From the NCBI GenBank assembly GCA_003833135.1, contig QZLH01000017.1, positions 171,960-235,959 on the forward strand: 64,000 bases of DNA, given 5' to 3'. Origin of the DNA: Oehlia diaphana (taxonomy: Eukaryota > Glomeromycota > Glomeromycetes > Glomerales > Glomeraceae). The number at the start of each line of letters is the position of its first letter. Positions within the stretch are counted from its first letter, which is position 1. Both the position numbers and the translations under genes were made by a program. Positions 1 through 64,000 of the stretch are shown here, one piece after another. The notes beneath the pieces are model-generated. The model was not told the origin of the DNA. It searched no databases and saw only the letters and a program-made list of their open reading frames with translations.

Positions 1-1
1 A

Positions 2-32
<31 letters not shown>

Positions 33-2530
33 CATTACAATGAAAATAGAAACTCATATTTGTATAAGGTCAGGTCACATTACCATTTTTTTTTTTTTAA
101 AAAAAAAAATGTATTTTTGAATCATATGATCATAACTTTATTGGTCAAACAAACATTCTTAAATCTGAAAAGATTGTTTCGTGTCACCGCTTTACTGTTT
201 ACGATCGTCATATTGTACACTTCATATATTATTCTATTAGTATGAAATTAAAATTATGTTAGAATATATTAGATATTTTTAATCTCCATCCAATAATATG
301 TAAATATTGAACAGATAAGAAAGATAACACATGCAATCTCACTACGGTGACTAATAGAAAAAAAAAATAGAGTTTTTTATTACATAAATATCTTACGTTA
401 GAGTGAATTTCCATGAGGTCATATGTTCATGATGACAACCAACAATATATTGGATAGAGAATCATAACGGTCCGAACGGTCCGATAAAATTTACTTTTAA
501 TGGTTATTATCTGAAAATAAGCCAAATTCCAATATCCGTCAAAAATTTTGGCCATCTTTTAATTAGTACATAGTAGTTAAATTAAAGCAATTGCGTCCAT
601 AACTTGAGTGTAAATAAAAATATATATATACAGTATATATTTTTTCTATTTTTAATAACTTTTTTTTATTCTTTTTTTATTTTTAGTAGTAGTAGGAATG
701 AGAATTAATTATATACTTGTAGGATTCTTTGATAATGTCCGAAAAAATATAACGAATGGATCTACCTTGAAAATAATTGGAGGATTTTGTATCGTAAGAT
801 GCAAAATATGGGAACGCCAAAATATAGTTGGAAATCGAATCAATTGTTTCCATTTTATCAGTATATTGAGTTACGCTAATAATTTTTTATCAGAATCAAA
901 AGTTACTTTGCGATGATCTTGAAGTAACCGAGTTCTTGAAGACTAAATTAGGGGATTAAGAATTTATATTTGAAAATTATTTTTTGTTATTTTTCTATGG
1001 AATTATGAATTAGAGAATTTTTTCTTTCATTTCAGAATTTTTGTGTATTGCATTATGATTTTTGAATATTGGGATGTGCGGGATAATGAGTTTAACACGG
1101 TCGATAGAAAAAATCTAAAAACTTTAAGGATCAAACTCAAAAGATCAGTTTTGCACGAAAGATCTGACCAACCACAACTTACCTAAACATGCGGCCGACC
1201 GAAATTGGACAAGGGCAATAATCTTTGTTCATTTCGGTCAGTTGATTAGCCGGATCTTTGTTGAATTCTTTTGGAAAAATTATTTTTTGAGCGTGCTTCA
1301 CTAATGGGATTGACCGAAGAGAACAAGTCTGATACTAATCTAAAAGTTCGGTCGCACAAGCAAATGCACCGTGATTGTACCATCGGAATTTGAGCTTTTT
1401 GGCCCATAATTGCAAATTCAAAAGAGCACCACCAAAAAATTTTTCGGTAACGTGACTTTGTACTACAAATCTAAAAATAGTAGATACTGTAATATTTTTT
1501 CGGTTCTCACCTCGTGTCTTGAAATCATTTTTATTTTAATTTATTCTACTCGATTTTTTTATTTTTATTGTATTTTACTTTGTCTCGAAAATAAAAACGC
1601 GTTTTTTTTTCTCTATTAAGTATAGGTATATGAAGTTGAACTATTTAAGTTTCGAAAAAACTTTTTAATACAATATAAAAATTATATTATTCGTCTTATT
1701 TTACTAAAAAAAAAAAAAAAAATTTCATAAATATTTTAGATACTGGTTTTCTAGAATTCGTCAAATCACATTATCGAAAATTTGATTATCACTTATAATA
1801 TGTAGGGATGGGAAAAGTTCCCAGTTGAGCGGTTAGAGTCGGTTCGTTCATGTTCGGTTTGGTACTTTCCGTTTTCATCGGTTCTAAAATTTTGATATGA
1901 ATTGACTTAGTTTAGCGTTCCGAGTTCGGCATTTTTTGAATTTTCGGGATTATTGATTTTCCAGGTTTGTGAATGTCGAATTTGTAATATAAACAAGGAA
2001 TGATGTTTAATGGTTCCCCATTTTGGTGTTAAAAAATTATAATAGAATTTGACGTGTTTGTACTATAAACAAGGAATGATGCCTATTGGTTCCCCATTTT
2101 GGTGATAAATTTTTTAAATTGAATGTGAAAAAAATTATAATAGAATTTTGAGTACTTTGTACAGTGGAACGTTCCATAATAAACTCATTTTCGATAATTA
2201 GCTCGAAGTGTAACGAAGGACTATATAATTTTTAATACGAATGTCTGGATGTCCGTTCGGTACGTGACTATGTACATGAATAAAGTGAGTAGCCTTACTT
2301 TTTTCACTACTTTTAAAAAAAAAACGTTTTTTTTTATTCAATTTCGTTCATTTTCATGTGTTAGTGGTTTGGAAAACAAGAGAAAATTAATAATTTTAAT
2401 TACTCTTTTCATTCTGTGAATGAAATAAATGAAATACCAATAGTGGATACTTAATTTTTTCTTATACTCCCAAATTTGAAAACATCCAAGTTATTCATTC
2501 TAATTTCATTATACAAACAACTCATCTATC
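1..2530. other. Gene-poor AT-rich stretch with short direct repeats
   Basis: I see no gene with splice signals or a recognisable domain here. A 41-bp unit beginning with TATAAACAAGGAATGATG occurs twice, at 1988-2028 and 2064-2104 (76 bp apart), and the AT-rich tail AATTATAATAGAATTT after it is also repeated. At 1803-1817 the sequence TAGGGATGGGAAAAG resembles a hAT-type transposon end; the same motif recurs at 61884 in the same orientation. Homopolymer tracts near 5-32, 91-109 and 1706-1722 are typical of this genome. Confidence 0.5.
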
Positions 2531-2771
2531 ATGAAACATATAGTTTTTATTATTGTATCATTTCTTATGTTCTTGATCTACCCACTTGTAATGATGAAGG
2601 TAAGTTATCTAAATAAGACTTTTATTTAATTTGTCTAAAATAACGTAATATTAATATAATAATTCATCTGTTTTTTTTCTACATTCATGCTATAAAAAGA
2701 TGGTATTTGACTCAAAAGTAGAAAATCCTAGTAGTGTTATATGCTATTTGCAACAGATCATTAGTAACTAG
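2531..2771 (+). CDS. Possible small secreted peptide, two exons
   Basis: I do not recognise this gene. An ATG at 2531 opens 23 codons encoding a strongly hydrophobic signal-peptide-like start (MKHIVFIIVSFLMFLIYPLV). It runs directly into a GTAAGT donor at 2600, and exon 1 is 69 nt (2531-2599). A plausible acceptor (TATAAAAAG) precedes exon 2 at 2700, which stays open to a TAG at 2769-2771. The product would be about 46 residues. It could be a small effector-like peptide, or the 5' end of a longer decayed gene whose coding-like remainder lies at 2950-3240. The signal peptide and donor are seen directly; the second exon is a guess. Confidence 0.3.
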
Positions 2772-2851
2772 GAAACGGGAACCGGAGCGAGGTATCATTA
2801 ATTATAAATAAAGATGTTAACATATATCAAGAATGGTAGCGATTTCTACTA

Positions 2852-2922
2852 ATTAGCAGCATGACGCCTTGGAATTCCGGTAATTTTCTGTTGATTAGCA
2901 GCATAACGCCTTGGAATTCCGG
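2852..2922. repeat. 29-bp direct repeat, two copies
   Basis: The sequence ATTAGCAGCATGACGCCTTG followed by GAATTCCGG lies at 2852-2880 and again at 2894-2922, with 28 of 29 positions identical and a 42-bp period. Its base composition is richer in G+C than the surroundings. Confidence 0.7.
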
Positions 2923-2949
2923 GACAGAGAAACTCACGTGATTGAAAAT

Positions 2950-3240
2950 TTACATGTTATTTCCATAGATCATCACAATGCGTAGACATATATAGTCCTT
3001 CTTTTCGCTCCGGACAACTATAAGTTTTATACAGACGATATAAACGACCCAATTTATAACTGTCGATTTTAATCGTACAGTACATGGGTAAATGGGTACG
3101 TCGTAAATTGAGCTTAGATTGTAGTAAACCTTATGAAAGAAAATTGACATACACGCGGGTCGACAACTATGATTCCACAAAAATTGCTTTCGACGGACCG
3201 TTTAGGGCAGGTGATTTAGGAAAAAACATCGACGATTAGA
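2950..3240 (+). pseudogene. Coding-like remnant of unknown protein, frame-broken
   Basis: Three + frames show protein-like stretches that follow one another but do not join. One contains D-N-Y-K-F-Y-T-D-D-I-N-D-P-I-Y-N-C near 3013-3065. Another runs open from the ATG at 3084 to a TAG at 3238 and contains KWVRRKLSLDCSKPYERKL. Composition and hydrophilicity look like real protein, but stops separate the pieces. With the signal-peptide exon at 2531 they may be parts of one decayed secreted-protein gene. No family is recognised. The 76-codon ORF on the opposite strand over the same span has no protein-like features. Confidence 0.25.
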
Positions 3241-3740
3241 CTTTATATCTGACTCGTGCACTTACCATTAGCTTTTTTAGAAGCTATTTCTTAATTGATT
3301 AAGTTTAGTAAATTTATAAATATCAAAAAACTAAGTATTGAATTATATTTATTTATTGATTCACTTATTATGTATCATATTCAATTGTGAAAAATCACGA
3401 ATAGAAAATCATTAATTTATTGTTCGATCTTATACAAGTTTATTCAATTATAATAAGAGAAATTTATTAAAATAAATTAAAAATTAAAACCGGATGTAGC
3501 TCGCTTCAGAATTTCCAAATGTTCCCGTCACATTTGATATTTACATAATAATAGTAATATTTGTTTATTGATTTATCCAAAATATAGAATAATCAAAAAA
3601 AATTAAGGGTTCACATTTACAGTAATTATATAGATTATGACTGTATTTAAAATTATTTGTAAAATTTTTATAATATTTTGTAAAATTATCAAAATATTTT
3701 AAGATACCGAATATTCCTGTCGGTACTATCAGCGACGTCT

Positions 3741-5911
3741 TCAAACTATTTTTGTAAAGGAATCGAAAGATTCCTCATTCAAAATACCTGCCTCAACCAT
3801 TGATATTAATTTTTTACTATCTATTTTTATCCATATCGAATTTTTGTCTGTACCTGCTTCTGAACGATCTTGTAGGTTTAATATTACTCTACCAAGATCC
3901 ATTTGTTGAACAATATGTTTAATTGTGGTCAATAGTCTCGTTTCTTTAATTTTATTAAAGATATAAGGATTATAATTACTACTCCAACAATAGCTATAAA
4001 ATATTGTGTGGCGTAACGTAAGTCATAGCATGTTTTATCTTTCATAATTTGGACTTGACCAATAGATCTTAGCATCATTGGTAGGTGTTACCATATTAAT
4101 CATAATATCAGTCCATTGACGTTGAAACATACGACTTATACCTTCTTCAGTTGTATCTTCCTCTTTCCATTGATATAATAGAGCCAAATTTCCCGTACCA
4201 TCTCCATTATAACCATAAACATCAAAGTTGAGACTGGACATAAAAAACGATGATCCACCAATAGCAGCAGCACTTTGTGCACCATCACCACTTCCAGAAA
4301 AGAAGGCAGTTCCTGCAGGTAACAAAAGATTATTCTCACTTACTACCGCGCTGTTATTAGGAACTATTTCTCCAAATTCGACTCCTCTTCACCAAGGATC
4401 CATATCACGAAATACTGACGTTACTCTTCTCAATATACCATTGCGCTGGAATAGTTTGTTTATTTACTATATTTATTTCTTTCGTTGTATTAGTTTGCTA
4501 TTAACACTTGCTTCAATCATACTAGCGCATCCATATAAAATTTGTTCAGTTCCACTTAGAGATGGGCAAAATGCATGATGAAATATAATCAAATAATTTG
4601 TGCGCGTTTTCACAATGATTATAATAACTATTTATGCACATGCGCATCATGAAATCACGTGCATAATGCGCATGATATGACTCATTTTGCCCATCTCTAG
4701 TTCCACTTGCAGTAAGTTTGGGTGGTCCTAATAATTTCCATCATTTAACACCAACTATATTGTCTGTAAGATTGTCTATACCACCAAATCCATTACACGA
4801 AATATCAATAGCAAGATCATCATCATCATCATCGACAGAAGAGAGTATTTTAGGTAACTTGGGAAGAGAATATTTATTGATAGTTTCCGGTGATGTTAAA
4901 AGACTGTAAGCTGAAGACTCAAGATAATTTCCATTATTTGACAAATTAAATTTCTTCCTAATAGCTAAATTTATAAATGGAACTTCTATATGAAAGATCT
5001 GTCATCTGGCCTCGATCACCATCTGAGGAGGATATATATCAGTGTTTTTAATGTCAATTTGGCTTGCCAATAAAAGTTCCATTTTTATTTGTAACTTGTG
5101 TGAAATTAGTTGATTTACAAATGACGTGTGGTTGTAACCACATGCCTTTAATTGACCAGTTGTATTTTTCGTCAACTTTTTCTTTTGGTCCAATCGCATG
5201 ATTCATCAAGAGTCCACCATTATCATGATCTATTACCATTGTATCAACAATTCCATAACCTTTTTTTGTACTTGTTACCACACTCATCTTAAAGGAATTG
5301 GTAGGAAATGAAATATTATTATCACTATAAGAATCCAGTAGACGATATCTCATTGCAAAGTTACTATATGACTTGTTAAAGTCGAGTAAATATGTGTCAT
5401 CAACATGAAGATTATCCTTCATTCCAAAACATGATTTAAACTCAAATAAACCACAAGCTCTAACTTGTGATAGTTCTTTCGAAGAAAATGAATTATTAAC
5501 CACATTACTAAGTAATGGATCAGGATTGACATAATTTATATCTACAGAATTTGTATTTGTATTAGACATTACTGAACAAGTATGAATACCAAATGGTGCA
5601 ATAGCAGATGCTCCATACAATAAATATTGGACATATCCCAATAAGTAAATAAAGTACGTTACGCTTATACGATCCTAAACTCCACAATCTAATTCCTGTT
5701 AACGCAGGTTGACTACCTGTTCCAAAATTACTAAGTGGAATATTTTGAGATATTTTACTTAGGGTTGTCCACTCTAAGGCTGTCATTCTATCACTAGTAC
5801 TCATAAATATTGCCAGAACTCCTATTCCACTTATAAGAATAGGTAATAAAACGTTAATGACATCAAATAGCGCAGCTATTGACCAGCATTTAGATCGACT
5901 ACTAACGCCAT
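3741..5911 (-). pseudogene. Decayed membrane-protein gene split by a MITE
   Basis: Reading from 5911 (just after an acceptor-like ACAG) down to 3741 gives one long protein in pieces. First comes a hydrophobic segment near 5860-5805 (NVLLPILISGIGVLAIFM), then an extracellular-looking stretch rich in Asn, Ser and Thr (5640-5054), an Asp run near 4850-4830, and a C-terminal transmembrane helix near 4000-3960 (AIVGVVIIILISLIKLKK). A type of large surface membrane protein is likely, but I do not recognise the family. Disruptions: frame changes near 5660, 5070, 4440 and 3965; in-frame stops at 5002-5004, 4741-4743 and 4389-4391 (all TGA) and at 4460-4462 (TAA); and a 143-bp hAT MITE at 4557-4699. 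Some frame changes could be unrecognised introns, but the stops and the MITE make a working gene unlikely. Confidence 0.6.
4557..4699. mobile_element. hAT-type MITE with 8-bp target duplication
   Basis: The element starts TAGAGATGGGCAAAATG and ends with its exact reverse complement, CATTTTGCCCATCTCTA, giving perfect 17-bp terminal inverted repeats. It is flanked by the direct repeat GTTCCACT at 4549-4556 and 4700-4707. An 8-bp duplication and TAGAGATG-type ends are the known hallmarks of hAT elements. At 143 bp it has no coding capacity and must have been moved in trans. It sits in the middle of the decayed gene on the minus strand, and the reading frame is continuous on both sides once the element and one target copy are ignored. 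Confidence 0.85.
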
Positions 5912-6485
5912 CTGTATAATATATTCTATAGTGTATGTAAATTTACGAAAAAATAAAATATCAAAGTTCCTATTATTATTATATGAGAGATTGCAAGTTC
6001 TTCATATGCGTTACAAATTCCTGTATAGTAATTAATTAATTGTGTGATCAACATGTAATTTATAATGCTTGATCTGATTAATTAAATTTAATACTTTTCC
6101 GGAGAAACTATTCAATAATCTGAATTATAAGGACCGTACTTGTAGATCATTTTATTTGAATGCAATTTAAATATATTATCTCATGTTTACTAATTGGTCG
6201 CCAGTGATTTTTTTGATGATATATTCATGCCTGTCGTGTTTTTATAGTTTATTTATACCTTTCCCACTCTTTCCCATCACTGGACGTTAGATAAAAGAGT
6301 TATTTCACGTGTCGCATAAATATCATGATTTTCACGGCTGCGCCGTGAAAATCATTAATATTCGGTGAAATAACTATTACATATAAGGGATTTTTTATGT
6401 GAAAAGTTCAAAAACATCATCTATTCTATAATACATAAATTACATGCGAGATGGTCATATGATTCATATCAATTTTTTCCTTGAG
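5912..6485. other. Intergenic region with long palindrome
   Basis: This lies between the decayed membrane-protein gene and the 3' end of BTB-TLDc gene A. No gene is seen. It holds the palindrome listed at 6299-6374; the rest is AT-rich. Confidence 0.5.
6299..6374. repeat. Imperfect palindrome around TTTTCACGGC/GCCGTGAAAA
   Basis: The central arms TGATTTTCACGGC and GCCGTGAAAATCA pair perfectly around a TGC loop at 6339-6341. The outer arms GTTATTTCAC (6299-6308) and GTGAAATAAC (6365-6374) also pair. The whole could fold into a 76-nt hairpin. No flanking target duplication is obvious. It may be a small foldback element. Confidence 0.7.
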
Positions 6486-8530
6486 TTAAATAGGAAAATA
6501 TTTATGAACAATAAAGAAAAGAATAATAATAATTACATAATAGAAAAAAAGAAATTTATAATTATTCAATCGTTTAAAGCTTTCAAGTTTACTATAGAAT
6601 TATTTAAAGGTTTTATTATATAAGAAAGATTATTATTATTTCGTATAAAAAAAAATAAAAGATTACTTACATTATAGAATAAATTCTTTCTTTTTGAAAC
6701 AATATTTTTTGAAGGGTGAATTTTTTCCTATAAAAATGATTAAGAAAAATTTACTATTGTTTAATTAACATACGTGATTGAATAAATTCTTTTTTCTTGA
6801 AATACAATAACTAATAAATATTCTTTGTACATCCTTGAAGGATAAAATTACTATAAAACGTTTTTATTATTTTACTTATAAATAAAAGTGAATTTTTGAT
6901 TACTTACGTGAATGAATAAAATTTATCAATTCTGTATTTTCGAAATATAGAAAAATCAAATAAATGTTATTTTATATTAAGTTATTTTATATTAATAAAA
7001 TTATTACTTACATAATTGACTCAATTTTGCTTTTTACGATTTTTTCACGATTTACTGATTTGCTATGTAACAAAGTGAATGGAAATTTAAATTAGTTATT
7101 ACATTATCATAATTTATTATTTCCTGTAATCACTTACTTAAGTTTTGTAATTTTAAAAACTTCATAATCTTCCATCAAATCAACATTTATAAAAGATTCT
7201 ATTCCAGGATCCTTGATGGTCAAATTAAATAAGTTAATAAAGCCAGGATCATCAGTAATAATAGAGTCGTAATCACTTCTTGCAATTATAGGTGAACTAA
7301 GATCATCTTGATTTTTAAAAGAAAATATAAAGCTATCGCCTAACATTGCGCAATTTTTTATATTATATCCTCCAATTAACCTTCCAGTATCTTTAGTTTT
7401 AGCAACAATGAGTGTTGGTCCTTTATCATCGCATAATTCATGGAATTTTGTTGTGTCAAATCCATCTCTAGTTGCGCTATAAAGTAGTTCAAGAGAATAA
7501 GGAACATTCTTAATATTGTAATATTCTTTTTCTTTATCTATCCAACTAGTAATTATAGCAAAATGTTTTTTATTTATAATTTTAAAGGACGGATTTCTTG
7601 GTTGTGATATGAATAAAGATTTTGGTGGGGAATCAGGATCTAAATAATATCCAATTATATCATCATAAATATTTTCCGAAAAAATCCTTTTAAACGGGCT
7701 TATTTTTTGATGAAATAATTTTGGAGGGATTTGGACCCATCTAATAAGTAGAATAAAATCATAAAGAATTTCTCCAAGTTCAACGAAATCTTCTTCAGTC
7801 CAATTGGAATGTACATTAATATTAATACATTTTGACATTTGTGCTATTCCCCATTCTAATATATATTCCCAAATATTATATTCATTCATGTATAAATCAT
7901 CTCTTTTAACAATAGAGATTAAAATAGGCTTATCTATTGTTAAAAACGTGGAAGATTCAAATAATACTTCAGGGTTATCACAGATTAACTGTAAATAAAA
8001 ATTTTTTATAGAAGTTAAAGATTCATAGTGAAATATCGTTTGAAGAACTTCAGTTGGATCTTCGTTTAAAAATTTCGCTTGTTTCTCAATTATGTAACTT
8101 TCTATATAATTGTGTAAATTTCCGAAACATATTTCGTCTGATGCTACAAGATATTTTAATATATCTATTCCTTTCTGTTTATCTAATTCAATGGTTCCAG
8201 TATAAATATACCTTTTAAACGAACATATATAAAATTATTATAAGTTCATTAAAATTTATATATAAGATGAAATATTTTAACTTACTTCAATATTAATTCC
8301 ATAATTTTTGGATTAATATTTGGTTTATTAAAAACGACAATTCCATATTTTTTACGAGCCCAATTCTTTGATAATGCAGCTTTAAAATAAGTTGACCTTG
8401 AACTTAATATTAAAGAGTGAGTATAAAAACTTCTAATATTTTCATTTTTTCCAGCTTTAATAATTACATCATAATTATTTCCGCTAGAAAGTAATTTTTC
8501 AAAATCATTTAATAATTCATCTGGAGTCAT
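6486..8530 (-). CDS. BTB-BACK-TLDc protein A with predicted C-terminal membrane anchor
   Basis: BTB domains form dimers and often bring targets to Cul3 ubiquitin ligases. TLDc domains occur in oxidation-resistance proteins and are common partners of BTB in these fungi. Proposed exons: 8286-8530 (BTB, NYDVIIKAGKN), 7138-8211 (end of BTB, BACK, TLDc with FHELCDDKGPTLI), 7012-7062, 6908-6931, an uncertain 6774-6850, 6671-6727, and 6486-6591. The last encodes a hydrophobic segment (FLFFYYVIIIILFFIVHKYF) and a TAA stop. The start at 8530 matches the start context of gene B; an upstream in-frame ATG at 8614 is less likely. Small exons 7012, 6908 and 6671 are multiples of three and in phase, giving about 518 residues. 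The 77-nt exon at 6774-6850 breaks the frame and has a TAG, so it must be skipped or the copy is damaged. The TLDc end is about 15 residues shorter than in gene B. Splicing downstream of 7138 is inferred. Confidence 0.75.
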
Positions 8531-11505
8531 GTTTTTTTTTCGTATGATGGAAGAAAGAGCGTTAAATGAATTGATCATTTTAGGTTGTCTCATTTGCCTG
8601 CATATTTTTAACATTGCAGATATGACGCCTTAAATAGAAACATTATAATAGACGTTAGTCATACAGTACAGTACATTCATTTTTCTATAAATAACATATT
8701 AATAAAGCGTACGACATACATTATGTATCTTGTTGCTCTCGATATCATTTTCCTTTCAATTGTTAGACACGACATATTCTTGAATGGGCCTAGTCGCAAA
8801 CATAACATTTTCCTGACATGACATTTTCCAAAGTTGATTTATTATTTTATCCTGACATTTTATAAATTGTAAATCTTATTTATTATTAATAATAATGATG
8901 TTTTGCAAATAAAATTTGATTTGATATTTACAACAAATAAGAGTGCGAAAAATAAAAGAAAATAATAAAGTCATTAATTTATTATATAATCATTTTTAAG
9001 AAAAATCTGCTCCATGAAAATGTAATATATTAATAGCAGAAAATTTCATATCTTAGTAAGTAGATTATATAAACATAAACAAATAAATTTTTTTCTGTGA
9101 TAAATTATTTTCGGTAAATCGGGTTTGAGAAATGTCATGTCAAAATATTATCTTTCAGAAATATTTGCCGGGAAAGCAAGTTATCCATAGTAAAATTAAA
9201 TTTTGGCTGATGATCTTTCTTGCGCTTTTACTTTGGGATCACGCTTAATATGAAAATCATGTGACGATCATGACATGTGATATTGTGCTTACAAGTTAAT
9301 ATTATGTATGGCCAATCAAATGTAATTTAGTCATGTGCATGTTACATTTTGATAAGTATATCAGATTCACATTGAAAAAAGAAGTCTGCAATTTATTGAC
9401 ACAGTGTGTTTGAATGTTAAATTAGTATCAATATGATATTGAATTTCCTCGAATCCTTTAATCTCTATCTTTGAATCAGAATATAAAAATCGATTTCTTG
9501 GAGAACACAATGCAAATTTGAGCATCATTCTATCTAATCAAACAAGTCTTTATCTTCGTATTCAAACTTGTAGCGCATCACTTCGTTACATATTGTGTAC
9601 TTGCCCGAACCTCAGTATAATATGCTATATAATATATATTATTAGGAATCAAACAATATTTGCTACGAATTAGCAACAGCAGGTAAACATAATATTGTAT
9701 TTTTTATAAAGTGATCAAAGGAAGAAAGATTAAAGCATGATTAGACTATACTGATCTGTTTGTTCAGCCTACTGATCTAACCATAGAGAGAGTTCATTTT
9801 CAATTACTGCGTATTACTAATCTTTACTATCTCTATCTTTCCGACATTAGGTACGTACGCCATATCGACACGTACAGTATATTCCGAAAGGCAATCCTCG
9901 ACAAGAAATCGATTTAACAAAAAGATTTAAGGGGCGAATCGCCATTCAACAGGGATAATTCGATTTACGCAAACTATCGCTAAAATCGGTTAATACCCTT
10001 AAATACCCCTTTTTTACTGGATAACCATCTCATCATGTGATATGATATCAAATTTTAAAGATAGTAATTAATAGTGTCAATCCTGGCTAAGCCACTTGCA
10101 GAGTTTGAAGTCCGCTAAAAGTTCCACGTCTCGTCTTCGACTTCACTATGGAGGAACGTAAAATTCCGATCATAAATTTCCAGCTAATTCAAATTTTAAA
10201 TGATTTATTTTTGAACCAATTTGACCGAAAATAAGTTAATTTTGGTTCTATTTAGTTTTTAAACCTTTATTTAGTTTTAGTTTAGCTTTTTTTTATTTTT
10301 TTTTATCTTTTATATTTGTATGGTTCCCACCGGTTTTATGAATATATCCCAAAGTGCGAGTTTTTAAAACAATTCCCCTAGCCAAAAGAGTTACTGCATA
10401 CTGTTTTTTTTTGTTCATTAAAAAGTTTGTATAATAAAGAACAAACAAAAAATTTTATTAACGAAGCCCGTAAAATTAATTATAGATTGCCGATCATTTT
10501 CTCCTATTGAGTGCCGAACTATCACTTAATTGATTAAACATGTAATTATTTATATACTATATTTAACTTTCATGGTGATGATTTTTCATATGATTAATAA
10601 ATAAGAATTCATCGCATTTTTTTTTTCTACAAAAAAAAAAAATTTACAATTTATAAAATCTTAAAAAACGGAAAAAAAAAATAATTTTTTTATTTGCTTA
10701 AATTAACGAAGTAACATTCTTGTAAATGTCGTTATCAGGCAAATCGTTTTGGGGAAAAAGGGTACGTTCGGGAAGGAAAATGAATGTCGGCAAATCATGG
10801 TGTAACATTATGTCAACGTACTAAGAATCCAAGATCGAACAATCAATTATTATAATAAGATATGTTAAAAATTTGAATTTCGATGACATAATTTTTTAAC
10901 TGATTTCCTATATGATTTTTGATAATCTTTTCAAGATCGTTATAATACACATATAGTTTTTTTATTACGTGGCAAAAAATCAAAGGCGTTCATTCATAAA
11001 AAAAAATAAATGTCATTCGATTCTTTATTTTGATTTCTCTAGGAAGGCTTACTTACATATTTCCATATTATCATTACTGTATATTCCATCGTTGAAGTAC
11101 CATCTCATATTCATTTAATAACCAAACATTTAATATAAATCAAAATTTCTTTAACGAGAATTTATTTCAGATTCCCCCGTCAAATCGATCAACTAATCAA
11201 GAATTAGTAAGCGGAACGTGATATTGTAACTATAGATGAGATATCTAATCCATTCAAAGTTCATTGATTCTAAACTTATAATGACTAATAATACGAAAAA
11301 AAATGGTTTCAAAAAAAATTGAAAAATTTTCAATTTTAACTAGATTCGGTCAAGAATATGCACTTACATAAAAATTATCAACTAAATTAGCGTGAGTAAT
11401 AATTGTTAAATGAGTACACTCTATTGATAGATCAAACCTTTTCACCTTTTCTCACTTATTTAAAAAATATCTAAAAATTTTTTTTTTTTTTATTAGAAAA
11501 ATACA
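8531..11505. other. Long intergenic region, no gene seen
   Basis: No supported coding region is present. A 13-bp motif TGACATGACATTT at 8814-8826 recurs inverted at 9130-9142, which could mark a small decayed element of about 330 bp. The rest is AT-rich with poly-T/A tracts near 10610-10640 and 10670-10690. Confidence 0.4.
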
Positions 11506-12397
11506 ATGTCCGAAACAAATATCACACTATTCTGTCTTGTTCTTGGAGAAAAACCCATTAATAGTTGCGTTTTCGAAGTTAATATCAATAAATACGATAG
11601 TATTTCACGCCTCAAAAACGTTATAAGGGATGAAAAAAAAAATGATTTTTTTAATATTGACGCTAACAAACTGAGATTATGGAAAGTTGATATACCTATT
11701 ATTGAAGAAGATAAGCTGAAAATACTTAATAAGCCTCATACAGAGATTAATATTGAACAAGAACTTGGAGGTGAAGAGCTTTCATCGGTTAAGAAAATTC
11801 ATCATTACTTCCACAAACCCAAAGATGAGCACATTCATATCATCATAAAATTGCCCACCAATAACATTGGTAAATGGTACGTCTTCTTTGAACCAGCGAA
11901 TCAACAAAAAATTGATGATTCTATGATCAAAAAAGAATACGAAAAGGTTGAAAAAATCGCAAAAGACATTGGTTTAGACGATTGGCTGTTGCTTATTATG
12001 TCAAACTGTTCAAATAATACATTTAAAACCAACTTACCATCAAAATGTACGATTAACGATGAAATTCAATTCTATGGTCCATCTCGGGACCAAATTGCTG
12101 ACTGTAAGCTATATATATCCTTAAAAAAATTTTCATTTCTTGTTATTCCAGTTTATTAATTGAATAATTTACTCCTTTGTAGCTCAAGAAAAGTCCTGCA
12201 TTAATTCCAGGGTTATTGATGACATTGAACAAGAAACTGTACCCGATACTATTGAATTTGATGAATATAATAAAAGAAAATTTGATGACGATGAGGATCT
12301 ATTAATACGCACAAAGTTTCCAAGGTTGTCCTTAGATTGTGCAGAGGAAGAACCCTTAAAACCCTTAAAACAAAGCGTAAAGATTTTAATGTATTAA
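11506..12397 (+). CDS. Short Crinkler-type (CRN header) protein
   Basis: The N-terminus (ITLFCLVLGEKPINSCVFEV, then residues resembling I-S-x-L-K-x-x-I with a later KLRLWKVDIP) matches the ubiquitin-like header of Crinkler proteins. These were first known from oomycetes and are present in Rhizophagus, where some are studied as host-directed effectors. Exon 1 is 11506-12103. A GTAAGC donor follows; exon 2 starts at 12183 after TTTGTAG and ends at TAA 12395-12397, giving about 270 residues. If the intron is retained, a stop comes at 12157-12159. The middle (residues about 110-160, containing KWYVFFEPANQQKI) and the acidic Lys-rich tail show no nuclease, kinase or other known CRN C-terminal domain. 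It may be a header-only or truncated member. No classical signal peptide is visible. It is convergent with BTB-TLDc gene B. Confidence 0.65.
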
Positions 12398-12876
12398 AGG
12401 TTTTATACGAAAATTAAAATAGGTAAAGTGGGCTCAATAAAGCTAAAAGTGAATTTCTATGTAATTCATATTAATTTTTTTTTCTAATTTTGAATAACAG
12501 AATTGCCTGAATTACCTATATATATAATTTTGGTTTTTTTATAATTAAAAATTTGAACTTAATAATGTACAAAAAATTAATTATTACATTAAACATCAAT
12601 CAGTTCTTTCTAGATGGAACGCCGCGCCTTTGGTTTAAATTAAATTCTATTGAAAATTGCCCTTATATAAACTGCTTATTTTCTTTTCCATCAAATACTT
12701 TTTTTAAACCTTATTTATATTTTTTAATAAAATCTCTCGATAAGAACACTATAAATTTAATACTTAATTTTCAAAAATAATATTTTTTATTTGTTTATTT
12801 TATTTAAATTATTCTATTCTACATATAAAAAAATTATCATCAATATATATCTATGTAAATAAAAATCTCGGATAAA
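12398..12876. other. Convergent intergenic region
   Basis: This is the tail-to-tail gap between the Crinkler-type gene and BTB-TLDc gene B. A 75-codon ORF at 12553-12780 is AT-driven and shows no features. No terminator-like structure beyond AT-rich sequence is seen. Confidence 0.4.
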
Positions 12877-15800
12877 TTATAATTGGTAAATATAAATTAC
12901 AAGACCAAGAATAAATCTAAATTTAATTAAGTCTATTTTAAAGAAATTTTTTATAAATAACAAAAGAATGAACAAAAGAAAAAATACAACAAAAAATTTA
13001 ATTACATATTGGAAAGAAAGATTAATACTAGTTGAAGTACTAATAATAGTTGATGTACTTGTCAGTGAGACAATTGGGATACTTGCAATTTTACTATAAA
13101 ATAATTAAAGGAAATTAATACTATGTTTACTATTTTATATTATAACTTGTATTATATAATTAACGATAAATATACTTACACGATTGAATTAACTTTATCC
13201 CTTTGATATAAAATATTTACTATATTGGCACATCCTTGAAAGATTGCAATAGTTAACATCAATTTACTGTAAATTGATTAAAAGATCAATTAGTATTTTA
13301 AAATATAGAATAACGGACAATTTCATTCTGATATTAATTACTTACATAACTGAATAAAATTTTCCTTTTTGAAATATAGTATACAATATATCAATACATT
13401 TTCTAAAAGTAAATTTACTAGATTGAGATTAAAGCAAAGAACATAGTTAGCAAGGTAATTTCATAGGGATTAAAATTTAAGTTACTTACATAATTGAATA
13501 AGATTGAAATATAATAGTAATACATATTTGAAAAGTGAAGTTGCTATAAAAAAAAATTAGTATTAATTTAAAAATAATACGTTAATTATATAAAACATCC
13601 TTAAAACGGCATTGCAATTACTCACGTAATTAAATAGGTTGTAAATATAATATCAGCACATCTTTGAAAAATAAATTCTCTGTAAAATAATTAAGAAATT
13701 GAAAATTAGTTTGTTATTAACAATGCGCTAAATATAATATAAAAGGAAACCAGGATCAAATTTGAAATATAACATCAGCACATAAAGAATTAAAAGGAAA
13801 ATTAAGGTTGTTTTATATAAAGAAATATATGGGTGACTATACAGAATCGTGAATATTAAGAGTAATGCCCATAAAATCACCCAACAGTTTTAACAAATCA
13901 CTTACATAATTGAATAAATTTGAAAAACAACGTCGGTACATCTTTGAAAGATAATTTTACTATAAAATAATTAAAGTAAATTAGTACGAATTCATATAAA
14001 ATAATAGTAAAAAACGAATTACTTACATGGTATTAAATAATATTTTAGCACATTCTTGTAAGGTATTTTTTCTATAAGATGATTAAAGGGAAAGGTAGTA
14101 TTATTTCATAATAAAGAAATTTTCATTAGTGAGTATAAATCACTAGATAGTGATTGCGTATAGAAATCATCGCATATGTTTTAGCAATGTTTTGGATAAA
14201 GGTTAAATTACTTACATAATTGAATAAACTTGAAATATAAAATAAGCACAACTTCGAACGCTAAATTTCCTATTATAGAGTAATTTAAAGAAATTAGTGT
14301 TATTTTATTAAAGAGAATATAGGATTCAAAAAGTAACTACTCACATAATTGAACAAATTTGAAATACAATATCAGAGCATCTTTGAAAGATAAATTTCCT
14401 ATAAAAATAATAAAATAAAATTATTATTATTTCATATAAAATAATGAAAAAACGAATTACTTACATAGTATCAAATAATATTTCAGCACATTTTCGTAAA
14501 GTATATTTGCTATAAGAAGATTAAGGAAATTAGTATATTTCAAAATACGTATATGTATTAAAACACGAGCTAATGATTACATATAGAGCCTGTAAAAAAC
14601 TCTCATAAGTATTAGCGGTGCTTTAAATAAAAAGACAAACGTTAATCACTTACATAATTGAGTAAACTTGGAGTATAAAATTAGCACATATTTGAACGCT
14701 AAATTTCCTATTATAAAGTAATTAAAGTAAGTTAGCGTTATTCTTTTAAAGAGGAATGCGGGATTAATTCACAAAGACCTGTCTATGATTAGGATTAAGT
14801 GATTACATATAAAATACGTAAAATAACCCCACTAGTTTTAGCAATTTTCCAAGTAACCCAATTCAATTACTCACATGATGGAATTAATTCTGCCAAAAGT
14901 ATTAACTAATATTTTAGCGCATTCTTGGAGGGTAAATTTACTACAAGACAATGAAAAAAAAGTAAATAACGTCTCATGATATAAACAAAATATATTATAC
15001 TATAATCACTTACACGAACGAAGAAATCTTATCGATTTTGTGTTTCGCGATGATAAATTCACTACAAAGATGATTAAAAGAAAAGTTAGAATCATTACGT
15101 ACGTAAATTATCAACTTCAAAATATTTGATAATTTGATAACTTTACGTCGTTAAATTAAATTGGCTTTTCGTAATTTTTTCATTTTTTATTAATTTGCTA
15201 TGAGAAATAAATTAACTTTAATTAATTTTAACATTATCGTAAAATATTAATTTAGTTAGTACTTACCTCAGTTTTGTTACTTTAAAAACTTCATAATCTT
15301 CCATCAAAAACTTTTGACCAACATTTATAAAAAATTTTGTTCCAGGAAATGAACATGTAGAATTACATTCAAGTGTATTATCTTTGATGATCAGATCGAA
15401 TAAATTAATGAAATCAGGATCATGAATAGAGCTAGAGCTGTTTAAATTAACCGCTCTTGTAATAATTGGTGATCTAACATTATTTTCATTTTTAAAAGAA
15501 AATAAAAAATGGTTATCTGATATTGTATTAAATTTCCAACTTCCTGGATTATACCCTCCAATTAACTTTCCGGTATCCTTAATTTTAGCGATAATTAATG
15601 TCGGTCCTTTATCATCACATAATTCATGAAACCTTGTTGAATCAAATCCATCTTTAGTTGCGCTATATAATAATTCGAAAGAATAAGGTACATTCTTTAT
15701 TTCATAATATTTATTTTCTTTATCTATCCAACTAGAAATTATGGCAAAATGTTTTTTATTAATAATTTCTGAACTAAAAGATGGTTTTCTTGGTTGTAAC

Positions 15801-16759
15801 AAGATTATCGATTTTGGTAATGAATCAGGATCTATGTAATATCCGACTATATCATCAAAAATATTTTCCGGAAAAAGTCTTTTAAATGGAAAAATTTTTT
15901 GATAAAATAATTTTGGAGAGATTTGAACCCATCTAATAAGTGGAATAAAATCCGAGATAATTTTTCCAAGTTCAATGAAATTTTCCTCAGTCCAATTAAT
16001 AAGATTATCAATATCAAGAGAGACTGGCATTTGCGCTATTCCCCATTCTAACACATATTCCCAAATATTATATTCTTCCACATGTAAATCGCCTCTTTGA
16101 ATAAGTAAAATTAATATAGATCTATCTATTGCTAAATTTTTTGTTGAAAATAATATTTCGGGATGATCACAAATTAATTTTAGAAAAAAATCCCTTAACA
16201 CAGTTAAAGGTTCATGCTGAAATAAAATTTGAAGAACTTCAACAGGACTTTCTTGTAAAAAATCTGCTTGACCTTTAATTATATAGCTTTGAATATAATC
16301 GTTTAATCTCCGGAAGTACAGTTCATCTGATGCCACAAAAAGTTTCAATATTTCGGATCCTTTTTGCTTATTCAAATCGATCGTTCCGGCATAAACGTAC
16401 CTTTCCATCATCAAAAAAAAAAGCGAAAGATTTAAATGAGATTTCTAAAATTTTATTACTAATATATCATATTCATAATCTTTTTTAAGATAAAATTTTA
16501 CTTACTTTAATAATAATTCCATAATTTTAGGATCAAATTTTGGTTCTTTAAGAAGAATCATCCCATCTTCTTTGTGGATCCAATTATTTGATAATGCAGC
16601 TTTAAAATAAGTCGACCTTAAACTTAATATTAATGAATGCGCGTAAAATCTTTTAATATTTCCATTAACTCCAACTTCAATAATTACATCATAATTATTT
16701 CCGTTGATAAGTAAATTTTCAAAATCACATAATAATTCTTCCAAAAAATTTTCTGTCAT
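12877..16759 (-). CDS. BTB-BACK-TLDc protein B with mini-exon array and membrane anchor
   Basis: Sixteen proposed exons give 780 residues. Exon 1 (16506-16759) carries most of BTB (NYDVIIEVGVN). Exon 2 (15267-16400) carries the end of BTB, BACK (residues about 115-215, NIWEYVLEWGIAQM) and TLDc (about 285-460, FHELCDDKGPTLI, GGYNPGSW). Exon 3 (15147-15197) is a basic linker. Then come twelve mini-exons between 15061 and 13180 (residues about 481-708), and a last exon (12877-13093) with a Ser/Thr-rich linker and a transmembrane helix YVIKFFVVFFLLFILLLFI at about 738-756, followed by a second hydrophobic patch and TAA. Every junction keeps the same phase. Without further splicing the TLDc exon would stop at 15263, but that TAA overlaps a consensus GTAAGT donor. 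BTB and TLDc are likely cytosolic and tethered to a membrane by the tail. Domains are seen directly; the tail splicing is inferred from signals and open frame. Confidence 0.8.
13180..15061 (-). repeat. Tandem array of 12 phase-matched mini-exons
   Basis: In transcript order the exons are 15014-15061 (48 nt), 14875-14940 (66), 14654-14707 (54), 14465-14509 (45), 14345-14398 (54), 14216-14269 (54), 14027-14071 (45), 13906-13959 (54), 13626-13679 (54), 13490-13543 (54), 13346-13417 (72) and 13180-13266 (87). Nine donors are GTAAGT and three GTGAGT, and all acceptors end in AG. All are open in the shared phase and encode variants of KFIFQRCSDIVFQICSI, with a central Cys in eleven of twelve. The intervening introns are also repetitive. 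A remnant of another unit without a donor lies near 13755-13795. Confidence 0.8.
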
Positions 16760-17508
16760 TTTTTTTAGTAAATTTGTGATAGAGAAAAGAGTTGAAAGAG
16801 TACGATTCCCAAATTAACAACCACATTACATATTAACACATGGTCATACATAGTGTTTTTTGCACAACTATCACTTCTTTCAAATAAAATCCCTTTTTTA
16901 TCTAAACAATGACAAACCATGGTTACGGCAACTGAAAGGTTAGAAATGTTATTAAAAATGCTAGATTTGAATGAGAATATTGCAAACTTTACCTTATTTT
17001 GTGCTTTAATACCAAAAACATAGCATAGATTCTTTCCTCATAAATATAATAGGTTATTAGGTTATTTAAGAAGGGGGTTTGAAGGAATCTATATTTGGTT
17101 GAATTTTGAAGGTTCAAAGATCATAAGATCATCTATTTTTAAATGAAAAAACCAAATACGTCGTCGATCGCGTCGATCATTAGTTGACTGATGTCACAAT
17201 ATTAATTTAATTGAAAATATTATAAATATTATATAGAATCATTGAAATCGAGGATAATCATTTGAGTTCAATCATATTACAAAAATTTATTCCCTTTAAA
17301 ATTAGTATATTTGAAATTGAGACTTGAAATATTCCCGAGATGTTTTTTTTCTTGTTTTTTCTTCTTATTTATTTTTACAAGAGCAAAGACCAGTAGATGG
17401 GCATTGGAAGTACACTTACCGCGATAATAAACTTAGGATAGAAGTTCATGTGATAATTCTCCTTTCGACATAGAGAAAAAAAACTTGGATGAAACAGAAC
17501 AAGATAAG
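16760..17508. other. Intergenic region upstream of BTB-TLDc gene B
   Basis: No gene is seen. It contains the putative promoter of gene B (minus strand) and AT-rich sequence up to the inverted-repeat element. Confidence 0.4.
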
Positions 17509-17510
17509 TA

Positions 17511-18705
17511 CACAGTGAAATTCGATATACCGGAACCTTAATATAACGGAACATAAGTAAAGTCTTGATATATCGGAATTGGGGTCTGGAACGGATTATC
17601 ATAATCTATAAGTATTACTTATCTCCTGGCTAATTAGGAATAAGTAAAATTTTACTAGGATTGGATAAATGATCGGCCGAAGGCTGATCATGTTCCGATT
17701 CTAAGTAAAATTTTACTATTCCAATTAGCCAGGGGATAATTGATTTATCCCTGCCATTTACACAATAGTAAGTGTTTTATAGTATATCGTGAGTATAATA
17801 TAGTATATTTTATTGTTGAATCTTATTTTTCATTCGCNNNNNNNNNNNNNNNNNNNNNNNNNNNNNNNNNNNNNNNNNNNNNNNNNNNNNNNNNNNNNNN
17901 NNNNNNNNNNNNNNNNNNNNNNNNNNNNNNNNNNNNNNNNNNNNNNNNNNNNNNNNNNNNNNNNNNNNNNNNNNNNNNNNNNNNNNNNNNNNNNNNNNNN
18001 NNNNNNNNNNNNNNNNNNNNNNNNNNNNNNNNNNNNNNNNNNNNNNNNNNNNNNNNNNNNNNNNNNNNNNNNNNNNNNNNNNNNNNNNNNNNNNNNNNNN
18101 NNNNNNNNNNNNNNNNNNNNNNNNNNNNNNNNNNNNNNNNNNNNNNNNNNNNNNNNNNNNNNNNNNNNNNNNNNNNNNNNNNNNNNNNNNNNNNNNNNNN
18201 NNNNNNNNNNNNNNNNNNNNNNNNNNNNNNNNNNNNNNNNNNNNNNNNNNNNNNNNNNNNNNNNNNNNNNNNNNNNNNNNNNNNNNNNNNNNNNNNNNNN
18301 NNNNNNNNNNNNNNNNNNNNNNNNNNNNNNNNNNNNNNNNNNNNNNNNNNNNNNNNNNNNNNNNNNNNNNNNNNNNNNNNNNNNNNNNNNNNNNNNNNNN
18401 NNNNNNNNNNNNNNNNNNNNNNNNNNNNNNNNNNNNNNNNNNNNNNNNNNNNNNNNNNNNNNNNNNNNNNNNNNNNNNNNNNNNATTAGTTAATATTTAC
18501 CGCAAAATTTCCTAGAAACGGATAAATAAATACATATAAAATTTGCTACCTAGTAGGTATAACTACATTTGCATAATCGTGTAAATGGTGCCGATCAGGG
18601 GATAATTAATATAATTTACCCTCGATATAACGATATAACGATATAACGGATTTGACAAATTTTACTAATGGAACGGATGGTTCCATTATATCGAATTTCA
18701 CTGTG
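17511..18705. mobile_element. TA-flanked terminal-inverted-repeat element (Tc1/mariner or pogo-like), interrupted by gap
   Basis: The left end CACAGTGAAATTCGATATA (17511-17529) and right end, read inverted from 18705, share the first 19 bases, followed by a less exact GGAACC. TA dinucleotides flank both sides (17509-17510 and 18706-18707), as expected for the Tc1/mariner/pogo group. Inside the left part, arms near 17620-17642 (CTGGCTAATTAGGAATA) and 17712-17738 (TATTCCAATTAGCCAG) form a second inverted pair. Near the right end CGATATAACG is repeated three times (18624-18650). An N gap (17838-18484) hides the middle, so I cannot tell whether a transposase is present. Confidence 0.65.
17838..18484. 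other. Assembly gap (647 N)
   Basis: Unknown bases. The gap lies inside the inverted-repeat element, which suggests that a repeated copy could not be resolved. Any reading frame reported across it is meaningless. Confidence 1.
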
Positions 18706-18707
18706 TA

Positions 18708-20029
18708 TTAAAGGATGAAAGAGAGAGATATACAGTATATACGAAAAAGTAAGTAATACAAACCTATTATTGACGAAAAATAATAAGCTATTTTATACTC
18801 GTCCATTTTAAAATTATGTATTCTATTAATTGAGTTCACTTTATTTATATCTACAGTACATAATGTCCTGTCATCTATTTACGCTGATAATTTAAATTTT
18901 GTACCAATTTTCTTTTTTTTTTCAATAAAGGTCGAACAATCGTGAAAAGAATACGATTTACTGACTGATGTATTCTAATAGCTTGTTTTACTTGTCTTAC
19001 TTAAAAGTTCCAACTTTCACAGATCATAGTAAAAAAAAAGTAGTAAAGCGATAAAATCATGCGAAAAAAATAATGGTAAAACAAAGTAAAAAATTAATGT
19101 GATCACAATCGCGAGATCTATTCACAGTAAAAAAAAAGTAAAAAAAAAAATTGATAAAATCATGACGAAAAAAAATAATACAGCAGTAAAGGAAAATTGA
19201 TTTATAATCGCGAAAAAAATCGCGAAAAAAAGAATAATAGTGATTTATCAGTAATAAAATTATGTGATCGCGTCACATGACTTTTCGACGGATTGCTGCG
19301 AAACAGTAATCAAATATTTCGAAATTTATACTGTTTATAGTAAACAAAAAGAAAAGCAGCATTTATCACATTAAGTTGGTAGTACAATACTCTCAATTAG
19401 TAATTTATCTTGTACAACCGAAAGATTGCGTAACAGTAATTCATTTTTTTTGTCATGATAAAGAGTTACGATAACGGGATGGTTAAAAATTACGAAAATC
19501 CTCGAGCCGTCGAGCGGTATAAATTTTGATCGCAGGAAAGGGAAATATTCTGGTAACGAAAATTGAAAAATACGAAGAAATTCAATTTTTCTGTAAACAC
19601 TTAATTCACGGCGTTTAAATAGTAGTCTTAAATACAAAATTCCTTTCTTATTTTTTTTATTTTACAAGTAAAAACGCGCCCGCGCGTAATTTTTTTTTTT
19701 TTTTTACAATAAATTCCTAATCCTAAAAAAAATAAATAAATATATCTTATATATATATATATATTTTTAAACCTAAAATAAAATAAATAGATAATTTTTC
19801 AAATTTAAACATTTTTAATTAGTAATTTACAAATCAACAGAATTTACTTCTACAAAAAAAAGATATATGTATGTATGTAGGTAAGTTATCGGTAAAGTTG
19901 GGAATTACAGATAAAATAACAAATCATATATTTACCATCAGAGATAATTTTACAATCAAGTGCTTCGGATTTCACTAAATTTTGTATTATATTAATTTTA
20001 AAATTATAATATTAATACAAAAGCAAAAA
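18708..20029. other. AT-rich intergenic region
   Basis: No recognisable gene. The segment 19020-19260 repeats short A-rich motifs such as AGTAAAAAAAAAGTA and TCGCGAAAAAA. An 88-codon ORF at 19371-19637 on the minus strand has no domain or signal; I do not call it. A TA dinucleotide run lies at 19747-19764. Confidence 0.4.
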
Positions 20030-21618
20030 TTAATCATGTCTCTTACCGCTACTTATTGTAGAAGATTCGTAAAAAAAATCATCATCGTCAAAGTTATCGG
20101 CATTCCTTGGTTGAAAATTTATATAGCCAGTTGAATAAAACGCTCGTGGATTAGAATTAATATAAATTTTTACAGTTGATGTAGGAGATAAATTTTTATT
20201 ATAATCTTCTGCCTCTTTAATTTGTAAATTGATTTCCGTATCCTCTTTATTTTGAATTTCCGTACACCATTTGCTAAAGATTTCCTCTAATTCAGTAATT
20301 ACAGGTCTTTCCAAATAGTTTGCATTTAAACATTGTTTAATCATATTTATAAGTAATTGTGGTACTTTAATATTGAATTTAGGTCTAAGACCTTCACATA
20401 TTCTTAAAGCAAGTAAAGAATCACATGAGTAAGGAGCTCGTTCAGAAATAATTTCAAACATTATTATACCCAATGCGTAGATATCAGACGCAGTAGTATA
20501 ACGAGGACTACCACGTAAATGTTCTGGTGCCAAATATGGTGTAACACCGTATACACCATCCTTTTTAGGTTTAATGTAAGCGGGTTGACATAATCCTAGG
20601 TCAGTTATCATAAATTTATTCGCTTTCTTTAAAATATTTCCTGGATGTAAATCTTTGTGAATTAATTCTTTTTGATGAATTTCATAAATACCTTTTATAA
20701 TTTGATAAATTATTTGAAATTTTTTTCTAAAATCTATTGATTTACAATTTTTTAAATAATCATGAAGATTTCCACTTTGTGCGTAATCCATGACCAACAT
20801 ATAATTCTTAGTATCAGGATCTTGAGTTATACCGTAACATCGAATAATAAATGTATCATCAGATAACATAATATGAGCTTTAATTTCATTTAAAAAATCT
20901 TTTGTTATATTTTTAGAATTATGTAAACTTTTTAATACCACTTGTTTGTTGACACAACTATGGAAAAATGAATTGTTATGACTTTTTTTTGTATTATTGA
21001 AAAATTCGTTGATCCAAGTCGCACGATAAACCTTAGAAAATCCACCTTCCGCTAAATATTTTATATTCTTAAATTTATCAAAATCGATCCATTCGATCAC
21101 TCCTGATATTGAGATTGCTTTTAATCGAACATCATTAATAAATTTATCAATAATTTCATTTCCACTAGTACAATCTTTTGAATTTTTCTTTAACCTTCTG
21201 ACTGAAAATTTACCAAAATCTAATGTATCTTTAAGTCTTTGAAATTCTTGATCATTTAAAGTTTCATAATACTTTGGTTCTATACGGTTTACATATTGTT
21301 TAATTAATTCCACCAAACTTTTACGATCATACTTTAGATAATTAAAATTACGATACTTTGAAGTGTGAATTTCCATTAAATGTAAAACTTTTGATAAAGA
21401 TTTTAATCTCTTTAATAATCTTTCATAAGGTTCCACTCTTAATTTCTGAAATTTTGTTACGCATTCTTCCATTTCTTTCTTATCATATTCCGCTTCTAAA
21501 AAAAAAGAATTCATTTAAATTTTTAATTATTTTTATATTAATTTTATTCATTAACTGATAATATAGATAATTTACCTCTTATAACTTTATTCCAAAGAAT
21601 TTTTTCAATAACTTTCAT
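20030..21618 (-). CDS. TKL-type protein kinase, catalytic motifs intact
   Basis: A Ser/Thr or dual-specificity kinase of the expanded TKL group. Exon 1 is 21576-21618 (starting MKVIEKILWNKVI) and exon 2 is 20030-21495, giving 502 residues. I prefer this start because the ATG at 21514 lies inside a TTCTTTTTTTTTAG acceptor tract; the spliced form keeps the frame. The N-terminal half (to about 150) is helical and charged, with a CTSGNEIIDKF motif shared with the kinase at 48.7 kb. Kinase motifs: glycine loop AEGGFSKVYRATW, catalytic Lys in QVVLKSL, HKDLHPGNIL for the HRD loop (Arg to Lys), DLG for DFG, YLAPEHL for APE, and ASDIYALGIIMFEI. The tail after about 430 is polar with an Asp run. The substrate is unknown. 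Confidence 0.9.
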
Positions 21619-22278
21619 TTTTATTCAGTAGGAAAATCTGTAAAAAAATCATAAATATATGTATTGTATTGACGGAGTAATAAATCCGCTGCAGGGTCTA
21701 ATTTATCCTCTTTACGCCTGCTGATTTAAATACCAATTTCAAAGGAATTCCGCGGAATTCTGCAGTAAAGATTAAATAATCATGCAATGGTTGCAATAAG
21801 CGACATATTTCGTTTCATATTTAAACATATTTAGACAGAACCTTATTGATAATCCTAATGTTGTGATAACATAATGCATTCAATGATTAAACCTTAGATT
21901 ACAAGATTTCGGCTAAAAAAAAAAAAAAAAATGCTATAATTACCAAATTTTTCATTTACTTTAAGTTTCTAAATTTAACCAAACAATAAAAATTTTAAAT
22001 GAAACATAAGTGGATATATATATAATTTTTTTTCTATATAAATATTTCAATAATTTTTAAATCTTATTAACATCCCGAATATAAATATTTATGACTTGTC
22101 AACAAACATTTGGAAGGAAAAAATAAAGAAATTTTATGATAAGAACTTTATTTAGTAATTCGGAAAATAAAATGCATGTAGTCGATATATCGAAATATAT
22201 TACAATAAAATTATTATATAATATAATACAAAGTTTTAAAATTACATTAAAAATATGGTTTTCTTAGTAAAAAATTTA
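21619..22278. other. Promoter side of the kinase gene and AT-rich spacer
   Basis: No gene is seen. The segment directly upstream of 21618 should hold the kinase promoter. A short self-complementary motif GGAATTCCGCGGAATTC lies near 21744-21760, and a poly-A run at 21917-21931. Confidence 0.4.
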
Positions 22279-22722
22279 CTAATAAGTTCTAAATACTACG
22301 TTCATACATATTTTTAAATAACAAATTTCGTACCATTCTTTATTTTTGTACTTTTGATCTATATCTTCTTTGTTTGTATAATATAAATGAGGACCGAATT
22401 TATTATAAGCTTTATTAAACCATACAGGGGTAAAATAAAGCATGGTTCCAAAATTTTTTTTGTCATTTGAATTATTATCAGTATTATCATCAGTATGAAT
22501 CATTTCCCAAAATTCTCCAGGTTGTTGAATAGAATTGAAATCGATTAATTTCAAGGTGGGGAATGAAGGATCAGGATGATCAAGTGTTGGTGATAAAGAA
22601 TCCATATCTCTCCTTTCCGGTAACTTATCAATTGGAAATGTTATAACAGAATACGTAGCGTATATAATAATAATTAAGATGGTGGTAAGAATTGAAGATT
22701 TGGTATTATTATGTTTCGTCAT
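22279..22722 (-). CDS. Small secreted or single-pass protein, unknown
   Basis: I do not recognise the family. I chose the ATG at 22722 because it gives a clean signal-peptide or signal-anchor start (SSILTTILIIIIYATYSVI); the upstream in-frame ATG at 22764 only adds a Lys-rich run encoded by a homopolymer-like tract. The product is 147 residues. After the hydrophobic segment the chain is polar, with FPIDKLPER, a Pro-rich part, an Asn/Asp-rich loop and an aromatic C-terminal part (FTPVWFNKAYNKFGPHLYY). Only two Cys lie near the end. Size, signal sequence and absence of known domains fit a candidate small secreted protein, but this is inference. Confidence 0.5.
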   Translation of the reverse strand: MTKHNNTKSSILTTILIIIIYATYSVITFPIDKLPERRDMDSLSPTLDHPDPSFPTLKLIDFNSIQQPGEFWEMIHTDDNTDNNSNDKKNFGTMLYFTPVWFNKAYNKFGPHLYYTNKEDIDQKYKNKEWYEICYLKICMNVVFRTY

Positions 22723-22764
22723 TTTTTTCTTTTTGTTGTTTTTTTTTTTTCTTTCAAATTTCAA

Positions 22765-24273
22765 ATTTTAAATGTTTTTTGTTTTTTGTTTCTTTTTTTT
22801 TTTTTTTCAAAAGAAATTTTCATGGTGTTTAAATATCTTTAGATTCGAAAAATTCCGGTAATCCTAATTTAGATAATTTGTTATATTTTTCGACAATGCT
22901 AACCGTTAACTAAAAATGGATCACAAACAGCGATATTTTAGGTTGCACCATCAATACTAACCGCACGATCAGAAACAAGGAGCTCCATGATTTTTTTTAT
23001 AATGGGGAATTTTTTTAATTACAAAAAGAAATTTTCAATGAATACTACTTTTATTAACAAGAAGCCAAAGGGGCCTTTTTAGGTAATTATTAATTATTAA
23101 AAAGATATAAAAATAGGTCGTTATACAAACCAAAACATAAACCAATGATGACCGTGATAACTCTCCAATCAGCCTTTGTTTTAATTTTCACAAAAATAAA
23201 ATAATGCTTAGCCTAAAATAATTGTTATCTAGACCATATTTTTAATTATGTAAAATTATAAAATCATCCTTAATATCGTTCCCATTCATGCTCAAATTGT
23301 CATTTTTGTTGTCTATAATTTAAAGATACGTCATTAGCAATTATTTATAGTTACTATATATATTATTATATTATTAGTATATAAAAGGAAATTATGATAC
23401 ATGAATATTCAAGCACTAAATGAAATTCGTGTAACGCATTCCTATATTCTGTTTATACCGTTCCATTCTCGTACTTTTAAAAAATTTATAGATAGTTTAT
23501 AACAAATATAACAAATATTATTAAATCCTTCACTCACCTTTTCTAACCAACTTTGAAATGTAAAAAATTGCGACAATACAATAAAACAATTTGTGTAATA
23601 CATCCATTACTGCATTTCTGCAATTTCATGCAATTTTTTTTTTTTTTTTTTTATTATTTTTAAACGTCCAATCTTCGAAGTTACTAAAATAATTTTTATG
23701 AGATTCACTGGTCGATTTTATTATCTGTATCATATTACTTTTTTTAGCAGTTTCTTTTTATTTTTATTTTTCTTTTTAAATTTTTTTGATTATTTTTTCT
23801 TGTTTTAATTTAATGTATAAATATAATAAACTTTCAGTATGTGATCTATTTACTTTTTTTTTTTTTTTTTTTATTTGTATACGAAATGATTTAAAAAAAA
23901 ACGCGTATTGTACGCCATAAAAATTTGCCATAAATATGCATAGCCCCCCCCACACATAGCCTACTATCGTCACACCGTTTGAACTTAATCGGAGGTACTT
24001 ATTAAAGAACTAAAATTCGACAAATTCTTTCAAAGATATGCAAGATAAAAATGTCAATTTTGGATCATTCGCAATTCTTTCAGATGTGCAAGATAAGAAT
24101 GCAAATCTTGAATCCAATTACAAGTACAAATTATTGTATTCTCAGAAATTTTTAAAATATAAATATAAATATAAATATAAATAATAAAAAAAAAAAGATA
24201 AAAATAAATTAAACAAAAAAATTGATTATCGAATCTTAAATATTTGTCATCACAAAGAACGCCACATCCCTTC
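22765..24273. other. AT-rich intergenic region
   Basis: No gene is supported. Pyrimidine tracts lie at 22788-22807 and 23637-23660, long T runs around 23855-23872, and an AAATAT microsatellite at 24155-24184. The minus-strand ORF at 23776-23973 is largely Lys codons from a T tract. Confidence 0.4.
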
Positions 24274-24528
24274 TTACTTTCGCTCTTTCAATCTTTGAGA
24301 TTTTTCTTTTTTGATATACGCGATAGATTTTGCAGAATTACGCCTTCCATAAATCTTAATATTAAAAATTGTGGAAACCTTATTACATGTAAGTAAGTAA
24401 CTCGTGCAATGATGAAGATGCCATCCTTCGTCCTCATTCTTGCTTGCATAGTCAGGAAAAACTTCACCAGGAAACACTTCTAAAGTGTGACCACCAAAAT
24501 ATTCTTTAATATATACTTTGTTCTTCAT
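24274..24528 (-). CDS. Hypothetical 84-residue protein
   Basis: Unrecognised. The ATG at 24528 opens a charged small protein with GGHTLEVFPGEVFPDY near the start, a His/Cys cluster (WHLHHCTSYLLTCN) in the middle, and a Lys/Arg-rich tail (KKEKSQRLKERK). The composition is more protein-like than most short ORFs nearby, but there is no signal peptide, no clear intron and no known domain. It may be chance. Confidence 0.25.
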   Translation of the reverse strand: MKNKVYIKEYFGGHTLEVFPGEVFPDYASKNEDEGWHLHHCTSYLLTCNKVSTIFNIKIYGRRNSAKSIAYIKKEKSQRLKERK

Positions 24529-25504
24529 TTTTGCGAGTTATCATCTCTTAATAATATCATTTATTGTTAAAATCTAGTAATAATGCAATTTTTTGGGAAA
24601 TATTTATTTAGTTTGTTTGTGTCTGACATTAGAATTTAAAATCAATAAAGTGCAGTAATAATTTTTAATATTATTTCGTACTAAATTCAGTTTGAACCAG
24701 TATAAAAAGTTACAAATATACTGTATTTCCCGATTTTTAATTTTGACAGGCAAAATTGGCAAAATTAAGAATAATTTTTGTCAATTTTTTTACCTGAAAC
24801 TCGAATTAAATCACACGTGACATAACTCCATGAATAAATATTGAGGAGTTATGACTCGCGACATCCTTTCTTCTATAAATATTAATGTATATAATCTCTA
24901 ATTATTTTACTCTCTAAGCAAATGCATAAAAATACGTTACAGTTTAATTATAAAAAAAACCTAGTCCACAGGAATACCTATTGTGATGAGGACATATAAT
25001 AAAGATTTTAACGTCCTAGTATATGTAATACAAATATAGGTTATAGAGATACATATGTCGTAATAGTATCAGTATGAGTACTTAGTACTTACTGATCGAG
25101 CCATGGTACTAATATTATTAATTTCTTAATATTATCTCCTACCATTTATACAATTTTTATGCGAATATACTTATACTCACTGATCGATCATGGGATAATT
25201 TACTATATGTAATGACTCACGCGTAAATGTGTGAAAATTTATTAATTCTGTTATTTATTCCGATTATCATTTTAAGTCTGGCTTACTCTTTCTGTCTCTA
25301 CTCTTCCCTCTATTTCCTCTCTCTCTCCCTCTCTTCCTCTTATTCTTTCCATATCTTCCTCTTCTCTCTGTTCTTTCTCTTCGCTTCCTCCCTTCTCCTT
25401 TTTTACTTCCCTTTTTTATTTTTGTTCATATTCTCTTACGCTTAACTGTGAAATATGGTGATCACAAGTTTTTCTTATTTTTTTGGGTACTTTTTTTTTG
25501 AGAA
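24529..25504. other. Intergenic region with pyrimidine-rich tract
   Basis: No gene is seen. A CT-rich tract covers about 25280-25435 (for example CTCTCTCTCCCTCTCTTCCT); the Leu/Ser ORF over it is a composition artefact. The tract directly precedes the tandem repeat. Confidence 0.5.
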
Positions 25505-26098
25505 GCATGATACTATGCGTGAGTGGGAGCATAGCATACTTACCTTGTAAACCTGTGAGTACCAGCTTCATAGTAGAGCTGGCTAGGAATTTTTTGGTGC
25601 GGTATAGTACTATGCGAGGATTGGAGCATAGGTGCTTACTTATAGTAAGCTCGTGCTATTGCTGTAGTCCTGCGTCAGACCGAAGGTCCATTGGATACTT
25701 TTGTTGGAGCAGCATGATGCTATGCGTGAGTGGGAGCATGGCACGCTTACCTCTTAAACCTGTGAGCACCAGCTTCATAGTAGAGCTGGCTGGGAATTTT
25801 TTGGTGCGGTATAGTACTATGCGAGGGTTGGAGCATAGGTGCTTACTTTAGTAAGCTCGTGCTATTGCTGTAGTCCTGCGACAGGAGTCAGGACCGAAGG
25901 TAAGTCCATTGGATACTTTTGTTGGAGCAGCATGATGCTATGCGTGGGTGGGAGCATAGCATGCTTACCTTGTAAGCATGTGAATACCAGCTTGTTGCTG
26001 CAGTCTCACAGTAGCTTACTTTTTAGTAAGTTCGTTCAGCTATTGCTGCAGTACTGCGATAGGACCAGGTTGGTGTGGAACGGCATGGTGCTATGCGT
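25505..26098. repeat. Diverged tandem repeat, three units of about 210 bp plus partial
   Basis: Units begin GCATGATRCTATGCGTGRG at 25505, 25712 and 25930, and a partial unit starts GCATGGTGCTATGCG at 26083; spacings are 207, 218 and 153 bp. Each unit holds shorter related blocks ending in GCTTACTT(TA)GTAAGC, themselves inverted repeats, so the array has two levels. It is richer in G+C than its surroundings. The + strand ORFs over it (25483-26111) just follow the repeat and show no conserved domain. Confidence 0.8.
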
Positions 26099-26111
26099 AA
26101 TAATTTTATAG

Positions 26112-28932
26112 GACACTTCTTTTCGTAATGAAAATAGCAAAATATGCAAAATGCAATTAAAATCATCAGCAATATAAATTGAGAAAAGATGATTTATGTA
26201 AAAGCAGGAAAAACTTTTATTCTAATGATGAGTATTGGCAAAATTTTAAAAATGGAATGATTAGTTTGGCAGTTTGTGATATGTTCACTATGTATTAAAT
26301 ACAATTTTATACTTTCACGTTCCTTAGTTATTATGTGGAGTCATTTTATTTTTAAAGAATGAGACTAATATTTAATCTATTTATATCGATTAATTTCAAT
26401 TTAAAGTTATAAATAAATTGTATAGATTTTAATATGGAAATTATTTAACATTAAATTGTGATCGAAACTTTGTGTCCAACTCGAACTTTTTCGTTCCCGA
26501 AAATATTTATTTATTCATTTAAAAGAACTTTACTGAGTTATGAAACTAACCCATATAAAAGGTATAATCTAGAAACCTAACTATATGTCTATATTAGAAC
26601 CATTTGAAACTGCTGTCTTTTCTCCTTGGATTATGATAATATACCTTGATATCGTTCGCGAAGGAAAGAACTACGAACTTCCATAAATCACGTGATCAAA
26701 ACAGCTCAATTGAAAGTTGATAAGAAACGTTTTATTATACGAATACTACCAATAGAAAAAGAATAGCTAGTATTTACTAGTATTTTTAAGTGATTTTAAA
26801 AAATTTGTTCCGAGATTTTACATTTTATAAATATAGTGAATTTCCGTTTCAATTTTTGCATAAAAAATTTATTGCAAAAAAAAATAATACACAGTATGTA
26901 TGTATGTATATATTAACTAAAAAAAATTATTGCCGTAAGAAAAAACACATATATATATGTACACGTATCTATAAACTATTACTTTTTTTAAAATCAATTC
27001 AAAGATGAATCATTTATCGAATAACTAACTTTTCTGTAAAATACTCCAGCGATATGATAAAATATGTAGAATATGTTGGATCAAATGTCAAAATTGACTG
27101 ACGCGTTTTCAAATTTTTCGTTCAATATATTCGAATTATTATTACATTGATTCCAGTTTTTCATAGTTTGTTTACAATGTTTGGTATAAATCTTTTAGCC
27201 AACATAAAATTTTAATGTGTTGACGTTATGATTTGACATTCTTAGGTTTCAAGTAATTGAGAGAATTACAAATTCCGAAAATTCCGAAATTTTTTAGATG
27301 GTATAGGATTTATAGCTAGTTCTGCTAAATGTTTTTACTTTTTTATTCACATCCCGCCCGAATGATTTTCGTTTTATTACTAGTAGATTCTTTTTGTTTA
27401 CACAATTCAATTTATAGGGTAATCTAAACGTAAAAGTGACACTTTTTTTTTTTTTTGTTAATCTCTTTGGCTGAACACCTTTTATTATCATCAAATCAAA
27501 AAAATAAAGACGGAAAGACCTGATCGCACTGAATATTCATCCAAGCCCGCATTTTCCAATACAGGAGGTTTTTACAATACCATTACCTTTCCCCTCGCTT
27601 ACGTAGATTTAATGTTAATGCTATTATACTTAATACATATGTCATTAAAAGACTTTCCGAATCGGAAGAGCGTCCTTTTTACCCTTTCAACATACACAAA
27701 TATGTAAATGTAGATAATACGAGCTGCATATATCGCATCAGACGATTTTTTCAACATCAATTTGCTTTTAGTCTGGTTTGAAACTTGGTTTCCTTATTTT
27801 TGACTACGACGACACGACGATTTCGCAAAAGAAATTATAATTATATTTGCAATGCAACTAGAGATGTGGCCGCAACTAGACCTTACTAATCGTAACTCGC
27901 AACTCGCAACCGCAACTCTTACGTTTTTTATATAGCCGTAATTTCGCAACTATTTTAAAAAACAGTTGATGCGCCAACTTTAAATGCAACGCTAGTTAAT
28001 TAATTCACAAATTAATGTAACTTAAAAAAGCTTAAATGAACCTCTTACGTGACAAATGCTAAAATTACTGATGTATATTTTGAATCTTTCATTAGTGAAC
28101 GATATACTATATAAGAATATAAGCACGTAATAAAAGTAACCAAATCATGTTTCATTATCTTGTTGAAAATTTGATTAACTGATTATACAAATTAATAAAA
28201 TTTTAAAAAACAAAATGAATTTGTGCGACTTTTAATTAAAAGAAATCCTCTCAAAAAGAGTAAGAACTAAATATAAACGAAAGAATAACGTAAAAGTAAA
28301 ATCGATAATTGTTTAAATAGCAGTACTTACGCGTATTAATATTATTCGAAACCAAAATTTCCGTTACTGTATGATGGGAAAAATTATTTTTTTTTACATC
28401 ATCAGCGTGTAAGAATGATTTATTAATGTGATTAACAGTTAATACTCTACAACTTTTACGCCTACAACTTATCTCACTTTTCTTATTTTAACTTAAATGT
28501 TCGTTAGGAAGTAATTTTTGGTTAGCTTTTATCAATTTTTGTAATTTTTGCAAATGCATCAAAATTTAATTTATCTAAAATATTTTTTTTATATGAACAT
28601 CACCACAGAAAAAACGTAGAGATCTTTTTTAAAACATTTTAATGATTTCCTTTGCATTCATACAATTTAACTCTTGTAATCAGGATTAAAATGGAATTTA
28701 AAAAAAAAAAACCAAAAATTAAATAAAAAAACAAGTTATCCAACAATATTTATGTTAAAAATGTTGGATAGTTCAAAAAAAAAAAATATATATAAGTAAA
28801 ACTATATACATATAATGTATGTCAATGCATGTACAGTACATATATCTAAATAGCAACAAAATGAGTTAATAATCATGTTAAAAATAATAATTTTTTTCAA
28901 TATATAAAACAAAATAAATAAAAAAAATCAGA
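26112..28932. other. Intergenic region, no gene seen
   Basis: AT-rich with no supported coding region. Around 27861-27985 a TAGAGATGTGG motif, like a hAT end, is followed by short repeats of CGCAACT, probably a decayed element. The Lys-rich ORF at 27294-27494 follows a poly-T tract. Confidence 0.4.
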
Positions 28933-29987
28933 TTATAAAAAAAACAAATCTTCTTTTAAATCCAATGGAATATCATATCTAACTCTATTCTTATTTCTAT
29001 TCCTTTGTTTATATTTTGTAAATTTTGGTATATACCCTTTAATAACATGATATTGAAAGATATCATTATTAAGTTCTTCAGGTAAGATTTTTTCATAAGG
29101 TGATATTTTAACAAAATAATCTTTTGAAAAAATATCATAATAACGAATTAAAGGGATTAATCTTTTCAAACTTTTCTGTAAAATGATGAAATCATCCTCC
29201 CTCCATTTAGCAATTTCTTTATCAGCAAGTGAAGGATTCCTCGCAATACCCCATTCTATCATTTTATCCCAAATAATAATTTCTTCGATATTTAAATTCT
29301 CTTGATCGAGGATCGTACAAATCATTTCTTCTTCCAATAATATAAACTTTTCAGAAGAAAAGATATATTTAGCCCTATCACAAATAAAGTTTAAATAATG
29401 ATCCTTCAATTTATAAAATAAATGATCATATTTTAAAATGGTGCGTAAAATTTCGAGAGGGTCCGATGAAAAAAATTCCATTATATGTTTAATCAAAAGT
29501 TCTTGAACGTATTCAATAAATGACATATCAAGATTAAGTTCATCTGCTGCAATCAAATAATCCAAAGCTAATGTTCCATCATTAGGATTTATATCAATTT
29601 CTCCACAATATAAATATCTACAAAAAAAGAAAAAAAAAAAAATTTTTCAGCATATATATATACATACTGTATATATAAAATAATTATATATCTATCTATA
29701 TAAATTTAATAAAAAAAAAATACTTGCAATAAAATTTTTTGCAAGACTAATTTAGAAATATTTGGTTTTTTAAATATAAACTTTCCGTCTTTCATTTCAG
29801 CCCAAGTTGGGGAAAGTGCAGAATCAAAATATGATGATCGCATCCTCAAAATAAAAGAGTGAGCGTAAACAACTTCAACGTTTGGTTCTTCTCCAACATA
29901 AATTATAACATCACAGTTCTTTTTTTGAAGAAAACTTGTTTTCAAATCTTCAAGAACCTGAGGACCAAAAGCAGACTTTATTATCAT
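28933..29987 (-). CDS. BTB-BACK protein without TLDc
   Basis: Exon 1 (29728-29987) carries the BTB start (NCDVIIYVGEEPNVEVVYAH). Exon 2 (28933-29617) carries the BTB end (YLYCGEIDI), then BACK (IIWDKMIEWGIARNPSL, FIILQKSLKRLIPLIRYYDI). The protein is 314 residues. The intron must use a GC donor (GCAAGT at 29727) to keep the BTB frame; a GT at 29723 would break it. The chain ends after a short basic linker with DLKEDLFFL, where genes A and B continue into TLDc. It may act as a BTB adaptor or dimer partner without a TLDc output. The region 29643-29747, spanning the intron and exon 1 end, is repeated exactly next to the gap at 56596. Confidence 0.85.
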
Positions 29988-32900
29988 AGCTAAATCACAG
30001 TTAGAGTAAACAAATGTAAAAAAAAAAAAAAAAATTAATAATGGTACCTTAAAACCCCATATATATTGGATTTACGTAATAGGATCACGTGGAAAACAAA
30101 ACACTTAAAAAAGATGTTACACAATAATTATTTTTCTTTTTTCTTTTATTGATAAGCGTGGGAATCTTTTTACGGTAAAAATGATTTGCAAGGGGGGATA
30201 TTAAAAAAGCATTGCATTTGTATTTCGTAAGTGCTTTTATATCGTTTGTCTATATTTATTGGCAAGTTTATATATATTATTAGTAATAATACAAAGTTGA
30301 ATTATTGACAAGATTATATATATTATTAATAAATAGTACAAAGTTTGAATTATTATTTAACCCCAGAATTTATGAACACTGGATAAATATAAATTTGAGA
30401 CAAATAAATAATTACACGTGTAAATCTGTTCGATTGTTCAACTTGTTATTTTGTTATTTGTTTCCTTTGTAAAGATAAACTTTCTAAGTGTTTCCATGAT
30501 GATTATTATTTTCTTTCAGAATTTCACAACAAAAGTACTGCATTTAGAGATCATGATCTTTTAATAGAACAATTATTTCATTATATATTATTTTTTTTTT
30601 TATTGAAAATTAGTATTATAACGGTACTAACATTCTTTTCTGTTGTTAAATTTATTATTTATTTATTCAAGCAATAAATTCTTTTTAACATTTCATAAAA
30701 ATTTGTTAATAATATTGCGGATTGGATTTTATGGCATTTAAAAAATCAAATAAAATTTTAATATTGAGAGCGTAAATCTCGTTTACAAAATGGTTAAGAT
30801 CGTTCAGATTTAATGGATCATAAATAAAATACAATGGGTAAATTTCCCAAAGCATCTGATAATCATAATAACCATAGATAATAATGCAGTGTTGCATAAA
30901 CTGCATAAACTCATATTCTGTTTCAAAAATTCCCAAATAATTGCGTATACAACAACATAACTAACTAAAATTCCAATTTGATAAAAAATATTTTATAAAA
31001 ATTTTAAAGAAATAATATGAAATATTAGTTACACGATGATCTCAATGTCTAATTCTTTTCAAAAGTTGTGTAATTTTTTGATTATCAATTCCAAAAAAAG
31101 CGAAATAATAATTTCATTGTTTATCAACATACAACAACTATAATTAATAACTAGTAACTAATGATCCACTCAGAAAAACCCAAGCCTTCCCACCACAGCT
31201 CAGCATCTTTGAGGCTTTTCTGATGGCGGAGCTTTTTGTGTATCAAATTCTATTATGATAAAAAAATTATATATTACTAAGATTTTGTATTATTATTCCT
31301 TTTAAAGACTAAAGTAAATGTGAATTTCCTTTAAGGGGAAGGAAGGGCATGCATACAACTTCACTCCCTTATTCATTTCATGAGTAATGAATGAATTGTT
31401 CAAAATTAGAATTTTTTCAATAGTTGTCACTTTAATATATACATATTTGGATACCAAAAAAAGGTGTTTAAAATGGTTTCATTAAATGACTGAATAACAA
31501 GAAATTAGCTAATTTTGCTCTAATCTCGGCTAAATGCGTATCATTTTGAGACGTCACTTAAGTGACTCAATGACTTCACGCCAATAGTAATTAATAATCC
31601 ATGACTTTTATTGGTTAAAGTTTTTAGAAAAATAATTACACTTAATATATATTAGTAAAGGATCGAAAATGATTTAACGTTAAATTGATTAATTGATTTT
31701 TTTTTTTTTTATTTGTTTGTTATTAAATTTATTTACTATTATTTTTTATTTTTAAATTTAATTCGGGCCAAAAATTAAACGATCAAGCAAAAGTTATAAT
31801 TATTACGTTATTACGGGTATCAATCCCCTATTTTGTAACAAATGTTTTTGAGTGAATGTTCTAAATTTAAATAAAATAAATAAATAACTAAATATATTAT
31901 TCAGTTAATATTGTTTATATATATATATATATTTTTTTATAAATATATTATTGTAAAACAATCACTTGTTTCAATTTTAGTCATCCCACATCCAAAACAG
32001 AATTATATCTACATGCATAAAGTTTGACATTAATTTGGAAAGAAGAGTTTGATCATCCAATACAACATACAAATTTTGGTGATCACCTTCCAATCGGTTC
32101 ATTAAAATAATTTTTTTAAAACTGCTCCTTATTCTCCGTGGTTAATGAACAACATAATAATACTGGATAGATGCAACTGTGAACATTTCATTGTTGATGC
32201 CATTATTATGCAAAAAACTGTATAAGAAAGTAATTGTGTTCGTAATAATCCAAATCTAGTCTGATAGTTACGTTGTGTATTTTTTTGTTGTATCGCTAAA
32301 ACTTGGTCCAATATGACATAGAACGTGTTATTGTTGGATGTACATTTGTTATAGTGTTACCTGGCTATTTTATCCACTCTTCGTAATTGTTGAACAAACA
32401 TCGGAATGAGTGAGTACTTCTTATATCATCAAAGTAAAGTTAAAAACTTATAAGGTTTTCATGGGAACAGCTGATTAAAAGAGAATTATAGGAATCATAA
32501 AAGTTAATAGTATTTATTTTATTATCTTGTTTTAGAAGTTAGATAAGATAATAATAATAATGTATCCGTACTAGCAGATTAACGATAAATGCAGGTTTTT
32601 TTTAACGGAAATATATTATTAAATATACTTTCCCTATAAAAAAAAAAATTATGGAATAAACTCCGATAAATGATCATTTCTAGTTTTTACTCCGAAGAAA
32701 CTCAGACATGTGATATAGGGTTTATAAATAAATTTGTTACTAATTTTATATTATTGTTATATAGAAAAATAATATATTATTATATTATAATACAAAAAAA
32801 AAATTTAAAAAAAATACATGAGATTCATAAGATTGCAGTTATTTTAATTATTCTTTTTAGATTTAATTATTTATTGAGGGTTCGTTCTTTTACCTTTATG

Positions 32901-35557
32901 CTTAAGTTCACATTATTCTGTATATGTTATTGGCTCCGTAAATTTTTTTTTTTTTATAGTACTGTAGGACCTTCTCACTGCATAGAATAAGATGGATAAA
33001 TTACAGAGGACATGAGAGATGCTTCACCTTGCATAAAATCTACTGATACAGCTATCCAAAACTTTTTATAGACACAAAAAAATTCTTAGCCAATAAATTT
33101 CTTCTCACTCATCATATATATAATATATATCGTTCTTTAATTTTCTAGAAAATTGTTACGCGAAGAAAATCTTAATAAACAAACTTCTAAGTAATTTAAT
33201 TCGTCAGTCAAACGATATAACGAAAAATGGCTTAGCGTACCGTAATAATAATATATCTTTTATTGTCATATAAAGCCACCGTTAATCGGGAAGTCTATAA
33301 AGACGTATCATATGTAATCAAGTCATGACATTATCGTCAAAATCTTTTGCGGAATAATTTTTTTTTCAGCTCTAGATTTCTGGATCTCTATGTTTTTTTT
33401 TCAGGCATTTTTTACAGTTATTAAATTAATGGGCTCCAAGTATTGAGAAGATCTATAGCATATTCAGCCTCAATTTCCGGGTATATGTTGAAATAACATT
33501 TGTAAAAACTACCAAAAAAAGAATTTCAATATTTCTTTGAGTTTGGCGCTATTCATGCCGCAATAACCATTAACCGATGCAAGCCTTTATTCATAATCTA
33601 TAGATGATGGATTAACAATTTTTAATTTTCGTATATTCGGCGAAAAAAAAAAAATAAAAAAAAAAATTTAAATAATTATAAAATGATAATATTAATAATA
33701 ACAATATAATCAGCTTTATAGAAACAATGCATACATCTGATACATTACAATAAAAACGTAAGTAGAAATAATAAACATAAATAGCATTCATTTACTTTTA
33801 AAATCCATGATATTTTTATTTTTAATTCCAAAAATTGACAAAAAACATTTGAAAGTTTTGAAACGATTGTCTTCAATTGAATTTTTTTTTTTTTTTTTTT
33901 TAGAATAAAGCGTATAAAAAAAAAAGTCACCTGATAGATTTCTTTGTTTTTTTTTCTTAGCCTCAAACCCATTTTTGGAAAGTCAAAGATCGATTGCCAA
34001 AATAATGAGGCGCAGCAACAAACAAAAAAAAAGAGGAGAAAAAATTTTTTGGATTTTTTATTATTTCTCAAAGTAAAATAAAACTAAATTATATTATATA
34101 CAAAAGAGTATATACTTTTTAATATAAAGATAACTAAATGATCAATTTTTTATTTTATTTGATTAATTATAATTAAAATAATTAAAATTTTCGATTATTT
34201 ATTTTATTATTATAATTGATCTTCAACTATTTAATATATTAAATATAGAAAATTCGAGATAATTTTTTTAAAAAAAATCATCTCATATATTTGATATTCC
34301 ATTAATTCTTAAATTGTTATGATCAGTTATTTTAAAAAGTATATTTATTATAAAAATAAGGTCTGATGTGCAATAAATGCTACAATTCAATTTGATTTTT
34401 GTTTTCGTGACATAAACAAGTCATGTTGGAATGATCGTTAGATGTACGGAATCGATAGACGTAAAAAAAAAAAAAAAAAAAAATTATGAAAATTTTTAAA
34501 AAAAAGGGCCGCAAAAAAATATTTATTAGGAAATAGTTAAGAGGAAAGAAATCGAAAATATTGAAGCTTATAATTTCAGAGAGAAAAAAAAAATCATTTT
34601 TTTTTAAAAAGGAAAATTTCGCAATCTTCGGATCTACATTACACAAAATTACACATATTTTGGAATAAATAAATATCGTTAAACACATTTAAAATTATAA
34701 AAAAAAACATACTTAAACATTTACTCTTTTTCTTACATTTTTATCTTACTAATTCTGTTTTCTTTTTTGTTTTGTAATTTACATTAAATAAAATTTTGAT
34801 ATTTATAATAAATTTTACTTAAAACCAAATTTTTTATCCTTTTTTTTTTCAAGAAAATATTTTTTTAAGAGATTAGTATTAATTCCTTTTACCGTTTTAA
34901 AAGAAAATAGTTTTATAATATTTCGAACATAACACACATATATACTTATATAATAGATTTTTCATTCCCTTACTTTTTCAGTTAAAACTTGGTAAATTTC
35001 TTTATTAATATTTGTATTATTTATTCATATCTTTATTGTATAATAATAATAATTTTTTTTTCATACCTACAAATATATAAGTACTCATGATTTTTTTATT
35101 TCTATTTTATAATTTCTATTTTCTAGAAGAAATAACGATTAAAAAATTTTATTGTTGAAAACCTGATTATTAAGGAATATATGATTTAATTATTTATATA
35201 AAAAATAATTATCTAAATAACCAACCATATACGACATCTGAAAAATTTTCCGTTACACATTTATATATGATCAAAAAATTTCCCCTTTTTTATTCTTTAA
35301 ATTATCACTTTACTCTTTTTACTAAATAATTTTCTCTCTCCCTCTCTCTTTCTTCACTTCTTCACTTCTTCACTTTTTTTTCTTTTTTTCTTTTTTTTTT
35401 CTTTCTATTCTTTTCTTTTCTTTTGTTTGTATATATATATAGAAAATTTTCTTCAAAACAGCTTTTATCAAAAAATTTATTCCAAACTTTTATTTCAAGT
35501 TTTATCTTCATACTTTTTATTATCTTTTTTAAAAAATCTTCTTATTAAACATCAAGA
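29988..35557. other. Long gene-poor region
   Basis: No convincing gene. A 76-codon minus ORF at 30706-30936 (aromatic, Leu-rich) might be a relic. At 31980-32270 several short + strand pieces (for example HPIQHTNFGDHLPIGSLK) read like protein but stops separate them. A GC-rich patch at 31186-31240 contains GGCGGAGCTTTTTGTG, probably a repeat fragment. ORFs at 32670-32990, 33745-34071 and 34380-34688 are driven by homopolymer tracts. The interval 35328-35440 is a CT-rich tract then ATATATATAT, likely the HMG gene promoter. Confidence 0.4.
35328..35442 (+). promoter_or_regulatory. Pyrimidine-rich tract and TATA-like run upstream of the HMG gene
   Basis: A CT-rich stretch with CTTCACTTCTTCACTTCTTCA repeats leads to ATATATATATAG at 35431-35442, about 115 bp before the ATG at 35558. 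CT-rich tracts of this kind are common in fungal core promoters. The assignment is inference. Confidence 0.35.
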
Positions 35558-35958
35558 ATGGATGAAATAACGGCACAAAAGAAAACACAAGAACTTTACT
35601 CCTCTGTAAACAACTTACTTAATGAACAAAATATAGAAATTAAGAAACTTTCCGAGAAGCTAAATGTTAAAGAGGATGTTATCAGAGTATGTTCGATATG
35701 ACTTTATCGTTCAACCGATTAAAAGATGAATTTTAATAATCATCTTTTATTTATAGAATATCATGAAAGAAGAACGTCCGGTAGCAACTAAAAGAAAACC
35801 ATCCACAGCATTTGATATTTACTGTGCGCAAAGAAGAATGGATGGCGCAGGTAAAATAATAAAAATAATGATTTGCATTTTCTAAGATTAGAATTTTTAT
35901 CTTATTATAAAAAATTAAATTTTATTTTTTATTTTTTTTTTTTTTTAAAAAAAAAAAA

Positions 35959-36001
<43 letters not shown>

Positions 36002-37142
36002 ATGTGAATGAAGACATTGAAGCCTGGATAAACCTTTCAAAATGCGATAAATCAACATATAGTCAGATAGCGAATGATTATAATAATGAACAAATGTATG
36101 AGACTGTACAATATATTGATGATAATAATGAACGAGAACGTACTTTAAAACAAAACATCCAAGAATTAAAAAATCTGGTAATTAATTTATAGATTTATTT
36201 AATTTTTTTTTTAAAAAGAGAGATTTAACGAAAGAAACTTACTATTCTATTATAGTGTAAAGCAATTAGTCAAGAGTGTGGGTGTCATCTTCTTGTTGTT
36301 GGTGTTCAATCTAATATTGAGAATTCAACTGCATTTGGAACGGGAAATCTTAGAGATTTCTGTTCTGATAAAGAAACAACAATAAATCAGTTTAAAATTG
36401 ACCTTGTTGAATATGTTTCGAATTGTCCCAATAATCAAGGTGCGTATGATCACATCGTCCTTTAAAATTAAACCAAATTGTAAAGATAATAACGATTTTT
36501 TTTTTTAAAAAAAAAATAAATGAATAAATAGAACAAATTAGTGATGGTGATAACAATAATGATGATGATGATGATAATGTAACTCATGAACAGAAATTAT
36601 CAGAAAAATCCGAAGAATATAGTCCAAATTCTTTTGATTTTACTTTAACGAGCAATGAAACAACTCCTGATGATAAATTTTCATACAATCCTAATGGGTT
36701 CAATCATAAAAAGAGGAGTGTAATGGATAATGATGAGGATTTTAACATTCTCATAACTAAAAATGGTCGTGATGTTAATTTGGAATCGATGAATATAAGA
36801 TCAGAAGTGTATAGATTCCTTGAAAATAAATTTCGTGAGTATAATAATTTTCGTTTATAATTCAATTAAAATATTGGTATATTTATGTGATGTCTTTTTT
36901 ATTTTATGGAAGAACAAGATACGAAAATAAAAACGAGTATTCCTTATGGTGAATGGAATAAACAAGAAAGTTTCGTTGTATCTGGTTGGCCAAGAAATAT
37001 TGAATTTAAAGAGTGGGATGTTTTGAGTATGAACGAAAAGAAGAAAGTATTTATGTCATTGAGTAGATTACAATTTCATGTTCGACTTGATTCTAGCTTA
37101 TCAAAGGAAAGGCGAGCTTCTAAGAAAAAGAGATTTGTGTAG
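35558..37142 (+). CDS. HMG-box-like protein, six exons
   Basis: Proposed exons 35558-35686, 35757-35850, 36002-36177, 36256-36439, 36532-36834 and 36913-37142 join in frame to 371 residues. Residues about 52-65 (KRKPSTAFDIYCAQRR) match helix 1 of HMG boxes (K-R-P-x-x-A-F-x-x-Y). After the second intron, WINLSKCDKSTYSQIAN matches the W-x-x-L-S-x-x-x-K-x-x-Y-x-x-x-A core. The loop between is shorter than usual, so DNA binding may be altered. The middle (residues about 130-195) is globular with several Cys (KAISQECGCHLLVVGVQSN). Then comes an Asp-rich linker and a conserved-looking end (IPYGEWNKQE, SGWPRNIEF). A chromatin or transcription role is inferred. Intron 2 contains an unusual T/A homopolymer block. 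The last donor (GTGAGT, 36835) and acceptor (36911) are the least certain. Confidence 0.65.
35929..36001. repeat. Alternating poly-T and poly-A blocks inside an intron
   Basis: Blocks of T, A, T, A (each about 13-24 nt) end directly at the exon 3 acceptor AAAG of the HMG-box-like gene. The blocks are self-complementary. Length may be unreliable because such runs are hard to sequence. Confidence 0.6.
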
Positions 37143-40100
37143 AATTTAATAATTCTTTCATTTTCTTACTCATTTTTTATAGATAGTTTTTTTTAAAAAA
37201 AACAAAAAAAAGAAAGAAAGAAAAGAAGAATGATTATATCTAAATTCATTAGCATTTTTTTTTTTGAATTTTTACGTACGTTAATATTCTTAAAATAATA
37301 AATAAATAAAAAATATATATATTAAATAATGATTTTGCAAAATTTTAAATTTATTGATTTCAAATCGTGTATTTGATTTACGCTTAATTCTGAAATAAAA
37401 GTATTTAAATAAATAAAATAAATAAAGAATGCTATTCGTGGTAATTTCGCTGATTTCGCCAGATTTCTTATGCGAGTGCAGCAGAGAACCCTGTTTCAAA
37501 TTATAATGGCGCTCAAAGGATGTTTTGATTATATCAAGTAAGTTATGCGCGTATTTCACAAACCGTATATGACACAGTAAATGAGAACGTTATACATAAA
37601 AAAATTTCAGTAAATTGTTTTATACGATAAATCTGATTGACGTTTATAATCTAAATTTGTTATTATTTGCACTAGCTTCAGTATAATTTCATCTTCATTA
37701 TTTTTTTGTATTGATTTTGATGTCTAATTGTTCTTATTTTTTGGATTCGGAACATAAACGATAAGCATCATTAATATTCAATAAATTGCCACTTTAATAT
37801 TTACGAATTCAAACTTCAAACGTTGTCTAACATATTTTACAACGATTTATTCCATCTATTAGGTACGATAATCTTCATGCTATATGAAGTATAATATTAT
37901 GGAAATTTACCCGAGGAATTATATGGACTTAATGAAAACTTTAATGAAATTCTTGGGCTCTAATAACAAGAACCGAGTAATAAATCGAAACCTCAACTAA
38001 AAATAAAATAAAATAAATAAAATTAAAAAACCATTGATCAAAAACTTATTACATATCAATATACCTAATCGCAAATTAATTCAATAGATTAGAATTACCG
38101 TTTAACAACTTCATATTACTTTTCGCGAATCTCGTGATCTTGCGCCTAATAAGTCTTCATGATGGGCACTGTAAGAAGGATCCTTATGAAAATCTGATGG
38201 TGGCTGTGACCAATGTTCCAATAGGGCTTATTTTTGTGGAACTCATACAATAGTAAGTTTCTAGTAATAACGTCAATTACGGGTGTAATTCACTTGGTCG
38301 GAACCATAATTAGTTCTGTGTGATATCCGGGAGCCTGATTGTACTAAAATTACTGGAACTTCGTCTGATCCATGCTTAGTCGTCAACATTCGGGCGAGCA
38401 TGCCTCATAAGGAGCAGAGTTATTTCTTTCTGTAGAGTAATAAATTCGCCGGTCTTGAGTGAGTTTGTTAGGAGTCATGTTTGTATACAATATTTGTTTT
38501 TTATTTATGAGGCTATTGCACTTTTTCTGTTTAGTAATGCTATCTTTGAAGACTGATGACGTTTATGCTCTGTCAATAATTTGTTGCGTAATTTGAAAAG
38601 ATATTGGGGATGAGATTAAACAGGTTTGATCTGTAACCCGCCGTATAAACTAACAGGCAACCGCTGTAACTTACGGCGAATACCTGCAATAACTTGCTAC
38701 TTTTTACGGCAGGTACCAGTTGATTTATGCAGTGGGTTCTTTAATTTCTTTATTCATAAAATTCGTATATTAGAAAGCTGTGGCATTTATAACTAGATTC
38801 ATAAATTAAGTATAAAAATATTTTTTTTATTAATAGTATCAAACATTGATTGTGGGGCATTTTACGGCAGGCACCTTCCGTCTGTTATAACGGACATCCG
38901 CCATTTGTTACGGCAAATACCGGCGGGTACCCGTTAAGTTATATAACGTCCTTGCTATAGACCAATAGTGATTGGAGCGTTTACATCGCAGTCGCCAAAG
39001 GTAGAGGTGAGACGCAACGGTCGTAACGCATGATGATAGTAGCACGTTACTTTTATGTGTTTGTTTTATTTCTACTAATTTTGTGATGTGTCACATAAAC
39101 TTGTGGGCGTTAGAAACTGGTTCCACTTTACAAAAAAATAGTGTTACGTGGAATGATTTCACTGTACAATCGTGTCGCCAGTTTGATTACAAGTAATTAA
39201 CGTTTTTAATTTAACCAGTGTTGTGATACATCTCAGTCTATGTTGCTGATGTTTATAATTTCTATTGTTACAGAATTCGTTGAAGATTTTGCTTTGGATT
39301 GGTGTATCAGCCACTTTCTAGTATCTTGCTAGTTATGGATCTTTGTGTAAATTAACTAATTATTGCTCAGTAACACATGATTTACTGTGCATTTAAAACT
39401 ATATTGAGTGTCTCCCGTCTTTGGCTTTTATAATTTCATATTAACCCGAAAACATGCCACGTACAGTACATAATAATATTTGTGAGCAATCGCTTGACAT
39501 TAGCATTATTATATGTTATACCGTGATAGTTACTTGACAGGTTCAATCGATCAAATAAGTAAACGCTAAATAAATTTGTCGAATAAATCGAATGAATAAA
39601 TGAAAAAATTATAAATAATGATGTGTTTTTTTTTGATTCTTAAACTGATAATTTATTTACTTTCCTTACCAATTTTTATTAATAACCTTTATGGTCAAAG
39701 GATTATAATTAAATAAGTGGCGAAATGCAATACTAATAAAATGATATGATGTTTAAAAGAAATCGCTTTAATTAACCAATTGCAATTTTAATCGTGTTTA
39801 ATAAATAGGCATGTTAAACGACTCTCAGCATGATTGTATTATGCACTACTGGTGAGTCATATGATTATTATTACAGCAAAAATGGACGGCCTGGCCTCCC
39901 TATCGTACTGTGTTTATTTAAAGCCAGAACAGAGGACACCCTTGTCACCTAGGCCTAATATATATGATATTCACGCTCTATAATACCTAGAAATCATTTC
40001 TCTACCCTCTTGCACACCACACCTATATGCCATCATTGCCCTATATAAAAATTCCTCTCCATGCAAAGAACACATATAGACAATATGTCTATGACACCTC

Positions 40101-40608
40101 TAACATCCTCCAATGACACATAATTATTATGCCCTTCCTACACATATAGAATATTAATCGAACTTCTTGTCTCTGTTCGTAGCGCCATTTCTTCCAATAC
40201 GAGCTACAAAGTTGATTTTCAAAAGTATCAGCTGCTGATGTGTGGATGTGTGCTGGTACTGTAAATTAAGCCTAGGACAAAAAAGTTAAATAGGGATCCT
40301 ATCTACGTACACGAATACGGTATGGGACACCATAACCCGTAAATATATATGCGGACTACATAGTCAATTAAAGCCTGTATGGCAAAACTACCTGTGTTAG
40401 AGGTACCATGAATATGGTTCCTGTGCTAACCTGGTCTCTCACAGTCTGTCAAGCACATCACATAAAGCTTCGTTGATTAGCTGGCATCTACAAAAGCAAT
40501 TTATAGCCAGCCGTTAGTTCTTACTATGCATACTATATAATGAACTAACGACCCTAACGCCCCCTAGGGATTATGTGGCAAGTATCCTGTTGATGGTTAG
40601 CAGTTTTA
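37143..40608. other. Gene-free region with two G+C-richer, repeat-like segments
   Basis: No ORF is supported. Segments at about 38090-38480 and 39880-40600 have clearly higher G+C than the surroundings and no long frame, which suggests transposon-derived or non-coding repeats. Around 38630-38945 motifs such as TTACGGCAGGTACC and TTACGGCAAATACC recur in related forms, probably a decayed element. A database search for copies elsewhere in the genome would settle this. Confidence 0.35.
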
Positions 40609-41076
40609 TTAAAAAAAAACTGCAGAAAAGAAAAACACTCTCTGCCTCTTTAAAGTGCCTATAATAAAAAAGTAACTTTCGCAATCGAATTTCTTTGTTT
40701 CTTTTTGTGCCAATCGAGATTTTTTATTTGGATTTTCACCAGTAACACTCTTATATGTCCCATACCTGTGACAATACCATCGTTCATTCCAACTTGCTTT
40801 GACGATCATGTCGAACATAACTAAGTCCTGCTCTTTCAAGATTTTTTTATCCATTTTTCATATTCCTCAACCAGGATTTGATAAGTTTTCGCTCTTTTCT
40901 CTTCCTTAAATCCTTCTGGTATTGTATTATCATCTCCCACAGTGCCCGACAGCATCTGTTGCGTCAATAATAAAATCAATATCACCATCACTTATATCCA
41001 TATCAATTTCCTCACCAAGTTCCTCAGTTTCATCATTTATATCAAAAATTGAATTAATATCTGATGGTATTGACAT
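40609..41076 (-). pseudogene. Remnant resembling the N-terminus of a MULE/FAR1-type transposase protein
   Basis: From the ATG at 41076 an acidic stretch (MSIPSDINSIFDINDETEEL) runs to a TGA at 40930-40932. In another frame IPEGFKEEKRAKTYQILVEE continues, then a third frame has KASWNERWYCHRYGTYKSV and KETKKFDCESYF. The order W-x-x-x-x-C-H-R-x-G-x-Y with later K-x-x-C resembles the zinc-binding N-terminal region of MULE-type transposase-derived proteins. No catalytic DDE region follows; poly-A and repeat-like DNA begin at about 40610. It looks like a truncated, frame-shifted copy. Confidence 0.4.
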
Positions 41077-41518
41077 TAGAAAACAGAAATATATGAAAAG
41101 AGATGGTAAAAAGTTTGTTTATCACGTGATAATAACGAGGAAAGCAAATAAATATTCAATTTATCGAAAGGTCAATATGTCTAATAAAAGTTATATTTAT
41201 TTTTAAGACAAGTTTAATCTTAAATTTTTTTTTTTCAAAAAAAATTGAAATAATTGGCGTTTTTGATAATAAGACGTATAATGAAGTATATATACTGTAT
41301 ATAATATATATATACACGTGACATTATCAAGAAAATCAGCCAATCAGAAACGAAATGACGGTAACCAATCAGAACGATTGGGAAATTAGTATATATGAAT
41401 CGCATAATTAATCAATACTAATCGTTTTCAAAAAGTTTATCGATCTTTGTACAATACAAAAGACGAACTTGGCGTCGCCTCCAAAAAATGGTAGCTGGAT
41501 TCATTTTGCCGGTTCTTT

Positions 41519-41572
41519 AGAATTAGGGTAGGAATAGAGTTAGGATTAGGGTAAGGAATTAGGGTTAGTAAT
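41519..41572 (+). repeat. Short degenerate telomere-like TTAGGG patch
   Basis: The stretch holds ATTAGGGTAGG, TTAGGATTAGGG and AATTAGGGTTAG in close succession. TTAGGG is the usual fungal telomere unit. The patch is too short and irregular to be a telomere; it could be a relic of end repair or chance. Confidence 0.4.
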
Positions 41573-43550
41573 TTGCCACGTAATGTCGCATTCTAGCTGT
41601 AATTATTCCGTAGACAGAGAATTATATATACCATTGAACGATAGTGATGATGATGCGATTAACAGTTACTTAGGGTTAAGGACCCTTTATAGTTAACGCA
41701 CCGCTGAATTAAAAAACATAGAATGTAGTAAAGGTAATTATAAGTCACAAGATAAAACGATAAAACGAAGTTTTTTACAGATACATCATCGTTCCCGGTT
41801 GACAATTAAATATTTCGTTACAAAGATAGAGCTGCTCATTCTTTCTCTTCTATGTACTAATACGATTCATAGATATTTTATCATTTATAATTTAACAATT
41901 CAACGCTGAAATTAGTGAAATAAATTTATCTTTGCTCGTGAAATTTTATTATTTTTTTCGATATACATGTTGTTCTTCAGACGACGATTTGCGTCAGTTG
42001 ATAATTGCAATATCCTGAAAATCTGAAATAAATATTTTAAATATTAGTTTACTTTAATATTGCCAGTTAAATTTTTTAGTCATATTTGTAAATATATAAT
42101 TCTCAAATACAATCAGATTTATATTTGTGGAAATTGTCTTTACTGAGTCGAAATTTGCCTTCTTAAAAAAATTATAGTTGTCATCTGACGCAAATCGACA
42201 CATACATAAATGCCAACTACTAAGTAAATCGTAATGAAACGGATGATAGTGAAAGTTTAGTGAAAGTTTAAATGGAGGAATGAAAAAAATGAAAAATCAC
42301 GTAATGTGAAATATATTCTGTTAATCCTTGACCATAGAATGGCGGGCTCCTTCCCATTACCTCATATTATTCTTATTTATTACAATATAAATTTTATTAA
42401 CAACACATTATAATAGTTTTTCAAAAGAATTTTTTTTTTTCATTAATAAGCTTAACAAAGGTTTGTTAAAGCGATTTTAATTTCTGAAGTAATGCAATCT
42501 AAAACAAATAAGTCTAATATATTAAAACTATGCTTCGCGGTTTAGAATCGACAATAAATTAGAAAAAATGTGTTTAATTCAACTGGCCAGAACGATAACA
42601 TGGAAAGAAAAGTAAGCGTATTTATTTTAGTTTAACACATTATAATTATATAAATGAATTCTCGTTCATAAGTACCCACTAGGGTAAAATAGGTAAAAAA
42701 AATGCGTTAAAAACTGTCTAAAATTGCTATTCGGGATTCCATCCTCTATAATTTCTTCACTTCGTTCAGAATCATAAAGATTTTTTCCTAGAATCCTTCC
42801 TTCATAATTACATGGAATGGGCTAGGTATTCGTTGAGAATCGAATAGTTAAAATAAGGCAACATTAAGTCTAATTCCAAATCATGACAGACAAAGTTATT
42901 TGTAATCAAGACCTAATCAATTAACCAAACATATATTTTTTTTGTTAAAATATGTTTAAACATTTAATTTTGTTAAAGTGAATAAATCTCCTTAGCCGTC
43001 TAAAGAATGCAAATGAAAAAGAAGCGCACGTTCTCCTCGGGCAAGTTTGGAAGAAAATACGCATTATGAAGTAATAGCATAACGAGCATTCCTCAGTTCG
43101 TGGTACGTTGCTATAAAATTCCATTGACTTCTCTAACAAGTTATTTATTATTTCATAAACATTCAACCCTCTTAGCTTTTAGTATTCGTGATAAAGTAAT
43201 TCAATAATAAAAATACTCTATATTTACCTATTACCTTTGTACACTTTCCGCATGTAAATCCTTTAGAATAATTGAATTTCTAGTTCAAACTTGTCATTTC
43301 CTAATCCTGGACGATTGTAGTAGAATTTTTGTCGTACGTTAACCAGTTAATTAACGAAGTTACTTTTAAAATCCGCTAGTCGAATCTCGTTCGATTCCTT
43401 CCTTATCATCTGCTATAAAATCCGTGGTAACACCACAGCTCTTGATAAGTGCTATAGTTGCCTAAGTGATTTTCATTTGGTGTTATTTAGGCGTTCATAA
43501 TATTAAGAAATGAAAGGATTAGGTTAGGTAAGTGGATTAGGATTTCAAAA

Positions 43551-43603
43551 CTGTCGGTGAAATGACTGTCGGCAAGATAATTGTCGGGAAATGATTGTCG
43601 GTG
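43551..43603. repeat. Four short GTCGG-type tandem units
   Basis: CTGTCGGTGAAATGA, CTGTCGGCAAGATAA, TTGTCGGGAAATGA and TTGTCGGTGAAATGA follow one another with a period of about 15 bp. Confidence 0.6.
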
Positions 43604-43936
43604 AAATGAGCCAGACCCGTATTCCACCGAAAGGATTTTTTTTTACGGAAAAAAAATTACATTAGAGAAAGAAAAAGAAAATCTTGGTTAATAAAAGTTT
43701 AAAATTAGTTTAATTATAAGACCAATAATACAGCTACTTGGCCACTCGGCTAATCTTGGCCTCATACAGTAAATGCGGAACTATCGTTTTCACCAATCAC
43801 ATTGCTTTTTGCAAATACCGCAGTTACTCGGCACTTCGCCAATGTGAAATGCCGAGTAACTAATAAATAATGTCCAATCATTTTTTGTTATTGTATCAAT
43901 ATTATAATATTTTGTACTCCCTCATAGAAAATAACC

Positions 43937-43948
43937 TATATATAAAAG
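43937..43948 (+). promoter_or_regulatory. TATA box of the dehydrogenase gene
   Basis: TATATATAAAAG lies about 65-75 bp upstream of the ATG at 44013, a suitable place for a core promoter with a short 5' leader. Confidence 0.5.
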
Positions 43949-44012
43949 CTCAAAAAATTTCACTTTGAAAAAAAAAATAAAAATTCTTGTCAATTTCAAA
44001 AAAAAAAAAGAA

Positions 44013-45411
44013 ATGCCACTTAAATTAGATAACCTCGACTTATCAAAACATGTTATAATCCTTACCGGTGCAACTGATGGTAAAAAAAAATTTTTTTCTC
44101 AAAATTAAAATTATGCTTATATATAATATAAGTTCTTTTATTTTATTTAAGGCATCGGTAAAGAAATGGCGAGAATTTTAGCTGGATTTTATCCCAAACG
44201 ATTGATTTTACCAGCTCGTAATATAGAGAAAGGAAATAATTTATTAGAATATATTAAATCTTCTAACGGAAATGCAAATAATGTTGAAATTTGGGAAATG
44301 GATTTAGCAGATTTACAAAGTGTAAAAAATTTTGCCAACAAGTTCATCAATGAAATTGGAGAATTACATATTTTAATTAATAATGCAGGTAAATAAAAAA
44401 TGAAAAATAATACTGTTTGATAATCGCCGTCAAATCAATACTGTTTTAAATGAAATTATAGTTGTGAAAAGTCAACTTACTTGATCATGACCGGATTAGA
44501 TTAATAACATTACGACTAAACGACATGTTTATATATTTATTTATTTGGTATATCTTATAGGGGTAGGCGTACAAAGTCGAGTCATTAAAACAAAAGATAA
44601 CTTTGAATTACAATTTCAAGTAATTTATTTATTTATTTTATTTATTTATTTATTTATTTTTGCAAGTCGTTTGTTTCACTTTTAGCATTTATTATACATT
44701 ATTTTTAGGTTAATCATTTAGCGCCATTTTTACTCATTTGGTCGTTATTGGATACGATGAAAAGATCGGTTTCCGTTGAATTACCTGGAAAAATTGCATT
44801 TACTACTTCGGTGGCCAATCAATTTGGCGAAATTGATTTTGATAATTTAAACCTTGAAAAAAATAATTATTGGCATCCTTTTAAAGGTTACGGAAATTCT
44901 AAATTGATGGTAAGCGATATCAAAGATTGTTTATTAAATAATAAAATCTTTTATTTATTTATATATATATTTATTTTTCCTTAAAAAAAAAAAAAAAAAG
45001 AATATTATTATTGCTAAACATTTAGGTCGTATTGTTCAAAGTGAAAGTAAGTATTAAATTATTTTTATTATCATATAAGAAAAATGATTTTAACCCTTTT
45101 ATTTTAAATATGTGTATATAGATATTACGACATGTTCAATTCACCCTGGCGTAATTCATACAAATATTACTCAATTGAGTAGCCCTTTTTTTACTTCTTT
45201 ATTTAAAATACTTGTGAAAATAACTGGAGCTGAGATAACAGCTGAACAAGGTGCCATCAACGTTCTTTATCCTGTATTTTCGCTCGAGACGGGAAATTAC
45301 TATAATGAAGGAATTGAGGATGAACCAAATAAAATCGCTTACGATCAAGAAATTGCAAAGAAATTATGGGATGTTTCTGAGCAAATATTAAAAGATCATG
45401 GAATGATCTAA
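44013..45411 (+). CDS. Short-chain dehydrogenase/reductase (retinol-dehydrogenase-like)
   Basis: An NAD(P)-dependent oxidoreductase of the SDR family; the substrate cannot be told. Six exons (44013-44079, 44152-44388, 44561-44619, 44709-44909, 45001-45046, 45122-45411) join in frame to 299 residues. Motifs: cofactor loop TGATDGIGKE near residue 18 (T-G-x-x-x-G-I-G), LPARN after the second strand, a central Asp in MDLADL, LINNAG, a Ser in FTTSVANQFG, and catalytic YGNSK. The C-terminal SIHPGVIHTNIT is typical of the retinol dehydrogenase/WWOX-like subgroup. There is no signal peptide; length is normal. Intron 3 carries a TTTA microsatellite. All motifs are intact, so it is probably functional. 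Confidence 0.9.
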
Positions 45412-48400
45412 AAGTTTAGTTCTCTTATTATTTTTTTTTATACCAAATTTTTTTATGTTAACGTACAATATTATTATCATCATCTTATCAATTATTATCT
45501 TATCGATTATTTATCTTATCAAATATTATTATCAATAAACGAATGTATCCATTAAAGTGAAAATAAAAAAAAAAAGCTCGTATTTTTGCGATTATCATCC
45601 TCATTTTCGTTTATGACATTTGATTTAATAAAAACATCTAAAATCGCCTATATCATTCAAGCGATTGATCTTATAATTAGTAATAAAAGAAATAACTGGT
45701 TAGAATCTGTCATTTTCGTTTTAATATATTTTCCCATTTGTTTTTTATATTTAAAAGTACATATTTTCAGCCAGTGTGAGGTGATCCTGATCAATTGCGA
45801 TCAAGTTTGAGCAAATTTCTCTTCACTCACAATCGACATTCAAAAAATCGCATTAAAAAAAAAAGAAAAAAAAATCTAACAGCATAAATTATAAATGATA
45901 TATAACATTTATATGATTAATATTTACGTATTAAATTAGTTCTCAAATATTATTAATTCTCTACGATCAATAAGTTCGAATAATATAAAAAAAAATGATA
46001 TTAACGCGATCAAAAGAAATATTATCATCGTATGACAGAGGTTCAATTTTAGTCTAAATGTAATATCACTATATTTGATTCTGAAATTTAAACGTACTTA
46101 TATTGACATGTCGCAGTGAGATGTGTTGCCAGCATAATTTTTTGACAAATTATATCTAGTCGTATAGTGAAATTTGTCACATTACTGTAGGATATTAAAT
46201 GGATCTTAAACTGTAAGTTTATTATTAAAATTGATGCAATTCCCCACCTTAATAACTCTTCAAAATTCTGCAAAAGTATCCTAAAGAATTATATTTTTCA
46301 GAGTAATAGCGCTTTTCCCAATAAAAAAGCATTCAAGTTTCGACAATAATACTCTTGGATACATTTCCGTGAGAAAAAAATATTTTCTTTAGATTTTCGA
46401 ATAAGCGAGGTATTATGCTATTCTTAAGTTATTGTGTATTCTTTACATTTAAAAAATATTAAAAATTCATTTAATTTTCAAGGATCGCGTAATAATTTCA
46501 TGGAATAATTGATAAATCTTTATTATAATTTTATGAGCTAAACATAGTTTGATATATAATCACTCTCTGTATAAGAACATCTTTATAAGCGCCTATTTTT
46601 ACTAACCTACATACCAGTTTTAATTTTTTATTAATAATTTTCGCCTTTATACGGTGAGTTAATTTAAAACTATAATTGTCCGAAGCGGAGTGGAGGACTT
46701 TTACATTCTACGCAAAAGCAGGCCGTCCCACACGTGACATATATACACGTGACATTCGGGACATATATATTTTTTATTTAAGCTTAATACTTTTTATGAT
46801 TAGTTTAGAATTAGACTTTATTAAACTTTAGTTTAACCTTCATAAGATGTACATATTAAATATAGTTGTTTTTAATTTATTTCTTCATGTAATTTAAGAT
46901 TCATTAATAATAAACAAAAAATATATAATAAATGAAAAAATATAACTTATATCTTGTGTAATTTATTTTCGTTATTAAAATAATAAATTAAAAATATTAA
47001 ATAGATAGCCAGCCTGCATTTATTCATCCTGGAACACTTAAAAAGCGCAAAATTAGAGAAAATGAAACTCATAATCAACGTGAAAAGGCGTGATGTTTAT
47101 AAATCGTTGCAAAATATAACACCAATAAGATTTCACTTTGGAAAACGTGCAGCATGACATCCACCTCGGACGTTTAACGGTCACCGTTACCTAGTAAGTA
47201 AATAGGCAGAAATCATTTAGATTTACCTGCTGATTATAATTTGATAATTACAGGAGTACCAAGTAACTTTAATGTTTATATAATGGACCTTAAATTTCAA
47301 TCTTAAAATAGTTATAAATATTTATATCAAAAAGGTAGATTTTAATAGATTTTACATTAATTACTCATAATATAAAAAAGTTTAATCTAACTTTATTTTA
47401 ATGTAAATCAAAAGTCATAAAGTCGTGAAAATCTTAATACACGAGCTTATTACAGTAATATGCTGCGCCACAACTACAACTTCGTTCAACTTTCAATTTA
47501 TTTAATCCTTTAGTATTCTTTGTTGTATCCCTCTTCAGAATTCTATAGTTTGAACATGCCGCTACATCATAACTGCAAGAAATTATTTTAATTTATGTTT
47601 TATTACTTTTTGAAATAAATTTTATATTTATCTGAGCAAATTATGATATTTTACAATTTTATTTTATTACTAGAAATAAATTTATTTTTTGTCTTATTCG
47701 CAATATTTTGAGCACAAAATTTATTGTATAATTATATTTAGAAACATTTACGTCATTAGCCAAAAACTCAAAAAAAGTTTAAATACTATATTTTTTTTGG
47801 AAATACTAAAAGAAAAAATATAAAAAAGATGTTAAAATAAAAATTTTAATTTTCTGGTTTCTTTACAATTTTCTTACCGAATGTTGAATTTCCTAACTAT
47901 TTTGAAGATAAAATAATTGAATTATATTTCCATTTATTTAATTATTAAATAACTTAGTTGAATCACAGTAATTCCATTGTAGAATATCACTATCAATATT
48001 AAACAGAGTACGTGTGCTTTTTGTGTAACAATATTTTTATTTTGTATGGTGCCAAAAGTCTATACTCGACGATAAAAATGTAACACTTAAAAATCTTTCA
48101 ACTCCTTAAAAAACACAATTTAGAAAAAATAAACTGGTAACTTTATTCTTTGAGGTAAGCTCTATCTAGATCTGTGCAAAAGTTATAAGCATTTGAAATT
48201 GCATGATTTCATATGATCGGCCCAAATTTGAAACAAAATATGCTGATCAGAACTTATGAATAATTCGGGCTGACTCCATGCATTGTGATAATGCCGGCCC
48301 GAATTATCATAATTTGAATCAAATATAATTTTTTTTCAAAAAAAAATTTTTTATCAATGTATGACTTTTATAAAAATGTAGCTGCGATTTTATTGCTGAA

Positions 48401-48652
48401 ATCTAAAACACTGGCCCAGCATTTTATCTTATTTAAAAAATTTTCAACTTCACACAAGAAATCCCGGTTTTTATTGGCTGAATTCCAGATCACATGATAT
48501 AGATCGGCTCAATAAAATCACGTGATTATTGAGCCTAGACCTCGGCACGCATTTAAAATTTTTCGGCAGTGCAACATATAAAGGCGTAAAATTTTTTTTT
48601 TTTTTAAAAAAAAAATTATCCTCTTCTACATAAAATTGACCAGCAATCTAAT
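45412..48652. other. Intergenic region, no gene seen
   Basis: No supported coding region. A repeat-like patch at 46678-46765 contains two copies of CACGTGACAT. At 48260-48307 the arms ATAATTCGGGC and GCCCGAATTAT form a hairpin inside a G+C-richer segment. The kinase promoter lies at the right end. Confidence 0.4.
48577..48584 (+). promoter_or_regulatory. TATA box of the pseudokinase gene
   Basis: TATAAAGG lies about 70 bp upstream of the ATG at 48653. Confidence 0.4.
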
Positions 48653-50217
48653 ATGGAAGAATTTAAGCTCAGTAATGATATATTTGACCAAATAAAAGAT
48701 TTTAACTATGAGGAATTAACGGATGAACAAGAATCGTTAATTGATAAGTTAATATTAGATAAGGAATTAAAAAAATGGTATAAAGAAAATGGTTTATGCA
48801 AAGATTGTAAACGGCTTAATACTGACAATAATTGGTGTGAGTCATGTAATGCCAAGCATTTTCAACAAAATTTCAAAAATTGGACTAGCGGAAATAATGA
48901 GGTTGATGAGTTTATTCAAAAAACACAACTTAAAGCTAAAGGGGATAAAGAAATTTTGGAGTGGATTGAATATAATAGATTTGAAAATGTTGAATATTTG
49001 GCCAAAGGAGGATTTGGAACTACTATTTATAAAGCAATTTGGAAAGATGGATATATAAAAAATTGGGATTCTGAAAATAATCAATGGAAGAGAAGTAAAA
49101 GTTGTGAGAAAAATCATGAAAATTTTCCAGTTGTTTTAAAATGTTTACATAATTCTCAGGATATTATGGAATTTTTAAAAGAAGTAAGTTACTTGTTTAT
49201 ATAATTATTGGGATATTGTCCTTTATAAATGCTAAACTGATTATTATTTATTATTTATAAATTCATTTTTAGATACTATCATATATTATTGCATTTTACC
49301 AAGATTATGTAATTCACTGCTACGGCATTACTAAAGATCCAGAATCTAATAATTTTATGATGGTAATGCAATATGCAGAAAATGGCAATTTAAGACAGCG
49401 CTTAAATTATAGTTTCAATTCTATGAAATGGGGAGAAAAATTGGATATTTTACAAAGGATTGCAATAGGCCTTGAAATCATTCATAATAAAGGATTAGTT
49501 CATTGTAATTTACATTGTGGTAATATATTAAATAGTTATAATAATTTTACCCTTATTTCTGGTTTAGGATTATGGCGACCAGCAAATTTACAACCTTCTC
49601 AAGATGAGTATAAAAAAATATATGGAGTGTTACCTTATGTGGCGCCTGAAGTTTTAAGAGAAGGAGAATATATTCAAAAAAGTGATATTTACGCATTTGG
49701 AATTATTGCATATGAAGTCTGTACAGGGCTTCCTCCTTATTATGATATTGCTCATGATAAAATCTTAGCTATTAGAATTTGTCAAGGGCTTAGGCCAAAA
49801 TCTAGTTATAAAATTCCTCAACTAATTTTGGACATAATTAAACAATGTTGGGATGCTGATCCTTCAAAACGACCTAACGCAGGAGAATTCCGTGAATTAT
49901 TAGATGGTGTAAATAGTGATGAATTCAATAAGCAAAGTGAAGAAGCAGATAAAATTAATGAGAAGTTAACTTCCTCTTCATTATCATATAATGGAACCAC
50001 TCTTTCATATACTACAAATCCTCAAGCAGTATATACAAGTAGACTTTTAGACTTTAAAAATCTACCAGAACCAAAAAATGCTATTGTTAACAAAGATGAT
50101 GATAATTCAATTCAATTGGAGAATATTCAGGTAATTAATGTTCTAGTTTATATTAGAAAAAGTATTCTTGAAATACTTATAATTTACAATTATTTTTTTA
50201 TTTTCTAGAATCCATAG
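48653..50217 (+). CDS. TKL-type pseudokinase (both catalytic Asp lost)
   Basis: Exons 48653-49183 and 49273-50130, then a short last exon that would end at the TAG 50215-50217; about 465 residues. The N-terminus has a CKDC...CESC pair (residues about 49-64) likely to bind zinc, followed by FQQNFKNWTSGNNEVDEFI, a typical pre-kinase motif of the Rhizophagus TKL group. The kinase fold is complete: glycine loop GGFGTTIYKAIW (one extra Thr compared with the usual spacing), Lys in VVLKCLH, YVAPEVL, KSDIYAFGIIAYEV. But the HRD loop reads HCNLHCGNIL (Asp to Asn) and the DFG site reads SGLG (Asp to Gly). Phosphotransfer should be lost or very weak, so a scaffold or decoy role is possible. The 3' end is uncertain: reading through the donor at 50131 ends at 50208 instead. 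Confidence 0.85.
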
Positions 50218-51018
50218 AAGCAATAGATTTTACTAAACTCGACGTAGGTACTTATTTGCATTAGCTTGCTTTCTACATGGTTGATTTTACTAATAACTAA
50301 TAATATTAACAATTTACTTTAATTCGTTTTTATAGATGAAAACAACCAAAGAAAAAGAAAAGGAAGAAATTTACAAATATTCAGAATATAAATTTCTTTA
50401 TTTGTGTCTATTATTTACTATTTATTTCTTTATCATTATTACAGTATGTATATTTTATTGGAATATATTTATGTATGTGTGATAAATAATTAGTATGGCT
50501 CAGACCGCTTAGGTATCGGAGAAATATAAAATCATATGATTTGATATGAACGCCTTTAAAAGTAAATCAGAGATTTTATTTATATATAAGGGTTCATAAG
50601 TTGCGCATAAAACTTTTATGATGATTTCCCCTCTAACTGAACGTACTATCTTTCGCATGCACTCTAGTCGACTCGAATCAAAAAATTCTTGAGTGCGGAT
50701 TTGACTCGAGTTACGCGAGTGCGAGTCCAAGTTTTTGCTTATGTGTAACGGTTTTTTGGAAGCAATCTGTAGAAAAATATAGAACACTTGGCATAAATGA
50801 GCTACTTTTAGAGTTTTATGGGTGAAACAGTCATAGTTAATATTATCGTAATGTAATATAAAAGTTTAAAAACAATTTTTTAAATGAACATAATATATAA
50901 ATTTTTAATAATTACATGTTTGTTACATATTAACTTGAACTAAAAATACATATACATTTATAAAAATAAAGATAAATAAAATAATAACTACCTAATAAAT
51001 TTTTAAATTTTAAAATTT
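50218..51018. other. Convergent intergenic region
   Basis: This lies between the pseudokinase 3' end and the 3' end of the fusion gene. At 50220-50330 coding-like bits (for example AIDFTKLD) may be the lost end of the kinase reading frame. At 50655-50735 an ACTCGAGT-rich patch looks like a decayed repeat. The minus ORF at 50509-50787 covers that patch and is not called. Confidence 0.35.
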
Positions 51019-54000
51019 TTAAACTAAAGTTACTTTGAAATTAACCCTTAAAAATTCTCCTTTTTCATTCTTAATAAAAGGATGAATTTCTATTTGTCCT
51101 AAAAATAAAACTAAATTTATAGATTGATTATTCCATGATTCTGGAATATCTATACCAATTGTACCAACTTTACTTACGCCGGGCTCATCACAAAATATAG
51201 CATCTTGCGCAGAAGTTGAATATAATTCGATATAAAACTTTGTTTGATCTTTATAATCTAATTTGAACTCGAATTCTTGATTTACATGGACTTCTGTACC
51301 TTTTGATACCAATCTATTAAAAAATTGCCTTTCATCTTCTTTCCAAGGGTGTAATATTCCAACTCCATAAGTTATATCTATTACTCGTGAATATATTGAG
51401 TTCATATTTAATCCATATTCAAGTGCTCCACTTACTACAGTAGCTAGAGGTTGTCTAGGTACAATAATAATATGTTGTTGAAATTCTTGTTCAATACATC
51501 GTAAATATCTTGATTTACCAAGACTTCCTGCCAAAAATATTCTAAGACAATAGTTACTTAAATTCAATTGTTCATGTATTAATTGAATTATTTGTTCTAC
51601 TATGGGATTGAACATTGGTTTTATATCATCGTAACTAATTTTTATTTTCCATCCATTTTCTTTTAATTCTTTCAAATAAGAGTCGGTAACATATTGCTTA
51701 ATATCAGGACAAATCTTCTCGAGATTCATATCATAAACGTTATAATTGTCCTTATTTTTGACCTTTTTACGAAATTTCTTAATCAAGCATTGTAATTGAT
51801 CATTATGATTTTTTCCGAGATTTTTTAAAGCGGTAGAGCCAACTTTTTTTGAAATAAATGCAAGAAATTCTTTATCTATGCAATTCAACCCGCAAAGTTT
51901 ACCGGAACTTAATGATTTTTCTACTAATTTATTATTTACTATTTTTCTAAGAGTTAATTCCACTAATTCATCCCCACAATTAACAACCAAAAAGTCTGCT
52001 ATAAATTAATAATAAATTAACATATAATAATTTTAAAACTAAAAATAAAAAAAAAATTATAAAAGTTCTTACATTTAGATTTTTCCTTTATTGTATTCAT
52101 ACAATCTATAGCAGCTGCTTCAACTAATTATCATTAAATTATGACGTTAGATTTAAAAAATCAATGACTTAATAAATATAATAAATATAGAAATTAATAA
52201 CCTACTTCCTGTAATTAATAGTAGTTTTTCTGAATCTTCGCTATCAATTAATTCAGCTTTACGCATACATTTTCTTATCATGGCCTTTTTTTGATGGGAA
52301 ATCTTCGAAGGTATAGATAATGTGATCATGACATTTTTGAAGAAATCTATTTCAGGTTTCAATACGGTATTTTTGATAAACTAACGGAAATAGAAATATA
52401 GTTAAAAGATTTTAATAAAAAATTTTTTTTTTTCTAGTTACATTATTTAATTATTTTCAAAAAAAATTACCTCTCCTAAATTAATAATAAAAATAATAAA
52501 AAAAAAATATTATTAATATGTTGATTTAAATATTTAAAGACGAGTTAGACGACAATATTTTAGTATACAAACCTATTTTTTTAAAATAACCAATAGCTTG
52601 TTCATCAACAAAATTTGATGATAAATTTAATTCGTATCTTTCATTAAATTGATCCGGCCAATCTTCGTTTATAATTATATTATTCACTGGTTCATATGCG
52701 TAGGCAAGTCCAGAAGATGTAGTTCCAAAATCTTTTAAAAAATATTTTTAATATTAATTAATATTTAAAGCAATTTATTATAAAAGAAAAAAAAATGATA
52801 ATTTACCTATTGCGATAGTCAGTTTAATATCATTTCTCATAGAAGGTTGTTTTGTAATATATTTAATTTCACTATTGATTTCAGAAAATAAATTTTCATT
52901 CAACCTGTCATTGGTTAAAATACGTCCAATTAATTCCAGAGGAATATTAGAAAAAATTATTCCTTTTTTTGTAGAGAGAGGTGAATGTTTCTCCTCTCTA
53001 TTATCGTTATCAATTTTTAAAACTTTGTTATGTGGATGTAGAACGCAAATATGTAAATCTATATTAGTGTTGGTTTCATCAGGAGCATTAAAATTGCTTA
53101 ATTGAAGTCTAATTGAATTGTATGACCATTCGATTAACTTAATGCCATTCATTGGTTCATCATTTGATGGCGGGTAATTTGCGTTAACGGAAATACAACA
53201 TCCTTGAGATAACGGAAAGGGCGTTTTAATATGACAAGATTCATCTGCAGATTGTAATGTAATAGATTCCTTAAAATACTGTACTAGGAATTCACGATTT
53301 TTTGGGCTGAAAACTGATAATTTTGAAGGTTTACCAATCATCATCCATATAATATGGCACTCTTTAATACTAATATTCGAATCTATTGAAGATTTTATTT
53401 TCGCATAAAAACCATTTAAGTCAAATAACTCAAATTTAACAAAATGTTCATTGACTAATGAGTCATTTCCCGAGATAATATTTCCAAATATTTCATAATT
53501 GTCATATTTCAATGAAGGTTCTATATTTATGCGTTTATAATGCTCAGTATTTTTATCATCTAAATCTTTCAAATCAATAATTCCTGTCATTATGATTCTA
53601 AACTCATCTTGCTTGGTATCATAACCTCTTATGATAGTATGGATTTTACTTTGTTGTTCCGTCTCAACTATATCATATAGAGGAATGATTTTATCCAATT
53701 CAATAATTTCCAAATTATTCTTATTATCTTGAATCCAATTTGTCAAGTTATTTTCTTTGAAAACTTCGATAACATCACCTTGTTGTGTTACAAAATATGA
53801 ATCCATATCCAAGTAAGGTTTTAAGGATGATTCGATTGGCGATTTTATATCAACCTTCTCATAATTACCAGAGGAAGTAGTTGATAAAATAATCTTATTT
53901 CCTAAAACAATTCTTTGTGGAAATAAATGTCCATATTCACTAAATATATCTTGTAAAGCGTCAAATGGTTTCATACTATTAATTGCTTGTTGTATTTCAT

Positions 54001-56050
54001 TTTTAAATTCTTCCGAAGGTTCAATAATATCTATATTTAATAAAACTTCATATCGTTCGTATTTAATCGTTAAAGGTATACCATTAAGCCTATCATCTAA
54101 ATCGTTACTTCTGACAAATGGATTGATTTTATTTATCATTGTTGGCTTATTTACTTCTAAATAAAATTCATTGCTTGGATTTAATTCCGGTAATCTAATA
54201 AAATTAACGACAAATTTTTCGCTTACTTTCATTTCGTTATATCTATTTATTATTAGACCTTGAAGTAAGTGATAAGATTTAACAAATTTTGTTAAAATAA
54301 CACAGAAATCTTCTTCAGTTTCTTCGTTTGCAATCCATTCTTCTAAATTTAACTTCTCTTTAAAATTAGCAATACCAGGTTGACACGCTTTAAAAGTTTC
54401 GAATTCATCAGATGGTAATTTACCGACTCTTAATTGAGAAATAGAAATAAGATCATCGTAATGAATTATCTTAAGAATATTCTCTTGATACAATTTATTC
54501 ATCCAATTGGTTAATTCTTTAGGGGATTTTATCCTTTCTCCTTTTTTTGTCTCAATGCGTAATGCGAATTGTAAAGTTGATAAATTATTGAATGGATTCC
54601 CATTATTATAAAAAGCCGAATTATATGCCATGATTAAATGAAATTTTAAAAGTTTAATCTCTTCAGGAGTAACTAAATTAAACCCTTTAATAAATAATTG
54701 TTCACCGGCTAGAAATTTTTTGGCGAGATAATGGCCATATATATCATGTAATTTTTCTTTATTATCACTAAAAAAAGATTCCACCGGTTCGGCATTGTAA
54801 GTAATTTCAACGACAGGAAAATTGATACAAATATCTAACGGTTTTGTGTTAATATCGTCATAATCTTCCTTAGAATTAATACATGTATATACCATAGGTT
54901 TTCCATCATATATATCTATATCCAATTCATTATCATCGGAAACAACAACTTTTTTGCTAAAGTGTATATTATTATTTTCGTCAAAGGATAATCCATAATT
55001 CAACTTCCATTGTTGAATTATTTTTTGTGTATCTTTTAATGGGTTTTCTTCCGAAATATTGTTCAAATCTTTTTCCAAAATACTTTCATCATCATCTTCG
55101 CTATCTTCTTCGCTTCCACTTTCCTCATAAGAATTATCCTCAGAAATTGGAATAGTAGTAGGCGGGTTAATAATAAATTTCGCTACTATAACGTTCGTAT
55201 TTATATCAAGATCTTCATCTGTCCCACAAAGACAAATCTTAATATGAAGTTCATTAGTAATAGTTATTAATTGACTAGAGTAAGTGGGACGTGAATCACG
55301 TGAAATAAAAAAATGTATCGTATGATTGCATTCTCCTATTTCATATTTAATTTCATGTCTTGGAACGTCAGGAAAACTTGTCTTTTTTTCAATACGATAA
55401 TTTCTATTCAAATTAAATCGAAAATCCACATAAGTCATCAAATAACTTTCAATACGTTCAACACTTATATTAGTTTTTAAGTATTTAATTTTCATGGGTA
55501 TATAAACGTAGGTCCCTAAATTAAATTTTTTGTTGTGTGGTAATTCAAATGTGTATTCCAAGAGATTTTGGAATTTACCTTGTAATTTATAAGGATAAAA
55601 AGAGGAACTATCCTTATAACTCATGGCTATAGTTCTTTTAAATGGAAATTCGATTTCGACAACTGGTCTAAACAATTGCCATCTTTCATTTAAATTTACC
55701 GTAGCAGTTAATTTATATTCTACCGACCCATTTGCTGTATCCGATTCATTGTTTATATTAATAGTTTCGGGAAGGTTATGTGATAGTAACCTTTCTTTAA
55801 AGGGTATAATATTAAGGTGTTGAACAGTTGAAAATGTAGCATCTTTTGGCCAAATTTCGTAATGTCTTTCAATAATAATATGTTTTCTAGTATTGAATAT
55901 CGGTCGACAGATCCTTTCGACGCCTTTTAAATGTAAAATAACATTTCTTACTTGATCTGTATTATAGTTAAGGTGTAAATTGCCAATTATATAACCTTCT
56001 TCATAATAGGAATTACAATTTGGTGCGTGTGAAAATGTTAATCCTGCCAT
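51019..56050 (-). CDS. Arrestin-like / MACPF-like / HSPA12-type Hsp70-like fusion protein
   Basis: Six exons in transcript order: 52807-56050, 52573-52731, 52471-52475 (5 nt), 52206-52380, 52073-52123 and 51019-51998, total 1537 residues in one frame. Residues about 1-310 look like arrestin N and C halves (GYIIGNLHLNYNTDQVRNVI, SVEYKLTATV, HEIKYEIGECNHTIHFFI). An acidic linker follows. About 390-1000 is a region with EYGHLFPQRIVLGNKI, a motif also in the divergent gene at 57.1 kb and in MACPF-like Rhizophagus proteins. From 1082 comes an HSPA12-type ATPase fold: DFGTTSSGLAYAYEP, IGEFIKNTV, LLLITGIEAAAIDC, VVNCGDELVELTLRK and LAGSLGKSRYL. The second phosphate motif (usually D-C-G-G-G-T-V-D) is degraded, so ATP hydrolysis is doubtful. 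Exon 1 does not end before the Hsp70 start: its last codons (MRNDIKLTIAI) are the first strand of the ATPase fold. Two separate genes remain possible if there is an internal promoter. Confidence 0.7.
52471..52475 (-). other. Candidate 5-nt microexon GAGAG
   Basis: The bases read TTTAG, GAGAG, GTAATT on the minus strand, so five bases lie between an acceptor and a donor. Including them joins exon 2 (ending one base into a codon) to exon 4 in phase and creates KKIGEFIKNTV, which lines up with the conserved L-G-E-L-I-K-x-T region of HSPA12-like proteins. Direct joining of exons 2 and 4 would break the frame. Confidence 0.55.
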
Positions 56051-56435
56051 TATATTTTGGCCGAGAATTATATTTGATGTGCCATATTTAATGTTTATAT
56101 ATATTTATATATATATTACAATTATTGATAATTATGATGATCAGGATGTTCAAGATGATCAGGGGGGATTTGTGCGATCAAAACAAATACTTGATCACAA
56201 GAAAGAAAAAAAAGGAAATTAAAGAATGAAGAATGTTTTTGACGTGTGTGATAAATAGATATGAAGATATCATTCATTTCATACGTAATTCTGTCATTTT
56301 TTTTCGTGGGAACCAAGTTAAAGTTTGTGTTGAATGAAACTTCTTTTAATTCCACTCCCCGAAAATTTAATAGTAAATGTGTGACTAAACTATTTAAGGG
56401 TTCTGAAAATGTAAATTCCAAAAATCCATCGTCCC

Positions 56436-56494
<59 letters not shown>

Positions 56495-56595
56495 TCAGCA
56501 TATATATATACATACTGTATATATAAAATAATTATATATCTATCTATATAAATTTAATAAAAAAAAAATACTTGCAATAAAATTTTTTGCAAGAC
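56051..56595. other. Intergenic segment between divergent genes, with arrestin-like fragment and misplaced copy
   Basis: A minus-strand stretch at 56200-56421 encodes FTFSEPLNSLVTHLLLNFRG and VELKEVSFNTNFN, which may be a relic of an upstream exon or related gene. A poly-A run (56448-56490) is followed by 105 bases (56491-56595) identical to 29643-29747, then an N gap. Confidence 0.45.
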
Positions 56596-56997
56596 NNNNN
56601 NNNNNNNNNNNNNNNNNNNNNNNNNNNNNNNNNNNNNNNNNNNNNNNNNNNNNNNNNNNNNNNNNNNNNNNNNNNNNNNNNNNNNNNNNNNNNNNNNNNN
56701 NNNNNNNNNNNNNNNNNNNNNNNNNNNNNNNNNNNNNNNNNNNNNNNNNNNNNNNNNNNNNNNNNNNNNNNNNNNNNNNNNNNNNNNNNNNNNNNNNNNN
56801 NNNNNNNNNNNNNNNNNNNNNNNNNNNNNNNNNNNNNNNNNNNNNNNNNNNNNNNNNNNNNNNNNNNNNNNNNNNNNNNNNNNNNNNNNNNNNNNNNNNN
56901 NNNNNNNNNNNNNNNNNNNNNNNNNNNNNNNNNNNNNNNNNNNNNNNNNNNNNNNNNNNNNNNNNNNNNNNNNNNNNNNNNNNNNNNNNNNNNNNNN
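56596..56997. other. Assembly gap (402 N)
   Basis: Unknown bases. Sequence before it (ATTTAAGGGTTCTGAAAATG at 56390) and after it (ATTTAAGGGTTTTGAAAAAG at 56998) is nearly the same, and both run into CCATCGTCCC and a T/A homopolymer. This suggests an unresolved or duplicated join. Confidence 1.
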
Positions 56998-57098
56998 ATT
57001 TAAGGGTTTTGAAAAAGTAAAATAAAAAAAACCATCGTCCCTTTTTTTTTTTAAAAAAAAAAAAAAAAATAAAAAATAACTAAATTATCATAACAAAC

Positions 57099-59235
57099 TT
57101 GAAATTCACTATGAAAAAACTCATTTTCAGAAATAAAATTGCCGTAACTATACAAAAATGTGAACCAGATAAAAGGGCAATGGTTCGCCTAAACCCCATG
57201 GAAAAATTATCAAATATTCGAGCGAAACTTAAAAAACGTAGTATCGTCATGATGGATATCACTTACTCTTTTGCTCGGAAAACACCCGAAATTAATAATA
57301 ATAGTGCTAACAATGAGATTAGCTATTGGTTCGCCGAAATAGCACGAGAAGATGAAGAAGAACTTACTTTAAGAGAGATCTTAGAAAAAATTAATGATGA
57401 TAATATTTTATACTTGGTGAAAAATTCAAGCCCCGATTGGAAATTTTTGAATAAACGTCGTAAACTAAGTTATGGATGTAAAATGACTTTTGACGGTATT
57501 AAGAAAGCAAATAAAAGAGCTTTTAAAATGAAATGTTGTGATTTGACTGTAATCGGCGCTGAAGGATTTAAAAAGGGGGTTATTAAATTTAAGTCGGACG
57601 AAGATTGGATGATGAAAAAGAATTTATTTTTTAGTGCTGATGTTAACGTACAAAATTTTATAAAATTAGGAGTTTCATCCGAAAGCCTTAGACGAAGTTT
57701 TATTAATAATGAAACCAATCTATCTTATCGTTATATGGAATATGGTAAAATATCTTTAAATTTTGGTAAATATTTAAAACCATCTTCAGAATTTAATAAA
57801 GCAGTGGAAGAAGCCATAGAATCCCAAGACCCTAAAAAATTTAAGATCATCATTGAAGAATTTGGTCAATTCGTTCCAACTGAGGTAATTTTGGGTGGAA
57901 GAATGTATTTTGAAAGTGTGGACCTATCAACAGAACAAACACAAATAAATTCTAAGGATAATACTATAAAAGTAGGCGCTGGAAGTTTTATGAACACCAA
58001 ATTTGGACGAAATTTCAATCACAAAAAAGGAAATTCAAGTTATTGTAATTTTAGTTTTGTAAGCTTAATTGGAGGAGAGCAACCTGACGGTTCCGAAGAT
58101 TTTGATAAAGCTTGGGTTCAATCTTTAAAAGATTATAGAAATTGGGATTGTATAGAATATCGAAATCCCGTTAGTATTTTCAGTTTATTGTCTGAAACTT
58201 TACGTAAAAGAATCTTAACATCTATTGGAAAAAGAGTTCTTTATTCACACTTTGAGGATCGTAATTATCGGTTGATAGAACGTGGAGGAAGAGTTTTTGA
58301 ATTAAATATACCTTCAAATATAATGAATATTATTCATAATAAGGATTCTGATTGTAACTTTTTTGCAACGGTTGTCGACCAAGAAAATACAAATGATCTG
58401 TTTAATTGTCAGATACTTTGTCCATCAAATGGAAAACCAAGCGTTATAGTTCATTGTATTCAAAAAGAGTTTAAAAGATGTAAATGTCGTTTGAAAATCG
58501 GTCTGATGGTTATCGGTTATGATACGAATTTTAATTTTATGATTTCGGATAATGATTCTAACGTTCAAATCGATGTTCTAAAAAAGAACTTTGATGCTTC
58601 TTCATCATTGCAAACTATGTTCAATGGAGATTCATTAGAAAATAATATTCCTTGCTTAGGAATTCCCGTATTAGATAAATTAGATTCTTCAAATAATTCG
58701 CTCATTATTGGACATTATTTTTTTGGCGATGCTCAAGCAGCAAATGTAACTGGATATTGCACGTTCTCTTATTGTTTAAGAAAAGAACGCTATGTAAATT
58801 TGCCGAATTTTAATTTTTATACTCTTACTACCTCGAAAACTTTATATTCCGATGCTTTTGGAAAAACACTTATAGATCGACGACCATTTGCTAATGATTC
58901 GTTGAAGTTTATTAGTCTGAATTTGTATTCTGCTAAAACATTTTGGAAACTCGGTAAAAGTAATAATGTTTTTTTTTTAAAACAGGACCAAAAGCAAATT
59001 ACAATTTCTAATATTGAATGTAAGTGTAGGAAAACTTTAAATAGAACTTGTGATATCTGTAGAATAATCTCTAATTTTCAAAGAAATGTTAAAAGTATTG
59101 AATGTGCATTCTTCGATTCAGAAGTAAGTATATCTAATTATTTGCTATTATCAAGATTGTTAAAATTACTAACTAAAACCTTCTACATTTAAGGTACTTG
59201 AGAATTATAAAAAGAAAATTGAATCGTTCGTATGA
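57099..59235 (+). CDS. MACPF-like family protein of the Rhizophagus type
   Basis: Exon 1 is 57099-59123; after a GTAAGT donor, exon 2 is 59194-59235 (VLENYKKKIESFV, stop TGA), giving 688 residues. If the intron is retained the frame ends at 59192. The centre holds EEFGQFVPTEVILGGRMYF (about 258-276), then KVGAGSFMNTKFGRNF, WVQSLKDYRNWDCIEY, NPVSIFSLL and DCNFFATVVD. I associate this order with a large Rhizophagus family related to MACPF-like proteins, but the family link is from memory and pore formation is not shown. Near the end CKCRKTLNRTCDICRII could bind zinc, and the tail is coiled-coil-like. There is no signal peptide. It is divergent from the arrestin/Hsp70 fusion, which carries the same central motif, so the two may share a promoter region. 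A second in-frame Met at residue 5 is possible as start. Confidence 0.75.
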
Positions 59236-62210
59236 AAAAATTCTTCGAATTAGTTTTAACGCGCTATGTAATATCAGATGTACAATTTTTATATTTCAAA
59301 TTTCATAGTATATTGTAAATAAATTTTATTTTTGTTAATAAACATGTGAATGCTGTAAAACACTATAAGGTTTACATATTTCATAATATTCTAAATTTGA
59401 CAAATATTTACCAAATATTTGATATTTGCTACATAGTAAGTTGTACTGTAACGATTTCAAAACTTTTTTCCTTGCGATAAGATTCAAAATTGAATTTCTT
59501 TGATTGCTGTATTCTTTTTTGCGATAACGTGCATACAAATGAATATCTATTGAAATTTCCTGTTTTGTACAAGATAAGGAAATTAGGTTTTTGCTCGTTT
59601 TACAAAACAGGTTCGTGTAATTGTGTAATCGTGTCAGCTGTTATGGCATTTGATCAACTTTTTGTTAGATTTACCAAAATTTTTTTTTTTCCTAAAATAA
59701 TGAAGGAAAGAAACACAATGTTGAATTTAATGTGTAGCCTCTTAATAGCTTGTCTCAATAAAAAATAGGAAATGGTAACGCGGAAGACCTGAAAATTATA
59801 TTATATTTCTTAATATACGTGGATGTTATATAAAAATTTTGAATAAAAGGCAAGTATTTATTCTTTATACACTCAACGAATATATATACGATGAATAGTG
59901 AGATTCTCACATAGAATGTTTGTATTACGTTAGAAGCTTGCGTTCGCTAATCGAGTAATCGTTGAATTCGTAATTTTAGTTACCCTTCGTCTTTGTGTAG
60001 AGGTTTGTACTTTATTGAATATAGTGATGATTGATAATCGATGATATTAAAATTATATATATATATTTTTTTTCTAAGAGGAACTTTTAAGCGTTGAAGT
60101 ATCAATTATCAATTACCAAATACAGTATACCGCTCACCCATGATGTTAAACAAATGGTTCGTCTATATTTGTGGATAAATGCGAATAAAAAATGACAGAG
60201 ACTACCTTGAGGTAAAATTTATTACCGTAGTAGTATCGGTAAGTTTATGTCATTATGCAAACTTTTTAAAATTTTGTATTGAAAATACTGTATGATACTT
60301 TATTAACTACAACCCTTTAAATATTCGACCATCAGTCGTGATTTCCACATAGCACGTGCGAAGATATAAATATTTAGATGTCAAACTTCCACTGGGCCGA
60401 AATTCGGGAATGACAAGTTTAATTTTCTATCTGGTCAAAAAATTATCGTATTTTTAGGATTAGTGAGAAAATGCCATAATTTTCAGCACCGTATTTTAAG
60501 ACTTTTCTTTGAGAACTTGATTTGCAAAACACGACATACTCACGATAGATCTCCGTTTCTCGAGATTTCTACTGATTTTTCTAAAACTTCACAATCAGAT
60601 ATTAATTTTTGAAGATGCTGGAAATGTGGTAGAAGGGGCATCATTGAGAGTTTAATCATGAAGACTATGAGGAGCCTAAACTTCTCGAAGGATTAAAATT
60701 AAATCACTATTAACCTTCCGACTTTACTCTATATTGTTTACTACTCAGTCTTTGGTATCATGGATTCATGGTTTTTGGAATTTAAGGAACAAAAGATAAA
60801 TCATCATTCAAACGAGATTAGGGGTATTTATTCAAATTTTTTTTTTTTTTTATCAATTCAACCGATCAGAGATTCTAACGTAAATCTGTCAACAGGGTTT
60901 AGAGTCTTGCTTGGGAATTTAATGGCTTAGGTAATATATTGCCTGAAAAATGATCTTTTGAGTTACGAAAACATTTTTTACCGTAAATCTTTTGAAAATT
61001 AAAAGATGGTTCACGATGTTTACAACGACTTAAATGATATCTCCTTAAGAGCAGAAATACCAACATATGATTATACATTGAATTGATTATTACATAACCT
61101 GAACTTTATTCGACTTGATTTTGTTTAATTCGGATAACTCGAATTTACGTAATGGCGCTATTATAATTTTACTTGTATCTTTGATTAATTTATGCGTTTT
61201 CCTTAGTTGAACGTTCTTTTGGAAGCGATCAATGGTAGGTCCTAATCGAGTCCATATTTATTTGCAACAATACCATAATACTTTCTTTAACATTTATTCT
61301 TAAATCATTTTTAGGTTCATCATCATCATCGTTTTCGTAATCAGGGTTATCGCAAAACTTATCTCTTTCTTATTCTTAAATGAGAGTTCCTTTAAATGGG
61401 GTCAAATCTTAGTCAAATAACAAGGAATTTGCGAAACAAATTTTAAAATGAATCTCGTTTAAGTTGCTTCAATAAGCGAGAAACCATAAATGTAATCACG
61501 ATCAAATCCTAAGTAGCAGTTGCAAGTTGGTGAAATGGATAATTTGAAAGTATTATCAATTTATATTTATATAGTAAGATTAAATTTTTATGAAATAAAA
61601 ATATTTATATTTTAAGTCGTGCGTACAAAATTAATATAATTTTGTATGTTAAAAAACAAAAATATTGACTTTAATTAAAAGATCAAAAGTTCGTCACGTT
61701 AAATAAATCAGACAATGATATTTGATCATCATTTTCAATATGATCGAAATATATAGTAACTTAAAATATTATTAATTAAAACCATTTAATTTTTCTCATT
61801 AATTATTCGTGCAATCCAATTTTAATGAATGATTTTGGAACTACATCACTCGATTCACTACTAATCCAGGTCATTGACCTATATAGGGATGGGAAAGACT
61901 TGGTTCGGTTCAGTCCCTATTGAAAAAACCGTGTTGGGCAGAGTCAAAAAACCGGTTCGGTTCATAATCAGTTTTTGTCACTTCGGTCCGGATCCGAGTC
62001 AGCACATATCAAAATTTTTGGAAACGATGTACCATATCTACTCCTATATTTAAAGCAAAAAATCTCTAATGCAATTTTAATCAACAGCATATACTTTAAA
62101 CCCGAATTCCATTCAAGATCCTAATGATAATGAACGAAATCACACTGTATTTATATAATATATTATCGCTATAAAAAAAGTTTGAATATGACTCTTAATA
62201 TGCTTTACAT
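59236..62210. other. Long intergenic region, no gene seen
   Basis: No supported gene. The ORF at 59490-59768 has no protein-like features. At 61884-61897 TAGGGATGGGAAAG with GGTTCGGTTC repeats resembles a hAT-type end and matches the motif at 1803. The rest is AT-rich. Confidence 0.4.
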
Positions 62211-62299
62211 ACAGTACTAGTCATAAGCATCCGACCCCTCATCATTAAAAAAGTTTTAATAAACAAAACCAAAAAAAATTTTTTTTATTATGTAAGTAC

Positions 62300-63046
62300 A
62301 AGGCGAACCCTGATCATTAATACATAGTATAATCCCCCCTCCGCCTCTATTAATGCCGCAACCCTTGGAATCATTGTCCTCTTGCAAGATCCACTCTGTT
62401 TTCTTCCCCAAAAAACTCACCGGCGGAAGTTAGTAAGAGACCACCCTTTCATAGATACTACACATAAAATGTGAATCAAGTTTCGCTCAAAGTAAATCAG
62501 CTTACCAAATCCTAGAATTAAAAAATAACCTCATATATGAACTTTTTGTGGTGCTTGACCGTATGGAATTGCCAAACCTTTCTATTTGACTGGAATAATT
62601 GAAAAGTACTTTCATCAGTAAAAATAATCTTTTTCCAGTCGAATTTTTGATGCTTTTCCCCATTTTAACCGGTTTGTTCTTTGTTTCTCAGAAATTTCTT
62701 TCACAAATTTATCCCCAGACTTACCAAGACGTCGCCTAATTGTCCTTGAACTAACTTCTACACCTTTTTTTTCAAGTTTATTTTTTATTTCAGTGCTGGT
62801 AATGTTGTGTTTTTCTGTTGCCATCTTTACAATTCGTTTATCTTGTGCTTTAGTCGTTTTGCGAGGTCGACCTGACTTTTTTTCATCGGTTAAATCCTTA
62901 TTTTCACGGTATTTTTGAATCCAATAAATGACTGTAGACTTACTACAGTGCACATAAGAAGCTATTTTAGCATATCCCCATTTCGGACCTTCTGGATGTT
63001 CATGTAAAAAAACCATTTCATATCGTTTACTAAGAGAAAGAGACAT
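62300..63046 (-). pseudogene. Broken Tc1-like transposase
   Basis: The ATG at 63046 opens an N-terminal double helix-turn-helix typical of Tc1/mariner transposases (YAKIASYVHCSKSTVIYWIQ, GRPRKTT hinge, SSRTIRRRLGKSG), 143 residues long. Near 62640 the frame shifts, and the first catalytic Asp appears in another frame as DWKKIIFTDESTFQLF. A further shift later, WILQEDNDSK near 62370-62395 holds the second Asp. The last acidic residue and the C-terminus are not found. Downstream at 62212 CAGTACTAGTCATAAGC after TA looks like a Tc1 terminal repeat; I could not identify its partner beyond 63046. It is a dead copy of a cut-and-paste transposon. Confidence 0.8.
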
Positions 63047-64000
63047 TTTTGTGGCGTAAAATTCACCGATCCTGATTTATATGTGAACCTATGATTTTGC
63101 AGATGATCAAGATTATCATGACTTCGGAAAATACTTTTATTTCGCGTGAAAATTTATACTAAGAAAAAATCGATAATTTAACGACATGATTTGAACTTGT
63201 AACCGATTTTTGCTCATTATTTTACCATAACTTATATAAGTCCCGCTTTGATTCAGAAAAATAAAAAAAAATTTTTCTTATTAACAAACAAATGATATTT
63301 TTTTCAAAAGATATGAATTAAAATTTTAAATTAAAGTAAATTATTATATCTCTTTATTTGGAATAGTGAAAAATATGAAAGATCTTTAGAACCAAGTATT
63401 GTAATATAATAATATAATATAATATAATATAATATATTTTATTTATTTGTTGTATAGTTGTCAGTGATAATTACGTAATTACGCCCGGGAATTTTAGTTA
63501 GAATTAATGGTACAATCAAAAATCAAAAAAGCGAAATTCAGTGAATTTATAATAGTAAACAGTATATTACGTAATAATATCTACAGAATTTTCTTCATAT
63601 TATGCTGGGAGTTTTCATGCTTATACTGTTGATTAAGCAGAATACTGCGGAACTATGAAAGTGAATTATATTTTTTTAAAATAAAACGCGTTTCACGTGA
63701 TATTCAAATCAAAAAAAGTCAAATGGAAATATATGATCTCACAAATAAATCTGAGTGAGCGTTTCATAAAAAAAAAGTTACGACGGGATTACGGATAGTA
63801 GAAAAAACGATGGCCTAGAACAATAATGGTATTCCTAATTTAAATGGGCATTAACCTGAATAGATTGATTTGATTAAGTGTAACAATAAATTCCATGAGA
63901 ATAAATCAACTCCTAATTAAGATTAATTTATGATAAAAAAACGTCATTTTCACGAACCAAATTGGTTTTCAAAAAAAAAGCTCCTGAACCTTTTTTAAAA
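63047..64000. other. Intergenic end of window
   Basis: No gene is seen. A pentanucleotide AATAT microsatellite lies at 63404-63436. The other end of the Tc1-like element should lie here but is not clear. Confidence 0.4.

Follow-up and report, generated by a model that had tools for sequence, protein, structure and literature searches.

The DNA analyzed here, referred to as the window, is a 64,000-nucleotide stretch from Oehlia diaphana, a root-symbiotic fungus with a genome close to that of Rhizophagus irregularis. It lies on contig QZLH01000017.1, called C17 below, where three neighbouring BTB-TLDc genes carry short exons downstream of the TLDc domain: one mini-exon of 48 nt in gene A (whose last exon was judged by eye), four in gene B and 13 in gene C. 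In gene C, the focal gene, a BTB exon and a TLDc exon are followed by the 13 mini-exons (45-87 nt) and by an end exon with a transmembrane stretch, and every intron, the first included, is in phase 2. The tandem mini-exon array exists as a row of symmetric exons. The features are as follows, with P numbers denoting relatives described below:

16506..16759, minus strand: exon 1, which carries the start codon and the BTB domain (Pfam BTB PF00651, 1.5e-9), ending in phase 2 at GTAAGT
15267..16400, minus strand: exon 2, linker and TLDc domain (Pfam TLD PF07534, 2.2e-13)
15147..15197, minus strand: mini-exon M0, 51 nt, weak donor GTAAAG; peptide present in P0001, P0002 and P0070, absent from P0004
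15014..15061, minus strand: mini-exon M1, 48 nt
14875..14940, minus strand: mini-exon M2, 66 nt
14654..14707, minus strand: mini-exon M3, 54 nt, opening the duplicated block M3-M5
14465..14509, minus strand: mini-exon M4, 45 nt, missing in the R. clarus model
14345..14398, minus strand: mini-exon M5, 54 nt
14216..14269, minus strand: mini-exon M6, 54 nt; R. irregularis P0070 stops one codon beyond its donor
14027..14071, minus strand: mini-exon M7, 45 nt
13906..13959, minus strand: mini-exon M8, 54 nt
13754..13783, minus strand: decayed exon relic in a 226-nt intron, matching the mini-exon core (repeat family D5), with no intact splice sites seen
13626..13679, minus strand: mini-exon M9, 54 nt, missing in the R. 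clarus model
13490..13543, minus strand: mini-exon M10, 54 nt
13346..13417, minus strand: mini-exon M11, 72 nt
13180..13266, minus strand: mini-exon M12, 87 nt
12877..13093, minus strand: terminal exon, transmembrane stretch (by hydropathy) and stop
12932..13057, minus strand: candidate optional intron covering the transmembrane stretch, suggested by how P0001 and P0002 would be spliced; the window contains its sites
6486..8530, minus strand: paralogue B, built like gene C, with exons 8530-8286 and 8211-7138 and a transmembrane end exon 6591-6486
7062-7012, minus strand: paralogue B mini-exon, 51 nt
6931-6908, minus strand: paralogue B mini-exon, 24 nt
6850-6774, minus strand: paralogue B mini-exon, 77 nt, frame broken with an in-frame stop, the rest of the plan being intact
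6727-6671, minus strand: paralogue B mini-exon, 57 nt

An earlier sequence-only reading had listed 12 mini-exons at 13180..15061, each sitting after an AG and before GTAAGT or GTGAGT, and M1 to M12 above agree with it in place, length and splice borders; all 12 are in phase 2. Their 687 nt, or 229 codons, are open in the single frame that joins the TLDc exon (ending at 15267) to the transmembrane exon (13093-12877), as it had said. All 12 are present, yet the array size of 12 has to be corrected, as a thirteenth exon, M0 (15197-15147), had been missed; its peptide occurs in R. irregularis and R. clarus gene models. The idea that M0 had decayed and lost its donor was rejected because the relatives show it intact, with GTAAAG as the donor. 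The gene model with the 12 listed mini-exons gives an open frame of 763 residues, and adding M0 extends it to 780. At the other end, the N-terminus of the protein runs directly into the BTB domain, and Pfam reports no BACK domain between BTB and TLDc for the window exon; one is given for the relatives P0003 and P0005. Elsewhere in the window, a weak BACK match (2e-4) at 28933-29646 on the minus strand probably marks another BTB family gene.

From the sequence we show that the exons, their common frame and their splice signals are well beyond what chance provides. The tail frame has no stop in 246 codons, where the density of stops in the introns of the array would predict 20.4; read in the remaining two forward frames, these exons contain 24 and 9. 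When each exon was shuffled, a mean of 2.7 of 12 stayed open, with a maximum of 9. Scanning for chains of symmetric open mini-exons found 12 in a row here, in phase 2, and at most two elsewhere in the window, at most one in 500 shuffles of the region and at most two in 50 other loci (420,488 strand-bases), while paralogue B has three. In the same scan a chain of 6 of the 12 listed exons was open in phase 1 too, so the openness of a single exon is not exclusive to phase 2, and it is the row as a whole that carries the frame argument. Nor does the openness amount to 12 independent events, because the exons are copies of one another. Among the 14 tail donors, 13 are GTAAGT or GTGAGT, the exception being that of M0. 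The tail introns are short (66-226 nt), and nine of the 15 introns have a CTRAY branch-point-like motif 17-33 nt upstream of the acceptor, a count reached in none of 2000 shuffles (mean 2.2).

These exons could in principle form a decaying, non-functional 3′ extension, being open merely as recent copies in a gene that normally ends at its TLDc exon. Consistent with this, the exon copies are related to one another, all 49 other TLDc ends that were read in the genome stop there, and there is a decayed relic inside the array and a broken exon in paralogue B. The internal duplication of the array argues the other way. M3-M5 and M6-M8 are copies of one three-exon block, about 438 bases apart, in which the exons have changed less than the introns (129 of 153 positions identical, or 84%, versus 202 of 299, or 68%; p = 0.0001), a contrast that does not depend on the kinship of the exon copies. 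The changes in its exons are mostly silent, with Ka 0.126, Ks 0.392 and Ka/Ks about 0.32 (p 0.02-0.03 using rounded counts), on a total of 22 changes. Comparing the 54-nt exons with one another gives 15 pairs, with Ks above Ka in 11 of them but not in the other four. At the level of sequence, then, the signal of protein-level selection is clear for the M3-M5/M6-M8 block and mixed for the older exon pairs. As splice and branch signals are also retained, and the tail is conserved between species nearly as well as the TLDc domain, we regard a decaying extension as highly improbable.

That conservation is seen in the gene models of relatives. A protein search returned 69 relatives, and all of those with an organism label belong to Glomeromycotina (P0009 has no label). 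The R. clarus protein P0001 matches over its full length, with 153 of 204 tail residues identical and 129 of 161 in the TLDc part, and the R. irregularis protein P0002 is identical at 236 of 247 tail residues and 105 of 109 in TLDc, showing that the tail is conserved in Rhizophagus. Exon borders in R. irregularis, R. clarus and Glomus cerebriforme were placed from the peptides. P0002 contains all 13 exon peptides in genomic order, P0004 (R. irregularis) contains 12 in order, and P0070 (R. irregularis) the first seven in order, while P0001 has 11 exon-sized blocks in order. The gaps in the R. clarus model are the whole exons M4 and M9 (M9 plus three residues of M10), and the lesser differences involve whole codons. 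In Glomus cerebriforme P0003 the tail is shorter, with three blocks resembling the repeats and 27 of 70 residues identical. The R. irregularis models are faulty in other places: both P0002 and P0070 begin inside the gene and omit the BTB exon, and P0002 also lacks about 53 TLDc residues. Annotation of the R. clarus genome drew on RNA-seq (PMC6007072), and that of the near-complete R. irregularis genome on Illumina and Nanopore RNA (Nanopore data PRJNA885267; PMC10234402); we infer that the tag OCT59 belongs to this near-complete assembly. P0004, also faulty, runs together with the kinase gene next door, and the window's copy of this protein kinase gene (20030-21514, minus strand), whose first residues are those fused to the array tail, is identical at 55 of 59 positions, which suggests that the order of array and kinase is conserved.

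Since all introns are in phase 2, any subset of exons keeps the frame, and the exon symmetry permits free choice as the sequence-only reading had claimed. Its further proposal, that mini-exons are freely included or skipped to give many tail variants from one locus, would draw on this symmetry in 13 of 13 mini-exons, on the weak donor of M0 and on the whole-exon differences among models, with M0 in or out in R. irregularis and M4 and M9 gone in R. clarus. These two R. clarus gaps could equally reflect exons gained and lost during evolution or exons skipped. All four Rhizophagus models hold the exon order and P0002 joins 13 of 13, 13 of the 14 tail donors are strong, and the short introns favour intron definition. 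In Dscam-type arrays exactly one cluster exon enters each transcript; mutually exclusive use of this kind is ruled out here by the gene models P0001, P0002, P0004 and P0070, which join many array exons. Exon skipping is moreover described as comparatively low in fungi (PMC6142364). Taken together, the evidence did not bear out a combinatorial working of the array, which on sequence considerations appears improbable. Clustering of the protein database at 90% identity may hide isoforms, which makes their absence from it weak evidence.

Splicing could instead act on where the protein ends. Every phase-2 GTRAGT donor, if left unspliced, reads NNG TRA and thus carries an in-frame TAA or TGA, which would make intron retention or an optional transmembrane intron a likelier switch than exon shuffling. 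The ending of P0070 is exactly the window sequence read one codon past the unspliced M6 donor, and P0003 and P0005 end likewise, as an unspliced donor would stop them, although for these two the comparison is with peptides only. Three models extend as far as the transmembrane stretch, but two of them, P0001 and P0002, lack it, and both imply its removal through one acceptor. The corresponding sites exist in the window: a donor GTACAT at 13057 would give an intron of 126 nt and a second donor, GTAATT at 13004, one of 73 nt, with a common acceptor ending at 12933 or 12932. A switch of this kind, in which stop-bearing retained introns or the optional intron select soluble or anchored forms of different lengths, is weakened by the possibility that the truncated ends are artefacts, as model ends at donors may be a mere habit of gene finders, and by nonsense-mediated decay, which would clear many such transcripts; as the main role of the array we judge it to be a rather small possibility. 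A wider version, a membrane tether programmed by splicing, would have the choice of exons act together with the stop-bearing donors to set tail length and anchoring; it is unlikely but somewhat more plausible. If true, one fungal locus would yield a regulated series of tail forms after a TLDc stop had turned into a splice donor.

The peptides encoded by mini-exons M2-M11 share a rough motif, K-F-x-[FLV]-[QR]-x-C, whose cysteine, at position 7, is present in all 10 of them and is lost in several R. clarus blocks. Summed over exons, the helical moment at 100 degrees is 4.08, compared with 2.90 ± 0.40 in shuffles (p = 0.003), and at a beta-type angle the same exons give p = 0.69. Individually, four of 13 exons (M2, M5, M7 and M8) have a helical moment with p of about 0.05 or less, and in the per-exon test M0, M1 and M9-M12 have none of their own. 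In the AlphaFold model of R. clarus P0001 (pTM 0.47), which does not include the transmembrane stretch, the tail consists entirely of helices that span exon borders, at a low pLDDT of 40-62, while the part from BTB to TLDc is mostly at 80-95. Searching Pfam with the tail gave just a sub-threshold XPA_N match (0.25), and a PDB sequence search with P0001 matched the BTB part and produced one match at E = 0.17 (residues 186-291), with none in the tail. We also considered whether each exon spans a whole number of helical turns: lengths of 15, 18, 22 and 29 residues come near to this and 16, 17 and 24 do not. Because of these misfits, and because the 54-nt exons are mutual copies, the idea was given no weight. 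The Kyte-Doolittle maximum of 2.98 falls at residues 721-739 of the 763-residue model, predicting a single transmembrane segment near the C-terminus, as in tail-anchored proteins. Immediately downstream, on the opposite strand from the array, lies a gene with a Crinkler N-terminal domain (11497-12397, plus strand; Pfam 3.2e-21).

The sequence-only reading had also proposed looking for the same motif at other BTB-TLDc loci, and this survey places the design in a single three-gene cluster. The TLDc exon has at least 106 matches in the genome (105 of 920 candidates were scored), four of which are the three C17 genes. Among the 102 others, 49 TLDc ends were read, and in none of them does a GTRAGT donor lie between that end and the stop; the donor GTAAGT of exon 2 stands where other family members have their stop. 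A pattern describing a TLDc end with a donor directly behind it, which requires GAAGT and would miss other spellings, occurs at four places in the whole genome: 161242, 179091 and 187220 on C17, all on the minus strand, and one on contig C1163 that does not resemble a TLDc end. The reversed control pattern gave three matches. Both a DNA search for the array and a search with the tail protein match only C17 in this genome, at a sensitivity limited by the short exons, and the latter failed to recover even paralogue B. Among database proteins, the tail alone retrieved just P0002, P0004 and P0070, with a length window that left out the R. clarus protein. Within the reach of these searches, we show that the array is restricted to the cluster. 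The unspliced end of gene A is the exact family stop (ACA AAG TAA GT), and 3 of 40 other TLDc ends have the NNG TRA stop context, one step from a donor.

In view of these results, we consider that gene C probably encodes a BTB-TLDc protein with a helical tail built as one repeat per exon, grown by exon duplication, with mostly constitutive exons and a transmembrane end. Each of its 13 head-to-tail mini-exons would supply a single amphipathic helical repeat, 15-29 residues long. The tail may have started when the codon that stops translation behind TLDc (NNG TAA) turned into a phase-2 donor (NN|GTAAGT); with such an origin all later copied exons would have inherited phase 2, and an unspliced donor would end the protein at once. 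Growth would have proceeded by duplicating one to three exons together with their introns, and whole exons could drop out without cost to the frame. The mostly constitutive repeats might serve as a helical stalk or as a spacer lying on the membrane, with the BTB and TLDc domains held on the cytosolic side if the topology is tail-anchored, as we infer. Under this proposal a retained intron would end the protein cleanly at an exon border, with no anchor. Retention of the first tail intron would give the end KVTKLR, like the ordinary C-terminus of the family, and a soluble form could result from splicing out the optional intron that covers the transmembrane stretch. The locus shows how an exon array can begin (perhaps by a stop becoming a donor), expand through duplication and persist under selection; stages with 1, 4 and 13 mini-exons stand side by side in one cluster. 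It also offers a testable case of whether an array whose frame permits shuffling actually shuffles in a fungus.

Fibrillar collagens are one-repeat-per-exon genes with 54-bp exons. Collagen-type genes share with the array symmetric exons that each hold one structural repeat, and 54 nt is the commonest length here. A collagen-like repeat was ruled out, as the exon peptides have no Gly-X-Y; they form helical repeats with cysteine and are unrelated in sequence. The closest proteins are the BTB-BACK-TLDc and Kelch-like proteins of arbuscular mycorrhizal fungi, which have BTB and TLDc in the same order at 35-67% identity; the others that were read stop at the TLDc end, whereas gene C and its two neighbours go on into mini-exons. 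Schistosoma MEG genes also have a run of many short exons, of 3-81 bp (PMC10526429), compared with 13 of 45-87 nt here. Their proteins are secreted and their introns reach 5 kb (PMC10526429), in contrast to the BTB-TLDc core, short introns and transmembrane end of gene C, which was read from DNA and gene models. Trichoderma virens Xlr2 has a functional short exon in a filamentous fungus, though it is a single regulated microexon and not a tandem array (PMC11121469). In the SP7-like effectors of Rhizophagus, repeat number likewise varies within a Glomeromycotina family, but they are secreted, their repeats are hydrophilic, and one conserved intron precedes the repeats in place of an exon per repeat (PMC11333574). 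Our searches of the open-licence literature found no description of a mini-exon array in BTB-TLDc genes, in line with the earlier statement that none was known, and nothing on TLDc with BTB in Rhizophagus. Queries on tandem exon duplication, R. irregularis skipping and mini-exon repeats likewise returned no fungal gene with symmetric exons in a tandem array. Within the scope of this literature search the array is newly described, and its plan is that of one-repeat-per-exon genes.

Further along the window, N stretches occupy 17838-18484 and 56596-56997, and a 702-residue frame at 57084-59192 on the plus strand combines MACPF (7.4e-8) with DUF7431 (1.2e-83).
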